From Algoriphagus locisalis (GTDB lineage Bacteria > Bacteroidota > Bacteroidia > Cytophagales > Cyclobacteriaceae), in NCBI RefSeq assembly GCF_900116615.1, contig NZ_FPBF01000005.1, forward strand, positions 1 through 64,000: DNA of 64,000 bases, in the 5' to 3' direction. This document shows, in pieces, positions 1 through 64,000 of this stretch (the first letter of the stretch is position 1; each line of letters begins with the position of its first letter). Under the pieces are notes generated by a model. The model saw only the letters and a program-made list of their open reading frames with translations. It had not been told where the DNA came from and did no database searches. Position numbers and translations under genes: made by a program.

Positions 1-3000
1 GAGGCTGGCGATGAGTTGACCTACACGTTTGTAGTAAGAAATACAGGTACGGTGACGTTGGGTAATGTCTCTGTGTCTGAGTTGAGCTTCAGTGGCACGG
101 GCACAGCACCGGCGATCACGTTTGTTGCCGCAGAGAGTGATAATACAGAGGGCACGCTAGCTCCAGGCGAGGAAGCGACCTACACAGCCACGTATGTGGT
201 GACTGCACAGGATGTTGAGGCAGGTGTGATCACGAATCAGGCGAGAGCGGCTGGTCAGTTTGGCCAGAACACTCCGGTGACTGATGATTCAGGTGAGAGC
301 TTCGATGTGGATGGTTTGACCAGCTTCGAGCTATGCCAGAAACCTAATTTGGAAATCACCAAAACTGTGAATTCTAACGCGGACATCCTCGAAGGAGACT
401 TGATCTTCGACATCACTGTGAAAAACACTGGTAATGTTACCCTTTACAATATCTATGTAGAAGATATAGAAACAGAGGATAACTGGACTATCGCTGAACT
501 TGCACCTAACGCAGAGGATACCCGCCAAGTAACGGTGGAAATCACGCAGGAAATGATTGATGGCAAATGCTATGAAAATACGGCTATTGCAGAGTCAAGA
601 GAGTTCATTGATGGACAGCAGCAATCTCCGGGTGAAGGAGAATTCCCAGGAGGATTGCTATATAGAGTGGTGGCTCAGGATGAGGACATGGCTGATGCTT
701 GCTTTACTCAAACTCCTGAATTGACTATCGATAAAGAAATCACTGCCGGTGATCCATATAGCGAGGTTGATGATGTAGTTGAATACAGCTATACCTTGGA
801 AAACACGGGTAATGTGACGCTTTATGGTCCATTCACAGTGGAAGATGATAAGATCGATGGAACTATTGCTGATGAGAATAATACTGTAAGCTTGGCTCCA
901 GGAGATGAGATTGTGTTTACTGCTACTTATGCTATCACTGCAGCTGATTTGGAAGAAGGGTCAGTGACCAACATAGCAACAGGTAAAGGATTCATCGGTG
1001 AGGGAGAAGGACAGGAGCCTATAGAATCTGATCCTGATTCTGAAACTGCTGAAGCTAGCTTCAATGAGATCTTGGCTGTGGATGACTTCGCGGGAACATT
1101 TGATTATGAGACTACTGCCCAGACTTCAGCTGTCAATGCTTTGACAAATGATGAGTTGAAAGGTGGTCCGGCAACTCCTGCCAATGTGACCTTGACAACA
1201 GTGATTGCAGATCCAGATGGGGTATTGAGTGTGGATGCAAACGGGGAGATCACCATTGCACCAAATCCTCAGGCAGGTAACTACCAGTTAACTTATAGAA
1301 TTACAGAAACTGGAAATCCATCCAACTGGGATGAGGCAGTGATTACAGTCACGATCAACCCTGAACTTGGGTTGATCGAAGTGGATGAGTATTGTGAACT
1401 GGATGCTCCATACTTGAGATGGTTGCTATCACCGGTGAACTTTGATCTACAGGATCTGGCTCCAAATGATCCTAATCCGTTGACCATGACTTGGTATGAC
1501 AAGGATGACAATGTGATCATCAGCTACGATAATATCCCAATGGAAGGCTACATGCTGTTCCCTGGTGCTGATACATTGGCTGGTGGATACGGTAGTGCAT
1601 GGCCAGGATGGAAATTTGAAAACCAACAGTGGGTGGCTGGAGAATTTAACTTCTATCAGGTTCGTGAAGAAGGTGCTTATGTGATCTTTGAATTGAATCC
1701 TGAAGTTCGAACAGAAGTAACATATCCAGGAGCTTCTGAAGGATGTAACCCTAATCCGAACCCTCCTATTGCTGAGGATGACGATATGACCAGCATTCCG
1801 GTTTATGAGTTTGGATACGATGATATTGTCAATGTATTGACAAATGACAGATTGTTGGATGGTACATCACCATTGAATACTACTTTGGTAACAATAACTG
1901 AGGTGACTCAATCTACTCCAGGCGCATTGATCTTGGATACAAATACAGGTTTGGTAAGTGTATCTCCAGGATTGACTCCAGGTATTTACACCCTAGAATA
2001 TAGAATCTGTACCAATCCTAATCCAACCAACTGCGATACCGCGATTGTGACGGTACGTGTGGTGGCCCCAGGATTAATGATTGAGAAATCAGTTCTTGAA
2101 AATGATAATGTGGTAGAAGGCTTTATCACATACGGTATCAAAGTCACTAACACTGGAGATGTTGAACTATTCAACATTGAAGTGAAGGATGACCTGACTG
2201 GTGAAATGTGGACTATTCCTTCATTGGCTCCGCAGGCGACATGGGAAGAAACTACGGATCTAGAAATCGATCAAGATTTGATAGACGGTCTTTGTGTAAC
2301 CAATACTGCATCTGCTACAGCTTATGAAGAAGTTTATGAGCAGGAATCAGAGGTTGCTGAAGGAAGAGTAATAGCAAGCGATGAAGATTCTGTAGAAGAA
2401 TGCTTTGAAATTTCTCCGGAAATCGAACTGTTGAAAGACGGAGCCTTCGTAGATGGCAACAATGATGGATTTGCTCAGGTGGGCGAGACCGTGGTTTACA
2501 CCTTCACGGTGAGAAACACTGGCAACGTGACCTTGACCAACGTGACTATCGAAGATAATAAGGTAGCAGTAGTAGGGGGCCCTATAGCAACATTTGCTCC
2601 GGGTGATGAGGACAACTCAACCTTCACTGCGACCTACGTATTGACGCAGTCAGATATAGACAACGGCTTGGTGTCCAACCTTGCAATAGCAAGAGGCGAA
2701 GCGCCAGGCGGAGATCCTGAAGATCCAAGTGATGACATCACCGACGAGTCCTCTGATCCTACACCAGTAGATCCAGAGGTTACGGATCCTGAGTGTGAGG
2801 GAGACTGTACCATCACTGAGATTCCTCAGAATCCTATGATAGAACTGTTGAAAGACGGAGCCTTCGTAGATGGCAACAATGATGGATTTGCTCAGGTAGG
2901 CGAGACCGTGGTTTACACCTTCACGGTGAGAAACACTGGCAACGTTACCTTGACCAACGTGACTATCGAAGATAATAAGGTAGCAGTAGTAGGAGGCCCT

Positions 3001-6000
3001 ATAGCAACATTTGCTCCGGGTGATGAGGACAACTCAACCTTCACTGCAACCTACGTATTGACACAGTCAGATATAGACAACGGCTTGGTGTCCAACCTTG
3101 CAATAGCAAGAGGCGAAGCGCCAGGCGGAGATCCTGAAGATCCAAGTGATGACATCACCGACGAGTCCTCTGATCCTACACCAGTAGATCCAGAGGTTAC
3201 AGATCCAGAGTGTGAGGGAGACTGTACCATCACTGAGATTCCTCAGAATCCGATGATAGAACTGTTGAAAGACGGAGCCTTCGTAGATGGAAACAATGAT
3301 GGATTTGCTCAGGTAGGCGAGACCGTGGTTTACACCTTCACGGTGAGAAACACTGGCAACGTGACCTTGACCAACGTGACTGTTGAAGATGATAAGGTAG
3401 CAGTAGTAGGAGGCCCAATAGCAACATTTGCTCCGGGTGATGAGGATAACTCAACCTTCACTGCGACCTACGTATTGACGCAGTCCGATATAGATAACGG
3501 CTTGGTATCTAACCTTGCAATTGCAAGAGGCGAAGCACCAGGCGGAGATCCTGAAGATCCAAGTGATGACATCACCGACGAGTCCTCTGATCCTACACCA
3601 GTAGATCCAGAGGTTACGGATCCTGAGTGTGAGGGTGATTGTACCATTACTGAGATTCCTCAGAATCCTATGATTGAACTGTTGAAAGACGGAGCCTTCG
3701 TAGATGGAAACAATGACGGATTTGCTCAGGTGGGCGAGACAGTGGTTTACACCTTCACTGTGAGAAATACTGGCAACGTGACCTTGACCAATGTGACTAT
3801 CGAAGATGATAAAGTAGCAGTAGTAGGAGGCCCTATAGCAACATTTGCTCCTGGTGCAGAGGACAACTCAACCTTCACTGCAACTTACGTATTGACGCAG
3901 TCAGATATAGATAACGGCTTGGTATCTAACCTTGCTATTGCAAGAGGCGAAGCACCAGGCGGAGATCCTGAAGATCCAAGTGATGACATCACCGACGAAT
4001 CTTCTGATCCTACTCCGGTATCTCCGGATGTTACGGACCCAGAGTGTGAGGGAGACTGTACCATCACTGAGATTCCTCAGAATCCGATGATACAGATTGT
4101 GAAATCTGACAACGGATCTGAGGTAAATGCAGCAGGTGATGTGATCACCTATACTTTGACTGTGACCAACACAGGTAATGTGACCTTGACTAATGTGATG
4201 GTTACAGATCCACTGACTGGTCTAGATCAAAATGCAGGTACTTTAGCACCAGGAGCTTCTACTGCATTGAACACTGAATATGTGGTGACTCAGGCTGATG
4301 TAGATGCAGGATTTGTATTGAATACTGCACTTGCTTCTGGCGAAAGCCCAGACGGTGAAGATCCTGAGGATGAGACTGAAATTGAAACTCCAATTGATCC
4401 ATTACCATCGATTACGCTAGATAAAACCGTTGATGTGACTTCTGTAAGTGAAGCCGGTGTGGTACTGAATTATACCTTATTGGTGAAAAATACCGGTAAT
4501 GTAACTCTTACTAGTGGTGAGCTGACAGATCCCAAAACAGGTTTGGCAGTAGGTTCATTAACCTTGGCTCCAGGGGAAGAAAGAAGCTTCCAGACTACTT
4601 ACACAGTTACATTGGAAGACATTCTAAGTGGAGAGCCTATTCTGAATGTGGCTACGGTGAAAGCAGTTCATGAAAATTCTGAAACTCCTGTAGAAGCTGA
4701 AGATGATGCGACTGTGAATGTTGATCTGACCGCTGGAATCCAGATAGACAAAACTGCAGATAAGACTGTGGTCTATGAAATCGGGGAAGTAATCACTTAT
4801 ACAATTACAGTTACCAATACAGGTACAGCTCCATTGGTAGATGTTCAGGTAAATGATCCAATGACTGGATTTACGGAATCTGTTGAAATGCTATTGCCTA
4901 ATGAGGTACTTGAGTATTCAACTACGTACACTGTAACCGAGTCGGACATTGCTAATCAGGAAAACTTGGTCAACGTAGCAACAGTTACAGCGACAAATCC
5001 TGTTGATCCAGAAAATCCGGTATCTGAAGAAGATGACCATGTGGTAGAAGTAGGTTGTGAAGGCCAGACCCTGATTACGGGTATTGCATTCAATGCTGAG
5101 GCGGATCTTCCACTGGCTGGAGTGCCTGTTACGCTGATTCCGCAGGGAGATACTCCTGGCTCTACGCTACTTGTTATTACAGGTGCGGACGGTAGATATA
5201 CCTTCCAGGATTTTGCTCCAGGCAGCTACCTAGTACAAGTGCAGGATGCTAATCTAAATGCGGCAAGAGGTCTGTATCCAGTAGAAAGCTCCTTGTTCTT
5301 TACGGATATCGCTGACTGTGCTTATCAGACGCATGACTTCGGTTATGAAACCTATGATGGTATTGTACTGGGAGACTTTGTATGGTATGACTTGAATGGT
5401 GATGGTATCCAGAACGAATGGTTTGATGCCAATAACGACGGTCAAGTAACACTGAATGATCCTACCCAAGGTCCAATTGATATTGCGGATTGGGAATGGT
5501 TCGATCTCAATGGTGACGGCAGATACGATGGCCCTGAAAACGAGGGTGAGTTGAACAAAGCCGGCTTCGGCAATGCTCAGTCTGCCAATGTTCATGTAGA
5601 TGGTCCTGGAGGATATGCTGCAGATATCATCGTCGGTATCATAGGATACTGGAGAGATAGGCCAGAGGGAGTAGAGTTCGGTGAGTTTACTGCTTACTTG
5701 AATAATGACGAATTCCTGGATGCTGAAGCGCAGAGAATGGGTGCAACTGGATTAGTGAAAGTTCTTCCTGATGCAGATGCCAGAATGACTGATATCAATG
5801 CTTCTAGAACTGAAGTAAGATGTGGTGTTACAGGTGGGGCAGATGGCATATCGGCCATGATAACTGCTGAAAACCCTGTAAATCTGAATATGGACTTCGG
5901 TATGAGATGTCTAGAGGTAGATGTTGAAATCATCGCCAATGACGATGACTTTGGTACTCACTTCATAAGCTTCGGTGGATTGCTAGGAAATATCCTGGAT

Positions 6001-6864
6001 AATGACCGACTAGAAGGTGAGCGACCAGACCCAGCAGATGTGGACTTCGAATTCACAGAACTTGACGGAATCGTAGGTCTATTGATCGATGAAAACGGAG
6101 AGTTGAGCCTGATCCCAGGAGTGAACGAAGCTAGAGAATATACTTTGAGATATACGCTACGTGAGACAGCATTCCCAGATAACCAGGATGATGCAATTGT
6201 TGTCTTTAGATTGCTAAATGATCAAGTTGATCTTGGAGTTACTAAGACTTCGTTTGATGTGGAGATATTTGAAGGTGACGATTTTGAGTATGAGATTGTC
6301 ATTACCAATGGAGATACTCCTGCTACGAATGTGGTAGTAACAGACAACCTTCCTGCCGGAGTGACTTACATCAGTAACACGGTAACTGCAAATAGCACGA
6401 ATGCTACAGTGAATGATAACGTATCGGGAAGTGCCATTACTTGGACGATCCCTACGCTAGAAGCTGGAGCTACAATCACTATAAGAGTGAAGGTGAATGC
6501 AGTAACCGCAGGGGTAATTACCAATACGGTGATTATCGGTTCTGATGAAGAGGATATTGATGATACAAACAATCAGGATGACGATGTGAATACAATTATG
6601 CCATTCCATATACCTAATGTGATCACTCCTAATAATGATGGAGATAACGATACATTTGAAATAGAAGGAATTAATATATTTGTAAGTACTGAGATCACTA
6701 TCATTAATAGATATGGTGACCATGTTCTAGAGCAGGAAAATTATCAGAATGACTGGAACGCTCCAGGGCAAACAGCAGGTACCTACTTCTATGTACTAAA
6801 AGCTGTAGATAGAAGTGGTAGAGAACATGAGTACAAAGGTTGGATTCAAGTAATTAAAAACTAA
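1..6864 (+). CDS. Giant repeat adhesin with C-terminal type IX secretion (type B) sorting domain, 5'-truncated by the window edge
   Basis: The frame is open from base 1, so the true start lies upstream; about 2287 residues are visible. Most of the protein is a string of 110-140 residue DUF11-like beta-sandwich repeats, each with a VxNTGNVTL-type motif. Around visible residues 1690-1840 there are SdrB/carboxypeptidase-regulatory-like segments with calcium-loop motifs such as DLNGDG. The last about 88 residues (VITPNNDGDNDTFEI, then INRYGD and a final GWIQVIK) match the gliding-motility-associated CHU_C/TIGR04131 sorting domain. Known biology: such proteins cross the outer membrane by the type IX system and need a PorP/SprF partner, which is encoded next. 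Inference: a secreted or surface-anchored adhesin exported with the two downstream gene products. The acidic repeats and near-identical 417-bp units (separate entry) suggest length variation. Confidence 0.93.
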   Translation, partial: EAGDELTYTFVVRNTGTVTLGNVSVSELSFSGTGTAPAITFVAAESDNTEGTLAPGEEATYTATYVVTAQDVEAGVITNQARAAGQFGQNTPVTDDSGESFDVDGLTSFELCQKPNLEITKTVNSNADILEGDLIFDITVKNTGNVTLYNIYVEDIETEDNWTIAELAPNAEDTRQVTVEITQEMIDGKCYENTAIAESREFIDGQQQSPGEGEFPGGLLYRVVAQDEDMADACFTQTPELTIDKEITAGDPYSEVDDVVEYSYTLENTGNVTLYGPFTVEDDKIDGTIADENNTVSLAPGDEIVFTATYAITAADLEEGSVTNIATGKGFIGEGEGQEPIESDPDSETAEASFNEILAVDDFAGTFDYETTAQTSAVNALTNDELKGGPATPANVTLTTVIADPDGVLSVDANGEITIAPNPQAGNYQLTYRITETGNPSNWDEAVITVTINPELGLIEVDEYCELDAPYLRWLLSPVNFDLQDLAPNDPNPLTMTWYDKDDNVIISYDNIPMEGYMLFPGADTLAGGYGSAWPGWKFENQQWVAGEFNFYQVREEGAYVIFELNPEVRTEVTYPGASEGCNPNPNPPIAEDDDMTSIPVYEFGYDDIVNVLTNDRLLDGTSPLNTTLVTITEVTQSTPGALILDTNTGLVSVSPGLTPGIYTLEYRICTNPNPTNCDTAIVTVRVVAPGLMIEKSVLENDNVVEGFITYGIKVTNTGDVELFNIEVKDDLTGEMWTIPSLAPQATWEETTDLEIDQDLIDGLCVTNTASATAYEEVYEQESEVAEGRVIASDEDSVEECFEISPEIELLKDGAFVDGNNDGFAQVGETVVYTFTVRNTGNVTLTNVTIEDNKVAVVGGPIATFAPGDEDNSTFTATYVLTQSDIDNGLVSNLAIARGEAPGGDPEDPSDDITDESSDPTPVDPEVTDPECEGDCTITEIPQNPMIELLKDGAFVDGNNDGFAQVGETVVYTFTVRNTGNVTLTNVTIEDNKVAVVGGPIATFAPGDEDNSTFTATYVLTQSDIDNGLVSNLAIARGEAPGGDPEDPSDDITDESSDPTPVDPEVTDPECEGDCTITEIPQNPMIELLKDGAFVDGNNDGFAQVGETVVYTFTVRNTGNVTLTNVTVEDDKVAVVGGPIATFAPGDEDNSTFTATYVLTQSDIDNGLVSNLAIARGEAPGGDPEDPSDDITDESSDPTPVDPEVTDPECEGDCTITEIPQNPMIELLKDGAFVDGNNDGFAQVGETVVYTFTVRNTGNVTLTNVTIEDDKVAVVGGPIATFAPGAEDNSTFTATYVLTQSDIDNGLVSNLAIARGEAPGGDPEDPSDDITDESSDPTPVSPDVTDPECEGDCTITEIPQNPMIQIVKSDNGSEVNAAGDVITYTLTVTNTGNVTLTNVMVTDPLTGLDQNAGTLAPGASTALNTEYVVTQADVDAGFVLNTALASGESPDGEDPEDETEIETPIDPLPSITLDKTVDVTSVSEAGVVLNYTLLVKNTGNVTLTSGELTDPKTGLAVGSLTLAPGEERSFQTTYTVTLEDILSGEPILNVATVKAVHENSETPVEAEDDATVNVDLTAGIQIDKTADKTVVYEIGEVITYTITVTNTGTAPLVDVQVNDPMTGFTESVEMLLPNEVLEYSTTYTVTESDIANQENLVNVATVTATNPVDPENPVSEEDDHVVEVGCEGQTLITGIAFNAEADLPLAGVPVTLIPQGDTPGSTLLVITGADGRYTFQDFAPGSYLVQVQDANLNAARGLYPVESSLFFTDIADCAYQTHDFGYETYDGIVLGDFVWYDLNGDGIQNEWFDANNDGQVTLNDPTQGPIDIADWEWFDLNGDGRYDGPENEGELNKAGFGNAQSANVHVDGPGGYAADIIVGIIGYWRDRPEGVEFGEFTAYLNNDEFLDAEAQRMGATGLVKVLPDADARMTDINASRTEVRCGVTGGADGISAMITAENPVNLNMDFGMRCLEVDVEIIANDDDFGTHFISFGGLLGNILDNDRLEGERPDPADVDFEFTELDGIVGLLIDENGELSLIPGVNEAREYTLRYTLRETAFPDNQDDAIVVFRLLNDQVDLGVTKTSFDVEIFEGDDFEYEIVITNGDTPATNVVVTDNLPAGVTYISNTVTANSTNATVNDNVSGSAITWTIPTLEAGATITIRVKVNAVTAGVITNTVIIGSDEEDIDDTNNQDDDVNTIMPFHIPNVITPNNDGDNDTFEIEGINIFVSTEITIINRYGDHVLEQENYQNDWNAPGQTAGTYFYVLKAVDRSGREHEYKGWIQVIKN
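2422..4089 (+). repeat. Four in-frame tandem 417-bp (139-codon) repeats inside the adhesin gene
   Basis: Units begin at 2422, 2839, 3256 and 3673, each opening with codons for IELLKDGAFVDGNNDGFAQV and closing at CTITEIPQNPM. The period is exactly 417 bp, so the frame is kept. The units differ at only scattered positions (for example EDNKVA against EDDKVA, and VDPEV against SPDV in the last copy), while the other repeats of the protein are strongly diverged. This points to recent amplification or ongoing homogenisation. It also explains the identical antisense 60-codon frames in this stretch, which are shadows. Confidence 0.95.
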
Positions 6865-6897
6865 TCATTGGTCCACAGACAGGTAGAAAATAGATAG

Positions 6898-6995
6898 CAT
6901 ATGAAATCGAGCATGAATCAAATATCACACACTGGGATTATTATAGTTCATGCGAGATTCCATATGAGCTCTAAAAGATAAATTATAAGCATATG
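6898..6995 (+). promoter_or_regulatory. Leader element copy 1, upstream of porP and ending on its start codon
   Basis: This is one of six copies of a 97-98 bp element. Arm 1 (6898, CATATGAAATCGAGCATG) is an imperfect inverted match to arm 2 (CATGCGAGATTCCATATG, ending at 6966). Arm 3 is CATATG at 6990-6995 and contains the porP start codon. In this copy the arm 1/arm 2 match extends inward through GAA/TTC. An open frame of 26 codons runs from 6901 to a TAA at 6979-6981. The spacer between the adhesin stop and porP is essentially this element. Role inferred: RNA-level control of translation start. Confidence 0.8.
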
Positions 6996-7967
6996 AAAAC
7001 TACTTTTAAAATCATTGGAATGACCTTTCTGGTGGCCATATTGGCCACCGGGGGGACTTTTGGACAGCAGCTTCCGCAGTTCAGCCAGTATATCTTTAAT
7101 GGGTTACATATTAACCCAGGGTATGCAGGCTATAAGCAGGAAGGCTACATTCAGTCAACTTACCGAAGCCAGTGGGTTAATTTCCCAGGGGCACCGGAGA
7201 CCTTCACCGTCACAGCAGATTTATCTGCAAACGAAGGGACGATGGGATTCGGGGTGTCGTTTCTGAGTGACAACTTAGGGCCAGCCAAAACCACCGGAGG
7301 CTTGTTGACTTATGCTTATCGTATTCAAACGGGAGCCAATAGTCATTTGGGGCTTGGAGTAAGTGCAGGCTTTTCACAATATTCTATTGATGGAAGCATG
7401 CTAGACCCGAATGACTTTCCTGATAGTGAAATACCCGATGGAAGAATCAACCTGACGACACCAAATCTAAACACAGGCTTGTTTTTTAACACTAACAAGT
7501 TTTATGCAGGGTTTAGTGTTTATAATATGATTGGTAAGAAATCTCTCGAAAGAGAAGATGTAGCTCTAGCTTACCATGATTTTCACTTTTACCTTACTGC
7601 AGGTGCCATATTTGATTTTGGACAGACAGTGAAGTTCAAGCCTAGCTTCCTTATCAAGGAAGTAAAAGGAGCTCCGACCAATTATGATATCAACGCGATG
7701 TTCTTGTTTGCAGAGCGAATTTGGGTTGGAGGATCGTACAGAAGCAATATGAAAATCTGGAACGATAATTTGCAAGAGAATCTAGATAGTCGAAATGCAT
7801 TGGCAGCGATTATTGAGATCTACGCTACCAAGCGTTTAAGATTAGGCTACGCCTATGACCATAACCTGAATGTGCTGAGCAACTACAGAAATAACTCCCA
7901 TGAGCTTTCCGTAGGCTACTACATAACTCCGAAAACAGCAGTAATGAAAAACCAAAGATGGTTCTGA
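6993..7967 (+). CDS. PorP/SprF family type IX secretion membrane protein
   Basis: 324 residues with a signal peptide ending near TFGQ and the hallmark family N-terminus (QLPQFSQYIFNGLHINPGYAG). The rest has the alternating pattern of an outer-membrane beta-barrel. Known biology: PorP/SprF proteins work with the type IX machinery, and paralogues beside type B sorting-domain adhesins help secrete or anchor that adhesin. It follows the adhesin gene and abuts the OmpA gene, an arrangement typical of SprB-SprF-type loci. The start is fixed by the signal peptide and by the leader element, whose third arm contains this ATG. Whether it is specific for the upstream adhesin is inferred from position. 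Confidence 0.92.
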   Translation: MKTTFKIIGMTFLVAILATGGTFGQQLPQFSQYIFNGLHINPGYAGYKQEGYIQSTYRSQWVNFPGAPETFTVTADLSANEGTMGFGVSFLSDNLGPAKTTGGLLTYAYRIQTGANSHLGLGVSAGFSQYSIDGSMLDPNDFPDSEIPDGRINLTTPNLNTGLFFNTNKFYAGFSVYNMIGKKSLEREDVALAYHDFHFYLTAGAIFDFGQTVKFKPSFLIKEVKGAPTNYDINAMFLFAERIWVGGSYRSNMKIWNDNLQENLDSRNALAAIIEIYATKRLRLGYAYDHNLNVLSNYRNNSHELSVGYYITPKTAVMKNQRWF

Positions 7968-7969
7968 TT

Positions 7970-10375
7970 ATGAAAAAGACATTTACAATACTCAGTATTA
8001 CCGCAGCCATGATCTTTGGATCAGTTGGAGTTACAGAAGCGCAGAAAAGTAAAATCCGTTATGCTGACAAGCAGATGGAGCTAATGAACTATACCCATGC
8101 CCTTGAAGTATATGAGCAGGCTTATGCCCATAAGCCGAATTATGAAACTGCAAAAAAGGTAGCTGGAGTAGAGGATATCATCCGCGATTACGATAAATCA
8201 TACGAGTGGTGGAAAACTACCGTAGGATATGACGAGGCTACTAATTCCGACTACGCACAATTTCTTAGAGCTGCTCAGTTGACAGATAATTTTGATGAGG
8301 CTGTCAGCATAATTGAAGCTAAAGGAGTCTCAGCAGACAGTCTGGATGTAGCAAAATTATTGACCATTAAAAGTAAGAAGAAAGTTAAGTTGGAGCCTGC
8401 TGAGGGGCTAAACTCTGCTGGTTCGGATTTTGATTTGGCCATTGACTCTAATGGAAACAAGTATTTTGTATCTGATCGTGGCGGCATATATCCTAGTGAG
8501 ATGGCAAGCTTGAGATTTGATGCAAAAAATAAATATTTCAGCGAAGAGAAAAGTGATTATACAGACCGAGAATATTTTTCAGTATATAAACAAGATACAT
8601 CCGGGAACGTCACCGAATTAGTATCAAATGTGCCAGGTACCTATAATTTCTCAGATCCTAGTTACGATAAAGGACAAGGCATACTTTTCTACTCTATTAC
8701 TAGGGATATCAAAAAAGTAAAGAAGCGTGAGGATATTGTAGTTCAGCCAGAGATATACTACAGCAAATTGAACGAAGATGGGACAATGGAAGGATTTTAC
8801 CCTGTTCCATTCAATGATTCAATAAGATATGCAGTGATGAACCCTTATGTAGATGAGGAGGCAAAGAGGTTATATTTTACTTCAGATATGCCAGGGGGCA
8901 TGGGTGGCACTGATTTATATTATGCGACTTATGACGCAGAGATGACATTTGGAGCTCCTGTAAACTTGGGCTCAACTATCAATACATCTGGAAATGAATC
9001 ACATGCATTCAGAAAAGATGATAAATTCTATTTTAGCTCTACCGGACACCCAGGAGTAGGTGGCATGGATGTATTCCAGGCTGATTATACCGATACTCAA
9101 TTCAGCAATGTGCAGAATATGGGTATGCCTATCAATTCACTGGCTGATGATTTTGCATATCGAGAGGTATTAAACGAAAAAGGTAAAGAAGAAGTATTTA
9201 TTTCATCCAATAGAAAAGGTGGACAAGGACTGGATGATATTTATACCATTCAGGATGTGTATAAGCAATTTCTCGCTAGAGTTATTGATTGCGAAGGTTT
9301 AGTAATTACCGATAGCTACATGGCTACCTTAAGAGACAAAACCCAGAATGGAAATGTGCAGACAACCAGAAGCGGTAACGGTGAACTTCTTGCCGAACTA
9401 GAGCCTGACAGTGATTTTGGGATCGTCATCTCCAAACCTGGATACTTTAGCGTAACTGACGAAAGTATCACTACGAAAGGCTTTGAAGGCGATACGGTAA
9501 AAAGAGAATATACCTTAATTGCGATTCCTTATCAGTTGCCAGTCTATGTGGATATTGTGTATTACGATTTGGATAAGTTTAAGATTAGAGACGATGCAAA
9601 ACCAGCATTGGACAAGCTAGGTGAGATGATGAACAAATATCCATTCCTGGATCTACTTGTTGCTTCTCATACCGATTCCCGTGCTAGTGATGAGTATAAC
9701 ATTATCCTTTCCAATAATAGAGCAAAAGCTGTGACTGAATATATGGCACAGCATAATATATCTGCTGATCGAATTAGACTAGAGTGGTTTGGAGAGCAAG
9801 AATTGGTTAATGGATGTGAAGATGGCCAGCCATGTTCTGAAGTAGATCATCAGTTGAACAGAAGATCAGAGTTGATTTTGGAAGCATTTCCTGACCCAAG
9901 CAAAGGATACGAAATTCCTGAGAGCTTTAAAGACCTTAATTTCTGTGATCCAGAGACACTGTTTGAAGATATTCAAAAAGAGCTTGAAGCAATTCCTACC
10001 ATCTATTTTGACTTTGACAAATCGATGTTGAGATCAGTGCATAGAAAAGAGCTTGAGCGTACTGCCATTATGTTGAAGCGTATGCCAAACCTAATGCTTT
10101 ATATAGAAGGCCATACTGATCAGAGAGGTTCTGATGAATACAACAAGCCACTATCTGAGAGACGAGCTGATGCAGTGAAGAAATACCTTATTGAACGAGG
10201 TATCGAAGACAACAGAATGGAAGAAACTTGGTTTGGAGAAACTAAGCCAGTAAATGATTGTAATGAAATTACCTGTACTGAGGCTATGCACCAGTTGAAT
10301 AGACGTACCGAACTTCGGGTAGGGAAGTCTTCATTTACCTATACAGGCAGGAAAAAGAAAGTTGATACGTTGTAA
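7970..10375 (+). CDS. OmpA-family cell-envelope protein with PD40-like propeller and two tandem OmpA domains
   Basis: 801 residues from the ATG at 7970, two bases after the porP stop; the upstream ATG at 7958 would precede the hydrophobic signal (MKKTFTILSITAAMIFGS) with four extra residues and overlap porP. The N-terminal third is TPR-like helical, followed by WD40/PD40-type beta-propeller repeats and a carboxypeptidase-regulatory-like segment. Two OmpA peptidoglycan-binding domains follow, at about residues 525-640 and 677-795, each with a YxDxD-type start and a HTD motif (ASHTDSRAS and EGHTDQRGS). Known biology: OmpA C-domains bind peptidoglycan, and such proteins lie beside PorP genes in type IX loci. 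Two OmpA domains in one chain is unusual. Inference: it tethers the secretion or adhesin complex to the wall. Confidence 0.9.
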   Translation: MKKTFTILSITAAMIFGSVGVTEAQKSKIRYADKQMELMNYTHALEVYEQAYAHKPNYETAKKVAGVEDIIRDYDKSYEWWKTTVGYDEATNSDYAQFLRAAQLTDNFDEAVSIIEAKGVSADSLDVAKLLTIKSKKKVKLEPAEGLNSAGSDFDLAIDSNGNKYFVSDRGGIYPSEMASLRFDAKNKYFSEEKSDYTDREYFSVYKQDTSGNVTELVSNVPGTYNFSDPSYDKGQGILFYSITRDIKKVKKREDIVVQPEIYYSKLNEDGTMEGFYPVPFNDSIRYAVMNPYVDEEAKRLYFTSDMPGGMGGTDLYYATYDAEMTFGAPVNLGSTINTSGNESHAFRKDDKFYFSSTGHPGVGGMDVFQADYTDTQFSNVQNMGMPINSLADDFAYREVLNEKGKEEVFISSNRKGGQGLDDIYTIQDVYKQFLARVIDCEGLVITDSYMATLRDKTQNGNVQTTRSGNGELLAELEPDSDFGIVISKPGYFSVTDESITTKGFEGDTVKREYTLIAIPYQLPVYVDIVYYDLDKFKIRDDAKPALDKLGEMMNKYPFLDLLVASHTDSRASDEYNIILSNNRAKAVTEYMAQHNISADRIRLEWFGEQELVNGCEDGQPCSEVDHQLNRRSELILEAFPDPSKGYEIPESFKDLNFCDPETLFEDIQKELEAIPTIYFDFDKSMLRSVHRKELERTAIMLKRMPNLMLYIEGHTDQRGSDEYNKPLSERRADAVKKYLIERGIEDNRMEETWFGETKPVNDCNEITCTEAMHQLNRRTELRVGKSSFTYTGRKKKVDTL

Positions 10376-10410
10376 CACGTTATTGATGTGAATAGTAAAG
10401 TTTGAAAAGG

Positions 10411-10437
10411 GTCCCGCATTTGCGGGACTCTTTTTTT
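10411..10437 (+). terminator. Rho-independent terminator of the adhesin-porP-ompA operon
   Basis: A perfect 7-bp stem (GTCCCGC, loop ATTT, GCGGGAC) is followed by a run of T, 36 bp after the ompA stop and between convergent genes. Confidence 0.9.
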
Positions 10438-10455
10438 CTCAAACATGTTTTAAAG

Positions 10456-11520
10456 TCAAAGCTTAAAATTCCTGATAACCCCCACACTCAATCTACTTGA
10501 ATGCATGATCTGGTTACCATTTAGGTTCTGAGATAGTGGATACTGATAAATTAAATTTAAGGTAGTCTGAGTGACATTGAAATCTAATCCAATTTGTGCG
10601 AAGGTAACTTTCCCGCCCGTAAGATCTTGCTCAATGGTATTCCACAAATCCTTTTGCGAAGCTTCATAATAAAACCCGGCATTCGGAGCTAAAAGCACTT
10701 TTTCACTTGCCTGAAATTGATGAAAGTAGATTGCATAGGCATTGAAGCTATCTCCAGCCTGATAGTCTTGAGCTCCCTCCGTGCTGAATTGGTAACTTGC
10801 CCCTGCATTCACTCCCTGATTGTTTAAGAACCATTGGTAATTTACTCTCGGAATAAAAGCAAAGGCATTCTTGCCCGGTTGAATGATTGGATCGAAATAA
10901 TCTCGGTTTTCATTGCCAGATTTTATCAATGCTTGACCAGTAGGTAGATTAATAGCAAACCCAGGTCGTATAGTGTGTCTGGATTTTTTATTGTAAATCA
11001 ACCAAATGTAATCTCCCGCCAAGGTCAAATCTCCCCATCCCTGGACGAATAGCGTAGTGTCTCTTGTCGGTTTTGGCAAGTCAAGGTATTCTTCATAATA
11101 GACTTTGTTGAATTCGTATGGAAGCACCGCCGTGAAATTCCATTTGTTTTTCACTGTAAAATTCCCTCGAACCTCTATCGTCTGATAAGTCTCAAAATCC
11201 TCTTTCGATTTTCTCACATAGAGATTATTTCCTTCAGGTTCATGCATGACAATTGGATAACTACCTGGGAGTAATTTGGTAGAAAGCTGCTGTGGATAAG
11301 TGAGAATCGATTGGGAAGCTGGACTGACAGCAGTATAACTCTTGTAATCATTGAATCCTCGGTAACGGTAGAATAACCCTAAGTAACTTTTGTTTTGAAG
11401 CAGGCTGTATTCGAAGAAGTTGCAGCTATCACAGGCGTAGCTTTTCTGCATTCCCAGAAAGGAAAAGGAGGTAAGTCCAAGCAGCAGTATTTTATAATTA
11501 ATTGATTTTATCAGTTTCAT
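10456..11520 (-). CDS. Outer-membrane beta-barrel, transporter-like, last gene of the peroxidase/MbnP operon
   Basis: 354 residues. A signal peptide ends at about residue 29 (KSYA), immediately followed by a CDSC (CxxC) motif at the mature N-terminus. The remainder alternates aromatic and polar residues in barrel-like strands and ends in VGVIRNFKL, a plausible barrel signal. I recognise it only as resembling the phenol-degradation MetA-like transporter group. The start codon overlaps the stop of the upstream peroxidase gene as ATGA, so translation is probably coupled. With an MbnP-like protein and two di-haem proteins in the operon, a role in copper or other metal handling, or in electron transfer at the outer membrane, is inferred. 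The substrate is unknown. Confidence 0.7.
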   Translation of the reverse strand: MKLIKSINYKILLLGLTSFSFLGMQKSYACDSCNFFEYSLLQNKSYLGLFYRYRGFNDYKSYTAVSPASQSILTYPQQLSTKLLPGSYPIVMHEPEGNNLYVRKSKEDFETYQTIEVRGNFTVKNKWNFTAVLPYEFNKVYYEEYLDLPKPTRDTTLFVQGWGDLTLAGDYIWLIYNKKSRHTIRPGFAINLPTGQALIKSGNENRDYFDPIIQPGKNAFAFIPRVNYQWFLNNQGVNAGASYQFSTEGAQDYQAGDSFNAYAIYFHQFQASEKVLLAPNAGFYYEASQKDLWNTIEQDLTGGKVTFAQIGLDFNVTQTTLNLIYQYPLSQNLNGNQIMHSSRLSVGVIRNFKL

Positions 11521-12563
11521 TTTTGATGTTTTTGAATAAAAAGAGAATCAGTCAAGGTGTTCAGAAATGCTATGATTGCAACTCTTTCGGTAGTACTGAG
11601 CTTGATCCCTTCGGATAGAGCCGGGGCCAAAGTTTCATTTACCTGAATTCCATTTTGGTAATGATCCAGTACTTCTTCCAAAGTCTGGAATCTTCCGTCA
11701 TGCATGTAAGGAGCAGTCAAGACAATATTGCGAAGTGTAGGAGTTTTGTATGCCCCCATGTCTTCAGGATTTGAGGTGATTCTAAAGCGACCCTGATATA
11801 ATCCTTCCAATGCTGGAGGATTTGGATATGCTTTGTCCAGTCCGTTATTGTGAAAGCTTCTATCAGTAAAGAGCCCTTCCTGATGGCAACTGGAGCAGTT
11901 TTTTTGATAAAGCTGATAGCCTGTAAGTTCCAATTCTGTTAATTCCGCTTCACTTCTTTTCCAGCGATCATACTTAGAGTCCTGGGAAATAAGTGATCTA
12001 ACATATTGACTGATCGCCCGTGAAATCTGGGCGCTTTGGATTTGACCTTCCGAAAAGACAAATTCGAATTGCTCCTTATAAACTGGATCACTTTCCAAAT
12101 AAGAGATAAGCTCATTTAGATCAGCGCCCATTTCATCAGGGTGAGTCAATGGGGCAAAGTTCAAAGATTCCAGATCATGTGCTCCACCATCCCAAAAGAG
12201 TCCCTCACTTTGCCAAGCCAAATTGAATAGAGGGGGCGAAGTGCGGTGCAATCCCTTTCCCGAAACTCCGTGCTTGGCCAATGCCAACCCATCAGTAAAA
12301 GCCAAAGAAGGGCTATGACAAGTGGCACAGGAGACTTTACCATTCCCAGATAGGTTTGGGTCAAAGTATAACCTCTTTCCCAAAGCAACCCCTTCCTCAG
12401 AAAGCATATTCCGCTCAGGCTGTGGAAATCCCGCAACCTGAAGAGTGGAAGAAACCTCTGGAATATAATAATGGATTTTAGGTTCTGAAATTACCGGATC
12501 TTCCCCTGAAGTACATGCCCAGACCAAAGGGAGGCTAAGAATAAGTTTAGAAAGCTTTTTCAT
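11517..12563 (-). CDS. Di-haem cytochrome c peroxidase-like lipoprotein (MbnH/MauG/CcpA superfamily)
   Basis: 348 residues with a lipobox (LVWAC, Cys17) and two c-type haem sites, CATCH at residues 79-83 and CSSCH at 223-227. These are spaced as in bacterial di-haem peroxidases, with conserved segments such as LGKRLYFDPNLS, NGLD and TAPYMHDGRFQTLEEVLDHY. Known biology: the family reduces peroxide (CcpA) or oxidises tryptophan in protein partners (MauG, MbnH acting on MbnP). It lies between the MbnP-like gene (37 bp upstream) and the barrel gene (4-bp overlap). Inference: a periplasm-facing lipoprotein that may act on the neighbouring MbnP-like protein. A second copy (13529-14647) is in the same operon. 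Confidence 0.9.
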   Translation of the reverse strand: MKKLSKLILSLPLVWACTSGEDPVISEPKIHYYIPEVSSTLQVAGFPQPERNMLSEEGVALGKRLYFDPNLSGNGKVSCATCHSPSLAFTDGLALAKHGVSGKGLHRTSPPLFNLAWQSEGLFWDGGAHDLESLNFAPLTHPDEMGADLNELISYLESDPVYKEQFEFVFSEGQIQSAQISRAISQYVRSLISQDSKYDRWKRSEAELTELELTGYQLYQKNCSSCHQEGLFTDRSFHNNGLDKAYPNPPALEGLYQGRFRITSNPEDMGAYKTPTLRNIVLTAPYMHDGRFQTLEEVLDHYQNGIQVNETLAPALSEGIKLSTTERVAIIAFLNTLTDSLFIQKHQK

Positions 12564-12599
12564 AAAGAGACCCGGAGACCGAAGTCCCCGGGATGATAA

Positions 12600-13322
12600 T
12601 TACTTCACGGTAATAAAACCTTCAGAATAGTTTTCGGCGACTTTACCGGCCATCTCTCCAAACATGATAGTGGTACTCTCCAACTCACTGAGCTGAAGGA
12701 TGTTTGGATCTTTAAATAGCTCATCCAGATTTGATGTTAGCGTCAATGAAGTTGGGCTACCAGCGATCACGCCGGTCAGAGACTGTGTAACGGTCCTAAA
12801 GTTTGGGTTAGTGCCTATGTGAATAATAAGGCCTTGTCTTTCTCCGGAATTTGAGTTGGTGAATTCTCCTTCTAGCACAACGAACTTGTAACCTGTGTTC
12901 CAGTTCCAGGCCATGTCTGAATTTGGATCCAAATCTCCTGTCTGATCCGTTTTGCCATTTGCCACTTCATCCACACCTATTGAGAAAGTAAGTTGGTCGT
13001 AATTGGCAGAAGGGATCATTCCCAGGTCGATGCTCTTTTTTCCGTCCTCAGAGATTAAGTGATAGCTATTGGGTTCCACGTAAGTTTCACCGGAAACTGA
13101 GTTCCTCAACGCTACATTTGAGATGTAATACTTGAATTTTTTTGGAGTGAAATCCTCACCTGAAGGAAGAGTAAAAGATTTACCGTTAAGTTCCAAAGTT
13201 TGGCCATCCAGAACATGTTCAAGCGAAATGTCCATTGCCATAGTTGCAGGGACTTCCACATCATCACAAGAAGAGAACATCATAATTGAACCGAATAATG
13301 CTGTATAAATAAGATTTTTCAT
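12600..13322 (-). CDS. MbnP-like lipoprotein
   Basis: 240 residues from the ATG at 13322. The longer frame to 13376 is rejected because the lipobox signal peptide (MKNLIYTALFGSIMMFSSC) starts here and the leader element ends on this codon. The mature part carries the MbnP-family core: a beta-rich start with LELNGKSFTLPSGEDFTPKKF, KYYISNVALRN and a later acidic VDEVANGKTDQTGDLDPN segment near a WNWNTGYKF aromatic patch. Known biology: MbnP binds copper using a kynurenine made from tryptophan by the di-haem partner MbnH. Di-haem proteins on both sides support that pairing. Whether this protein is modified or binds copper cannot be read from the sequence. Confidence 0.82.
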   Translation of the reverse strand: MKNLIYTALFGSIMMFSSCDDVEVPATMAMDISLEHVLDGQTLELNGKSFTLPSGEDFTPKKFKYYISNVALRNSVSGETYVEPNSYHLISEDGKKSIDLGMIPSANYDQLTFSIGVDEVANGKTDQTGDLDPNSDMAWNWNTGYKFVVLEGEFTNSNSGERQGLIIHIGTNPNFRTVTQSLTGVIAGSPTSLTLTSNLDELFKDPNILQLSELESTTIMFGEMAGKVAENYSEGFITVK

Positions 13323-13416
13323 GTGTTTATAATTTTTTTTAAGGTCACATGGAATCTTCGCATGAATTATAATCATCCCTCTGTGTGTCGCTTCGGGTCA
13401 TGCTTGATTTCATATG
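13320..13416 (-). promoter_or_regulatory. Leader element copy 2 (mbnP-proximal member of a tandem pair)
   Basis: 97 bp ending on the mbnP start codon. Read on the minus strand, arm 1 is CATATGAAATCAAGCATG, arm 2 ends CATGTG and arm 3 is CACATG containing the ATG. Arms 2 and 3 have both changed from CATATG and remain exactly complementary. Two single-base insertions relative to the other copies lengthen the arm 1-arm 2 distance from 60 to 62 and break the open frame seen elsewhere. It shares its first six bases with the next copy. Confidence 0.78.
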
Positions 13417-13507
13417 ATTATAATTGATTTTTAAAGGCCATATGGAATCTCGCATGGTGAATAATCATTCCACCGTGTGTCGTTTTCGACATGCTCGATT
13501 TCATGTG
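13411..13507 (-). promoter_or_regulatory. Leader element copy 3 (distal member of the tandem pair)
   Basis: 97 bp just downstream of the peroxidase gene stop (13529). Arm 1 is CACATGAAATCGAGCATG, followed by a TGTCG-AAAA-CGACA hairpin, a GGTG...CACC hairpin, arm 2 GCGAGATTCCATATG and arm 3 CATATG. Arm 3 is also arm 1 of the mbnP-proximal copy, so the pair is head-to-tail with a 6-bp shared edge. A 28-codon frame runs from 13504 to a TAA at 13418-13420, four bases before the next ATG. Confidence 0.8.
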
Positions 13508-13528
13508 TTTAAAGTTTTTAATTCAGAG

Positions 13529-14647
13529 TTAATTAAAAGGGTCTGAGAATTTTGGATTGCTAATAAATTGCTGATCTGTCAAGGTGTGGAGAAAAGCGAT
13601 AATTGCCTTTTTCTCCTCCTCACTCAGATGTAGTTTGACAGCATTGCTACCATCGGGAAGCTCATTACTGGCTTCCAAAATCAATACATCCAGCGTGCTG
13701 CTGTTTTGTATGTGATCATTATAATGATCGAGCACTTCTTCCAAAGTTTCAAATCTTCCATCATGCATATAGGGAGCTGTAATGGCAATATTCCGCAAGC
13801 CTGGAGCTTTGAATTTTCCTTTATCAAAAGGATTTTCTGTCACAGACATTAGACCTGAAGGCAGATTTTCATCGGCATCCAATCCGTTATTGTGAAAACC
13901 AGTAAATCCATTTGGATCACCTGCTGTCAGAAATCCCAGATGGCAATCACTGCAATTTCCTCCTCTAAGCTGAAGCTTAGGCTCAGGATGGGTGAAGAAC
14001 AGTTCCAATCCCAATTGCTCCTCTGGAGTTAGCTCAACTTCATTTCTGATCCAGGCATCAAATTTTGAATTGGCGGAAATTAACGTGCGCTCAAATTGGG
14101 CGATAGCCTTTCCGATCAGCTCCGCAGTGATTTCTTCACTGCCAAAAGCATTTTTGAAAAGACTAGGATACTGAGCATCAGCTTGCAGCCTGCTTACGGC
14201 CTCGTGGATTGGAAGATTCATCTCCCTGGGGTCTTCGATAGGCTGAACGGCTTGCTCCTCTAGCGAACTGGCACGTCCATTCCAAAAGAATTTGGTCTGC
14301 CAGTGAAGATTGGAAAGTGACATGGCGTTCATTTCTCCTATGGAGCCATTGACACCAAAGCTGAATTGTTTGCCATCAGAAAAGGCTTTTTGCTGCTGGT
14401 GGCATGAGCCACAGGAAATTGTGCCGTCAGACGATAGCTTTTTTTCATAGAAAAGCCTTCGCCCAAGCTGCACACCTTCCTCCGTCAGCGGATTGTCAGC
14501 GGGCATGGCAATATTCGTCGGAAAATAATCCGGCGAATCCAGTGAAATATTGGTAGGTCCACTTGCGGGATCTTCCTCATTGCTTCCACAGGAAACTAAG
14601 CCACACACGCAAACCAATCCCAGCCATGCAGGGAATTGAAATCGCAT
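13529..14647 (-). CDS. Di-haem cytochrome c peroxidase-like lipoprotein, first gene of the operon
   Basis: 372 residues with lipobox LVSC (Cys20) and haem sites CGSCH (79-83) and CSDCH (232-236). Family blocks LGRRLFYEKKLSSDGTISC, NGLD and TAPYMHDGRFETLEEVLDHY are near-identical in places to the downstream paralogue. About 200 bp holding two leader elements separates it from the MbnP-like gene. Its function is inferred as for the paralogue: periplasmic or inner-face lipoprotein peroxidase or MauG-like oxidase. Having two copies around one MbnP-like gene suggests either two substrates or an electron relay. Confidence 0.9.
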   Translation of the reverse strand: MRFQFPAWLGLVCVCGLVSCGSNEEDPASGPTNISLDSPDYFPTNIAMPADNPLTEEGVQLGRRLFYEKKLSSDGTISCGSCHQQQKAFSDGKQFSFGVNGSIGEMNAMSLSNLHWQTKFFWNGRASSLEEQAVQPIEDPREMNLPIHEAVSRLQADAQYPSLFKNAFGSEEITAELIGKAIAQFERTLISANSKFDAWIRNEVELTPEEQLGLELFFTHPEPKLQLRGGNCSDCHLGFLTAGDPNGFTGFHNNGLDADENLPSGLMSVTENPFDKGKFKAPGLRNIAITAPYMHDGRFETLEEVLDHYNDHIQNSSTLDVLILEASNELPDGSNAVKLHLSEEEKKAIIAFLHTLTDQQFISNPKFSDPFN

Positions 14648-14670
14648 GATTTGTAGAATTTTAAATGCTT

Positions 14671-14827
14671 ATCCGCATTTGGCCAATTAATGGACAAATG
14701 CATTCCAGAATATGGTCAACTTAAGCGTTAAAGCCACTTCAGCCTGTCCCGCCAATGCGGGAGTCTCCCGTCCTCGGTCTTCCGTCCACCAAAGCAAAGA
14801 ACTATTGATTCTGGCATCATTGCGGAT
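14671..14827. repeat. MITE-like element, copy 1 of 3
   Basis: 157 bp bounded by an ATCCGC...GGCCA left end and a CTGGCATCATTGCGGAT right end, which is an inverted partner of the left ends of the copies at 62306 and 62466. The interior (CAGCCTGTCCCGCC, a CCCGCCAATGCGGG palindrome, then a TCTCCCGTCCTCGGTCTTCC pyrimidine tract) is homologous to the copy at 62466. The flank after the right end is AT-rich (ATAAACATATATTTATTAG), resembling the inverted flank of the other copies. No coding capacity. Confidence 0.65.
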
Positions 14828-14867
14828 AAACATATATTTATTAGAAATCTGTTACTCGATCAAAAAA

Positions 14868-15251
14868 TCACGCTTGTGGCGGATGGTCGATTTCTTTGCT
14901 TTCGGTTTGGCCAAACCAATTCTGGTAAAAAGATTCATGAGCAAATGGCTCAATGGAATTTGAAGGATGCTGATAGCTTAAAGTTGGGTTTTGGATGTAA
15001 ACCCCAAAATCCTGACTAAATGTAAGTGCAGTCTTATTTTCCTGCCTTTCTTGTTCTTCCTTAAGCTTTGTTGCGAGGTAACACTTTCCGTCACAGTTCA
15101 TCATTGGCTTGTCCGTGTTGACACAGAAATTGTCTATGATGTATTTCTGATTCATCGTGAAACTCACTTTGATCACCGAATACACCATACTGTTCATTAC
15201 TAGAACAGCACATAGCCATATGTAAAGTGTGCTTTTAAGCATTTGCTGCAA
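14868..15251 (-). CDS. Small membrane-anchored protein with a CxGKCYL motif
   Basis: 127 residues. One N-terminal hydrophobic segment (IWLCAVLVMNSMVYSVIKVSF) is followed by a soluble part with Cys43 (DNFCVNT) and a CDGKCYLATKLKEEQ motif (Cys53, Cys57). Short Bacteroidota proteins with this C-x3-C, KL-rich motif are common but I know of no assigned function. It sits upstream of, and in the same orientation as, the peroxidase/MbnP operon, so a metal or redox role is a guess from context only. The Met at residue 4 (15242) is an equally possible start. Confidence 0.6.
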   Translation of the reverse strand: MQQMLKSTLYIWLCAVLVMNSMVYSVIKVSFTMNQKYIIDNFCVNTDKPMMNCDGKCYLATKLKEEQERQENKTALTFSQDFGVYIQNPTLSYQHPSNSIEPFAHESFYQNWFGQTESKEIDHPPQA

Positions 15252-15544
15252 AGGTATATCAGAATCCGTTTTTACACTATGATTTATAGTTTTTATTGAA
15301 CAAATGATATTCCCTACTATGTGTATTCGCTTAACTGCATGTATTCTTGCTAGAAGTTTAAATTTGGCAATTCCCCATTTCTACAGGGGGCTAAGGGGAT
15401 TTTTCCAAGGCCAAACAAAATTCTAGTACATGCACTAATGCGTACACACATACGCCCTAATGGGATATTCTCAAGGAAAAACCTTTTGGAGACAAACATT
15501 TTGGGCTTATCTTGATCTATCTTATTTACCCAAAATCCCTCAAG

Positions 15545-16396
15545 ATGTTAAAGCAAAGCCTTTTCTATTTTTCGTTTACACTTGGAATTGTAACTACTGC
15601 CACCGCCCAATTCAACCCAACTGGCACAGATTACAAATTAGTCTGGCAAGATGAATTTGATCAGGAGGGAAAAGTGAATTCAGAGAAATGGTCTTTTGAA
15701 GAGGGATTCAAAAGGAATAATGAAGTACAGTGGTACCAAAAGGAAAATGCAGAAGTAAAAGACGGGAGGCTAGTGATCACCGGGAAAAGAGAACAGGTCA
15801 AAAACAGCAATTTTGATCCAGAAAGTACAGATTGGAGAAGAAATCGGGAGTTTGCTGAATACACCTCTTCCAGTATTAATACCCGAGGCAAATACGAATT
15901 CCAATATGGGATCATGGAGGTTCGGGCAAAGATCGATACCGCCTTGGGCATGTGGCCTGCTATTTGGACCTTGGGTATCACAAAGCCTTGGCCAGCCAAT
16001 GGTGAAATCGATGTTATGGAATATTACCGGGTGAAAGGCGAAGCAACGATTTTGGCTAATGCTGCCTGGGCAGATGAAGGACAATACAATGCTAAATGGG
16101 ATGATGCAAAAATTCCATTCACCGACTTTCTTCAAAAGGATCCTGAGTGGCCAAGTAAATTCCATCTCTGGAGAATGGAATGGACTGAAGATACCATCAA
16201 ACTCTTTCTGGATGATGAGTTGCTAAATGAGGTAGATCTGGCAAGAACTGTCAATCCTGATGGTTTTAACCCTTTCCATCAGCCACATTATATCCTCTTA
16301 AACCTTGCCATAGGCGGTAATAATGGTGGAGATCCTACATATTCTGCTTTTCCACGAGAATATGCAGTGGATTATGTAAGAGTTTATCAGAAGTAG
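15545..16396 (+). CDS. Secreted glycoside hydrolase family 16 beta-glucanase (laminarinase-like)
   Basis: 283 residues from the ATG at 15545, which begins a clean signal peptide (MLKQSLFYFSFTLGIVTTATAQ); the frame open further upstream lacks a signal. The GH16 active-site signature GEIDVMEYY is present: Glu154 (nucleophile), Asp156 and Glu159 (acid/base). Flanking family blocks are KLVWQDEFD near the N-terminus, WPAIWTLG before the active site and YILLNLAIGG near the end. Known biology: hydrolysis of beta-1,3 or mixed-linkage glucans. The length is that of a bare catalytic domain with no carbohydrate-binding module or type IX tail. It stands alone, so a laminarin substrate is inferred only from family resemblance. 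Confidence 0.92.
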   Translation: MLKQSLFYFSFTLGIVTTATAQFNPTGTDYKLVWQDEFDQEGKVNSEKWSFEEGFKRNNEVQWYQKENAEVKDGRLVITGKREQVKNSNFDPESTDWRRNREFAEYTSSSINTRGKYEFQYGIMEVRAKIDTALGMWPAIWTLGITKPWPANGEIDVMEYYRVKGEATILANAAWADEGQYNAKWDDAKIPFTDFLQKDPEWPSKFHLWRMEWTEDTIKLFLDDELLNEVDLARTVNPDGFNPFHQPHYILLNLAIGGNNGGDPTYSAFPREYAVDYVRVYQK

Positions 16397-16497
16397 AAGA
16401 TTAATGTGAGGTGAGTTAGGTTACTTTTCCAAAAGCAGCACAACTAAAACCATTGCGCCCTCTGCGAAATCCTCTGCGCTCACCGCGGTAAATCCCC

Positions 16498-17256
16498 TCA
16501 ATCAAATGTCTTCGAGCTGTCAGCGATCATCTCGTTGATCTCAGCCAATTCCTTCTCTGTCAAGTCACGCCATTTACCTACCGGAATATCCAGATGCACG
16601 TTCATAATTCGGATTCGCTTCAATTGAAGTACTTTAAATCCAAAATGCTCACACATTCTACGTATCTGACGGTTTAAGCCTTGAGTAAGGGTGATTCTGA
16701 ATTTGAATTTACTTATACGTTCCACTTTACATGGATCCGTTACAGTGTCCAAGATCGGAACTCCTGCTCCCATCAATTTGATGAACTCATCGTTCACAGG
16801 CCGATCTACAGTGACGATGTATTCCTTCTCGTGATTGTTTTTAGAGCGAAGAATCTTATTTACAATATCACCTTCGCTGGTTAAAAATATCAGCCCTTCA
16901 CTGTCTTTATCCAGTCTTCCAATTGGGAAAATCCGCTGCGGATGACCTATGAAGTCAATGATATTATCCTTTTCCCCCTTGACGTCAGTAGTACTCACTA
17001 TGCCCACAGGTTTGTTGAAAGCTATGTAAGTGTGGACTTGTTTAGGTTTCCCTACTGCTTCTCCATCCACTGCCACCACATCTGAAGGTCCTACCTTAGT
17101 TCCAAGTTCAGGAACTTTACCGTTGATAGTGATCCGGCCTTCTTCCAGAAGTTTGTCCGCTCCGCGTCGAGAGCAAAATCCAACTTCGCTCAGGTATTTA
17201 TTGATTCGTATGTATTGATCTGTTTCCAAGGAATTCAAATTGGATTTGAAGCGCAA
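16498..17256 (-). CDS. rluF: 23S rRNA pseudouridine(2604) synthase
   Basis: 252 residues with an N-terminal S4 RNA-binding domain ([20 protein letters not shown]) and a pseudouridine synthase domain with catalytic Asp116 in [14 protein letters not shown]. Further blocks are [37 protein letters not shown] and [18 protein letters not shown]. The order and wording of these blocks follow E. coli RluF closely, rather than RsuA or RluB/E. Known role: isomerises U2604 of 23S rRNA. The first about 15 residues before the S4 domain are extra, so a start a few codons in is possible, but no better ATG is present. Confidence 0.93.
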
Positions 17257-17320
17257 GTTACATAATTGATATTTACCGCGGTGGACGCAGAGGATTGCGC
17301 AGAGCGCGCAGCTGAATTAT

Positions 17321-17765
17321 CTATTGGTTCGAGTCTCATGACTTGGACCTAGTATAATGCAGTCTCCCGACTGCAAATTTACTTGTTGAAATTCGGAAAC
17401 TCTGCTTCACTAGAATCTTGGTAGCGGTATTCAATGAACGTTATTTTTTGTTTGCAAATTCATAATAATTGCTAATCTCGAAAGAGCAGTCTGAAGACTG
17501 CATTATCAATAGTCCAAGTCTAAAGACTTGAACAAGTACCAATAACTTCGATGATTAAATCTGCTTAAATCAGCGGATCTTTTGTCAGACTGATCCTAAA
17601 ATCCTAACTAAATAATATGTACTCAAGCTCTTCAGGAATCTCGTAAATCGCACTTCGTATTTCGTAAATCACTAGAGATTGCTACGTTCCTTCGTCACTA
17701 CCGATGACGTTGAATTTTTATTCCGCGTTCTCTCCGTAGCCTCTCTGCCCTTTGCGGTAAATCGA
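17321..17765. repeat. Intergenic repeat block A (first of a pair flanking the 17994-18713 gene)
   Basis: This block is nearly identical to 18814-19172 over two segments (17321-17530 and 17631-17765). It is built from short palindromes: GCAGTCTCCCGACTGC, CAGTCTGAAGACTG and CAAGTCTAAAGACTTG, a TCGTAAATCGCACTTCGTATTTCGTAAAT tract described here only by its half-words, and a terminal TCTGCCCTTTGCGGTAAAT. About 95 bp (17531-17630) are present here but not in the second block. No protein frame is convincing in the 737-bp gap 17257-17993. Confidence 0.85.
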
Positions 17766-17993
17766 GTAAAATCATTCTAAAAACAGACTGCTTCATTTCC
17801 TCCCGATCCGATGAAACCAGTCAGAAGACTAAAAAGGATTTTGTTAAGGTATCTTGGTTACGGAGTTTATGAGTTATTTACTAATCTTAAACTACTCAGT
17901 TATCTTATCCCCATTTATAGGGATTTTAGGGTGGATTTTACCGACTTTCACTTTCATAAGATATATTTAGGCTTAGGCTATCAAAAGTGAACT

Positions 17994-18713
17994 ATGAAAA
18001 CTGATTTACTTCTCAAATTCTTCGTTTATATTTCGTTAATCTTGACTATCTCTTCCTGCGATTCTTTAGGTGACGGCCCGGGAGATGATGAACCGTATTA
18101 TCCAGATAAAACGCAAACATTAGGAAAATTTGGAGGAGTTGTACTTGGCTCTTCTGGATTTTATATCATTACCCTGAAACCCTTAAATTCTGAAGCACTT
18201 TTTCATTTTGATGGTGAAGATTACACCTTGACTACCACCACTGAGATCAAACCTGAGCAAGCAGTGGAGGCAATGGTCCTCTCTGATGGGACTCGGTCTA
18301 TTACCATTAGCGTTGACGAAATGCGTACCAATGCGCAGATTACAATTCTAGTTCCAGGCCATGATGTTATCTATACCTTGGACAATATGTTAGCAGAAAA
18401 TGCGGTTTCCTTATATCTGGGTTCCAGTACCTCTTCCTTTGAAGATTCTTTTATCAATTATGACTACAACCTCAGCTTAAACCACGAAGTAGGTGATTTT
18501 ACTATCATTCAGAAAACCACTGGCTCAAGCAACCCGAGTGAAATAGGAATGACTGAAACTATAAATGGGTCATTCTCAATCCAGGGAGGGAAAATAAATT
18601 TTTCAGGTGACTTTGGAAACCTAACTCTTAATTATAGCGCTACTGAAATCGAGTTTACCGAAGTCGGAGATAGTAACTATTTCTTCCAAATAGATCTCAA
18701 TAAAGTTTATTGA
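17994..18713 (+). CDS. Putative lipoprotein, unknown function
   Basis: 239 residues with a lipobox (LTISSC, Cys22) after a hydrophobic stretch, then an acidic linker (DGPGDDEPYYPD) and a soluble beta-rich domain. No family was recognised. The gene is isolated between two copies of a long intergenic repeat, both about 60-100 bp or more away, which could reflect a duplication or an inserted segment. It ends with TGA at 18711-18713. Sec export and lipidation are predicted from the sequence; everything else is unknown. Confidence 0.7.
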   Translation: MKTDLLLKFFVYISLILTISSCDSLGDGPGDDEPYYPDKTQTLGKFGGVVLGSSGFYIITLKPLNSEALFHFDGEDYTLTTTTEIKPEQAVEAMVLSDGTRSITISVDEMRTNAQITILVPGHDVIYTLDNMLAENAVSLYLGSSTSSFEDSFINYDYNLSLNHEVGDFTIIQKTTGSSNPSEIGMTETINGSFSIQGGKINFSGDFGNLTLNYSATEIEFTEVGDSNYFFQIDLNKVY

Positions 18714-18813
18714 TTTAGCTTATTTAGGATATTCAGATAGCTTATGTTTAGCGGCTTTATCAATAATGATGACTTGCTGTAAATAGAGCGTTTAGTTTAG
18801 TAAATCAGATGCT

Positions 18814-19172
18814 CTATTGGTTCAAGGTCTCATGACTTGGACCTAATATAATGCAGTCTCCCGACTGCAAATTTACTTGTTGAAATTCGGAAACTCTGCT
18901 TCACCAGAATCTTGGTAGCGGTATTCAATCACCGGTATTTCTTGTATGCAAATTCATAATAATTGCTAATCTCGAAAGACCAGTCTGAAGACTGCATTAT
19001 CAATAGTCCAAGTCTAAAGACTTGAACAAGTGCCAAGTTCTTCAGGAATCTCGTAAATCGCACTTCGTATTTCGTAAATCACTAGAGATTGCTTCGCTCC
19101 TTCGTCGCTCGCAAAGACGTTGAGTGTATATGCCGCGTTCTCCGCGCAGCCTCGGTGCCCTTTGCGGTAAAA
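18814..19172. repeat. Intergenic repeat block B (second of the flanking pair)
   Basis: Direct copy of block A, differing by scattered substitutions (for example GGACCTAATATAATG against GGACCTAGTATAATG) and lacking the 95-bp internal segment. It ends with the TGCCCTTTGCGGTAAAA word also seen near 16480. The 521-bp gap 18714-19234 is otherwise empty except for the terminator of the M23 gene. Confidence 0.85.
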
Positions 19173-19215
19173 TTAAAAAACAAAAAAAAGCGCAAATCCG
19201 AAGACCTGCGCTTTT
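19172..19215 (-). terminator. Terminator of the M23 peptidase gene
   Basis: On the minus strand, an AAAAGCGCA stem (19207-19215) pairs with TGCGCTTTT (19186-19194) across a 12-base loop and is followed by a T-rich run (19172-19189), about 20 bp after the stop codon. Confidence 0.8.
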
Positions 19216-19234
19216 GTATGCATGTGGTTAAAGA

Positions 19235-20542
19235 CTACTCACTTTTTGCTGGTACTACTGGCTTTAGAGTCTCCGCTACCAATCTATCTGGTTCTCCCGG
19301 AATTCTGATCGCTGCCAGTCTTTCCAAATAATCTGCTTTTGTTGACTCAAATGCTAACTTGTTGGCTGATGAAATAGGCTCAGAAGGTGGGATTTTCTCT
19401 CTCAACCAATCTTCCTGCTTGCCGTTTTTCCAAAATCTAAAGCAAAGGTGTGGACCTGTAGCCAAGCCTGTGCTTCCTACATAGCCAATCACTTGGCCTT
19501 GCTTGATGCGAGTACCTGGCTTGATTCCTTTGGCAATCTTCGACATGTGCAGGTATTGCGTGGTATAGGTGCCATTATGCTTGATCTTTACATAATTTCC
19601 ATTGGCAGAAGTGTACCGAGCATCGGTTACTGTTCCTTCTCCTACGGATCTTATTTCTGTACCGGTTGGCGCGGCGTAGTCTGTACCCAAGTGAGCTTTG
19701 TAACGCTTCTGAACGGGATGAAACCGCTTCAGACTATATCTAGAGCTGATTCTGGAGTACTTCAGTGGGTCTCTCAAGAATGCCTTTTTGAAGCTATCTC
19801 CATTTTGATCGTAGAAGGCTATCTCGCCATTTTGCTCAAATGGAATCGCGTAATATGGAGTCCCTTTGTGCTCAAAAAATGCGGTTTTAATATCTGAAAC
19901 ACCAACTACAACTCCATCGATTACTTTTTCCTCATAAGATACTTTGAACTTGTCTCCTTTTTGCAAAGCTCCAAAATCTATTGACCAACCGTATAAATCG
20001 GCAAACTGATCAATGATGTCATAAGTAACTCCTAAACCAGTCATGTCAGCAGAAAGGTTGGAATCGATAATTCCGCCTGCCTCTTTGGTTCTGTATTCAG
20101 CAGGTTTTTCTGCTTTGTAAATGTCTATGGAATCCAGATTGAATACTACATATTCAGCGGGATTTGGTTCGTAGATGAAAAAAGCTGCCTGTGATGAATC
20201 GGCAGGAGTTACTACCGTAAACTTTTTATTTGCCGCTATTCCTCTTACATCAAAAATCTCCTTTGACTTTTTGGCGATTTGATCAATAATCTGGTAGGGG
20301 ACATTAAAAGGGGCTAGGATAGATCCGAGTGTCTGGTTTTTACTGACTGTTCCTTCTACAATATTCAACCCGGTGACGTTGATTCCATAGAGGAAAACCT
20401 GGTTCGCAAGGGAATCTATCAAAGGCGGTTCAACGATCTCAGCTTCCTTTTCGGCTTGAAAAGGCAGGTCGAAAAATTGGAGCGAAGATGCTGCGCCAAT
20501 GGTGATAACGAGAGCAGCAATTCCTATCCAAATCTTTTTCAT
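19235..20542 (-). CDS. M23 family (LytM-type) peptidoglycan endopeptidase, membrane-anchored
   Basis: 435 residues. An N-terminal signal or anchor (MKKIWIGIAALVITIGAASS) is followed by a long central region and a C-terminal M23 domain: HLGTDYAAPTGT supplies the H-x3-D zinc motif, then GNYVKIKHNGTYTTQYLHMSK and GPHLCFRFWKNG. In classical M23 enzymes the last motif is HxH; here it is HLC, so the third zinc ligand is Cys rather than His. I believe this variant recurs in Bacteroidota homologues. Role: cell-wall remodelling in the periplasm, or activation of amidases if inactive. It is monocistronic with its own terminator. Confidence 0.9.
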   Translation of the reverse strand: MKKIWIGIAALVITIGAASSLQFFDLPFQAEKEAEIVEPPLIDSLANQVFLYGINVTGLNIVEGTVSKNQTLGSILAPFNVPYQIIDQIAKKSKEIFDVRGIAANKKFTVVTPADSSQAAFFIYEPNPAEYVVFNLDSIDIYKAEKPAEYRTKEAGGIIDSNLSADMTGLGVTYDIIDQFADLYGWSIDFGALQKGDKFKVSYEEKVIDGVVVGVSDIKTAFFEHKGTPYYAIPFEQNGEIAFYDQNGDSFKKAFLRDPLKYSRISSRYSLKRFHPVQKRYKAHLGTDYAAPTGTEIRSVGEGTVTDARYTSANGNYVKIKHNGTYTTQYLHMSKIAKGIKPGTRIKQGQVIGYVGSTGLATGPHLCFRFWKNGKQEDWLREKIPPSEPISSANKLAFESTKADYLERLAAIRIPGEPDRLVAETLKPVVPAKSE

Positions 20543-20832
20543 TAATCTATACTATTAGGGGAATTTTTGAAATTTAACTCAAAGAAGTAAAAAAGGGCTT
20601 TTAATCCAAGTTTTGGGGTGTAAACCTTTCGATTCCACTTTACCAACTATCATACCAACGTAGAAATTGAGGGTATTATTTTATTGGTAAATGTATATGA
20701 CCGACTTCAAGCATTTTCTGGAAGTTTTGCCTTTTTTTGAAGTTATGTATGGTTTTCTGGGAAAATCTTAAAGAAATTGACGAAAATATTGCTAATCATC
20801 CATTGATTCGTGTGTACTCACGGTCATTTCTT

Positions 20833-20840
20833 TATCTTTG
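20833..20840 (+). promoter_or_regulatory. Bacteroidota-type -7 promoter box upstream of aspS
   Basis: TATCTTTG matches the TAnnTTTG consensus and lies 25 bp before the aspS ATG. No good -33 TTTG is placed at the usual distance, so the call rests on the -7 box alone. Confidence 0.5.
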
Positions 20841-20865
20841 ACATCCCAAAAAACACTAAAAAAAC

Positions 20866-22617
20866 ATGCTGAGAACGCATACTTGTGGCGAACTTCGCCT
20901 GGATCACGTAAATCAAGAAGTAACTCTTGCCGGCTGGGTACAGCGAGTAAGAAATAAAGGAGGTTTAATCTGGGTTGATCTTCGCGATCGATACGGCCTG
21001 ACCCAATTGATTTTTGAAGAGGACTCCAGCGAAAAAGCATTGTTGGAAAAAGCGGCTGAATTAGGTCGTGAGTTCGTAGTGCAGACTACTGGGAAAGTAA
21101 TCGAGCGAACTTCCAAAAACGATAAAATCCCAACCGGTTCTATTGAAATCAAAGTGACAGCTCTCGAAGTATTGAATGCGGCGAAAGTTCCTCCATTCAT
21201 CATAGAAGATGAAACAGACGGAGGTGACGAGCTCCGTATGAAATACAGATACCTCGATCTGCGTAGAAATGTGGTTCGTGAGAAACTCCAACTGCGCCAC
21301 AAGATGATGCAGGAGACCCGTAAATACATGGATGCGCAGGATTTCATCGAGGTGGAGACTCCCGTTTTGATCAAATCTACTCCAGAAGGAGCCCGTGACT
21401 TTGTAGTACCTAGTCGTACCAATCCGGGTGAATTCTATGCTTTGCCTCAGTCTCCTCAGACTTTCAAGCAATTGCTGATGGTTTCCGGTTTTGACAGATA
21501 TTTTCAGATCGTAAAATGCTTCCGCGACGAAGACTTGAGAGCTGATCGCCAGCCGGAGTTTACTCAGATTGACTGCGAAATGGCATTCGTAGATCAGGAA
21601 GATATCCTAAATACTTTCGAAGGCTTGACCAAGCATTTGTTCAGCACGGTGAAAGGCGTGGAGCTTGAAGAAGTGAAGCGTATGACTTATGCTGATGCCA
21701 TGAAATTCTATGGTAACGATAAGCCAGATCTTCGTTTTGAAATGAAATTCGTTGAGTTGAACCACCTTGCCCAAGGCAAAGGGTTTAGCATTTTTGACAA
21801 TGCAGAATTGGTAGTAGGTATCTGTGCCAAAGGTGCTGCGGAATATACCCGTAAGCAATTGGATGCCTTGACAGATTGGGTGAAACGCCCACAAATCGGA
21901 GCCAAAGGAATGGTTTACGCCAAATACAATGCAGACGGAACCATCAAATCCACTGTGGATAAGTTCTATTCTGCTGATGATCTTCAGGATTGGGCAGATG
22001 CATTTGGTGCCACTCAAGGCGACTTGATGCTGATCCTCAGCGGGGATGCAGATAAAGTACGCAAGCAACTTTCTGAGCTTCGTCTAAAAATGGGTGAGGA
22101 TCTTGGACTTCGTGATCGCACCGTCTTCAAACCACTTTGGGTGATGGACTTTCCATTGTTGGAATGGGATGAGGAAACTGCAAGATTCCATGCCATGCAC
22201 CATCCATTCACTTCTCCGAAGAAAGAGGACATTGCATTGCTGGATTCCGATCCGGGAGCAGTGAGAGCAAATGCTTATGATTTGGTGATTAATGGTGTGG
22301 AAATAGGAGGTGGATCTATCCGTATCCACGATAGAGCTACCCAGCAATTGATGTTCAAGCATCTTGGTTTCACAGAAGAAGAAGCCCAAAAGCAATTCGG
22401 TTTCCTGATGGAAGCCTTCGAATATGGAGCACCACCACACGGCGGGATAGCTTTCGGATTTGATAGATTATGTGCGATTTTCGGTGGTTCTGATTCGATC
22501 AGAGATTACATCGCTTTCCCAAAAAACAATTCTGGAAGAGATGTGATGATCGATTCTCCAAGCAGCATCGCAGATGAGCAATTGAAAGAATTATCTATCC
22601 AATTAGCAGTTAAGTAG
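20866..22617 (+). CDS. aspS: Aspartyl-tRNA synthetase
   Basis: 583 residues, a full bacterial-type length. The N-terminal OB-fold anticodon-binding domain begins [19 protein letters not shown] and contains [20 protein letters not shown]. Class II catalytic motifs follow: motif 1 around [20 protein letters not shown], motif 2 in [18 protein letters not shown], and motif 3 in [15 protein letters not shown]. The GAD insertion domain lies between motifs 2 and 3. It charges tRNA-Asp in the cytoplasm. It is monocistronic, with a TAnnTTTG box upstream and a hairpin array starting at the stop codon. Confidence 0.98.
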
Positions 22618-22725
22618 GGGCGAATAAACATTCGCTCCCTGGCAAATAAACATTCGCTCCAGGGAGAATAGACATTCTCTCCCGGACGAATCAATATTCG
22701 CCTGATGGCGAAAAATCTTTCGCCC
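22617..22725 (+). repeat. Array of five short hairpin units directly after aspS
   Basis: Five units of about 20-24 bp: GGGGCGAAT-AAAC-ATTCGCTCC; CCTGGCAAAT-AAAC-ATTCGCTCCAGG; GAGAAT-AGAC-ATTCTC; CGAAT-CAAT-ATTCG; GGCGAAA-AATC-TTTCGCC. Each can fold alone, and stem bases change in pairs between units (GCGAAT/ATTCGC against GAGAAT/ATTCTC). The last has a perfect 7-bp stem followed by CTTTTG and may serve as the aspS terminator. The gap 22726-22936 shows nothing else. Confidence 0.75.
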
Positions 22726-22936
22726 TTTTGATGAACATATTAGAGGCTGTTTCAGAGATGAGACAGCCTTTAGTGTTTTATAGCTAACTTAAGTAAAAAG
22801 TTATAGTGGAAGAGCTAGGGAACTAGCATTAGACAAGCGCAAGGATGTAGATGAATAGCACTTTTGTTATATTGAGAAGGAGTTTGATTTCAGGCTTTGA
22901 AATTCAAAACAAAACATACATCTATTATTCCTAAGA

Positions 22937-24025
22937 ATGAAGCCTAAAAAAAAAATTGCCAGGAAAGCGTATTTAACTTTTACTATTTTTTTACTGTTTG
23001 GACATTTAGCTTTTGCCCAGACGGCTGAAAAATTACTTTCTACCACCCAGGCTTTTATGGAGACACTGGATGAGGATCAAAAAAACCAAGTGATGTTCGC
23101 TATGGAGGATAGCATGCGAACTGAATGGACAAATTTACCTCTTGGACTCGCACCTAGAGCGGGACTTAGATATGGAGATCTTTCCGAGGAATCCATGATC
23201 CAATTCCATAAGATTTTAAGTGCAGTTTTCAGCTCACAAGGTTATTTGAAAACCTTCAGTATTATGCAGGTGGATGATATTCTGCATGAATTGTTTGAAA
23301 TAAAATATAAGAAAGGCGAAGTTCCAGAAAGCTCAATGGAAATGATCCGTGGCTTGAATTGGGACTATGGGAATTATTTTATAGCAATCTGGGGAGAGCC
23401 TACGCGGGATGGCGCTTGGGGATTCAAATTCGAAGGTCACCATCTTTCAATTAACTTGACTGTAACAGGTTCAGAATATGCGGTGACCCCGTTGTTTTTT
23501 GGATCAGATCCAGCAGTAGTTGAGGAAACTCAATATGCAGGCTTAAGGCCTTTGAGCAAGGAAGAGGATTATGGGTTTTGGTTTGTGAATACCCTCGATG
23601 AGGAGCAAAAAGCAAAAGCTGTGTTCGAGGATAAAGTTCCTGGAGATATTATCACCAGCCCTGATAGACCGCAGTGGATTTCTGAATATAGAGGGATTAA
23701 AGGCTCAGAACTGAATCCTGATCAACAGCAAATTCTTCATTACCTGATAGAAGAATATATAGGAAACCTCGAAATCCAGAAAGCTGAAGAATACTTGGCT
23801 ATTCTCCATGAGAGAGGGTTAGGTGAAGTTTATTTCTCTTGGATCGGGAGTTTGGAGCCTATGAAGGCGCATTATTATTTAATCCATAGTCCTGACTTTA
23901 TCATCGAATACGACAACGTAGGCTTCTTGGATAACGCCAACCATATCCATTCAATTTTGAGAAAAAACAACAATGATTTTGGTGCTGATATCCTGAGAAA
24001 GCATAGAATGGATCATCAGCATTAA
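22937..24025 (+). CDS. DUF3500 domain protein, secreted
   Basis: 362 residues with a signal peptide ending LAFAQ at about residue 28. The body matches the DUF3500 pattern: FMETLDEDQKNQVMFAMEDS, WTNLPLG, GDLSEESMIQFHKIL, then YFIAIWGEPTRDGAWGFKFE followed by GHHLSINLTV and a TPLFFGSDPA motif, with NTLDEEQKAKAVFEDK later. Known biology: the family is widespread and secreted, with no established activity. The conserved GHH and Trp-rich block suggests ligand or metal binding (inference). It stands between aspS and an amidase in the same orientation, but gaps of 143 bp or more argue against tight coupling. Confidence 0.85.
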   Translation: MKPKKKIARKAYLTFTIFLLFGHLAFAQTAEKLLSTTQAFMETLDEDQKNQVMFAMEDSMRTEWTNLPLGLAPRAGLRYGDLSEESMIQFHKILSAVFSSQGYLKTFSIMQVDDILHELFEIKYKKGEVPESSMEMIRGLNWDYGNYFIAIWGEPTRDGAWGFKFEGHHLSINLTVTGSEYAVTPLFFGSDPAVVEETQYAGLRPLSKEEDYGFWFVNTLDEEQKAKAVFEDKVPGDIITSPDRPQWISEYRGIKGSELNPDQQQILHYLIEEYIGNLEIQKAEEYLAILHERGLGEVYFSWIGSLEPMKAHYYLIHSPDFIIEYDNVGFLDNANHIHSILRKNNNDFGADILRKHRMDHQH

Positions 24026-24168
24026 TTTTTTTGAAAAAGCAACTTTGTATAACTTACTTAGGATAGGGGTTTTTCAACTGAATGTTTTTTGTTCGGCTAA
24101 GTCCGAATCTGAGCAGCATTGATTAATTCTTGAGTTGATAAATAGATCAAGTTGTTACCAATACTGCC

Positions 24169-25695
24169 ATGAATAGATTACTGCCGTTTTTTGTTTTTCT
24201 ACTGCTTTTTTCAGCCTGCCTTCCTGAAAAGGAACGGTTAATTCTTGATTTGGAGGAGCTGAGTATTGAGTCAATTCACCAGAAATACAAATCTGGGGAA
24301 TTGAGCGCAGTGCAATTGGTGGAGGCATACCTCGCTCGCATTGATTCGGTAAATCCTAAAATAAATGCACTGACCATCGTCAACCCCAAGGCATTAGAAT
24401 TGGCAAAAGCCTTAGATGAAGAGTATAAAGAAACAGGCATTCTCAGACCGCTTCATGGCATTCCAATGATCGTAAAAGACAATATCAATACGATTGGTAT
24501 GCCGACTACGGCAGGATCCTTAGCTTTAGCCGATTTTTACCCGGAGACAGATGCATTCATCATTCAGCAGCTGGAAGCAGCAGGAGCAATTATTATTGCC
24601 AAATCCAATATGGCCGAATGGGCTTTTTCCCCTATGCATTCTGAGAGTTCCACAGCTGGCATCACTCGAAATCCTTATAATTTGGATTATGTTCCGGCAG
24701 GATCCAGTGGAGGCACAGGAACTGGAATAGCTGCTAATTTGGGGGTCATAGGGCTGGGAACTGACACCGGCAATTCAATCCGTGGCCCTTCTTCGCATAA
24801 TGCCTTGGTTGGATTCAGAACTACACTTGGGCTAGTAAGCAGAGAAGGTATCGTGCCACTTTATCTTCGAAATGATGTAGTCGGCCCCATGTGCAAGACG
24901 GTTGAGGATGCTACCAGAACCCTGCAAGTCATGGTAGGAGTCGATCCAAAAGATCCATTGACTCGCTATTCTGAAGGGAAAGCAGAAAAAGATTACCTGC
25001 AATACCTTGATAAAAATGGCTTACAAGGAGCTAGAATTGGTGTATTTAGAACCTTGAGTGAAAATGACCCAGACCCTGAAATCTCTGCCCTTTTTAACCA
25101 AGCCTTGAAAGATATGGAGGGCATAGGAGCCACAATTGTGGATTCTGTTTCGGTACCTAACTTTAATGAATTAAGACAAGACCAGTGGTGCCCTATGTTC
25201 CGCAAAGATTTGGAAGATTTCCTTCAAACCTATGTCAAGCGGGATACGATGAGCAGCTTGGAAGATGTGATTCGGGTAGGCACAAAGTCAGACTTTGCCC
25301 GCGGACGAATAGCTTCCTTTTCGGAGGATTCATTGAGAAGAGGAAATCCAGAAATCCCCTGTGGCAATGCATATGAAGATGAACGTAGAATTGCTTTTCG
25401 AGAAGCGATCGAACATACCATGGATTCACTGCAATTGGATGCTTTGGTTTACCCTTCTTGGAACAATAGGCCAGCGCTTATTGATAATTTTCAAGAAGAA
25501 TATCGAGGTGACAATTCCCAGATAATTGCTCCGGCTACCGGTCAGCCGGCATTTACCGTCCCAATGGGTTATAGCTCAGGTAATCTCCCTGCTGGACTGC
25601 AGTTTCTAGGAAGAATGTATGCTGAACCTACCTTGATACGACTGACTTACAGCTATGAGCAAGGGACAAATCATAGAGTTGCGCCGAAATTATAA
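24169..25695 (+). CDS. Amidase-signature family lipoprotein
   Basis: 508 residues with a lipobox (LLFSAC, Cys17). The amidase signature core is complete: Lys103 in IPMIVKDNINTIG, the cis-Ser in AGSSGGTGTG (Ser179/180) and the nucleophile Ser203 in DTGNSIRGP. The usual GGSIR is GNSIR here. Known biology: Ser-cisSer-Lys hydrolases cleave carboxamides, including peptide amides, fatty amides and Gln. Because it is predicted to be exported and lipidated it is not GatA (the cytoplasmic subunit); an envelope peptide-amide or scavenging hydrolase is inferred. Substrate unknown. No neighbouring gene gives a pathway. Confidence 0.9.
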   Translation: MNRLLPFFVFLLLFSACLPEKERLILDLEELSIESIHQKYKSGELSAVQLVEAYLARIDSVNPKINALTIVNPKALELAKALDEEYKETGILRPLHGIPMIVKDNINTIGMPTTAGSLALADFYPETDAFIIQQLEAAGAIIIAKSNMAEWAFSPMHSESSTAGITRNPYNLDYVPAGSSGGTGTGIAANLGVIGLGTDTGNSIRGPSSHNALVGFRTTLGLVSREGIVPLYLRNDVVGPMCKTVEDATRTLQVMVGVDPKDPLTRYSEGKAEKDYLQYLDKNGLQGARIGVFRTLSENDPDPEISALFNQALKDMEGIGATIVDSVSVPNFNELRQDQWCPMFRKDLEDFLQTYVKRDTMSSLEDVIRVGTKSDFARGRIASFSEDSLRRGNPEIPCGNAYEDERRIAFREAIEHTMDSLQLDALVYPSWNNRPALIDNFQEEYRGDNSQIIAPATGQPAFTVPMGYSSGNLPAGLQFLGRMYAEPTLIRLTYSYEQGTNHRVAPKL

Positions 25696-25762
25696 GTTTT
25701 ATCAATCAAATTGTAAGCAAAGTGGTATTTATGGATAGCAGTTTGTTTTGAAACTATACCAC

Positions 25763-25981
25763 TCAACCATACCGCTTTTTCAATTCCGATAAGATCCCCT
25801 CCAATCCATTCAGCCGGATTTCATACAGGGTATGTAACCACATTCCGAGTTTCCCTTCTGGAAAACCCTGGCCATACATCCATACCAAATAGTGTTCGGG
25901 AACATCACAAAGTAAACGGCCTTTGTACTTCCCGTAAGGCATTCTTTTAGTCACCAGATCGATAAGAATTTGTTGGTCCAT
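25763..25981 (-). CDS. DUF3820 family small protein
   Basis: 72 residues matching the DUF3820 pattern: LVTKRMPYGKYKGRLLCDVP, then EHYLVWMYGQGFPEGKLG and a helical C-terminus with LYEIRLNGLEGIL. Known biology: a compact family, sometimes labelled quorum-regulated virulence factor, without a proven function. It is convergent with the amidase gene, 67 bp away, and appears monocistronic. Confidence 0.82.
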   Translation of the reverse strand: MDQQILIDLVTKRMPYGKYKGRLLCDVPEHYLVWMYGQGFPEGKLGMWLHTLYEIRLNGLEGILSELKKRYG

Positions 25982-26115
25982 AGGGGCAAAGGTAAAAGGA
26001 ATTTGATTTTGACATTCTGCTTAGCTTCAATGCTGAAAATCTTTTCTTTCTGAATCAGGTTTGATTTATTATTGAATTAGTTTAATTTTTCGCATTAATT
26101 CTTACTACTCCATTT

Positions 26116-26601
26116 ATGAAAACTAGTTTACTTATTCTTTCCTTTCTAATCCTTTCGTTTACATCCACATTTGGGCAGGCAGCTCAGGATTCCATTACTC
26201 TTAAGAAAGATTTTTGGGGATATAAATTTTATCAGGGAGACAAGAGGGTACAGATTGGGGATTTGGTGAATATCATGCGAACGAACGAAGAAGCTTACAA
26301 GTCAATAAAATCTGCCCAGTCCAACTACACTATGGCCTCAATTATCGGATTTGCAGGAGGGTTTATGGTCGGCTGGCCTATAGGAACAGCTATTGCAGGT
26401 GGGGATCCAAGCTGGGGACTGGCAGGTATAGGAGCAGGATTTCTGGTAGCAACCATCCCTCTTACAAATAGCTTCGTCAAAAAATCTAAGTTTGCTTTAG
26501 ATGCTTATAACGGAGGAAGTACCTCAAGTTCAGTTTGGGATAGAAGTGAAATGAGTCTTTCTCTTTCAGGATCGGGACTGGGGCTATCGCTTAGATTTTA
26601 G
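26116..26601 (+). CDS. Secreted or membrane protein of unknown function
   Basis: 161 residues. A signal peptide (MKTSLLILSFLILSFTSTFGQ) is followed by a soluble segment (WGYKFYQGDKRVQIGDLVNI) and then one or two glycine-rich hydrophobic segments at about residues 75-120 (IIGFAGGFMVGWPIGTAIAG). It ends in a Ser/Gly-rich tail with SLSLRF. Similar small proteins are common in Bacteroidota with no named domain known to me. It stands alone. Confidence 0.65.
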   Translation: MKTSLLILSFLILSFTSTFGQAAQDSITLKKDFWGYKFYQGDKRVQIGDLVNIMRTNEEAYKSIKSAQSNYTMASIIGFAGGFMVGWPIGTAIAGGDPSWGLAGIGAGFLVATIPLTNSFVKKSKFALDAYNGGSTSSSVWDRSEMSLSLSGSGLGLSLRF

Positions 26602-26994
26602 AGAAGCCAATTAAAAAAAATATAGCTTAGACCTACCAGTATATGTGTGAATACTCACACCATAAAACAACTTCAAATCACTCATGCTGTGCATGCTGTT
26701 CGTGATTTGAAATCGCGAACCAATTTCGTAGGATTTCTAATCCGTCTTCATTCGATCCAAAGTATTCGGAAAGTTCATTAACCGATAGATAATCAGACCA
26801 AGAATTGACTCTTCTACTCTGAAAATCAAAAATGGTAATCATTATTTTCAAGCTGAAAAATCTATGGCTTACATCTATTAAACCTTTTCAGTGAATTAAA
26901 ATATCTTGACTACGTCCTGTTATCCAAAGAAAGATGCTACTGGTAGAATTGCATATATCCAAAAAGATTAATTAATCAAGCTAAACCTCAAACC
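26602..26994. other. Gene-free spacer with GGATT-type hairpin words
   Basis: Contains TGTGAATACTCACA (26645 region) and the words CGTGATTTGAAATCGCG and GGATTTCTAATCC, which recur in related form near 58280 and 59010. A 54-codon minus-strand frame (26678-26842) overlaps these words and is not accepted as a gene. Confidence 0.6.
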
Positions 26995-27372
26995 ATGGGA
27001 ATATTCAATAAAATTTTAGGCAATGCAAGTGAAGTATCTGTAGAGAAACTTACCGAGAGCTTCGGTAGATTATTAGCAGAGGGAGAGCAGATCGAACTTG
27101 GATTTAAGCTCATTCGCGATACGTTTATGTTCACTGACAAGCGTCTGATTTTGATAGATGTGCAGGGACTCACCGGAAGCAAGGTGGAGTATAAGTCCAT
27201 GCCATATAAAAGTATTTCCAGATTTTCACTGGAAACTGCAGGTACTTTTGATTTAGACGCAGAGCTGAAGATCTGGATTTCCAGCGAAAGTTTACCTTCG
27301 GTTAGTAAGCGCTTCAATAAAAGCATTGATGTCTATGAGGTGCAGCGATACCTGGCAGCAAAGGTGATGTAA
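26995..27372 (+). CDS. Bacterial PH-domain protein (YvbH/bPH family)
   Basis: 125 residues, the normal length for the single-domain family. It opens MGIFNKILGNASEVS and includes RLLAEGEQIELGFKLIRDTF, MFTDKRLILIDVQGLTG, KVEYKSMPYKSISRFSLETA and GTFDLDAELKIWIS. Known biology: PH-like superfold, cytoplasmic, function mostly unknown. The last 66 bp of the gene and the sequence after it are repeated at 29622-29932, the far side of a segment that carries the YhcG nuclease gene. Confidence 0.88.
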   Translation: MGIFNKILGNASEVSVEKLTESFGRLLAEGEQIELGFKLIRDTFMFTDKRLILIDVQGLTGSKVEYKSMPYKSISRFSLETAGTFDLDAELKIWISSESLPSVSKRFNKSIDVYEVQRYLAAKVM

Positions 27373-27675
27373 GCCTAGCTATGAGTTGGAGCAGTATCGG
27401 TCGCCTTGTCCTCAATGCCTACCCCATCGTTTGGCAGGGTGCCTGTCGCGAGAACCGGGAAGTAGGATAGAATGAGGTAGAGAAGCCAATTGCATCTTGG
27501 TAAGGATGAGGGTAGGACATTGCTTGAAGAAATAGTCCAGTAGGCTATTTTAGTCCCTAGAGAGAAACGATTCGGGAGGCCAGCTTGTAGGAGGACTGAG
27601 CGTTTAGGATTAGTCCGGTGGACTAATCTAGCGAAGGGCCAGCTTGTAGGGTAGGCAAATCCCACTCAGTGCTTG
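27307..27675. repeat. Long direct repeat R1, beginning inside the PH-domain gene
   Basis: Starts in the last 66 bp of the PH gene (AAGCGCTTCAATAAAAGC) and runs through its stop into noncoding DNA. It is matched by 29622-29932. Shared words include GTCCTCAATGCC, GTAGGCTATTTTAGTCCC, GAGAAACGATTCGGGAGGCC and AGCTTGTAGGGT. R1 has an extra internal partial duplication of the AGCTTGTAGG part. The GTCCTCAATGCC part also recurs near 59785. Confidence 0.85.
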
Positions 27676-27811
27676 ACGGTGTCTCCGAAATTCTTAATTT
27701 GGTGTCAGAAGACTCGCATAACCCTCTTGGCAAATCTAATATAAAACGGGAAGCCAAAATGGACTTAGCCCACTTACAACCAAGAAATATCATTTCCGAA
27801 ACCCTTATCTG

Positions 27812-28825
27812 ATGGAGATTAAAAAAGATATAATCATGCAAATTCAAAGCATTGTTTCCAATGCTCAATCAAAAGCCATTCGGGCAGTTGATAAGGAACG
27901 TGTATTGATGTATTGGCAGATCGGTAAAATAATTTTTGAAGAAGAGCAAGAGGGGAAAGACCGCGCTGGCTATGGCACATATCTAATAAAATCTATTTCC
28001 CAAGCATTTCAGCCCAGTCTAGGAACAGGTTTTTCGGTTCGTCAATTGGAAAGATACCGGCAGTTTTACCGCACCTTCCCAATTGCGTCCGCACTGCGGT
28101 CGCAATTCAATTGGACTCATTACAAAAACCTAATAAGTATTGATAATCAAGATAAAAGAGAGTTTTATTTAGCAGAGACAGAAAAAAATAATTGGACTGC
28201 CAGACAATTGGAACGTCAAGTAAATAGCCAACTTTTTGAAAGACTGCTAATGAGTAACGATGTGCAAGCTGTATTGGCAGTTGCCAGAGAAGAAAAAATG
28301 CCATCCGATGCCAAAGAAATTATTAAAGACCCTATGGTATTGGAATTTTTGGGACTTAAGAGAGAAGCGACTTTTTACGAAAAGGATTTAGAATCAGCCA
28401 TTATTACACACTTACACGATTTTTTATTGGAAATAGGCAATGGTTTTTCTTTTGTGGCCAGACAAAAACGTGTTCACCTAGAAGGGGATGAATTTTTTAT
28501 TGACCTTGTTTTTTACAACCGCCTTTTACAATGCTTTGTAATCATTGAAATCAAAACAACCAAACTCAAACACGAAGACATTGGGCAGTTGCAAATGTAT
28601 GTAAACTACTACGATCGCTTTGAAAAACAGGATTTTGAAAACCCCACGATTGGCATTTTACTCTGTGCCGATAAAAACGATGCGGTAGTAAAAATAACCT
28701 TGCCCGAAAACAACAAAACCATCATTGCCAGTAAATATCAACTATATTTACCTTCTGAACAACAACTAATAGCCGAAGTAAAGAAGGAAATAGAAAAACT
28801 GGACTCTAAAGAAAATGAAAAATGA
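27812..28825 (+). CDS. YhcG family PD-(D/E)XK nuclease-domain protein (DUF1016)
   Basis: 337 residues. The N-terminal DUF1016 helical domain includes RVLMYWQIGKIIFEEEQEG, YGTYLIKSIS, FSVRQLERYRQFY and NWTARQLERQVNSQL. The C-terminal nuclease fold has the family block GNGFSFVARQKRVHLEGDEF, followed by FIDLVFYNRLLQCFVIIEIK, giving the D...E-x-K active site. Known biology: YhcG-like proteins occur in restriction and recombination contexts and are frequent cargo of mobile islands; the biochemical role is not settled. It lies alone between direct repeats R1 and R2, with no methyltransferase or HsdR nearby. Confidence 0.92.
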   Translation: MEIKKDIIMQIQSIVSNAQSKAIRAVDKERVLMYWQIGKIIFEEEQEGKDRAGYGTYLIKSISQAFQPSLGTGFSVRQLERYRQFYRTFPIASALRSQFNWTHYKNLISIDNQDKREFYLAETEKNNWTARQLERQVNSQLFERLLMSNDVQAVLAVAREEKMPSDAKEIIKDPMVLEFLGLKREATFYEKDLESAIITHLHDFLLEIGNGFSFVARQKRVHLEGDEFFIDLVFYNRLLQCFVIIEIKTTKLKHEDIGQLQMYVNYYDRFEKQDFENPTIGILLCADKNDAVVKITLPENNKTIIASKYQLYLPSEQQLIAEVKKEIEKLDSKENEK

Positions 28826-28939
28826 AAAGCTAAGACTTGGTGCTGGATCAGGACCTATCGCTTTGTCCTAAATGCATCTTCCTAAGTATTTCCACCTCCT
28901 TTAATGCCTCTTTATTTCCCCCTTATTGTTCCCTAGAAT

Positions 28940-29530
28940 ATGAGATTAATCTGCCTATTGCTATGCACTTTGCTTCCGCTCCTTGCCTTGAGCCAGTCCC
29001 AGGAAATGGAAATAGCAAATTCAATATGTAATAAGTTGTCAAGTCTTGATTTAACAGAGCCGACAACGGTGTTGAACCAGAAATCAATAAGTGCGATGCA
29101 GCAGGTATATCAGGGTTTTCAATCAAAATCAGCCGATTTGATTGAGGGCTACAGAAAGAAGTACCCTAATAAATCAGATATAGAAATCACAAAAGCTATC
29201 GGACAGGAGGTGACGGCCTTGTTAATGCACGAATGTATTGCCTATCAAAGAATTACAATGTTCAATGCGCAGCCTGTTCCTGAAATTTCTGATGCAGTCA
29301 CTAAAGTAGGCAAGGACTTTACTCTCCTTCTGACAAGCAAGGGAGTAATTGAAGAATTGTCTCAAGGCTTAATTGACGAATGTATAGTGCAGGTAATGGA
29401 TCAGAATTCAGACCTTATTTTAAAAGCCTATGGCAATATCAGCTCCCCAAAGTTCATGCAGGAGTTTCAGGCTTACTTAATGACAGAATCCATTCCTTAC
29501 ATTAGGTGGGTAGCAAGTCAATTGAATTAA
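28940..29530 (+). CDS. Secreted protein of unknown function
   Basis: 196 residues with a short signal peptide (MRLICLLLCTLLPLLALSQ). The mature part is mostly helical with no recognised motif and two Cys (SICNKL, HECIAY). It lies in the same orientation, 114 bp downstream of the YhcG gene, and inside the R1-R2 bounded segment, so it may be co-inherited cargo. Confidence 0.62.
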   Translation: MRLICLLLCTLLPLLALSQSQEMEIANSICNKLSSLDLTEPTTVLNQKSISAMQQVYQGFQSKSADLIEGYRKKYPNKSDIEITKAIGQEVTALLMHECIAYQRITMFNAQPVPEISDAVTKVGKDFTLLLTSKGVIEELSQGLIDECIVQVMDQNSDLILKAYGNISSPKFMQEFQAYLMTESIPYIRWVASQLN

Positions 29531-29621
29531 ATGTGAGATGTAATGGAGTAAGTAAAAAACCAATTAGGATTTTAAATTCAATCCAGTCACCCCTAGCATT
29601 TTGACTACACCCGGAGGGGGG

Positions 29622-29687
29622 AAGCGCTTCAATAAAAGCATTGATGTTTATGAGGTGCAGCGATACCTGGCAGCAAAGGTGATGTAA
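29622..29687 (+). pseudogene. Duplicated 3' tail of the PH-domain gene
   Basis: 66 bp almost identical to codons 105-125 plus stop of the gene at 26995-27372 (one T/C difference in TGATGTTTATGAGG). The rest of the gene is absent; the sequence before it is unrelated. It marks the left edge of direct repeat R2. Confidence 0.85.
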
Positions 29688-29932
29688 GCCTATCTATGAA
29701 TTGGAGCAGTATCGATCGCCTTGTCCTCAATGCCTTCCCCACGTATGGTAGGGAGCCTGTAGCGAGTACCGACCGGGGAGTAGATAGGATGGGGCAGGAA
29801 AGCCAATTGCAAATTGTCAAGAATAGTTGGGTAGGACATTGCGTGAAGAAATCTTCCAGTAGGCTATTTTAGTCCCGAGAGAGAAACGATTCGGGAGGCC
29901 AGCTTGTAGGGTCGGCAAACTTCACCCAGCGT
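29622..29932. repeat. Long direct repeat R2
   Basis: Second copy of the 27307-27675 repeat, about 2.3 kb away. The two bracket the YhcG gene and the secreted protein gene. The gap 29531-30012 holds no intact gene. Confidence 0.85.
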
Positions 29933-30012
29933 CCAATTGAACTTCAGAGGTACTGAGAAGAAACTACACCCAAAGGGTTTTATGGAGAATAGCCACCCAT
30001 CTGTTTATCCCA

Positions 30013-32454
30013 CTAAAATATTCCTTTACGCATTGGTTTTCCCTCACTTTCGTTAAACTCCTTTTCATCGCTGCCTGGACGGTCCAGCATCCCTAATTTC
30101 CAGCTGAAAGAAATACTAAATGAACGGTTGTAGAAATTCGTTGACGTCCTGCTGCTGAATGTTGGAGCTGTAGCGTAGCTGCGCTGGGATAGCGTTTTCT
30201 GGAAAGGGTTGTTAACATTCAACAGAATGCTCGCCCTCTTATTAAAAACCTCTTTTTGAGCCGATAATCGATAGCTCCAAAAAGCGGAGCTTCTCCCTTG
30301 AAGCTTAACAAAACCATTACTGTAGTCTCCTGAGATCTGCAATGTATAGTTTTTAGGAAGGGTGTATGATGTGTTAATGTTCAGTGAATAAAAATTCCCC
30401 TTGTTACCTATATCCAAGGCAGTACTATTGAACCATACACGGTAAAGTTCCAGCCCACCGTTTGCCATCCATTTATTATTCAATTCCATAGATAAATTAA
30501 TGTTACTACCCAATCGTTTGGAAGAGGCCACATTACTAGGCGTTGTCTTGGAAACACCCTGTGCATCAACCGTAGTTAGTGATTCGATGGCATTACTGTT
30601 TGAATAATAATACATGCTGCTATTCAGCGTAAAGCCGGAGGAAGCATTCAAACTATGCCCGATCTCCAGCATCCTCGTGGTTTCCGGGCGTAATTGTGGA
30701 TTACCCGATGTGAGATTACGGGGATCACTTGCATTAACATAGGGATTCAAATCCCAAATCCATGGCCTGCGTATCCTTTCAGTGTAATTTAGTTTTAGTT
30801 CATGGGTGTCATTCAGGGATTTTGAAATAAGGAAACTTGGGACCCAGTTATTGAAATTGGCGTTAAAGGAAGGTGAATTACTTTTGAAAGTACTGGCGAT
30901 CCGTGTTCCTTCAAAGCGTAAACCAGGACGAAAAGCCCATTTGTTGTCGGTTTCAAATTTCAGGCTGAGATAACTGGCATAAATAGTACTCGAATAATCC
31001 ATCTCATCGGAACGGGATGCGATTTGTTCCAACTGTTCGCTACCAGGATTTGCCTGGTTATTATACACCTGATACGTTGTATTGGAGTTAGCCCGAGTAA
31101 ACTTTACCCCGGTCTCCAAAAGGCTGCTTCCTGAGTTATTCAGCGGATAGGCATAATCGACTTGTATATCGCTATCCCAGGTCTTGCCCCTATTGGGGCC
31201 TTTCTCTGTAAAATACATAGCATCAGAAAGACTAAACTGATTGGTGGTATAATCAGAACGGTCGTCTGAGCGCCCCAACAACCCTGTGATCTGCAACTCG
31301 TGTTTATTTTTACTGAACTTCTTCTGATAGTTCATTGCCAGCTCATAATACTGAAACTTGCCAGTTTGGCTACTGCGTTGGTTATATTCAGAAACAGTTG
31401 CACCTTCCTCATAACGGTTATACAGGGTGTTCTTAACAGGCCAACTACCACTCCAAAGAGACAAGTCTGCTCCAAGTTTTTGTGTAGAGTCGGGGCGATA
31501 AGCAAAGCCGGCTCCCGCATACCCACCCCTTTCATACTGGGTAGCATCATTTTGTTGGAATAACGTCCCGACAGCCTGCATGTTTTGTATGGATGTTCTC
31601 TCGAGGATCGAACTATTCCGCTGCCTAGTGCGGCTACCATTTAGATTAAAGCTGTAATCGAATTTATCCCGGGCGATGTTCAGTGAGGCATTTATAGACT
31701 GTTCCAGATTTCCCCCACTGATATTAAGATTTCCGCTTGTACCCAAAATGTTTTTCTTGGTAATAATATTGATCACACCTGCAGCACCTTCAGCTTCATA
31801 TTTTGCTGACGGGGAAGTGATCACCTCTATAGAGGTGATACTGCTTGCAGGGATCATTTTTAGTGCTTCCTTTAGGTTTTTGGCCATTATTCCGGAAGAC
31901 ATCCCGTTTAGGAGCACTTTTAGGTTGGAACTGCCACGCATTTTTACTTCACCATCAATGCCTACGGTAAGAAGCGGGACCTTTCGCAATACATCTGATG
32001 CTGAGCCGGCCTTGTTACTTATATCAGCTGAGGCATTATAGATCATCTTATCACCGCTGGTTTGTAGCAGTGTTTTTTTGCCTGATATCACTACCTCTGT
32101 CAAGGATAAGTCTTTGCTTCGCAACAGTATTTCCAGCGTGTGTGATCTACCTTCGAGGGGCGATTTATAGTTTTCATAGCCTATGAAAGACACTAAGATT
32201 TCTTTGGGGGCAGGTTCAGTAGTGACTAACTGAAACTGCCCTGCTTGATCAGTGACGGCCGATGCTATTACTTTCCCATGTGCCCAGATGCTTACTATGG
32301 CAATTTCTATAGGCTTGCGGTTTGCCGAATCAAGCACGGTTCCCTTGATCTCTATAACAGCTGTATTCCCAGTCAGATCTTGCCCAAAAGTTAACTGTGA
32401 GGCAAAGACTGCCAAAAGCGTAAAGAAGGCTAAACAAAATATGAAGTAGCGCAT
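30013..32454 (-). CDS. TonB-dependent-receptor-like outer-membrane beta-barrel protein
   Basis: 813 residues. A signal peptide (MRYFIFCLAFFTLLAVFAS) is followed by a carboxypeptidase-regulatory-like domain (about 33-110, KGTVLDSANRKPIEIAIVSI). The plug domain (about 120-235) contains VLRKVPLLTVGIDGEVKMRG and AEGAAGVINIITKKN, and a barrel extends to the C-terminus. This is the outer-membrane beta-barrel family that often lacks a SusD partner. It is divergent from a LytS/LytTR two-component pair across a 143-bp region containing a 19-bp palindrome, so regulation by that pair is a reasonable inference. The ligand is unknown. Confidence 0.9.
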   Translation of the reverse strand: MRYFIFCLAFFTLLAVFASQLTFGQDLTGNTAVIEIKGTVLDSANRKPIEIAIVSIWAHGKVIASAVTDQAGQFQLVTTEPAPKEILVSFIGYENYKSPLEGRSHTLEILLRSKDLSLTEVVISGKKTLLQTSGDKMIYNASADISNKAGSASDVLRKVPLLTVGIDGEVKMRGSSNLKVLLNGMSSGIMAKNLKEALKMIPASSITSIEVITSPSAKYEAEGAAGVINIITKKNILGTSGNLNISGGNLEQSINASLNIARDKFDYSFNLNGSRTRQRNSSILERTSIQNMQAVGTLFQQNDATQYERGGYAGAGFAYRPDSTQKLGADLSLWSGSWPVKNTLYNRYEEGATVSEYNQRSSQTGKFQYYELAMNYQKKFSKNKHELQITGLLGRSDDRSDYTTNQFSLSDAMYFTEKGPNRGKTWDSDIQVDYAYPLNNSGSSLLETGVKFTRANSNTTYQVYNNQANPGSEQLEQIASRSDEMDYSSTIYASYLSLKFETDNKWAFRPGLRFEGTRIASTFKSNSPSFNANFNNWVPSFLISKSLNDTHELKLNYTERIRRPWIWDLNPYVNASDPRNLTSGNPQLRPETTRMLEIGHSLNASSGFTLNSSMYYYSNSNAIESLTTVDAQGVSKTTPSNVASSKRLGSNINLSMELNNKWMANGGLELYRVWFNSTALDIGNKGNFYSLNINTSYTLPKNYTLQISGDYSNGFVKLQGRSSAFWSYRLSAQKEVFNKRASILLNVNNPFQKTLSQRSYATAPTFSSRTSTNFYNRSFSISFSWKLGMLDRPGSDEKEFNESEGKPMRKGIF

Positions 32455-32536
32455 GTATTTAGTTAGTTTGTTAGGCGCAAAACAAACAACTAGCTGCTGG
32501 CTTTAAAGAAAAAGAATGATGAATAGGAGGGTTAGA

Positions 32537-32555
32537 TGACGAACGCTGTTCGTCA
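32537..32555. promoter_or_regulatory. 19-bp palindrome, candidate operator in a divergent promoter region
   Basis: TGACGAAC-GCT-GTTCGTCA has perfect 8-bp arms, 82 bp before the receptor gene and 43 bp before the kinase gene. It is the only strong symmetry in the divergent spacer. Confidence 0.5.
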
Positions 32556-32597
32556 GTAAATTTTGGAACTTGTATGCCAATAGTTGACCTTTGACCT

Positions 32598-33626
32598 GTG
32601 AAATTTTACAAGAGCAAATTTTTTGAAGAACTGGTCATTTTCATTGCCATGTTTGTATTGACCATGCTGCATGAGTGGATGAAGGTGGATACTTTTATCG
32701 ATCTGCTAAAAGGCCTGATATTTTTTATTTTGCTTTACAGCCAGGCTCAGCTTCACAGACATCTGATTTTCCCCTTTTTCCTCTCTCAACGCTACGGTGT
32801 TTACATATTCTTATTATTTATTTCTACCCTAGCCGTATCGGCGATGTTGTTAGCGCTTGATTATTTTTGGATTGCACCGGAATTGTTTAGGGGTGAAGTC
32901 TCCTTAGGGATGGGGATGACTTATCATTTTGTGTTATGTCTGATCAGTACCTTCACCATATTATCCTTGTTTTTGATTAAGCAATATTCCAGGGAGTTGC
33001 ACAATCGGAATGAAACTCAACTGTTGTTAAGCCAGATGAACCTTAAATATCTTCATGCACAGCTGAATCCTCACTTTTTTTTTAATTTATTCAACAATCT
33101 GTATGGTGTTAGCCTTACCGACCCCCAGAGAACACCCAGCCTAATCCTTAAGCTTTCTCAGTTGATGCGGTACCAGTTGGAAAGCGGTATGAAAGAACGG
33201 GTAACCATCGGCGAAGAAATCAGTTTTATTGAAAATTACGTGGCGATGGAACAGGAGCGGACCGGTAAGCGATGTGAGATAAGTTACAATTACCCGAATG
33301 CGGATAATCTGTTGGCGACCTATTCCATTGCACCACTTATATTGATTACTTTGGTAGAAAATGCCTTTAAGCATAGTGTCACAATTACCAATAGGTGGTT
33401 TGTCAATATCCTCATAACCCTTGACGATAACCATCTGATCGTAGAGACCCGGAACTCTGAGGCTGATGAAAAACTAAAGAACCCTTCGATTGGAATTGGC
33501 TTGGTTAACATAAAAGAGAGGCTTAATATGCTTTACCCTGGTTCTTATGATTTGAAGGTACTGGCAGATGAAAGCACTTATACCACTACCCTAAAACTTA
33601 CATTAAATGCATTGAGCAATGGATAG
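32598..33626 (+). CDS. LytS/YehU-type sensor histidine kinase
   Basis: 342 residues from a GTG start. Four hydrophobic segments lie between about residues 10 and 127, followed by the His_kinase motif LHAQLNPHFFFNLFNNLYG with phospho-acceptor His159. The HATPase part has LVENAFKHS and GIGLVNIKERL. Known biology: membrane kinases of this class phosphorylate LytTR response regulators, one of which is encoded next with an 8-bp overlap. No separate sensor domain is visible, so the signal is probably sensed in the membrane. Confidence 0.92.
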   Translation: MKFYKSKFFEELVIFIAMFVLTMLHEWMKVDTFIDLLKGLIFFILLYSQAQLHRHLIFPFFLSQRYGVYIFLLFISTLAVSAMLLALDYFWIAPELFRGEVSLGMGMTYHFVLCLISTFTILSLFLIKQYSRELHNRNETQLLLSQMNLKYLHAQLNPHFFFNLFNNLYGVSLTDPQRTPSLILKLSQLMRYQLESGMKERVTIGEEISFIENYVAMEQERTGKRCEISYNYPNADNLLATYSIAPLILITLVENAFKHSVTITNRWFVNILITLDDNHLIVETRNSEADEKLKNPSIGIGLVNIKERLNMLYPGSYDLKVLADESTYTTTLKLTLNALSNG

Positions 33627-34335
33627 GGCTTTACGTTGCATAATAGTTGATGATGAAGAAGGTGCACATTTAGTCCTTCGGCATTATTTGAAAGACCTTA
33701 AGTACATTAAGTTGGAAGCCTCTTTTTATAATGCGCTGCAGGCGATGGAATATATGTATCAAAATACAGTTGACCTGATGTTTCTTGATATAAACATGCC
33801 CGGCCTTACCGGACTACAAATGCTTAAATCATTTACAAACCCACCTATGGTCATCCTAACCACAGCTTATGGGGAATATGCATTAGAAAGCTACGAATAC
33901 CGGGTCATTGATTATTTAGTAAAGCCATTCGATTTCCATCGCTTCCTATTGGCTATTGACAATGTACTTTCACGGCTACCTTTTAAAGAGGCCGAAGTAA
34001 CCGATATGCCAACCGAAGAAATCCGGTCCGGAATTATGCTCAAAGTTGATGGGGACATCCTCAAGGTTAGCTATAATGAAATCCTTTATATCCAAAGTTG
34101 GGGCAATTATGTAAAAGTGTTTACCGTTGAGCGGATGTATTTAAGTCCCATAACCACCGCAGAGATAGAGCAAAAGTTGGACACCACCATGTTTATACGA
34201 ACCCATAAATCCTATATAGTGGCGCTTAAACATATCAAAAGAATTGCAGGTGGCCAGATTGAACTAGACAATGATGCCTTAGTGCCAATTGGAAGTTCCT
34301 ATCGACGCCAGTTTCTTCAAAGGTTCACAAGTTAA
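33619..34335 (+). CDS. LytTR family response regulator
   Basis: 238 residues. The receiver domain (about 6-120) has the acidic pair in VDDEEGAH, phospho-acceptor Asp57 in LMFLDINMPG, Thr in ILTTAYGEYAL and Lys in YLVKPFD. The LytTR DNA-binding domain (about 140-235) contains NEILYIQSWGNYVKV and FIRTHKSYIV. The start overlaps the kinase stop, so the two are translated together. Known biology: LytTR domains bind direct-repeat promoter sites. The divergent receptor gene is the obvious candidate target. Confidence 0.93.
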   Translation: MDRALRCIIVDDEEGAHLVLRHYLKDLKYIKLEASFYNALQAMEYMYQNTVDLMFLDINMPGLTGLQMLKSFTNPPMVILTTAYGEYALESYEYRVIDYLVKPFDFHRFLLAIDNVLSRLPFKEAEVTDMPTEEIRSGIMLKVDGDILKVSYNEILYIQSWGNYVKVFTVERMYLSPITTAEIEQKLDTTMFIRTHKSYIVALKHIKRIAGGQIELDNDALVPIGSSYRRQFLQRFTS

Positions 34336-34341
34336 CCCGGA

Positions 34342-34629
34342 CTATTCGTAGCAGCCTTTCCCGATCCTTTTCCGTAGTAGATTTGCAAATGCATCATGCG
34401 GATTAAAAAAAACTAATTTCACTATATGCAAAATCACCATAGCATCCTTTTCCTGCTCAACCTCAATAAACTGCCTCAGCGCCCGGGAAAGCGTTTCGAT
34501 TTGCCTAGCCTTAGTAATTCATGCATGAGGAAATGGATTAGCGTTCTCAGAAATAATCGCATCTATTTTCGCATCCACCCGTTTCTCCAGATCCTTTAGC
34601 TCGCTGCAGATTTCTGCCCAGTTATACAT
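34342..34629 (-). pseudogene. Small gene interrupted by one in-frame stop
   Basis: From the ATG at 34629 the frame reads MYNWAEICSELKDLEKRVDA and so on to an in-frame TGA after 36 codons (PFPHA-stop). It then continues in the same frame for 58 more codons with normal-looking protein (ITKARQIETLSRALRQFIEV, HIVKLVFFNPHDAF, LLRKRIG) to a TAG at 34342. This suggests a 95-codon gene with a recent nonsense change. The family was not recognised. It is convergent with the response regulator gene. Confidence 0.5.
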
Positions 34630-34810
34630 GTAGTGAAGGGGTTATAAGTAAACAAAGATCTGCTGTTTCTGGGCTTAATGAAAGTAATCAAGCTGGATGT
34701 GCGATAAACTGTGTCGGGTTTTACGATCATTGGGAAAGCTGGATTTTTAATGAGATAGTTTTCTTTAATTTGAAAACTATCTTATATTTATATATTATAA
34801 AATACTGCTT

Positions 34811-35251
34811 ATGAGACATCTAGAGGAGTATCCGAATTGGAGTTCGAAAAAAATAAACGAAATCGAATTAGCAGAAGCCAAATCGAAGCCAAATACTGCT
34901 TGGGTTTTTGGGATCGTTACCGGAGTCCTGATTATACTTATTGTTTTAGACATAACGAATGATTTACTAAGCACAAAATACCCTGTAAATGGAATAGTGG
35001 TAGGATATACTTTTTCAGAAGGAAGACCCGCTGGCTCACCCTTACTGTTTTTTGATCATCCAAGTTTGGAATCTGGTTCTACTAACGGAATTGCTGATGC
35101 TTACGAAGTATCATCAAGATTGGAATCGGGCGAAGTAGTTTCATTTTTATGTTTTACCTGTACCGAGTCCAGTTATACTACTGGTGATTCGATTAGTATT
35201 CTGGTTTCAGAGAGAAAAATAGGTGGTATCATTTATTCAGAGAACAAGTGA
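34811..35251 (+). CDS. Single-pass membrane protein of unknown function
   Basis: 146 residues: a cytoplasmic N-terminus (about 33 residues), one transmembrane helix (VFGIVTGVLIILIVLDI) and an extracytoplasmic beta-rich domain with a CFTC (CxxC) motif near residue 120. It is preceded by an AT-rich promoter-like region. No homologue recognised. Confidence 0.62.
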   Translation: MRHLEEYPNWSSKKINEIELAEAKSKPNTAWVFGIVTGVLIILIVLDITNDLLSTKYPVNGIVVGYTFSEGRPAGSPLLFFDHPSLESGSTNGIADAYEVSSRLESGEVVSFLCFTCTESSYTTGDSISILVSERKIGGIIYSENK

Positions 35252-35471
35252 TGGAAACCTAAACCTACGATCCACATAAAGCAAATTAAATCACTTGACT
35301 GACAGGGAAAAAGGAGTCAAAACTATCCGGCCACATCACAGATCCGTAATTAATAGCCCGCAGTTGATTAATTCTTACCTTTCCTTTCCCACATCTAAAA
35401 ACCATCATTATCCTCAACCACGATACTTACGTAAGTATAACCATACCCATACCTGTAGTGAATTAAGGAAT

Positions 35472-36059
35472 TTGAAACCCAAACCCTACATAAGACCCAA
35501 AACAGCAGTCCCCCAGTTCTCGGAGGAAAACGGCTTCTACACCACCAAAGCCCGTTACTTCAACATGTCCAAAATCCGGAGCCACAACACCAAACCCGAA
35601 AAACTCCTGAAGAAAGCCCTGTGGCATGCAGGAGTGAGATACAAATCACCCAAGAAACCTCTCCCAGGCAAACCCGACATCAGCCTGAAGAAATACAAAC
35701 TCGTCATCTTCGTGGACGGTACCTTCTGGCATGGGTACGACTGGGAAAATAGAAAAGGCACCATCAAGTCCAACCGGGAATTCTGGATCTTAATATATAG
35801 TCCCATGGGGACGTCCGATTCCTTAGCCAGCCATTTCAATGGCTGGAAAAAGTCGTCAAACAATTTCCAGAGTCCCATCCGGGACGGTTCATTTCTTTAC
35901 ATGCTCTAGAAAAAAATCAAATGTAATATCCAACGGGATCATGAAATCAACGCCTACTACAAATCAAAAGGCTGGACAGTATTAAGGTTTTGGGATTTTG
36001 AGGTGAAGGGGGGAGCCTGTATCAAAAGGATATTGGATCTATTGGATTTCTTTTTATGA
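35472..36059 (+). pseudogene. vsr: Very-short-patch mismatch repair endonuclease gene, interrupted
   Basis: Vsr family signatures are clear on both sides of a break: GFYTTKARYFNMSKIRSHNT, LPGKPDISLKKYKLVIFVDG and FWHGYDWENR before it, and NIQRDHEINAYYKSKGWTVL then RFWDFEVKGG after it. Between FWI and KKIKCN a 120-bp foreign segment (35790-35909) adds 40 codons, the last of them TAG. Start: no ATG precedes the conserved IRPKTAVPQF block; TTG at 35472 is in frame and proposed. Known biology: Vsr nicks T:G mismatches made by deamination at sites of cytosine methyltransferases. No dcm-type gene is in the window. Probably inactive. Confidence 0.82.
35790..35909. mobile_element. 120-bp palindromic (REP-like) insertion in vsr
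   Basis: Contains AGTCCCATGGGGAC near its left end, a perfect 8-bp hairpin CCAGCCAT-TTCA-ATGGCTGG in the middle, and AGTCCCATCCGGGAC near its right end. The AGTCCC...GGGAC words are of the REP type associated with IS200-like transposases in Bacteroidota (inference). Length is an exact multiple of three. Confidence 0.6.
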
Positions 36060-36432
36060 ATTGATTATGCAGTTTCCATCTTAATCAAGTTGACTAGAGC
36101 AACAATGGAGCAACACCAGAGCAACGCCTTAAAACAATTCGAAATCATTTAGCACAAAATTGTTATAATTAATTGGTCTTGATTTTGTAAAATGTTTTTC
36201 TGTTTCCTGGATTTTGAACAGATTCATGCTTAAAATCCAGTAATTTTTAGAATCAAAAAAATAAGAGCCCAACTTAAGCTGAGCTCCTTGCCGATCGGGG
36301 ACACCCCGGTCCAAATGTTTATTACGCAAGTTTAAATTATGTGGTTGCATTGGCCTAAAAAGAAAAAGTCATTCAAAGTAGAAGAATGATATCAAAAGTC
36401 ACACACAAATAGATTTCATATTTTTGGCCTTA

Positions 36433-36609
36433 ATGAATCCAACCACCTATAGCCACCAATACCTTTCCTCTGACCAACCCACCACATGCCCCAAATGCGG
36501 AAATAGGACTGAGATCATCGCAGACCTATGCCATACCAGCAGCCAAACCCAAATTCATCAATGTCCTGATGAATCTTGTGGATTTGAATTCGTGGTGACG
36601 CTCAAGTAA
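36433..36609 (+). CDS. Small zinc-ribbon-like protein
   Basis: 58 residues from the ATG at 36433 (a TTG at 36424 is in frame but unnecessary). It has CPKCG near residue 18 and CPDESC near residue 45, a plausible four-Cys zinc site. No further domain. The gaps on both sides (36060-36432 and 36610-36858) hold no convincing gene; the second includes a TTACTTTTTGCCTTCAAAAA word related to one near 58760. Confidence 0.55.
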   Translation: MNPTTYSHQYLSSDQPTTCPKCGNRTEIIADLCHTSSQTQIHQCPDESCGFEFVVTLK

Positions 36610-36858
36610 TGATAATTTTTAATTTACCCCATAGGCTTGTTTTTAGGGGCGGGGAGGCCGTCGAAATAGCGGGCCAGCGCCCGGCCTTGTGCGGATGAAG
36701 CATTATTTCGACAAAGGTTTTTGTTACTTTTTGCCTTCAAAAAGTAAGGGATAAATGAATCATGTAAGAGCTAGACGGTGGTTCTTTTCAATGAAGCTCC
36801 AAAAATCTCATTTTCCCTATTTAACTTTCTAACTAACTAATACTAAATCTTGAGAATT

Positions 36859-37101
36859 TCACAGCAATACCCTCTCTAAAAAACAATCCAACTCTTCTTC
36901 TGTATCTAAATGATAATCCTCGGCTACACCTGATTCAAAAAATGAAATCAAGGACACTAAATGCTCAAGTACCCGGAAAGAATACCCTTCATAGTTATAA
37001 ATATAGAACGCCCTGACATTAGAGCCATCTGACATATATACAGTTTCAATAGTCCTAGACGGTCTTACATATTCGGTGTGGGAGTAAATGAAAGTATTCA
37101 T
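36859..37101 (-). CDS. Small acidic protein, paralogue of 37492-37749
   Basis: 80 residues. It shares with the protein at 37492-37749 the pattern TEYxxPSRxI, then FYIYNYEG near residue 38, a central hydrophobic helix (LVSLISFFESG) and an acidic end with EELDCFL. No family was recognised. Third gene of a three-gene minus-strand run (37749, 37427, 37101) with short gaps. Confidence 0.6.
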   Translation of the reverse strand: MNTFIYSHTEYVRPSRTIETVYMSDGSNVRAFYIYNYEGYSFRVLEHLVSLISFFESGVAEDYHLDTEEELDCFLERVLL

Positions 37102-37112
37102 GTGCTAAATAA

Positions 37113-37427
37113 TCATAGTTCATAGCCCTTCACCACCCCCTCCAAAAACTCCCCAATCTCCCGCTCATCAGTAACAGACTCATCCGTCTCCTCAAAGTCC
37201 TCAAATTCATGCCACTCATGATCCACAGCTGGATTGTAAGGTGCAGCATGAAGCCCTGGCAAGCCCCAATCCTGAGGAACAAAAAACTCCTCAGAGATCA
37301 ACTTAGGCAGGAGTAGGACAGTGGCTTCTTCCACAGTCAATCCAGTAGGATTAGAAAATACCACAGCACCAAACTGCTTGTAATTATGCGCATCCCGGTA
37401 GCGGTAGGTGAGTTTAATATTTTTCAT
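37113..37427 (-). CDS. Small acidic protein between two paralogues
   Basis: 104 residues beginning MKNIKLTYRYRDAHNYKQFG, with WGLPGLHAAPYNPAVDHEWH in the middle and a strongly acidic tail (FEDFEETDESVTDEREIGEF). It has the look of a conserved Bacteroidota hypothetical. The gap to the next paralogue is 11 bp, suggesting one transcript. No toxin, antitoxin or enzyme motif is visible. Confidence 0.62.
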   Translation of the reverse strand: MKNIKLTYRYRDAHNYKQFGAVVFSNPTGLTVEEATVLLLPKLISEEFFVPQDWGLPGLHAAPYNPAVDHEWHEFEDFEETDESVTDEREIGEFLEGVVKGYEL

Positions 37428-37491
37428 TCTTGTCTGTAGTCAATTCGAACGGAGCCTGCGGAGAAGCTTGTCCGCCGGGGCGGAAGAAATC

Positions 37492-37749
37492 TCAATCATT
37501 TAACCCTCTCCCAGATAATTCATTCAAAAAATCATCCAACTCCTGCCCACTATAAAAGGATCGATTTGCCTCCAATCCCTCTTCAAAAAATTGTATCAGC
37601 CTAATCAAACTGTCAAAATAATGAAAGTGCAACCCTTCGTAATTATAGATATAGAAGGGTTCAATTCCCTCCGAACTTTCGAGATGAAGTATGTCTATGG
37701 ACCGGGATGGTTTGATATACTCTGTGGTAATAGGGATCAGTTTTCTCAT
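37492..37749 (-). CDS. Small acidic protein, paralogue of 36859-37101
   Basis: 85 residues with TEYIKPSRSI, FYIYNYEGLHFHYFDSLIRL and a GQELDDFLNEL end matching its paralogue. First gene of the three-gene run. Its start faces the C-box-regulated operon with 95 bp between the two ATGs, so both may be controlled from the same spacer. Confidence 0.6.
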   Translation of the reverse strand: MRKLIPITTEYIKPSRSIDILHLESSEGIEPFYIYNYEGLHFHYFDSLIRLIQFFEEGLEANRSFYSGQELDDFLNELSGRGLND

Positions 37750-37796
37750 GGGTTTATACTATTGACATCCAAATATACCCAATTCTGCTCAGTTTG

Positions 37797-37832
37797 TCGA
37801 CTATAGTCGGTGGTACGATAGTCTACATTTTT
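37797..37832 (+). promoter_or_regulatory. C-box-like operator of the controller-protein operon
   Basis: Two ATAGTC half-operators (in GACTATAGTC and ACGATAGTC) are separated by a GTG-containing spacer and followed by TACAT, 13 bp before the ATG of the XRE gene. This follows the layout of C-boxes bound by restriction-modification controller proteins (C.AhdI/C.Esp1396I type), where activation and repression sites lie side by side. The half-sites are 15 bp apart, consistent with two dimers. Confidence 0.65.
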
Positions 37833-37844
37833 TCAGATTGCAGT

Positions 37845-38054
37845 ATGGACGTCAAGGCGGAATACGGCAAAAAAGTAAGAGCTATACGGAATAGTAAAAA
37901 GGTATCCCAGGAGAAGTTGGCAGAATTGGCGGATCTCGATAGAACCTATGTTTCAGACATTGAAAATGGAAAACGGAATGTTTCAATTGAGACCATGTAT
38001 AAAATCGCAAGAGCATTAGATACGCGATTAACTGACTTTTTAAATATTGATTAA
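37845..38054 (+). CDS. C-protein-like XRE transcriptional regulator
   Basis: 69 residues from the ATG at 37845, the normal size of controller proteins; the longer frame from 37794 would run through the operator. The XRE helix-turn-helix is KKVSQEKLAELADLDRTYVS, then DIENGKRNVSIETMYKIARA. The RTYVSDIENGKRN recognition-helix segment is the form seen in C proteins. Known biology: C proteins activate their own and the restriction gene's promoter with delay, then repress. It lies 7 bp upstream of the nuclease-helicase gene. Other XRE repressors cannot be excluded from sequence alone. Confidence 0.82.
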   Translation: MDVKAEYGKKVRAIRNSKKVSQEKLAELADLDRTYVSDIENGKRNVSIETMYKIARALDTRLTDFLNID

Positions 38055-38061
38055 TTTTTTG

Positions 38062-40023
38062 ATGCAAAGAAGCTACTACTCTAATTCCATTTCTGAATTT
38101 ATAAAGGATAATAACGACAAGATTCTTGGTCAGTTAATTAGGAATCACGATTTCGCAGCTGACAACTTACAGCGAAATGCATGGATCAAACAGATCGAAA
38201 TTCTTAAAGTAGAACTGGCACCATTTGATAGGGGGCAAATCCATTTTGAGTTTTCTATTCCTAGAATGGGAAAACGGGTTGACAATATTCTTATCATTGA
38301 GGATTTCATTTTTGTATTGGAATTTAAAGTCGGTGATACAGAGTATCAAAAACATGCAATAGATCAAACTGTAGACTATTGCTTAGACTTGAAAAATTTC
38401 CATGAAGCAAGCCACCATGAAAAACTGGTTCCTCTAGTGATTTCTACCCGAGCTCCCAATTTTACCAACATATATGAAGTTAACGACAAGTTATTTGAGC
38501 CTCTAAAGGCTAATCAAAGCAATATTGGGAGTATCATAGCTCAAACACTTTTATTTAGTAATAGTATAGAAATCGATTCATTTCTGTGGGAAAACTCAAT
38601 TTACAAACCTACTCCAACTATTATTGAAGCATCGCAGGCACTTTACAGAGGGCATTCTGTTTCGGAAATTTCTAGACATGATGCGGGTGCAATTAATTTA
38701 TCCATAACCACTGAATGTATAAATAGCATTATTGAACGATCAAAGTCTAATGGTTCTAAATCAATTTGCTTTCTAACGGGTGTGCCAGGCGCTGGCAAAA
38801 CACTCGCTGGACTTAATATTGCTAATGAACGGAGAAAAGCCCACGAAGATGAAAATGCAGTATTTCTCTCAGGAAATGGGCCATTAGTGTATGTGTTGAG
38901 AGAGGCTTTAGTGAGAGATGAAGTTCAACAAGCAAAGGAAAAAGGCCAAAAGCTTACCAAGAAACAATCAGCGATAAAAGCCAATGCCTTTATTCAAAAC
39001 ATTCATCATTTTCGGGATGACAACATCATCTCAAATCAAGCTCCTAATGAAAAGGTGGTTATTTTTGATGAAGCACAAAGGGCATGGACTAAAAAGAAAG
39101 CCTCGTCTTTTATGAAGTCGAAAGGCAAGGAATTCGACATGTCCGAACCTGAATTTTTGATTGATGTGATGAATAGGCATACTAGTCATTGCACAATAAT
39201 TTGCTTAATCGGCGGTGGACAGGAGATCAATACTGGAGAAGCAGGTCTTTCGGAATGGGTAATGGCGTTAAAAAATCATTACCAAAATTGGGATGTTTAT
39301 TATTCCAACCTCATTGTAGATGATAACGATTACTTAGATGATGAAGAATTAAGAGATTGGCTAAAAGCTAAAGGCAACTCAGAAGAGCATCTTCATCTTT
39401 CAGTTTCTGTTCGCTCATTTCGATCAGAAAGAATATCATCTTTTGTTCATGAGCTAATTAAGGGGAATTACAGTCAGGCTAAGTCTATAGTCGCAGAATT
39501 CAATAGTGTTTTTCCAATTTGCATAACTAGAGATTTTAGTAAAGCGAAACAATGGCTCAGAAGAAAAGCTAAGGGAACGGAAAGAATCGGATTAGTTGGT
39601 AGTTCTGGAGGCAGGCGATTACGGGCTGTAGGTATTGATGTGAAAAATGAAATTACAGCAGAGGACTGGTTTTTAAATGATGCCTCTGATGTTCGTTCCT
39701 CTCATTATTTAGAGTTGGTTGCAACTGAATTTGATATTCAGGGTTTGGAAATAGACTACTTGTGTTTGGCTTGGGATATTAACTTCTATTTCAGGGATGG
39801 TAAATGGAACTATCAATCTTTTGAAGGATCAAAATGGAAGGCTGTTAAAAATGAGGTGGAGAAATCGTACCTAAGAAATGCCTACAGAGTACTCATGACT
39901 AGAGCTCGGCAAGGAATTATTATCTATATCCCTGAAGGAAATAGTTCTGATCGGACTAGGCCTCCAGGCTTGTATGATAGTACCTTTGAATTTTTACTTT
40001 CTTGTGGAGTCAAAGAAATTTAA
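38062..40023 (+). CDS. PD-(D/E)XK nuclease fused to a DUF2075 P-loop helicase-like ATPase
   Basis: 653 residues from the ATG at 38062 (a TTG at 38047 would overlap the regulator). The N-terminal part has Asp74 in KRVDNILII and Glu87-Phe-Lys89 in LEFKVG, a PD-(D/E)XK active site. The helicase part has Walker A LTGVPGAGKTLAG at about residue 240, Walker B VVIFDEAQRAW at about 338, a later SVSVRSFRSERI segment and a C-terminal RVLMTRARQGIIIYIPEG motif typical of DUF2075. Known biology: DUF2075 proteins are superfamily 1-like and frequent in defence neighbourhoods. Inference: a C-protein-controlled DNA-targeting defence effector. No partner methyltransferase adjoins it. Confidence 0.87.
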   Translation: MQRSYYSNSISEFIKDNNDKILGQLIRNHDFAADNLQRNAWIKQIEILKVELAPFDRGQIHFEFSIPRMGKRVDNILIIEDFIFVLEFKVGDTEYQKHAIDQTVDYCLDLKNFHEASHHEKLVPLVISTRAPNFTNIYEVNDKLFEPLKANQSNIGSIIAQTLLFSNSIEIDSFLWENSIYKPTPTIIEASQALYRGHSVSEISRHDAGAINLSITTECINSIIERSKSNGSKSICFLTGVPGAGKTLAGLNIANERRKAHEDENAVFLSGNGPLVYVLREALVRDEVQQAKEKGQKLTKKQSAIKANAFIQNIHHFRDDNIISNQAPNEKVVIFDEAQRAWTKKKASSFMKSKGKEFDMSEPEFLIDVMNRHTSHCTIICLIGGGQEINTGEAGLSEWVMALKNHYQNWDVYYSNLIVDDNDYLDDEELRDWLKAKGNSEEHLHLSVSVRSFRSERISSFVHELIKGNYSQAKSIVAEFNSVFPICITRDFSKAKQWLRRKAKGTERIGLVGSSGGRRLRAVGIDVKNEITAEDWFLNDASDVRSSHYLELVATEFDIQGLEIDYLCLAWDINFYFRDGKWNYQSFEGSKWKAVKNEVEKSYLRNAYRVLMTRARQGIIIYIPEGNSSDRTRPPGLYDSTFEFLLSCGVKEI

Positions 40024-40104
40024 TTTGCTAAGATGGGCTCATCTGGTGCATGGATATGCTGAGTGTGGTGGAATTAAGAAATAGAATTAATAGATTCTAA
40101 TAAA

Positions 40105-40596
40105 ATGAATTTCAAGGCAATACTATTTTTCATTCTTTGTTTGGGTCATCTTCATCTAGCAAGAGGCCAATCCAAAAATTGCGATACCCAAGAGACCACG
40201 CTCATTGGAATTTGGGAATTTGTCGATTTAAGAGACTCATTAGGGGCTAAGGTTGATACAATCTGGCACGAGGTAGTAAAAGGCTACGAGCTACCCAAAG
40301 GACCACTAACTACGTTTGGAGCAGATGGAGTTTATACCAGCCAGTTCACGCCAGAAAACACAGATCAAGGGCTGTGGTGCTACGATGCTGAAAACTCTAG
40401 GATCATCCGAAAGCTTTATTACCAAAGACCTTACAGTCCCTCAGCAAAATATATGATTGCAAATGGCTATGCCATACAGGATGAACAGGGAGGTTATTAT
40501 GAAGTTCAGATAGATACGGTAGTCAAGTTAACGCAGAAAACTTTAATTCTACTAGAGGAAAACAATCGGCAAAGGAAATTTAGGAAGGGGAAATAA
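40105..40596 (+). CDS. Secreted lipocalin-like protein of unknown function
   Basis: 163 residues with a signal peptide ending ARGQ (residue 22). The mature part opens with LIGIWEFVDLRDSLG, followed by strands with TTFGADGVYTSQFTPEN and ending in LTQKTLILLEENN. This resembles small lipocalin-like stress or unknown proteins of Bacteroidota (loose similarity only). It is isolated. Confidence 0.6.
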   Translation: MNFKAILFFILCLGHLHLARGQSKNCDTQETTLIGIWEFVDLRDSLGAKVDTIWHEVVKGYELPKGPLTTFGADGVYTSQFTPENTDQGLWCYDAENSRIIRKLYYQRPYSPSAKYMIANGYAIQDEQGGYYEVQIDTVVKLTQKTLILLEENNRQRKFRKGK

Positions 40597-40750
40597 CTTA
40601 AAACTATTAATAACAGGATACGGCATGGCGCAGTCGTAAAGCTGGGTTTAGCTGTGCTTGAAAGTTCTGTAGTTTTATCTAGCTTTAAATTGTTTTGCTC
40701 TGTTAAATCTAGCCCGGCCACATCATCAATCGTTCTGCACTAGTTAAGAA

Positions 40751-41107
40751 ATGACCGAACTATCCGAGAATATATACTACGCTGACCAAAATATTCTGAA
40801 TAGGATTGAATTGGACTTTGAGCTAATCGACAGAAAAGATTGGTACAGACTATATTATTGCAAGAATGACAACTCGTATTGGCGACTTGATGAATGGGAC
40901 AAATATCAGGAACAATTACTTGTTCGACTCCCGTCACCTGAAAATTGGACTACTTATGACGACATAGAATTGAGAATTGACTTGCTAAAACGGCATCATG
41001 GAACAACGGCCAATAAATGTATTTGGAAAGATTGTGACAGGATGGCCCTGAAAGATATGGCAATCTGCGAATTTCACGCCTATACAGAAATGGGAGTGAG
41101 GAAATGA
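40751..41107 (+). CDS. Conserved hypothetical protein with a C-terminal Cys/His cluster
   Basis: 118 residues. A Trp/Tyr-rich N-terminal part (KDWYRLYYCKNDNSYWRLDE) is followed by a C-terminal CIWKDCDRMALKDMAICEFH, whose C-x4-C-x10-C-x2-H spacing suggests a small zinc site. It stands alone between intergenic repeats. No function assigned. Confidence 0.6.
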   Translation: MTELSENIYYADQNILNRIELDFELIDRKDWYRLYYCKNDNSYWRLDEWDKYQEQLLVRLPSPENWTTYDDIELRIDLLKRHHGTTANKCIWKDCDRMALKDMAICEFHAYTEMGVRK

Positions 41108-41865
41108 CGTTTATACATTCTGGGATTCTCTTTCTATTTTTGTCTGCAAAACGGCACGGTGAGACGAAGATAATTCTGATGACCAACCAGAAAACACTGC
41201 ATTTCTTTCACTTTTCCTCCCATTTCTCCAAAAAATACCCTGTATAGGGTATGTACTGTTATCATTTTATTCTTTTTATTGCAGATGTCTTTTAGATACT
41301 GAAAACTATCAGTTACCGCTGCCAATCGCCTCCTCTTCAAGGAGGAGGATGGGAGGAGGTAGAACAGCCAACTTTTATCAACCATCCGGCCTTAAATCCG
41401 GAAACCACTCAATTCTGAATCAGATAGTAAAATGATAGCAGAGCCATGCGCCCTCTCTTTAAGGAGGAGGATGGGAGGAGGTAGGAAAGCAAATTGTCAA
41501 GAATACTTGGATGGAATTACAAATCCCACCCAGTCCCGACTACCGATTTGACTACACCCAGACGGGGCCAAACTCACCAAGTTCCTAATAACGACAATAC
41601 AACACCCAGTGGGGGTGTACCCTATGTTTTTTCAAATGAATAATTTCAATCCTCAAATCAAGTTCTTAGACCACCGCTTCAAGACATCCATCCCGATAAG
41701 TCACTTATAATCTGTTTTTTGGATTGCATATTTATTAGTTTTTCTCTTTATTTATTAAAATTCTTATTATGAGATATTTGTGAATCCAAAACTAAGTCAA
41801 TAAGCTTTCAACAATTTTTTATTTTATCAGAGATGAAAGAATTTTCAACAAACTTTATTCTATAA
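41108..41865. other. Gene-free 758-bp spacer with repeated words
   Basis: Two direct copies of GGAGGAGGATGGGAGGAGGT (near 41338 and 41463) and words shared with repeat R2 (AAATTGTCAAGAATA, TTTGACTACACCC). The last about 150 bp before 41866 are very AT-rich and may hold the promoter of the GHKL gene. No coding frame accepted. Confidence 0.6.
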
Positions 41866-42723
41866 ATGAATATTGTAATTAAGCGTCAAGGGGATTATCA
41901 TAAGCTCTTTCATATTATTTTGAATCCCATTACCGATGAGAATGTGACTATTCATCTTTTTCAGCCTTTTCTGAGGCCGATGGACATATTGATTCTTACG
42001 GAATTTATCATTTATCAACTAAATACTATAGGTAGGGTGAATTTGAATGTAGAGAATCAGCCAGTAAAAAATTACCTTCAAGCTATTGGGCTTCTTGAAG
42101 TTTGTTCTCCAAATCACTTTTCAAACAATGAACTTTTTCAAATTTCTGATTATACAGCAATGCCTCTTCATAGGGTGAATCAAGAGAATATGACTGAATA
42201 TATTCTCAAGACTCAGGCGCTGTTTCAAACTTTTTGTCCGGAAAAGGATTTAGGTGTCTTGCAAATAGCACTTTCTGAATTAATCAACAATGTCTATGAT
42301 CATTCCGAGTCACCATTTGATTGTCTGGTTTTTTGCCAGTATTATGCAAAACAAAGAAATATAGTTATAGCTGTCGCAGATCTTGGGTATGGCATTCCAC
42401 TTATTGTGAATAGATTTTTGGAATCACATGGAATGCGGAAGCTTCCGCAATTTGATGCTGTAGGTTGGGCTTTAAAATTGAATCAGACAACTAAGTCTGA
42501 ACCGCATAACGCCGGAAAAGGGTTGGACACTATAGCTTCTTTTATTCAGGCTATTGATGGAACATGGAAGTTATTCTCAGATGAGGTAAAAATGGAAAGT
42601 TCGCAAAGTGGGAATCAGTTTTTGCCCAATCCAATTCAAAATTTTACCGGAACGGTAATTGAAATTTCAATCAAAGTTGATAACTTATCAGACATTGAAA
42701 CCGTTGAGGTTTTGGAATGGTAG
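41866..42723 (+). CDS. GHKL-type ATP-binding protein paired with a STAS-like protein
   Basis: 285 residues. The second half is a histidine-kinase-like ATPase domain: N-box LSELINNVYDHSESP, G1 box AVADLGYGIP and G2 box NAGKGLDTIASFI. The first about 120 residues (LNPITDENVTIHLFQPFLRP and following) are not recognised. No dimerisation/phospho-acceptor His box is present, so it is not an ordinary sensor kinase. Known biology: GHKL domains also occur in anti-sigma kinases (SpoIIAB-like) that pair with STAS proteins; a STAS-like gene follows 24 bp downstream. Inference: a partner-switching module at the head of the restriction cluster. Confidence 0.82.
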   Translation: MNIVIKRQGDYHKLFHIILNPITDENVTIHLFQPFLRPMDILILTEFIIYQLNTIGRVNLNVENQPVKNYLQAIGLLEVCSPNHFSNNELFQISDYTAMPLHRVNQENMTEYILKTQALFQTFCPEKDLGVLQIALSELINNVYDHSESPFDCLVFCQYYAKQRNIVIAVADLGYGIPLIVNRFLESHGMRKLPQFDAVGWALKLNQTTKSEPHNAGKGLDTIASFIQAIDGTWKLFSDEVKMESSQSGNQFLPNPIQNFTGTVIEISIKVDNLSDIETVEVLEW

Positions 42724-42747
42724 TCAAAAAATCTAATTTTGCATCCC

Positions 42748-43038
42748 ATGAAAATTTTTATAAAAGATCTTGTCTCTGATACTTACTCAAATGCCTCTGG
42801 CTATCAATTGTATCTTGCTTTAAAGAGTGATTTGATGCAGGGTAAGGTTATTCATTTGTCTTTTTTAGGAGCCACATCACCATCTACATCCTTTTTGAAT
42901 TCTTCTTTTGGTACCCTCATAGAGGATTTGGGGTTGGAAAATTTTCTTGCCCAAATCAAACCCGCGGAAGTTACCCAGACACAAGCAAAAATGCTAAAGC
43001 ATTACATTGAAGGCTTTCGCTCAGGGGCTAAGGCTTGA
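42748..43038 (+). CDS. STAS-like (DUF4325) domain protein
   Basis: 96 residues from the ATG at 42748. DUF4325 pattern: MKIFIKDLVSDTYSNASGYQ, LMQGKVIHLSFLGAT, PSTSFLNSSFGTLIEDLG and LENFLAQIKPAEV. The SxSFLNSSFG stretch is the family hallmark. Known biology: DUF4325 resembles anti-sigma-factor antagonists and is often encoded beside GHKL ATPases. It is in the same operon as the preceding gene and closed by a strong terminator. Confidence 0.84.
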   Translation: MKIFIKDLVSDTYSNASGYQLYLALKSDLMQGKVIHLSFLGATSPSTSFLNSSFGTLIEDLGLENFLAQIKPAEVTQTQAKMLKHYIEGFRSGAKA

Positions 43039-43056
43039 AAATCAAAAACATCTAAG

Positions 43057-43087
43057 AAAGGAACTTCACGAAGTTCCTTTTTTTATA
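43057..43087 (+). terminator. Rho-independent terminator of the GHKL-STAS operon
   Basis: AAAGGAACTT-CACG-AAGTTCCTTT hairpin (perfect 10-bp arms) running into T7, 19 bp after the STAS-like stop. It separates this pair from the restriction-modification gene. Confidence 0.9.
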
Positions 43088-43233
43088 TCCATATATTTTG
43101 CTTCGAACTGCACTTCCATTCATTTTTCCACGTTCAAAAATTCCTCAAAAATTTGAACTGCTTCTTTAAATCTGCTTCTCATTTTACGGGGAAATGATAT
43201 CTTTAAGGAGTTCTTTTTCATTAACTCTTTTTC

Positions 43234-46200
43234 ATGACTGTTTCCGAATACCTGCAAAGCATCAATTCCCGATACCGTCTTGGCCACGCTACAGAACATA
43301 CGTTCCGCGGTGATCTACAAAATCTAATTGAATCGCTAGTTCCTAACATATCCGCTACTAACGAGCCAAAGCGTCAGGCATGTGGTGCTCCCGATTACAT
43401 TCTGACGAATAAAAAAGAAATCCCTGTCGGCTTCATTGAGGCAAAGGATATTGGATATTCCGATCTCACAGGTGCCAAAAAGAACGGGAACAAAGAACAA
43501 TTCGACAGATACAAGGGCTCACTGGACAACCTGATCTTTACCGATTACCTGGATTTCTATTATTACAAAAGCGGTGAACTGGTCACTTCCATCCGTATAG
43601 GTGTGGTGGATGCAGGCAAAATCTTACCACTTCCGCATAACTTTCCTGCATTCGAACTTCTGATCACGGAGTTTACCACCCATATCAGCCAAAGCATCAA
43701 AAGCCCAAAGAAACTGGCAGAGATGATGGCGGGCAAAGCTAGAATGCTGGCGAATGTGATCGAGAACTCTCTGAATTCTGATGAGATCAATCAGGAGAAT
43801 TCTACCCTCAGGGAGCAGATGAATGCTTTCAAGGAAATCCTCATTCATGACATTACCCCAAAGGAATTTTCGGATGTCTATGCCCAGACCATTTCCTACG
43901 GGATGTTTGCTGCTCGATTGTATGATGAATCTTTAGATACTTTTTCCAGACAAGAGGCAGCCGAACTGATCCCCAAGTCCAATCCTTTCCTGAGAAAGCT
44001 TTTCCAATACATCGCCGGATATGACTTGGACGATCGAATCAAATGGATAGTGGATGCCCTGGCCGATATCTTCCGGGCCGCGGATGTGAATGCCATCCTG
44101 AGCAACTTCGGTAAGGCAACCCAGACCGAGGATCCTATCATCCACTTTTACGAGACCTTCCTGAGTACCTATGATCCTAAGCTGCGCAAAGCCCGGGGGG
44201 TATGGTACACGCCGCATCCTGTGGTGAATTTTATCATCCGAGCGGTAGATGATATCCTGATCGATGAATTCGACCTACCGATGGGACTGGCGGATACCTC
44301 CAAAACCAAGATCAAAGTACCCATTCCTACCCATGACAAGCGCTTCTCTGGAGGCATGCGGGAAGTGGAGCAGGAAGTGCATCGGGTGCAATTTCTCGAT
44401 CCGGCTACAGGCACGGGCACCTTCGTAGCAGAGGCGATCAATCACATCTATTCCAAATTCAAAGGACAGCAAGGTGTATGGAATTCTTATGTGGAAAGTC
44501 ACCTGCTGCCACGCATCAACGGCTTCGAACTTCTGATGGCTTCCTACGCCATGGCGCATCTGAAGCTGGATCTGCTGCTCAAGCAAACCGGCTACACTGG
44601 CACCAAAGGTCAGCGATTCCGAATCTATCTCACCAATAGCCTAGAAGAATACCACAAGGACACGGGCACCCTCTTCGCCAACTGGCTCTCCGCCGAGGCC
44701 AACGAAGCCAATCAGATTAAGAGAGATGCGCCCGTGATGATAGTAGCGGGAAATCCTCCTTATTCTGTGAGTAGTACCAATAAGGGAGAGTGGATCGAAG
44801 GCTTGGTATCTGATTATAAAAAGAATCTGAACGAAAGAAATATTCAGCCACTTTCTGATGACTACATCAAATTCATTCGCTATGGACAGCACTTTATAGA
44901 GAAGAATGGATCAGGTATTTTAGCCTTTATTACCAATAATAGCTTTTTGGATGGCTTGATTCATAGACAAATGAGAAAAAAGCTTTTAGAAACTTTTGAT
45001 AAAATCTATATTTTGGATTTGCATGGGAATGCTAAGAAAAAAGAAACAGCTCCTGATGGATCAAAGGATGAAAATGTGTTTGATATAATGCAAGGAGTGA
45101 GTATTAATATTTTTATCAAAAATCAAATTTCCCAGAAAGACGCATTATTACTTAAATATGATCTATTTGGAAGAAGACAAATGAAATATGATTTTTTAGT
45201 CAATAATTCACTTGATACTATAGAGTGGGAAAAATTAGAATTAACTCTGCCTAAGTTTCCTTTTGTTAAAAGAAATAATGAATTATTAAAGAAATATGAT
45301 ACAGGTTTATCGGTTGCAGATTTATTTAAAACCTATTCAAATGGATTTACAAGCGAGAGAGACTCGATTACTATTCATTTTACTTCCCATGAATTATCTG
45401 ACGTAGTCTCAGATATCCAGCTTCTCGAAGTTGAAGAATTTAGAAAGAAATACAATGAACGGCCAGACGGCAGAGATTGGACTGTTGCAACTGCTAAGGC
45501 CGATTTGATGAATAATAGTTTCATCAATTGTAAAGTGTTGTATAGACCATTTGATTTTAGATTTTCAGCTTATACAGGGAATACTAAAGGGTTTTATGCA
45601 TTTCCTAGGCCAGAAGTGCTGAAAAATATAATTAATAAAAATAACATTGGTCTAATAGTAACTAAACAGACAAAAGATAATATTGGAGCTTTTGTGTCTA
45701 ATAAAATAGCTGGTCATAAATCATTTTCTGGTTATGATAAAAGCACTGTTATTCCCCTCTACCTCTATCCAGATTCCGATTCCCAACTTTCCCTAGATTC
45801 CAACCCTACCCGAACTCCCAATCTGGATATGAAATTGGTGGCAGAAATCGCCAAGGGCTTGGGCTTGAGTTTTGTGCCCGAGAAGGAAGAAGGCGGTGAA
45901 GTTTGCTATGCGGAGAGTGGGGAAGTAAGCCCAGCCTTTAGACAGAGCTTTGCGCCAATAGATTTACTGGACTATATTTATGCAGTGCTGCACTCGCCAA
46001 GCTATAGAGAGACGTACAAGGAGTTTTTGAAAATAGATTTCCCTCGTGTGCCTTATCCAACCGATGTGGAGGAGTTCTGGAGACTAGTCGCCCTAGGCGG
46101 AGAGCTTCGACAGCTTCACCTGATGGAAAGCCCAAACCTAAATGATTACATTACCGAGTACCCCATCAGTGGCGAAAACGAAGTGGAGAAGCCACACTTC

Positions 46201-46533
46201 GTCATTGGTAGGGAGGATTCCCCTTCATTGCGAGGAGGTACGACGAAGCAATCTGATCCAGACAAAGAGACTGCTTCTCCGCCGAGGCGGATCGCAGTGA
46301 CGGGAAGAGTATATATCAACGCCGATCAATACTTCGACGGCGTACCCGAACTAGCCTGGAACTTCTACATCGGCGGCTATCAGCCCGCCCAAAAATGGCT
46401 CAAAGACCGTAAAGGCCGACAGCTAGAATTCACAGACATCCTGCATTACCAAAAGATCATCAAGGCGCTTTTCGAGACAGAGAAAGTAATGAGGGAGATA
46501 GATGGGGAGGAAAGAATGGAACAAGCTGATTGA
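43234..46533 (+). CDS. Single-chain restriction-modification enzyme (type ISP/IIG-like)
   Basis: 1099 residues. N-terminal nuclease: Asp54 in GAPDYIL and Glu69-Ala-Lys71 in VGFIEAKDIG. Helical linker to about residue 380. The N6-adenine methyltransferase has motif I FLDPATGTGTFVAEA at about 387-400 and motif IV NPPY at 507-510, and the specificity region follows. The C-terminus YIGGYQPAQKWLKDRKG and ILHYQKII is the conserved end block of the type ISP group. Unlike LlaGI/LlaBIII it has no helicase domain between nuclease and methyltransferase. A palindromic repeat adds about 34 residues near residue 1000 (separate entry). Inference: it cuts and methylates the same site, self-protecting. The stop is 1 bp before the next gene. 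Confidence 0.9.
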   Translation: MTVSEYLQSINSRYRLGHATEHTFRGDLQNLIESLVPNISATNEPKRQACGAPDYILTNKKEIPVGFIEAKDIGYSDLTGAKKNGNKEQFDRYKGSLDNLIFTDYLDFYYYKSGELVTSIRIGVVDAGKILPLPHNFPAFELLITEFTTHISQSIKSPKKLAEMMAGKARMLANVIENSLNSDEINQENSTLREQMNAFKEILIHDITPKEFSDVYAQTISYGMFAARLYDESLDTFSRQEAAELIPKSNPFLRKLFQYIAGYDLDDRIKWIVDALADIFRAADVNAILSNFGKATQTEDPIIHFYETFLSTYDPKLRKARGVWYTPHPVVNFIIRAVDDILIDEFDLPMGLADTSKTKIKVPIPTHDKRFSGGMREVEQEVHRVQFLDPATGTGTFVAEAINHIYSKFKGQQGVWNSYVESHLLPRINGFELLMASYAMAHLKLDLLLKQTGYTGTKGQRFRIYLTNSLEEYHKDTGTLFANWLSAEANEANQIKRDAPVMIVAGNPPYSVSSTNKGEWIEGLVSDYKKNLNERNIQPLSDDYIKFIRYGQHFIEKNGSGILAFITNNSFLDGLIHRQMRKKLLETFDKIYILDLHGNAKKKETAPDGSKDENVFDIMQGVSINIFIKNQISQKDALLLKYDLFGRRQMKYDFLVNNSLDTIEWEKLELTLPKFPFVKRNNELLKKYDTGLSVADLFKTYSNGFTSERDSITIHFTSHELSDVVSDIQLLEVEEFRKKYNERPDGRDWTVATAKADLMNNSFINCKVLYRPFDFRFSAYTGNTKGFYAFPRPEVLKNIINKNNIGLIVTKQTKDNIGAFVSNKIAGHKSFSGYDKSTVIPLYLYPDSDSQLSLDSNPTRTPNLDMKLVAEIAKGLGLSFVPEKEEGGEVCYAESGEVSPAFRQSFAPIDLLDYIYAVLHSPSYRETYKEFLKIDFPRVPYPTDVEEFWRLVALGGELRQLHLMESPNLNDYITEYPISGENEVEKPHFVIGREDSPSLRGGTTKQSDPDKETASPPRRIAVTGRVYINADQYFDGVPELAWNFYIGGYQPAQKWLKDRKGRQLEFTDILHYQKIIKALFETEKVMREIDGEERMEQAD
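46201..46302. repeat. In-frame palindromic repeat inside the restriction-modification gene
   Basis: About 102 bp (34 codons) with inverted arms around CATTGCGAGGAGGTACGACG...GAAGCAATCT and AGACTGCTTC...GATCGCAGTGACG. It is translated as SPSLRGGTTKQS and so on, between the conserved NEVEKPHF and RVYINADQYFDG blocks, which I expect to adjoin in relatives. Related words occur in the intergenic DNA near 17690, 19085 and 50610. Confidence 0.72.
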
Positions 46534-46534
46534 T

Positions 46535-47557
46535 ATGAAATTAGAATCAGTTTTTTCAAGATTGTTTTCATATCGTCAGAGGGAAAATATAACTCCCTTA
46601 GAAAATTACTTAACAGAATTATTTGCATTCTGTCTTGAATCAGATGTTATTTTTCGTAAAGTTTTTTTTGAAAATTGTTTAGGAATTTATAATGTTTCTA
46701 ATGATGTTAAAGTAAAAACACAAGTAAGTTATAAAAATTTTGGAAGACCGGATATTGAAATTTCATTTGCGGATACGATTATTCTAATAGAGTGTAAAGT
46801 TAACTCATTTGAAAGGAAAGATCAGCTAAGTAATTATATTCAAATATTAAAGAAATTCCACAAAGAGACTCCTTCAAAATACTTGGTTTATTTGACTAAA
46901 TTTTTTGAAAATAGAGACTTTGATGATCTAGGGGTTGAATTTCGCTTGCTTAGATGGTTTTCAGTTTGTGATATAATTACCAATACCAACTCAGAAATAA
47001 CAATTGAATTAAAAAAATTTTTAATAGAACAAGGCATGGAAAAATCGAAGAATTTTACAATTAAAGACCTTTTAGCAATGCAGACAATTCCTGAGACTAT
47101 GACAAAAATGGATGAGCTGTTAGAGTTATTTAAAACGGAATTTATGACCGAATTTGGTGGGTATTCCAAGAATTCAAGTAGGAGTTCCCAGTTTTATTAT
47201 AATTCATATTTGAACTACGTTGCATTAAAATTTTTATCCAAAGTATATAAATTGCAAATTGGGTTCTTTTGGTGGTGGGAAGATCATGAGCTGCCTTATG
47301 TTGGCGTTTCCATTGAGCTGCCATTAAGATCGTTCAAGAACTCTGAATTTTTAAGACTACTTGAAGAAAAACTAGTTAAAAAACACAATTGGGAATTTGA
47401 AGAAAATGAGAATTTTTATAATATATCATCTTTTCTACCAATCACCGATTTCCTTCATGAGGACGATAATAATTTCGAAATGCATAAATTCTTACAAGAT
47501 CAATTACAAATATTATATGACTTAAGATTTAAAGATAAGAGATTATTTACTAAGTAA
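46535..47557 (+). CDS. PD-(D/E)XK nuclease superfamily protein
   Basis: 340 residues from the ATG at 46535, one base after the upstream stop. The nuclease core is at Asp73 in FGRPDIEIS and Glu86-Cys-Lys88 in LIECKVNS, followed by the helix QLSNYIQILKKFH. The rest is AT-rich coding sequence with an unrecognised C-terminal region (FFWWWEDHELPYVGVSIELP). Base composition is visibly lower in GC than the upstream enzyme, suggesting separate acquisition. It is bounded downstream by a degenerate copy of the upstream gene's 3' end. Inference: nuclease effector inserted at the end of the restriction-modification operon. Confidence 0.83.
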   Translation: MKLESVFSRLFSYRQRENITPLENYLTELFAFCLESDVIFRKVFFENCLGIYNVSNDVKVKTQVSYKNFGRPDIEISFADTIILIECKVNSFERKDQLSNYIQILKKFHKETPSKYLVYLTKFFENRDFDDLGVEFRLLRWFSVCDIITNTNSEITIELKKFLIEQGMEKSKNFTIKDLLAMQTIPETMTKMDELLELFKTEFMTEFGGYSKNSSRSSQFYYNSYLNYVALKFLSKVYKLQIGFFWWWEDHELPYVGVSIELPLRSFKNSEFLRLLEEKLVKKHNWEFEENENFYNISSFLPITDFLHEDDNNFEMHKFLQDQLQILYDLRFKDKRLFTK

Positions 47558-47609
47558 TCCGTCGTTTAATATAGAAAGTGAGTATGCATTTAATTTTGGG
47601 ATTCCTCCC

Positions 47610-47770
47610 CGAGGCAGCCTGAAACTTCTACATCGGCGCTACTAACCCACAAAAAAATGGCTCAAAGACCGCATAGGATGAACATTGGATTTCCAAGACA
47701 TTCTTCGTTATCAGAAGATCAGCAAAGCATTGGTGGAGAGTCATAGAGTGATGAGGGAGACAGATGGAAT
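47610..47770 (+). pseudogene. Remnant of a second type ISP/IIG enzyme C-terminus
   Basis: Matches the end of the gene at 43234-46533 (NFYIG block, AAATGGCTCAAAGACCG, CAAGACATTC...TATCAGAAGATCA, GTGATGAGGGAGACAGATGG) with frameshifts and a Trp-to-stop change (TGA for TGG in the WNFYIG block). It is a 3' fragment only, lying directly after the PD-(D/E)XK gene. Confidence 0.8.
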
Positions 47771-47825
47771 AATGGGAAAATAGAATTTTTCTTATGATTA
47801 CGGGACAAATTTAAACTTAGAAATT

Positions 47826-49091
47826 TTGAGGCAAGAATTGAATTTTAAAGGATTATGGCACCTCCCTAATCTTAAAGATAGAAAGATCGCAGGAATCTTA
47901 ACCTTTAAGCCTGAGCTAGAATCAAAACTAGAGCTGATTGGAACTTTAGAAGAGCCCAAGAAGAAATTTCTTGAACCAGACAATGGGCCTTATTATGAGG
48001 TGATTTTAGGATTGTTGGAAAATGGTGATACTATCTCCCTGATTGACTGTTATAGAACAAATTATAAAGCTAATTTTAAAGTAAATATTTCAACTGCATC
48101 TTATAATGTCAGGATTATTTTGTCAAACCTTGGCTTAGAGTATAGATCAAGTAAGTTGTTTAATAAAATTTCTTTTAATATAAATGTTTTTCCTCAATGG
48201 ATGAAGGTAAATATTATAAATCAGAAATTGTTTTATCAAGGAGAAAACATTGATGGGTTTGAGTTGAAATTTTTAAAATCTAAAGATCAAGATATTTACA
48301 GATTTGACACGGCAAATGATTTTTCAATTGAATTTTCATCGTTTGCAAGCTATAAAGAAGTTAATTATTCTGGGTATGAATTGTTTTCAAGTTTTAGTAT
48401 AATAATAAGTTCTTCTGAAAATAATAATCTAAGTTATTTTCTTGAAAAATCAAATAGATTTATTTCATTCTTAAGATGTTGCTTTTCTGATCACGTGTTT
48501 TTTACGAATTTCTACTTTCATGTAGAAACACTAACAAAAAATCAATATGAACACCCTTGGAAACGCTGTGTATTTAAACAAAAATACTTTAAAAATAAAA
48601 TTGATCGAAGCTCATATATGAAAATATCTTTTATTGATATAGAAGAAAAAATAAGTGAAATTCTATCAAGTTGGATGAAATTAAACAAACAAATAGATCC
48701 AATAATTGAAACTTTAATCGAATTGAATGAAAGAGGTCGTGAATTTACTATTAAGGATTTTTTAGCCATTACGCAATGTGTTGACGGGTTCCATAGAATG
48801 TTTAAAAGTTCCAAGCAAATGCCTTTTGTAAAAAGAATAAAAAAGCTCTATTATGAATTGATGTCCATTAATATAATTGATTTTTCAGAAGGAGAAATAA
48901 AAAGGATAGTGGATAATAGAGATTATTACACCCATTTACACCAAGACAAGGGCGTTGATTTTTTTACAATACCTGAATTATTTCAAAAAACTAGAAAACT
49001 ATATGCTTTGGTTTTATTTTCCATACTAAAAGAGGTAGGATTTACAGAAGAAATGCTAAGAAAATATGGAGAGGATGATTATTTAAATTAA
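47826..49091 (+). CDS. ApeA-like HEPN-domain anti-phage protein
   Basis: 421 residues. The N-terminal ApeA-type domain opens NFKGLWHLPNLKDRKIAGIL and FKPELESKLELIGTL. The C-terminal helical HEPN domain has Arg365-DYYT-His370, an R-x4-H ribonuclease-type motif in IVDNRDYYTHLHQ. Known biology: ApeA is a single-gene HEPN abortive-infection defence. There is no ATG in frame at the N-terminus: the frame is open from 47784, and TTG at 47826 lies just before the domain. Non-ATG initiation or a 5' end altered by the adjacent rearrangement are both possible. Low-GC coding, unlike the restriction enzyme. Probably cytoplasmic tRNA/RNA-cleaving effector (inference). Confidence 0.85.
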   Translation: MRQELNFKGLWHLPNLKDRKIAGILTFKPELESKLELIGTLEEPKKKFLEPDNGPYYEVILGLLENGDTISLIDCYRTNYKANFKVNISTASYNVRIILSNLGLEYRSSKLFNKISFNINVFPQWMKVNIINQKLFYQGENIDGFELKFLKSKDQDIYRFDTANDFSIEFSSFASYKEVNYSGYELFSSFSIIISSSENNNLSYFLEKSNRFISFLRCCFSDHVFFTNFYFHVETLTKNQYEHPWKRCVFKQKYFKNKIDRSSYMKISFIDIEEKISEILSSWMKLNKQIDPIIETLIELNERGREFTIKDFLAITQCVDGFHRMFKSSKQMPFVKRIKKLYYELMSINIIDFSEGEIKRIVDNRDYYTHLHQDKGVDFFTIPELFQKTRKLYALVLFSILKEVGFTEEMLRKYGEDDYLN

Positions 49092-49374
49092 CAATACTCT
49101 CGTCGGACTTGTATGATTGATGGTATCTGCCCTTTCATAATTCGTAGAATTTTTCGAATTAATATGTTCAACCCCTCTGGGGTTGCCTTTTCAACTCAAT
49201 ATTTGGTTATACGCAGGTTGCACCCACGGTTATTTAATTGTTTGATCCCTGCGGGATCTTTAACTTAAATGTTCTCAAATCAAATGCTCACTGATTTTTA
49301 AACGACCATGAAGTGATTCAGCTTTGAATACCATGGGTAACATCTTTCAGTTGTCACTTACTCCCTTCGCCGAA

Positions 49375-49674
49375 CTATCTCGATCTTTCAGGTTTAGAGT
49401 TCGTTTTGGTAAATTCCTCCGGTATATCCACCCCCTCAAAAAATTTTTCAATTGTCATATTATTATAGCTATGAATAATACGAATAAGCGTCGATATCTG
49501 AAGATCAGAATTTCCTTTCTCATATTTTCCATATTGGCTTCTGTTGATTCCTTTGTCATAAGAAAAAATATCAGAGTTTGTATATCCTTCTAACTTCCGC
49601 AGATACTCCATTCTGTCTCCAATCGATTTAAGTAATTCTGCTTTTGGGGTCAATTTCTCTTCTTGATTTTCCAT
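49375..49674 (-). CDS. XRE-family transcriptional regulator
   Basis: 99 residues with a helix-turn-helix spanning MEYLRKLEGYTNSDIFSYDK and GINRSQYGKYEKGNSDLQIS, then LIRIIHSYNNMTIEKFFEGV. The rest is short flanking helices. It may autoregulate through the palindromes just upstream. It is convergent with the ApeA-like gene across a 283-bp spacer that carries CAACCCCTCTGGGGTTG and GATCCCTGCGGGATC palindromes but no gene. Confidence 0.82.
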   Translation of the reverse strand: MENQEEKLTPKAELLKSIGDRMEYLRKLEGYTNSDIFSYDKGINRSQYGKYEKGNSDLQISTLIRIIHSYNNMTIEKFFEGVDIPEEFTKTNSKPERSR

Positions 49675-49707
49675 TCAGGCAATCACATAATTGCCGTGAA
49701 AAATTAT

Positions 49708-49740
49708 TACTCCTAATTAGGAGTATTTGATTAAATACTC
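49708..49740 (-). promoter_or_regulatory. Two overlapping palindromes upstream of the XRE gene
   Basis: TACTCCTAATTAGGAGTA (49708-49725) is a perfect 18-bp palindrome; GAGTATTT-GATT-AAATACTC (49721-49740) overlaps it with perfect 8-bp arms. They lie 34-66 bp before the start codon, where a repressor operator would be expected. Confidence 0.6.
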
Positions 49741-50777
49741 TATATTAGCTGTGGATATTTTAGAAATACCTCGGATATTTTATTCAAAGGGATAACTTTG
49801 AATTGATATTCGAAATGATTTCTAAGCGTTCGCACTTAGTGTCTCAGAACTGAAAACGGCCAATTTTCTTTATGGAACGAGACAAGAGTGGGAATGCTCA
49901 CGCCATTGGCGTGGGCTACTCGCTTGCTTGTTCCCAGGTGCTTGGCCGTACCTCAGTTCTTGCAAGAAGGAGAGTCCACTTCAATGGCTTTTTTTCTTGG
50001 GGACTATCGTTATAACCCAAGTATCATGGAACAGGCCTTGATTTTTTCTGGATTAAGTAGCTTCCCGGGATCAGTATTCTCGAAGAAAGATCTGTCTGTG
50101 CTTTTTTACTTTGGGGCACATTGCTCATTACCTATGGCCTATTATTCATTACCAGAGGTACAGGGCATTATCGCTTCAGATCGCCTGTATCCCCTGAAGC
50201 CCAAGAATCCTATATAAAGGGTTCGTTTTTTATCGCCGATTAATGGGAGGTGCACATCCCTGAGCAGATCGGTTACTACACACTCACGTCAGCAAGCTCA
50301 CAGTAGCCGGTAGAGCTGACACATTTCTTAGTATTTATTTATTGCAGGTTCGACGGGCTCACCACAAGTGGTTGCTCGGTTGGGGCAAGGTGGGATTTCT
50401 ATGTCTTGTTTGGAGTACAAAGTATCAAGTACAAAGTACCAAGTAGGGGAGTGCTCACTTCATTATTCAGAATTCATCATTCGACATTTACTATTAAAGT
50501 GATGGATTTGCTTGAAGAAGAGATTTCTCCTTCCCGATGAATCGGGACAGGCTGTCCCTCGTCGAAATGACCCGGAAGTGCGACTTAGATTGCTTCTCCC
50601 GATTCTCGGGATCGCAATGACGGTAACATTGACGACTGATCACTTCGACTGAGACTCAGATTGCTTCGTCTCTCTTTGTTCTATTCACGGCCGTGGACCG
50701 TCGTCTGTCGACTGTGAACACACCACCTGACATCGGACACCCGACATCGGGCATCCAGCAATACAAACATCAAAAGC
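49741..50777. other. Gene-poor 1-kb spacer with degenerate repeats
   Basis: Holds palindromic words (ATTGCTTCTCCCGATTCTCGGG near 50610 given here by halves, GACAGGCTGTCC, CACGGCCGTGGACC), a direct repeat AGTACAAAGTA/AAGTACAAAGTACC near 50415 and ACATCGGACACCCGACATCG near 50735. A 109-codon frame at 49888 is not accepted. The start of the redoxin gene follows 20 bp after the last repeat. Confidence 0.55.
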
Positions 50778-52415
50778 ATGAAAAAAATAATACTCATCTG
50801 CTTACTGGGATACCTATGCGTACCCACAAGCACTTCCACAGCACAAGTTGCTGATTCACCTCCGGGGCAGAATTTGGTTTATAGCCTCGGAAATCCAGGG
50901 CAGGAGGGCGAAAGCTCTTCTGCCTCAGTGGGGGAGGCTTATATCTATGGGGAAGTGGTAGGAAAGCAGCTATCAGATACAGTTTACCTGGCTTCCTGGA
51001 CCCATTTTCTGGATGATGACCAGCAAAACCCTGCGCCTTTACAGCAGCAATCTGAACTTATGCGGGGCAATCTATTTGAAGGATCTTATGGCAAGCAAGT
51101 CTTTGAGTTTAACCTGCCTGTTACAGATGCTGTATCTTTATTTTCCCTCAGATTGGACAAGTTTCCTGTCCTAAAAAATTACCTCATCGCTGCAGGAGAC
51201 AGCATCAAACTACTGATTGATCTACGGGCAGGTCAGGTGCTGTTTACCGGACCTTCAGGTCCCAAGTATCAGGCACAGCATCTGATCCGCCAAAGTTTGG
51301 AGGCAAGCAGACAGGATCAGGATCCGGTGATGGTTAGCTCCCCCAGTGGAAAGGAGAAAATGATCTCCCGCTACCCAGAGATGTATCAAAAAGCCCAGGA
51401 AGAGGCTTCCGGATTGAGAAAAAGCCTACGCTTTATCACAAACAGAGCAGATAGCCTGTATCAAGTGGAAAGTCTGGCTCTTACCGATCCCTTCAGCCAT
51501 CCTGCATGGAGCCTGTTGGAATCCCAGACCCCGTTTCTGGGAGAGCAGTTTGCTTCCCTAATTTCCTCCCGGATTATTGCCGCCCAGTTACTGCCCTTTT
51601 TCCGTTCTGCCAGAGCATATGCTGACCTAGGGAAGCAGGTTTTTGAGCTTACACAGGAGCAAAGAGAATTCTTACTCGAAGCAAAAGAACGGTTCGGCTG
51701 GAATGCCCAGGCACCCGAACTCATAGAAATCCTGCTGCTGGAGCGCTACCTCACGGCACTCAGGGAAGGCACCACCCTTTTCTTCCAATACGATCAGATG
51801 GAGCAGCCCATCCGGGATAGGCTGTATGGAAAATACCTGGCCAGTAACATAGAACACAGGGCCATCAGTCCAGAGGCATTTGCCCATGCAGGTCAGACAG
51901 TTCAGACCCCCTGGATTTTGGATATGATCCGGGACATGCAGGATCATCTGGTGGCAGGGGCAGATCTGAGCGGATACTCCTTTGCCGATGAAGCTGGAGA
52001 CCGGGTGAACCTACAGCAGTTTGAAGGCAAATTGGTTCTGGTGAATTTCTGGCTTTCGGGCTGCGTGTACAGTCAGGCGGAGTTTGAAAATGTGGTCCAT
52101 CCTGCAGAAGAGCATTTCAAAAACGATAAGCGCATAGTGTTCTTATCTGTATCTGCTGATCCCAGAAAGACAATATGGCTGAACACCCTTGGCACAGGGG
52201 AATTTACCTCAGCCCTTTCCCTGCCGGTATATGCAGGAGTGGAGCATGCCATGATGCGGGATATGGGCATCCATAGCTATCCCCGAAAAGTGCTGTTGGG
52301 TACCGAAGGACAGTTGTTGGCATTTCAGGACTTACCTAGAGATGCAGCATCCCTGATCAGTATCCTGGAAGAATCACTTGAATCTATTCCTTCACCTCAA
52401 CCTCTATCAAAATGA
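50778..52415 (+). CDS. TlpA/AhpC-like redoxin-domain protein, first gene of a SusC-SusD locus
   Basis: 545 residues with a signal peptide ending TSTAQ (residue 23). The N-terminal and middle regions resemble the DUF4369-type and helical parts of Bacteroidota thioredoxin-like proteins. The thioredoxin-fold domain starts at about residue 395: GYSFADEAGDRVNLQQFEGK, LVLVNFWLSGCVYSQAEFE, then the cis-Pro loop in IHSYPRKVLLG. The usual CxxC is Cys429-Val-Tyr-Ser432, so it has a single Cys and may act as a reductase partner or have lost disulfide exchange. The stop overlaps the SusC start by ATGA. Inference: periplasmic partner of the following transporter. Confidence 0.85.
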   Translation: MKKIILICLLGYLCVPTSTSTAQVADSPPGQNLVYSLGNPGQEGESSSASVGEAYIYGEVVGKQLSDTVYLASWTHFLDDDQQNPAPLQQQSELMRGNLFEGSYGKQVFEFNLPVTDAVSLFSLRLDKFPVLKNYLIAAGDSIKLLIDLRAGQVLFTGPSGPKYQAQHLIRQSLEASRQDQDPVMVSSPSGKEKMISRYPEMYQKAQEEASGLRKSLRFITNRADSLYQVESLALTDPFSHPAWSLLESQTPFLGEQFASLISSRIIAAQLLPFFRSARAYADLGKQVFELTQEQREFLLEAKERFGWNAQAPELIEILLLERYLTALREGTTLFFQYDQMEQPIRDRLYGKYLASNIEHRAISPEAFAHAGQTVQTPWILDMIRDMQDHLVAGADLSGYSFADEAGDRVNLQQFEGKLVLVNFWLSGCVYSQAEFENVVHPAEEHFKNDKRIVFLSVSADPRKTIWLNTLGTGEFTSALSLPVYAGVEHAMMRDMGIHSYPRKVLLGTEGQLLAFQDLPRDAASLISILEESLESIPSPQPLSK

Positions 52416-55400
52416 AAAATTACTACCTACTATTGATCTATATCCTTTTGGCTGGGATGCCGCTACTGGCACAAACCCAGCGGACCGTCACCGGAACGGT
52501 GACTGATAGTCAGGACAAAAGCGCCCTGCCGGGCGTGACTGTATTGGTAAAAGGAACTACGAATGGTACCGTGACCGATGAGGAGGGTACCTATAGCCTG
52601 AATGCTCCGGGAGAGTCTGTCGTTCTGGTGTTTTCCTATTTGGGATATTCCACCCTGGAGCAGGAGCTGACTTCTGGGCAATCCATGTTAAATGTGCAGA
52701 TGACGCTTTCAGATTTTGCACTGGATCAGGTAGAAGTTCTGGCCACAGGTTATCAGGAAATCCCCAGGGAACGGGCTAACGGCTCCTTTGTAGGACTGGA
52801 TAAGGAGCTGGTCAACCGACGTGTCAGCACAGGCATCCTAGAGCGCCTGGAGGATGTGACACCCGGTCTGATATTCAATCGGGAAGGAACAGAGAGTATC
52901 AGTATCCGGGGTAGATCTACCATACAGGCCAATGCTGAACCCCTGATCGTGGTGGACAATTTCCCTTATGATGGACCCATAGAAAACATCAACCCAAACG
53001 ATGTGGAAAGTATCACGGTACTGAAAGATGCATCCGCAGCTTCCATCTGGGGAGCAAGAGCAGGTAACGGCGTGATCGTCATTACCACCAAGAGGGCAAA
53101 GCAGGGTCAGAGTTTCAGGGTATCATTTAATGCCAATACCACCGTCGTAGAAAAGCCGGATCTGTTTTACAATCCTAAAATGTCCATCTCCTCGCTGGTC
53201 GATTTACACCGGACTTTATTTGACAGGGGCCTGTATAATTCCAGTATCAACTCCCGAAACAAAAGCAGTGTACCACCCGCGGTAGAAGTACTGCTGCAAG
53301 CACAAAATGGGGATATCACCCAGGCTGAGGCAGATGCGCTGCTGGAAGGGTTTAAAAGACGTGACTTCAGAAATGAGCTGGACCAGTATTATTATAGACC
53401 GGCAGTGAATCAGCAGTATGCACTGAATCTATCAGGTGCAGGTACAGTCCATCAGTATAACCTTTCCTTGGGTTATGACCGCAATAGCAGCCAGATCGTA
53501 GGAAATGAAAATAGCCGATTGACTTTGTCTCAGAACAATGCCTGGAAGCTACTGGATAACAAGTTGGATATAGGAGCAGGCATTTATTGGGTACAGGGAA
53601 AGGATATCAACAGGACCACCCTGGCGAGAGGAGTTGCCTATGATAGGCTTACCGACGATGAGGGGAATCCCATAGCAATCAGTGAAGCCTATTCAGACCG
53701 CTATTTGAACAGTGTGGAAGCCGAACATCCGGATTTGCTGAACTGGCGCTATGTTCCTTTAGAGGAGATAGGCCTCTTGGATAATAAAAGTCTAAGTTCT
53801 GACCTGAGATTGAATGCAAATCTCGGATACAGGATTCTACCCGATCTTAAGGCAGAGATCCGGTATCAGTACTGGACTAACCTGACCGAAACCAGAGACC
53901 ATATCCCACAAGAGGCCTTTTATGTACGTGATTTGATCAACCAGTTTTCGGAGTATGATGCGGATGGAATCCTTACCCGGCATATGCCATTGGGGGGTAT
54001 TTTGGACCATGGGACTGGCAGGGGAGAAAGTCATTCCTTCCGCTCCATGCTGAGCTATGAAAAGTTATTTGCTAGCGGCAACAGGATCAATGCTATAGGT
54101 GGATTTGAATTCAAAAATCTGATAGCCTATAATGATGCAATGCGCTATTTTGGTTATGATGATGAGTTGGGGCTGAGTGTAGCGGTAGATCCCAATACAA
54201 GATACAGGAAGCTGTTTAATAATATCCTAGGATCCCTTCCTGCCAACCAGTCGCATACGGGATCCACTGACCGCTTCGTATCGTACTTTGCCAATGCTTC
54301 CTACCAGATTGGCACCCGTTTTAATTTCTCTGCCAGTGCCCGTAAAGACCAGTCCAATCTCTTTGGGGTCAATGCCAATCAGCGGGGAGTGCCGCTTTGG
54401 TCAGTAGGAGGGGGATATACTCTATCGGAAGAGAAATGGTACAAAATGAAGGAGCTGCCTTATCTCAGGTTAAGGGCTACTTATGGGTACAATGGAAATG
54501 TGGACAAGCGTACCTCTGCTTACACCACGGCCAGGTATTTTATTTCCTCTTCTTCCACGATCCCCAACCTTCCCATAGCGGCCATTACCAGTCCTCCTAA
54601 TCCCAATCTGGGTTGGGAGAAAATAAGGATAGCCAATTTGGGCTTGGATTTCTCTTCCAAAAATTCAAGAATCTCGGGTACGCTGGAATTTTATCAGAAA
54701 AAAGGTGAAGATCTGATCGGGGACATAGAAGTTCCTGCCTCATCGGGATTTTCTAAGTTTAGGGGGAATTTTGCCAATACAGCTACGTTTGGGTTCGACT
54801 TTAACTTCAGCACCTTGAATATAGACAAGGGATTCCAGTGGAAATCAGATTTTTTCTGGAGCTATGTAAACGAAAAGGTCACCCGGTACAATTATACCTT
54901 GTCTCCTTCCAATTTTCTAAATACCGGTGCGATCAACCCTTATGAAGGCAGACCGCTCTTTGGGGTGTATGGCTATGATTGGGCTGGGCTGAATCCTGAA
55001 AACGGCAACCCTATGGGGTATTTAGATGGAGTTCCAAGTGAGGATTACAGGGGGATTCTGAATGCCGCCACGTTGGATAATCTGGTCTATGCGGGACCTG
55101 GCAGGCCGGTGCATTTCGGCTCCATCCGGAATACCTTCAGCTGGAAAGGTTTGGAACTGTCTGCCAATATCAGTTTCAGACTTGGGTATTATTACCGTAG
55201 AGCCTCAGTGAGCTATAGAAATATTTATTCTGGAAGTTTTGAGCATGGGGATTATGATAAGCGTTGGCAGACTGCAGGTGATGAGCTACTTACACAGGTG
55301 CCGTCAATGCCAGAAGTCGCCAATACCTTCAGGGACAGTTTTTATCTGTGTTCCGAGGCACTAATTGCCAAAGGCGATCATATCCGGCTACAGGATGTCC

Positions 55401-55582
55401 GACTGGCTTATTCATTTAGGGAGGGGAGACTTTCAGGTTCACTTATTCGAAACCTGTCGGTCTATACCTATGCCAACAATCTGGGGATCATCTGGAAGGC
55501 AACAAAAGATGAGCTGGATCCGGACTTTAGAACTTCCCGGCCACAGCGTTCCATAGCATTTGGGCTTAACTGGAACTTTTAA
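52412..55582 (+). CDS. SusC/RagA family TonB-linked outer-membrane protein
   Basis: 1056 residues: signal peptide (LLLIYILLAGMPLLAQ), carboxypeptidase-regulatory-like domain (about 22-100, VTGTVTDSQDKSALPGVTVL), plug domain with GVIVITTKRAKQGQS at about 220, and a barrel to the last strand SIAFGLNWNF. The SusC hallmark LKDASAASIWGARAGNGVIV is present. Known biology: SusC barrels form a lidded importer with the SusD lipoprotein encoded 486 bp downstream. Substrates are glycans or peptides. With a redoxin and a small secreted DUF6520-like protein nearby rather than glycosidases, a peptide-type substrate is my inference. Confidence 0.95.
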   Translation: MKNYYLLLIYILLAGMPLLAQTQRTVTGTVTDSQDKSALPGVTVLVKGTTNGTVTDEEGTYSLNAPGESVVLVFSYLGYSTLEQELTSGQSMLNVQMTLSDFALDQVEVLATGYQEIPRERANGSFVGLDKELVNRRVSTGILERLEDVTPGLIFNREGTESISIRGRSTIQANAEPLIVVDNFPYDGPIENINPNDVESITVLKDASAASIWGARAGNGVIVITTKRAKQGQSFRVSFNANTTVVEKPDLFYNPKMSISSLVDLHRTLFDRGLYNSSINSRNKSSVPPAVEVLLQAQNGDITQAEADALLEGFKRRDFRNELDQYYYRPAVNQQYALNLSGAGTVHQYNLSLGYDRNSSQIVGNENSRLTLSQNNAWKLLDNKLDIGAGIYWVQGKDINRTTLARGVAYDRLTDDEGNPIAISEAYSDRYLNSVEAEHPDLLNWRYVPLEEIGLLDNKSLSSDLRLNANLGYRILPDLKAEIRYQYWTNLTETRDHIPQEAFYVRDLINQFSEYDADGILTRHMPLGGILDHGTGRGESHSFRSMLSYEKLFASGNRINAIGGFEFKNLIAYNDAMRYFGYDDELGLSVAVDPNTRYRKLFNNILGSLPANQSHTGSTDRFVSYFANASYQIGTRFNFSASARKDQSNLFGVNANQRGVPLWSVGGGYTLSEEKWYKMKELPYLRLRATYGYNGNVDKRTSAYTTARYFISSSSTIPNLPIAAITSPPNPNLGWEKIRIANLGLDFSSKNSRISGTLEFYQKKGEDLIGDIEVPASSGFSKFRGNFANTATFGFDFNFSTLNIDKGFQWKSDFFWSYVNEKVTRYNYTLSPSNFLNTGAINPYEGRPLFGVYGYDWAGLNPENGNPMGYLDGVPSEDYRGILNAATLDNLVYAGPGRPVHFGSIRNTFSWKGLELSANISFRLGYYYRRASVSYRNIYSGSFEHGDYDKRWQTAGDELLTQVPSMPEVANTFRDSFYLCSEALIAKGDHIRLQDVRLAYSFREGRLSGSLIRNLSVYTYANNLGIIWKATKDELDPDFRTSRPQRSIAFGLNWNF

Positions 55583-55972
55583 CCTAATGCATAAATAGCC
55601 TAAAATCGTGCCTACTGACCGGTAGCCATATGTACTTTAAAAATCAATTATTATCGCACGAAATATCCATGACGGGCATACTAAACACAGGGGATGATTT
55701 TATCACAGCATACTCCTCATTAGCAGATTGGTTTGTTATTAGGGCGCGCTGGGGAGACGCAGCAGCAGTCTTGTCCGCCGAAGGAGGAAGCCAGGCGGTG
55801 GGCCTGCGGGTTGAAGCTTTGCTGGCGTCTTGGCCTTTTGGTTTTTGGGCTAAGCCAAAAGAACAAATAAAATCTAGCATATAGCTAGCTATTTAGAAGG
55901 ATAAGATTCTTAAACCCTTTGATGATTTTCTCAAATTCTGTTAGTGTAAAATTTATAAACTTAAACTATAGA
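55583..55972. other. 390-bp spacer between susC and the susD leader
   Basis: Contains a GC-rich block (55744-55865) including AGGCGGTGGGCCTGCGGG and the palindrome-like GGCCTTTTGGTTTTTGGGC/GCCAAAAGAAC, open in frames on both strands for about 80 codons and not believed coding. An unrelated AT-rich stretch then leads into the leader element. Confidence 0.6.
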
Positions 55973-56070
55973 CACGTGAAATCGAGCATGTCGGAAGTGA
56001 CACACAGAGGGATGATTATCTCCCAGGCGAGATTCCATATGGCCTTTAAAAGACAAAATATAATCATATG
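55973..56070 (+). promoter_or_regulatory. Leader element copy 4, upstream of susD
   Basis: Arm 1 is CACGTGAAATCGAGCATG, then a TGTCG-GAAG-TGACA hairpin, a GGGA...TCCC hairpin, arm 2 GCGAGATTCCATATG and arm 3 CATATG with the susD ATG. A GTG-initiated frame of 31 codons ends in TGA at 56069-56071, overlapping the susD start codon as ATGA. Confidence 0.8.
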
Positions 56071-57402
56071 AATAATTACCTAAGAATAATATACCTATCC
56101 GGATTCATTTTATGCCTCATCAGCTGCAATGATTTTCTGGATGAAAAGCCAAGCAAAAGTCTGGTGGTACCGACAACACCGGAAGATATACAAGCCCTCC
56201 TGGATGGTGATGGATTGATGAATTCAGATGCGTTTACACTTTTTCTTCAATCTGACGATTTTGAATTGGGGGATGCGGGTGCCGCAGAGTTGGATGATTG
56301 GCAACGCAATGCCGTGTTCTGGAAAGGGGAAATTGACAACCCGGATGGGGTCACATTAGAGTATAGGAATAGTTACGAGAAAATCTTTGTATCCCATTAT
56401 GTGATGGAGCAAGTAAAAGGATTTGAGGATTCCTCTCCCCAAACCAATGAACTCATGGGGCAGGCCTTATTTTATCGGGCTTACGGATACTTTACGCTAG
56501 CCCAGCTGTTTATGCCGGACTATAGAATGGCAAAAGAGTCCGAAGAAGAAATAGTGCCCTTAAGATCTGAATCCCAGTTGGATGTAGATGTGCCAATGGC
56601 TACAGTTTCACAGATGTATGCAGAAATTGTATCTGATCTTGAACAGGCAATTTCTCTTTTGCCGGAAACAGCCAAGTATGTGACCAGGCCTTCCAGAGTA
56701 GCGGCTTATGCATTATTGAGTAGAGTGAATTTGGCGATGGGAGACTATGAAAAAGCCTTGGAGAGTTCCACAGCTGCCTTGGCCATCCGTTCGGAATTAA
56801 TGGATTACAATACTATTGATACAGTAAATACCTATCCCATCCCTTTTCTAAATGAGGAAATCATTTTCAATGGAATCCAAACTGCCTATTCCTTCTCTTT
56901 TTCCACCAATCTACTGGTGAATTCTGAGATTTATGAAAGCTATGATGCTATGGATTTGAGGAAGCCTTTGTATTTTATGCTGAATAGTGAGGGTTCCCCT
57001 AATTTTACCGGAAGCTATAATGGCAATTTTGAACTGTTTTCAGGTATTGCGGTAGATGAACTGATGTTGACTGCTGCAGAATGTACGGTAAGAGCAGGGG
57101 ACCTACAGGCAGGTATGGACTATCTGAATAAGTTGCTGGAAACCCGTTGGGTGACCGGTTACTATGTTCCGTATGTAGCTTCCTCCCAGCAGGAGGCGAT
57201 GGATATCATATTGATGGAAAGAAGAAAAAGTCTCCTGTATAGAAGCACCCGTTGGATGGATTTAAAACGCTTAAGCAATGAACCTTTATTTCACAAAATA
57301 TTGAAAAGGGAAGTAAGTAGTTTTAGTGGGAGTCTGGATCTGAGCCAGGAAGCCTATGCGCTGAAGATCCCGGCAAGAGAATTGGTGTTTGAGGGCAAAT
57401 AG
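56068..57402 (+). CDS. SusD/RagB family outer-membrane lipoprotein
   Basis: 444 residues with a lipobox (LCLISC, Cys20) followed by the typical NDFLDEKPSKSLVVPTTPED. TPR-like helices include GQALFYRAYGYFTLAQLF and RVAAYALLSRVNLAMGDYEK. The C-terminal RagB domain has MDIILMERRKSLLYRSTRW and ALKIPARELVF. Known biology: SusD proteins lie over the SusC barrel and capture the substrate. It is separated from susC by an unusually long 486-bp spacer that ends in the leader element, so susD can be controlled independently of susC. Confidence 0.94.
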   Translation: MNNYLRIIYLSGFILCLISCNDFLDEKPSKSLVVPTTPEDIQALLDGDGLMNSDAFTLFLQSDDFELGDAGAAELDDWQRNAVFWKGEIDNPDGVTLEYRNSYEKIFVSHYVMEQVKGFEDSSPQTNELMGQALFYRAYGYFTLAQLFMPDYRMAKESEEEIVPLRSESQLDVDVPMATVSQMYAEIVSDLEQAISLLPETAKYVTRPSRVAAYALLSRVNLAMGDYEKALESSTAALAIRSELMDYNTIDTVNTYPIPFLNEEIIFNGIQTAYSFSFSTNLLVNSEIYESYDAMDLRKPLYFMLNSEGSPNFTGSYNGNFELFSGIAVDELMLTAAECTVRAGDLQAGMDYLNKLLETRWVTGYYVPYVASSQQEAMDIILMERRKSLLYRSTRWMDLKRLSNEPLFHKILKREVSSFSGSLDLSQEAYALKIPARELVFEGK

Positions 57403-57410
57403 AAATGCAA

Positions 57411-57441
57411 AAGGAGAGGCACTTTGCCTCTCCTTAATCTT
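57411..57441. terminator. Bidirectional terminator between susD and the DUF6520-like gene
   Basis: AAGGAGAGGC-ACTTT-GCCTCTCCTT has perfect 10-bp arms followed by AATCTTTT on the plus strand and preceded by an A-rich tract for the minus strand. It sits between convergent genes, 9 bp after the susD stop. Confidence 0.85.
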
Positions 57442-57465
57442 TTACCAAAAGGAAAAAGAATCTGC

Positions 57466-57759
57466 TTAAACCTCAGTCAGTTTACTGGCATCGATGACAT
57501 TCAGTTCTCTGTCACTGTCTGATGAATTGATAGGCATACCAAATTCATCAGGAGAACTTACCCTACAATTGCTGTCATCTTCTGGATCACAGGAATAGGT
57601 ATCAGGAGCTGGGTTCTGATCGGTCAGATCATACCAGATTCCCGTGTCTGGATCCTGAGCATATTGAACTACTGGAGTTGGCTGGGTAAACGCAAAAGCG
57701 GCTACCACAGCAAGCGAAAATACACCTCCGCGTAGGAGGTTTAAAACTGAAAGTTTCAT
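57466..57759 (-). CDS. DUF6520-like small secreted protein
   Basis: 97 residues from the ATG at 57759; the longer frame to 57801 is rejected because the leader element ends on this codon and the signal peptide starts here (MKLSVLNLLRGGVFSLAVVA, then AAFAF). The mature part is acidic with Cys in DTYSCDPEDDSNCRV (two Cys eight apart) and ends VIDASKLTEV. The arrangement (hydrophobic N-terminus, GIWYDLTDQ, Cys pair) fits DUF6520, whose function is unknown. It shares a neighbourhood with a MauE/DoxX-like membrane protein and the SusCD pair. Confidence 0.72.
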   Translation of the reverse strand: MKLSVLNLLRGGVFSLAVVAAFAFTQPTPVVQYAQDPDTGIWYDLTDQNPAPDTYSCDPEDDSNCRVSSPDEFGMPINSSDSDRELNVIDASKLTEV

Positions 57760-57853
57760 AAGATTATAATTTGTTTTTAATTGCCTTATGGAATCTCGCA
57801 TGGATGGTATTTATTATTCCGTTTAGGATGGTTGTCATGCTCAATTTCATAAG
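57757..57853 (-). promoter_or_regulatory. Leader element copy 5, upstream of the DUF6520-like gene
   Basis: The most diverged copy and the most informative. On the minus strand arm 1 is CTTATGAAATTGAGCATG, arm 2 is GCGAGATTCCATAAG and arm 3 is CTTATG with the start codon. All three arms differ from CATATG yet stay mutually complementary. A 28-codon frame runs from 57850 to a TAA at 57764-57766, four bases before the ATG. The central loop is unrelated in sequence to the other copies. Confidence 0.78.
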
Positions 57854-59241
57854 TTGTAATCATTATAGTTTAGTGATAACTCCGGTCGCTGTGGATGATC
57901 TGATAGGCCACGAACCATTGCAGATCTTCCTTCCGAGAGGGGCGTCCGGATTTTTTTTACCCCCTGCTGTTGTCCGGCAACCACCTGGTGGCTTCACGAA
58001 CCGTGTTGTTTTTTCTTCTTCAATAAAAAGCTGCTCCCATAGCACTTGCAGTGCTGGATTTGCCTTGGCGTTTTAGTCATACCCTTTGAGGTTTGCCACA
58101 CCTCGAAGGTTTTATGGTTTTGTACTGATTTTATCCACCATGGTCTGTGTCTCCACAGACCATTTACTCAATTCGCGCAAGTCTTCCTGACTTGTGCGGT
58201 GGATAATGCAGTCTCCTGACTGCCTTCAGACTTCGGCTGATCGATATTTGTAATCTCGATCTGTTTCCGTAGGATTTTCAATCCGATTTTTCACTAACTC
58301 TGGTTACCTCCTCGGGAAAAACTTTCGTTTTTTCATGGCACCTCGTGTCCGAGGGAAATGGCCTTTTTGACTTTTTTACGCCGGGTTAAAACCCGCCGCT
58401 ACCCATCTGGCCTACCTAAGGCAGGCCCCCTAGCTCATCTCACGCAAGCCACTTGTCTTGTCAGCTGTTAGGAATCATAACCTCGCTACACGGATGCAAC
58501 TCTTCCTTCTTATCTATCTTACTCACACATTTGCATCATTGTAACCACCCAAGTTCTTGACTAGGCCGCGCCATGGAGCATATACGGTTTTTGAGATGAA
58601 GTCTTAACCGTTAAGAAAATTGGCTAGCTCGCGAAGGATTGAGCGAGATCCGCCAATTTTTAGGTAAAGACAAGTCTCAAAAATCAAATCGGTCCACAAT
58701 CGTTTTCCCATTATGATCCTTTCTCCGATTTGAAGTATAGGCTCGGGCAAAGAGTTTTGGATACTTTTGCTCTTCAAAAGTATCAGAGAAATAAACTTGC
58801 CCTTATCCATTCACACAATCGAGAAATTGCTGATACTTCACACAAATAAGACCCTTTTCTATACTCTCTTCACAAGGCATCGGTCATCGGACACTGGACT
58901 TTTCTTCCGTCTCCCGTCTCCCGTCTTCTGTCACCCCACATCCAACAACTCCACTAATCTTCCAATTTCGGCTGATCGGAATTTGTAATCCCGATCTCAA
59001 ACCGTAGGATTTTCAATCCGACAATTGATCTTTTGACATGTTTTGACGCTCCTGAGACCACTATTCAATTATTTTCATTTCCATCCTCCTGCATTAGCCC
59101 CCGTTTCCATATGATAATCCTGCGCAGGAGGCAATGGCCTTCTGGTCTTTTTTGACCTAGGGTTACGCCCTTCGTTCCTCAGGTCTCCACCCTAGGCTAT
59201 TACAAGTCACCCCGTTGGGGTTCTCCTAATTTTCCAATTTT
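57854..59241. other. 1.4-kb gene-free region made of palindromic words
   Basis: A chain of hairpins with different stems but similar loops: TGGTCTGTG-TCTC-CACAGACCA (58140), GCAAGTC-TTCCT-GACTTG (58178), GCAGTC-TCCT-GACTGC (58210), GGATT-TTC-AATCC (58285 and 59008) and GGAATTTGTAATCC (58978). CTAGGGTTACGCCC and ACCCTAGG words lie near 59160. A ACTTTTGCTCTTCAAAAGTA hairpin is at 58765. No frame longer than about 70 codons looks like protein. Confidence 0.6.
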
Positions 59242-59715
59242 TCAATCCGCCACGGCGGACAAGTTTTTCAAATTTTTCATTTCTGTCTTAACTCTTTCAT
59301 TACTCCAATAACCAATTACAGCCACTGTCAAAAACACCAGATTAAACACCAGATGTTCTCCCCAGCCCAGACTACCCAATACTCCACCGCAAGAACATGG
59401 TGTGCGTCCTGTAAATCCAAACCATACCCAGGAGACATATCCTGTAAATGATAGCATGAGTAAGCTGCTTGCCATAAAGCCAAACTTTCGCAAAGCAGGA
59501 ATCAGTAAGGAAATCGCAACTAGCACCTCCACTATAGGCAAGCCATACAAGAGAGCCTCGGTCAGCCATTCTGGAAACCATTGGTTATAAAGAGCAAATT
59601 TTGTCTCCCTCCAGTCATACACCTTACTTACAGCTGTATAAGTAAAGAGAGCGGCCAGAAGCCAGGCGGGTCCTTCGACTAGGACTGAGGTAAGGGATAC
59701 TGCTGGGCTTTTCAT
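59242..59715 (-). CDS. MauE/DoxX family redox-associated membrane protein
   Basis: 157 residues with four predicted membrane helices (WLLAALFTYTAVSKVYDW, LPIVEVLVAISLLIPALRKF, LLMLSFTGYVSWVWFGF, HLVFNLVFLTVAVIGYW). A TPCSCGGVLGSLGWGEHL loop has the two Cys typical of Bacteroidota MauE/DoxX proteins. Known biology: MauE-like proteins act in disulfide or electron transfer for periplasmic protein maturation. Inference: it could supply redox equivalents to the DUF6520-like protein (two Cys) or the redoxin-domain protein of the locus. The 1.4-kb repeat-rich spacer argues for a separate transcript. Confidence 0.85.
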   Translation of the reverse strand: MKSPAVSLTSVLVEGPAWLLAALFTYTAVSKVYDWRETKFALYNQWFPEWLTEALLYGLPIVEVLVAISLLIPALRKFGFMASSLLMLSFTGYVSWVWFGFTGRTPCSCGGVLGSLGWGEHLVFNLVFLTVAVIGYWSNERVKTEMKNLKNLSAVAD

Positions 59716-60105
59716 TTTTTCCTATTAAGGTTCTTCCAATGCTGTTGTCATCATAGTTAACACTTGCTACCCCACTCTCCTCAATGCCTGCCCCGCAGTA
59801 TTGCGGGGAGTCTGTTCCGAAAGCGTAGTGAGAGCTTCTGAATTTTAACTTCAGGAGAAAATTAATTGACATAAATCAAAAAAATGCAGGAGAATTTTCC
59901 GCCTACCTGAAATATTCATGCGAAAACAGGAAATATTTCCGATTTTATTGGAGGTTTTTACTTAATACTAAAAATTACCTATTGGATTTTTAATTTACTT
60001 AACATAAACTTAACACACAGTTAGTGATTGTTTACTAAGCTTTTGGAGGTTCTACAGCATTCAGACTTCTTATTTTCTTTTTATATAAATTTTTAATTCA
60101 CGGTT
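59716..60105. other. 390-bp spacer, probable promoter region of the Crp-like gene
   Basis: Near 59785 there is a fragment of the R1/R2 repeat word (CTCCTCAATGCCTGCCCCGC) followed by the hairpin CCCCGCAGTATTGCGGGG. The last 180 bp are AT-rich without coding frames; a strict TAnnTTTG box was not found. Confidence 0.55.
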
Positions 60106-60693
60106 ATGGAGACACACTTAGCTCAAATGAAGGAGGACTATGATCAACTGGTCCCGGGACTTTCACTCGATTATCAGAAGTTGAAATTGTACATGTATTT
60201 CCGGAAGAGGAAGAAGGGGACCATACTTAAGGCTCCAAATACTTTAGAGAAATGCAGTCGCTATATATGCAAGGGATATATGGGGCTGATGAAGCAAATG
60301 GAGGATGGAGAAGTGCTCAAGGAAATCTTTGGAAGCACGGATGTAGCCTTTGACTTCAAGTCCTACGCTAAAGAGAAAAAGACCAAATCCTACCTGATCT
60401 GTCTTTCAGATGTGGTCTATTTTGAAGTAAGCAAGGAATCCGAGCTGGACTTAGTGAAGCACTTCCCGGAATTTATCAAGCTGGGTTTGGCTATAAACCA
60501 TCGATTACTCGAAAGAGTCTCTAGGCGCTCCTCGATAAAAGGGAAGGGTATTCACAAAGGCTATAGGAAATTCCTTCAGGATTTTCCAGGTATTGACCGG
60601 GTCTTATCCCAGAATAAAATAGCCACCTATTTTGGATGTACGGACAGGACGGTACGCGCAGTTCAAAAAGAATATAAGGAAACAGACTTATGA
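60106..60693 (+). CDS. Divergent Crp/Fnr-type regulator
   Basis: 195 residues. The N-terminal part (LKLYMYFRKRKKGTILKAPN, GYMGLMKQMEDGEVLKEIFG, YLICLSDVVYFEVSKESELD) aligns in character with the cyclic-nucleotide-binding-like beta-roll of Bacteroidota Crp proteins. The C-terminal KFLQDFPGIDRVLSQNKIAT, then YFGCTDRTVRAVQKEY, is the helix-turn-helix. Ligand-binding residues of true CRP are not evident. The stop TGA overlaps the ATG at the head of the leader element before the terpene synthase gene, so the two are probably on one transcript and the regulator may act on this locus. Confidence 0.72.
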   Translation: METHLAQMKEDYDQLVPGLSLDYQKLKLYMYFRKRKKGTILKAPNTLEKCSRYICKGYMGLMKQMEDGEVLKEIFGSTDVAFDFKSYAKEKKTKSYLICLSDVVYFEVSKESELDLVKHFPEFIKLGLAINHRLLERVSRRSSIKGKGIHKGYRKFLQDFPGIDRVLSQNKIATYFGCTDRTVRAVQKEYKETDL

Positions 60694-60783
60694 AATCGAG
60701 CATGTCGATAACGACACACACTAGCATGGTTATAAACGCTGCGAGATTCCATATGACCATTGAAAAACAATTATAAACATATG
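60687..60783 (+). promoter_or_regulatory. Leader element copy 6, upstream of the terpene synthase gene
   Basis: Arm 1 (CTTATGAAATCGAGCATG) begins within the last codons of the Crp-like gene. A perfect TGTCG-ATAA-CGACA hairpin, arm 2 GCGAGATTCCATATG and arm 3 CATATG with the synthase ATG follow. The 28-codon frame starts at 60690, overlaps the upstream TGA as ATGA and ends TAA at 60774-60776, four bases before the synthase ATG. Confidence 0.8.
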
Positions 60784-61689
60784 AATCAGTACCTACTTCC
60801 TGTGTCAATCAATACTGCCACCCCTTTTTTGGAACCGGAAATCTGTAGCTGGATGTGGGAATCAGGATTAGTTTCCAGTGAACCCAGGTTAGAGCGGATG
60901 CAGGACCAGAAAATCATATGGTTTGCAGGCTATCTCTTCCCGGAAATGGACGCAGGCAAATTAGATTTGATCACCAGGTTTTTCTGCTGTTTGTTTATCC
61001 TGGATGATTTATTGGATGAAGTAGGAACCGATGAATCTATGCTCTTGCTGGAGGCCTTGGCGAATACTACCACTACATCAGCATTGAGGACCTCAGGTAT
61101 CGTTAAGGCTCTTATTGATCAGTTAGGGCTGCTGATGCTGTCCATTTCCCGTTTAGGAAGCGAACATTGGAAGGCGGGATTCTACGCCAGCTGGAGTGAT
61201 TATCTCGAAGCCCAGCAATGGGAAGTTCAGAACAGGATAGCAGGCCATGCTCCTGCACTGGCGGAATACAAAGAAATGAGGCTTTTCAGTTCGGGAGTTT
61301 ATCTCGCACTTCATCTACTAAAGATGGGCTGGACAAACCTGGATTGTCCTGTCAGTTGGATTGAGCAGAAAGTAGGCCGGATTATCTGCCTATCCAATGA
61401 TCTCAGATCCGTTGAAAAGGAAAGAAAAGATCAGGATTTTCATAATGAGTTATTGCTTTTGCAATTGCAGACAGGCTGTAGTGATTCCATAAGCTATAGC
61501 TATGCCAGGAAACAGCTTGAAGGCTTATTCGATCAGTTGTTCAAACTCCTGGAATTGATAAAGGAAAAAGAAGGCTATTCTGAAGCTTGGGTGAATGAAT
61601 TACTTCTGCTCTTAGGTGGCTGTATGTATTGGTCAGATCAGGATACAGCAAGGTACGGGATATCAGTAAATGGAATAAGTAAATTTTAA
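60781..61689 (+). CDS. Class I terpene synthase (cyclase)
   Basis: 302 residues from the ATG at 60781. Both metal-binding motifs are present: Asp-rich D75-D-L-L-D79-E in FILDDLLDEVG, and the NSE triad N206-D-L-R-S210-V-E-K-E214 in LSNDLRSVEKERKD, exactly (N,D)Dxx(S,T)xxxE. Length and spacing (131 residues between motifs) suit bacterial sesqui- or diterpene cyclases. Known biology: Mg-dependent ionisation and cyclisation of a prenyl diphosphate in the cytoplasm. No prenyltransferase, P450 or other tailoring enzyme is in the window, so the product may be the bare hydrocarbon or alcohol (inference). It is under a leader element and downstream of a Crp-like regulator. Confidence 0.85.
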   Translation: MNQYLLPVSINTATPFLEPEICSWMWESGLVSSEPRLERMQDQKIIWFAGYLFPEMDAGKLDLITRFFCCLFILDDLLDEVGTDESMLLLEALANTTTTSALRTSGIVKALIDQLGLLMLSISRLGSEHWKAGFYASWSDYLEAQQWEVQNRIAGHAPALAEYKEMRLFSSGVYLALHLLKMGWTNLDCPVSWIEQKVGRIICLSNDLRSVEKERKDQDFHNELLLLQLQTGCSDSISYSYARKQLEGLFDQLFKLLELIKEKEGYSEAWVNELLLLLGGCMYWSDQDTARYGISVNGISKF

Positions 61690-61708
61690 TCAGAAATGGA
61701 GGTGAATC

Positions 61709-61903
61709 ATGAGCAAAAAACGCTGTGTAATATACCCCAAAGATGTGCAGGTTATCACAGGAAGAAGTGAACGTTATGGGCATTCTATACTTGTAAAAAT
61801 CAAGGTTAGGAATGGAAAAGAGCCTTACCAATTCGTCACGCTCCATGAGTTTGCCGAATTCTCAGGGATACCCCTTGCTCAGGTAGAGAGCTATATCTAC
61901 TGA
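61709..61903 (+). CDS. Small conserved Bacteroidota protein, possible DNA-binding
   Basis: 64 residues: MSKKRCVIYPKDVQVITGRS, then a short helix-rich part ending TLHEFAEFSGIPLAQVESYI. The pattern YPKDVQxITGRSxRYG followed by a second FxxFxG(I/L)PxxxVxSYI half resembles a tiny two-part helix-turn-helix found widely in the phylum; function unassigned. A clear Shine-Dalgarno GGAGGTG (61698-61704) lies four bases before the ATG, which is unusual for this phylum. It follows the terpene synthase by 19 bp and may be co-transcribed. Confidence 0.7.
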   Translation: MSKKRCVIYPKDVQVITGRSERYGHSILVKIKVRNGKEPYQFVTLHEFAEFSGIPLAQVESYIY

Positions 61904-62157
61904 AATCATGGCTAGGTGCAGTACCACCTCAGCAGAAGGTCTTCCAGCGTATCGCCTGGTGTCCTTTAGTTATGCTGGATAGAAATTAACAGCCAAAGGG
62001 TGTTTTCCTTCGACTTTGCATCGACATTTCATCGACTCTGGGATAACTTTTCCTCAGAGCCATGTAAAAGAAAACCCGATCCATAGTAAACCTAAAGAGG
62101 AACAACTGGAAGGAAATGCTATCCTCCGAAAACTATAAAGTAATGGAAGAGGGGAGA

Positions 62158-62240
<83 letters not shown>

Positions 62241-62305
62241 CGAAGAGGTATTTTATTTGGAGCTTCCATCATATTGCTCTGGGCGATTTATTAAATAATA
62301 TGTAT

Positions 62306-62443
62306 ATCCGCTTTTCTGCCAGTATAGAGACTAAAGCATTATAGGATTTGTTCAACCCTAGCATTGAGGCTACTTCGGTCATCCGTCATCGGTCTTCAAG
62401 CCAATAAACCAAGGAAAATATGGCTACTGGCATCATTGCGGAT
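62306..62443. repeat. MITE-like element, copy 2 of 3
   Basis: 138 bp between ATCCGCTTTTCTGCCAGTA and TACTGGCATCATTGCGGAT, which match as inverted ends. It is preceded by ATTAAATAATATGTAT, which also precedes the third copy, so the two are tandem with an AT-rich junction of 22 bp. Confidence 0.68.
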
Positions 62444-62465
62444 AATCAGATTAAATAATATGTAT

Positions 62466-62644
62466 ATCCGCAATTGCGCCAGTAAAAGGTAAAAAGCGAC
62501 TTAAAGTATGGTTAACACTAGCGTTGCTGGTACTTCAGCCCGTCCCGCCACTGCGGGAGTCACCCGTCATCCCCGCCTGCCATCGGGCAGGGGTCTTCCA
62601 GCCTGATAAGCAAAGAATATAAGATTACTGGCATCATTGCGGAT
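62466..62644. repeat. MITE-like element, copy 3 of 3
   Basis: 179 bp between ATCCGCAATTGCGCCAGTA and TACTGGCATCATTGCGGAT: 16 of 19 terminal positions complementary. The interior has CCCGCCACTGCGGG and CCTGCCATCGGGCAGG palindromes. No open frame. The remaining 70 bp to the next gene are AT-rich. Confidence 0.72.
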
Positions 62645-62714
62645 CATCATATTTTTTTATAAAAACGACTAAATGTAAACTATCTATAGAAATTCAATCA
62701 AACCTTTATTAGCT

Positions 62715-63359
62715 ATGGCAATCATCAATACGAGTATCCTGGGCAAGATCTCAGGCAAGCTGGGAAATACAGTGATTTATGAGCGGAATGGAAAGACCAT
62801 TATCAAGAGTCTTCCCGCTAAAAGCAGCAAACCCCCGACTGCCAAACAGCTCTATCACCGGGCGGCATTTAAGAGAGGGCAACAATTCCTCGTTCCTATA
62901 AGAACAGAGTTGGAGCTGGGATTTGCCAAAAGAAATGCAGGCCAAAGTCAGGGCTTCGGCAGAGCACTTTCTGTGCTCTTGAAGACAGGCATACTCAATG
63001 AAAATGGAATTCCTGTACTTTACCCGGAGAAAGTCAAGGTTTCAGAAGGGGATGTATTGGGAATTGACGGTGCCGAGGCGCAGTGGGTAGGGGATAATGT
63101 TCTCGAAATCACCTGGTATCCCAATGCTTTTATGGGGCATGGCAAGGAAGCCGACCGCCTCTTCGTGGTGGCCTATGATCCTGAAAATGGACGTAAATGG
63201 GCTATTACCCAAGGAAACTACCGGAAGTCGGGTTCCCAGCAGATCCAGTTCCCTTGGTCATCCGACCTACGGGGGAGATTTTATGTGTATGTCTCCTTCT
63301 TCTCTGAGTCCTACGGAAGAAGGCAGTTTTCGGATTCTGTATGTCTGGGCAGGGTGTGA
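62715..63359 (+). CDS. DUF6266 family protein
   Basis: 214 residues with the family opening MAIINTSILGKISGKLGNTV and the conserved KPPTAKQLYHRAAFKRGQQF, followed by a beta-rich C-terminal half (VLEITWYPNAFMGHGKEADR, GRFYVYVSFFSES). Known biology: Bacteroidota-specific, often in several copies per genome and sometimes near secretion or prophage genes; no function established. No signal peptide is seen. It stands alone after the MITE-like repeats. Confidence 0.85.
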   Translation: MAIINTSILGKISGKLGNTVIYERNGKTIIKSLPAKSSKPPTAKQLYHRAAFKRGQQFLVPIRTELELGFAKRNAGQSQGFGRALSVLLKTGILNENGIPVLYPEKVKVSEGDVLGIDGAEAQWVGDNVLEITWYPNAFMGHGKEADRLFVVAYDPENGRKWAITQGNYRKSGSQQIQFPWSSDLRGRFYVYVSFFSESYGRRQFSDSVCLGRV

Positions 63360-63495
63360 GAATTCTTTCAGATTTTTAGCTTATAAATTGCAAAAAAATA
63401 ACTTTATTTTTCACGAGGGTATTGGATGAGAAAGAATTATTTCGTTGTTTCAAACGAATTATTTCATATTAAAATCAATTACTTTATATGTTTTT

Positions 63496-64000
63496 ATGTT
63501 TCCTCAAAATAAGGAATTGATTAATAAGGGATTACTTGTTTTTCTGATTATTTTATGTGCGTTTACCTGCGGAATAGAGAATGAAAATCCTAGGCTAAGC
63601 GATAACGAAATCATTTCGTTTGATTTTTTGGCTGTTGACAATGAAGGGATAGAGCTTGATATCATTGGTAAAATTGACAGAACAGCTAATACAATCATTT
63701 TGGATTTGCCAATGAATGTTGATAAATCTCACCTTTTTCCATCTGTTTCAGTTTCTGACGGAGCCACAATATCCCCAGATGTAAATCAAGCATTTGATTT
63801 TTCTAAGCAAGTAATATTTACTGTGATTGCTGAGGGGGTTAGTAGGGCTTACACTGTTAAGGTAAATAATATTGAATTTTTGAAAAGTAGAATTCTCAAA
63901 TTTGACTTTGGAAAAGCTAAGAATAACAATTTGAGTACGGATGTGAATGGGGTGGTGAATCATGACTCTCAATACATTTATATTTCTCCTCCATGTGGTA
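63496..64000 (+). CDS. Lipoprotein with DUF5018-like domain, 3' end outside the window
   Basis: 168 codons visible, open at the right edge. From the ATG at 63496: MFPQNKELINKGLLVFLIIL, then a lipobox CAFTC, then IISFDFLAVDNEGIELDIIG, a HLFPSVSVSDGATISPD stretch and FTVIAEGVSRAYTVKV. The last blocks are the DUF5018/cadherin-like pattern of Bacteroidota surface lipoproteins. The other ATG at 63487 is in a frame that closes quickly. Function unknown; likely surface-exposed carbohydrate or adhesion role (inference). Confidence 0.7.
   Translation, partial: MFPQNKELINKGLLVFLIILCAFTCGIENENPRLSDNEIISFDFLAVDNEGIELDIIGKIDRTANTIILDLPMNVDKSHLFPSVSVSDGATISPDVNQAFDFSKQVIFTVIAEGVSRAYTVKVNNIEFLKSRILKFDFGKAKNNNLSTDVNGVVNHDSQYIYISPPCG

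Follow-up and report, generated by a model that had tools for sequence, protein, structure and literature searches.

The DNA analysed here (the window) is a 64,000-nucleotide stretch of the Algoriphagus locisalis genome, positions 1 to 64,000 of contig NZ_FPBF01000005.1. Near its right end, a leader of repeated sequence lies between an upstream open reading frame (ORF) and a terpene synthase gene, with the following features.

60106..60693, + strand: upstream ORF, a host gene of 195 aa, without a Pfam match
60690..60783, + strand: focal unit, from the host's putative original start codon to the new terpene synthase start codon
60690..60692, + strand: left ATG, the putative original synthase start, overlapping the TGA of the upstream ORF (60691-60693)
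60690..60776, + strand: leader open frame, 28 codons plus TAA, ending at -4
60693..60704, + strand: arm 1, AAATCGAGCATG
60703..60716, + strand: inner hairpin TGTCGATAACGACA, which covaries among copies
60726..60735, + strand: loop segment ATGGTTATAA, which partly covaries with the right-end tail
60741..60752, + strand: arm 2, GCGAGATTCCAT
60750..60755, + strand: CATNNG block, pairing with the right-end CNNATG; candidate guide on the antisense strand
60778..60783, + strand: right end CNNATG, with the new start codon at 60781-60783
60781..61689, + strand: terpene synthase, a host gene, PF19086

A sequence-only reading of the window had described the leader frame as coupled on both sides by ATGA-type junctions. 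The overlap of the leader's ATG with the upstream TGA (60691-60693) is real, the junction reading CTTATGAAATCG; the name 'Crp-like' given to the upstream ORF is not borne out, no Pfam family matching at E<=0.001. The synthase has a relative of that ORF upstream of it in 20 of the 20 loci compared, the own locus counted. The site is filled in the window and empty in the closest relative (L292, 77% identity), where the upstream ORF overlaps the synthase as ATGA, the same junction as at the unit's left end. Because the empty locus has it too, the upstream ATGA is an inherited host junction, so that only the downstream half of the proposed coupling, the -4 or ATGA ending, is part of the unit and belongs to its right end.

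The leader is indeed a repeat, as had been claimed, with six full copies in the window. The other five are listed below with their frames.

6901..6995, + strand: unit before the PorP/SprF gene (6993-7967); 26 codons, ends at -11
13411..13504, - strand: first unit of a tandem pair; 28 codons, ends at -4
13320..13413, - strand: second unit of the tandem pair, before an MbnP-like gene, its ATG common with the first; 22 codons, ends at -22
55976..56070, + strand: unit before the SusD-like gene (56068-57402); left start GTG, 31 codons
57757..57850, - strand: most divergent unit of the window (41 bits); 28 codons, ends at -4

The arm-2 string has five matches in the window against 0.03 expected, which places the repeat beyond chance, and no Rfam family matched the window at the gathering score. 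Frames of 26-31 codons had been reported for the leaders and are present in five copies (28, 28, 28, 26 and 31 codons); the sixth, at 13413, has 22 codons and had been called lost, but it reads MKSSMTRSDTQRDDYNSCEDSM to its stop in a shifted register. The susD copy (55976) starts with GTG and not with the ATG assigned to it, and its stop does overlap the susD ATG as ATGA. An ending four bases before the gene's ATG holds for three copies (60690, 13504 and 57850), except that the ATG following the copy at 13504 is that of the next unit and not of a gene, the 13504 and 13413 copies being a head-to-tail pair with a common ATG.

Searched with the 94-base leader (blastn, E<=10), the own genome gave 60 whole or partial matches to a unit of about 91/92 bases. 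Head-to-tail stacks occur, in which the ATG closing one unit also opens the next (C6:665383-665570, C5:183229-183415 and the window pair 13504-13320). With the window copy as query, 12 of 38 genomes (the own genome, 23 of the genus and 14 others of the order) have matches, all of them of the genus and with 1 to 38 matches each; absence depends on the query here, the copies of genome G010 being found with a consensus and not with the window copy. Of 291 genomes of the order searched with the consensus, 28 have matches. Twelve of these belong to the own genus and 11 to other genera of its family; the remaining 5 come from other families and match weakly. A pattern scan of public genomes returned at least 119 stretches, and the 80 listed come from Algoriphagus, Lunatibacter, Lunatimonas, Cyclobacterium, Aquiflexum, Pleomorphovibrio and Pararhodonellum. 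Four of these seven genera are Cyclobacteriaceae by taxonomy look-up, and we take the remaining ones to belong there as well. Thirteen of 15 distant loci hold a version of the unit, and 11 of the 13 versions precede an ORF of at least 100 aa; at L389 the arms read AAACCCGCATG/CATGCGGGTT, altered together, with ATGAAA, CCATNTGACC and the tail kept.

A right-half pattern matched 8 of 395 genomes of the phylum, and its reversed control gave none among the matches listed. Two of the eight lie outside the order: G635 (same class, other order), in which two copies start ORFs of 142 and 434 aa, and G486 (other class), in which 4 of 4 copies stand at ATGAA without a long ORF. The 434-aa ORF of G635, with a distant unit version at its start (L414), is tyrosyl-tRNA synthetase-like by eye. 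No start-codon-targeted element in Bacteroidota was found in the open-licence literature, judged mostly by title, and a string search found no paper on this repeat by title among those listed.

Filled and empty sites were compared at further genes, with 30 loci each out of 40 genomes. For ribF, 2 of 30 genus loci are filled and 28 are without a unit. In the empty locus L206 the flank runs from GCAAGAACGA directly into ATGAAAATC, flank and ATG abutting; the two filled loci have ATGAAATCGAGC...CAT and then ATGAAAAT after this flank. A unit lies upstream of a TrkA-like gene in 9 of 30 loci and of a cystathionine-synthase-like gene in 4 of 30 (both at E<=0.01), with a decayed copy at L234, seen by eye, outside the scored counts. 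Judged from these alignments, the unit has inserted precisely at a start codon: its left ATG occupies the position of the host start in empty relatives, and its right end supplies another ATG. Since a new start codon comes with its far end, the gene would still be readable. The host genes are mutually unrelated (Pfam), and precise insertion before unrelated genes, together with empty sites in relatives, disfavours a regulatory leader common to them.

Target sites were tabulated for 223 distinct units (loci L001-L200; 38 from the own genome, 25 from genus relatives and 160 from the public scan), which remained of 228 once a duplicate and four units whose right end could not be recognised had been removed. 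Both the scan and the arm filters select for well-conserved units. Another unit follows in 60 cases, and 163 units are terminal. ATGAA follows in 158 of the 163 terminal units, with AAA as second codon in 150, and all 8 units with AAT or AAG as the host codon keep TGAAATCG at their left end. The right-end ATG opens an ORF of at least 60 aa in 121 of 163, and 7 of the remainder are cut by the sequence end; the terminal units not preceding an ORF of 60 aa, about a fifth, count against the explanation given below. In 358,503 bases (88 other loci plus the window itself, a crude control), ATGAAA is start-like in 63 of 150 occurrences outside ORFs; a further 298 lie within ORFs and 10 within units. 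By this crude measure start codons are used more than availability predicts. A crude gene set of the window has AAA as its most frequent second codon (10 of 41).

Covariation among the copies was tested with their relatedness disregarded. In 160 of 197 units, the two variable positions of CATNNG and CNNATG both form Watson-Crick pairs, against 60.6 +/- 6.3 and a maximum of 83 in 10,000 shuffles; the two bases before the gene ATG and the two after CCAT are GT/AC in 66, CT/AG in 49 and AT/AT in 44. Inner-hairpin pairs 16/25 (99 of 144 vs 69.0) and 18/23 (113 of 144 vs 83.7) are above every shuffle, 17/24 is within its shuffles, and 14/27 and 15/26 are nearly invariant. The same excess over every shuffle holds for loop-tail pairs 41/-5 (99 of 113 vs 76.1) and 46/-10 (77 of 113 vs 65.0), and the other eight of the ten loop-tail pairs are not above all shuffles. 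Wobble over the five inner-hairpin pairs amounts to 31 G.T vs 22 A.C and points to neither strand as the folding one. Read as antisense DNA, the unit has the layout 5'-CATNNG, A/T-rich linker, CNNATGG, hairpin, TTTCAT-3', and the predicted fold of the focal unit pairs CATATG with CATATG ahead of the hairpin. Fold energies are ordinary against shuffles (z -1.42 as RNA, -1.72 and -1.38 as DNA).

Smaller repeats occur within the units. In the own genome, the 25-base stretch CCCGTATCC[TC]TCGTCACGGGACAGG and its relatives lie directly 3' of CCAT, and a CTGCCTGAGGCAGACAGG palindrome lies inside arm 1 of other units. Small repeats are nested at hairpin tips at loci L009, L014, L016, L025, L031, L032, L040 and L041.

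We interpret the leader as a copy of a non-autonomous mobile element of about 91/92 bases that inserts at start codons and would move as folded single-stranded DNA, and give this reading a probability of about 0.75; the distant versions, which keep the layout with both arms changed together, count in its favour. Movement would be IS200/IS605- or REP-like. CNNATGGAA at the hairpin foot would act as the guide, pairing with CATNNG at one junction and with TTTCAT, the putative target (sense ATGAAA), at the other. Genes here often begin with ATGAAA, and tolerated insertions would therefore collect at start codons. The leader frame would then be the frame now opened by the start codon that the host gene had before, typically 26-31 codons long with its end at -4 or as ATGA, and host expression would go on through reinitiation, through initiation anew on the A/T-rich right end, or through both, with selection presumably not keeping the peptide sequence. 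The excerpted text of PMC6006769 describes IS200/IS605 and REP elements as having such a guide at the foot of the hairpin.

The own genome has 13 matches to PF01797 (Y1), near which there are no arm-2 matches and only weak arm-1 look-alikes. Ten of them have open frames: seven with the Y...Q..HH motif, one truncated, and two (L052 and L054) with YIHQNP as in subclass 2.6, which lie among a different repeat family. The seven genes with Y...Q..HH (L042-L047 and L049) are mutually different and come without a known partner sequence. Among relatives (a genus search, 20 more loci and an HMM scan), the only candidate to emerge was the broken L158 gene, and 56 class-2 Y1 ORFs yielded one broken gene with units inside and nothing else. 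The broken L158 gene is of class 2 (L158:3570-4094, Lunatibacter salilacus) and has two units inside it, which recalls the REPs inside subclass 2.4 tnpA-REP genes as excerpted from PMC6006769. A unit-like stretch 826 b from a Y1 gene at L328 came from a looser scan and was not retained by the HMM scan. Y1 presence does not track unit number across genomes; G014, with 28 matches and 118 first-look candidates, has no PF01797 match and has a 93-residue Y1-like stretch. No mobilising enzyme came out of these searches, which speaks against the mobile-element reading given above.

It is possible, if doubtful, that a mobile element of this kind is moved by something other than a Y1 single-strand transposase. 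No cognate Y1 gene was found and the hairpin foot is CNNATGG, not GT[AG]G, but no terminal inverted repeats are seen, the hairpin carries a covarying guide-like block, and the subclass 2.6 REPs of Bacteroidetes are themselves called atypical, also without GT[AG]G, in the text available from PMC6006769. A direct repeat of about 200 bases in the window (17351-17550 and 18845-19044, about 187/200 identical, offset 1494) has AGTCTTCAGACT-type palindromes, like the surroundings of the two subclass-2.6-like Y1 genes.

Unlike DDE MITEs, the unit lacks terminal inverted repeats, its ends being ATGAAATCGAGC and AATTATAAACANATG (alignment by eye). Rickettsia palindromic elements are likewise small palindromic repeats tolerated in or at genes; they lie in-frame within genes, whereas the unit precedes the gene and renews its start codon. 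With IS200/IS605 (IS608) the unit shares a candidate guide beside the hairpin, complementary by covariation to the putative cleavage site, a target adjoining one end, and no terminal inverted repeats seen; it differs in having no transposase and no ORF beyond the leader, in one hairpin region that seems to serve both ends, and in the target ATGAA. REP/REPtron systems (TnpA-REP, RAYT), as the excerpts of PMC6006769 present them, are also many short structured copies, mostly between genes, non-autonomous and with a guide-like block at the hairpin foot. Against that description, the unit has about 92 bases vs 21-65, its antisense hairpin foot is CNNATGG vs GT[AG]G, it sits at start codons, and no Y1 gene flanked by units was found. 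The free IS605 stem loops near Borrelia lipoprotein genes are likewise transposon hairpins kept beside genes without a transposase, at gene 3' ends and not at start codons according to the part of PMC2775950 at hand.

We think it unlikely that the leader is instead translated under selection for its frame and controls the gene by termination-reinitiation or translation-dependent refolding. In 185 distinct uninterrupted units the frame ends at -4 or +4 in 120, slightly above the 112.6 +/- 3.5 obtained with 3' halves swapped, and it reads into the gene as a fusion in 7 vs 10.4 +/- 2.0, both of which lean towards such a leader; it ends at most 30 bases upstream in 38 (41.6 swapped), stops early in 18 (17.2) and passes the gene start out of frame in 2 (3.2). 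In TTATAAACATATGA, however, a stop falls at the gene start in two of the three frames in any case, so this ending is for the most part inherent in the sequence. The variable part is mildly depleted of in-frame stops (10 of 113 vs 17.8 +/- 2.5, with 0 of 500 column shuffles as low) in the leader register alone, the other two frames not being depleted. This is the best sign of selection on openness, and shared ancestry could produce it. Third codon positions show no excess of variation (0.63/0.57/0.59 bits), and arm 2, read in the ARFHM register in 144 of the 185, is in the other two registers in 27 and 14.

An excess of synonymous changes, which the sequence-only reading had named as support for the frame, is thus absent across the aligned copies. 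That reading's caution that the frame might be a by-product of a conserved element was the better half, given the missing third-position excess, the 41 of 185 in other registers and the losses at the three test genes, ribF and the TrkA-like and cystathionine-synthase-like genes. Of the 15 units adjoining these genes, 7 either have no left ATG or end over 40 bases short of the gene: four have no left ATG (L233, L238, L239, with TTG, and L244; the left end is extrapolated in L238, L239 and L244) and three stop early (L201, L241 and L266). The test genes stay open all the same, so a complete leader is not needed there. As a leader-peptide attenuator, the frame shows neither a peptide conserved with synonymous change nor a start and frame kept where the leader persists (7 of 15 lost or short), and the unrelated host genes and the empty sites in relatives also speak against a translated leader.

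The leader frame is therefore probably a by-product, as far as sequence comparison goes, though termination-reinitiation at -4/+4 is plausible. The unit resembles overlapping stop-start reinitiation pairs, as the excerpted PMC6728339 describes them, in the ATGA or near-abutting junction at its right end, and differs in that this junction is a fixed property of the repeat and the upstream one pre-existed. Bacteroidetes ribosomes do not use Shine-Dalgarno pairing (PMC9976891 and PMC6728339, each in excerpt), and reinitiation in Bacteroidetes is described as not relying on it either (PMC6728339, same excerpt), which would suit a translated leader. Decayed copies still show a recognisable A/T-rich right end, and its persistence fits fresh initiation in a phylum without such pairing. 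Improbable, too, is a conserved regulatory RNA that sequesters the start with CATNNG and was spread by duplication, the frame being its by-product: the new start codon does lie within a covarying helix, and the inner hairpin and loop-tail pairing covary (RNA fold z as above), but precise insertion at one trinucleotide, tandem stacking, copy-number swings between species, unrelated host genes and the G486 copies without a long ORF argue against it, and a regulatory RNA effect could be a side effect of the mobile element.

More broadly, and at a little below even odds, the mobile element may represent a class with versions in several families of Bacteroidota and in two further orders or classes of this phylum. 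Its target recognition would read gene beginnings (ATGAA), and its body would be built to be harmless there. It would borrow the host start for a throw-away frame that ends at the new start, and bring its own start and an A/T-rich initiation region, so that repeated and tandem insertion is tolerated. If this is true, dozens of 'leaders' per genome would be insertions and not regulators, and a fresh look would be needed at start-codon calls, 5' regions and catalogues of small ORFs. The unit would also offer a natural test bed for ribosomes that ignore Shine-Dalgarno signals and face an insertion at the start codon, and for a single-strand guide mechanism in a phylum whose REPs are described only as atypical in the excerpted account of PMC6006769.
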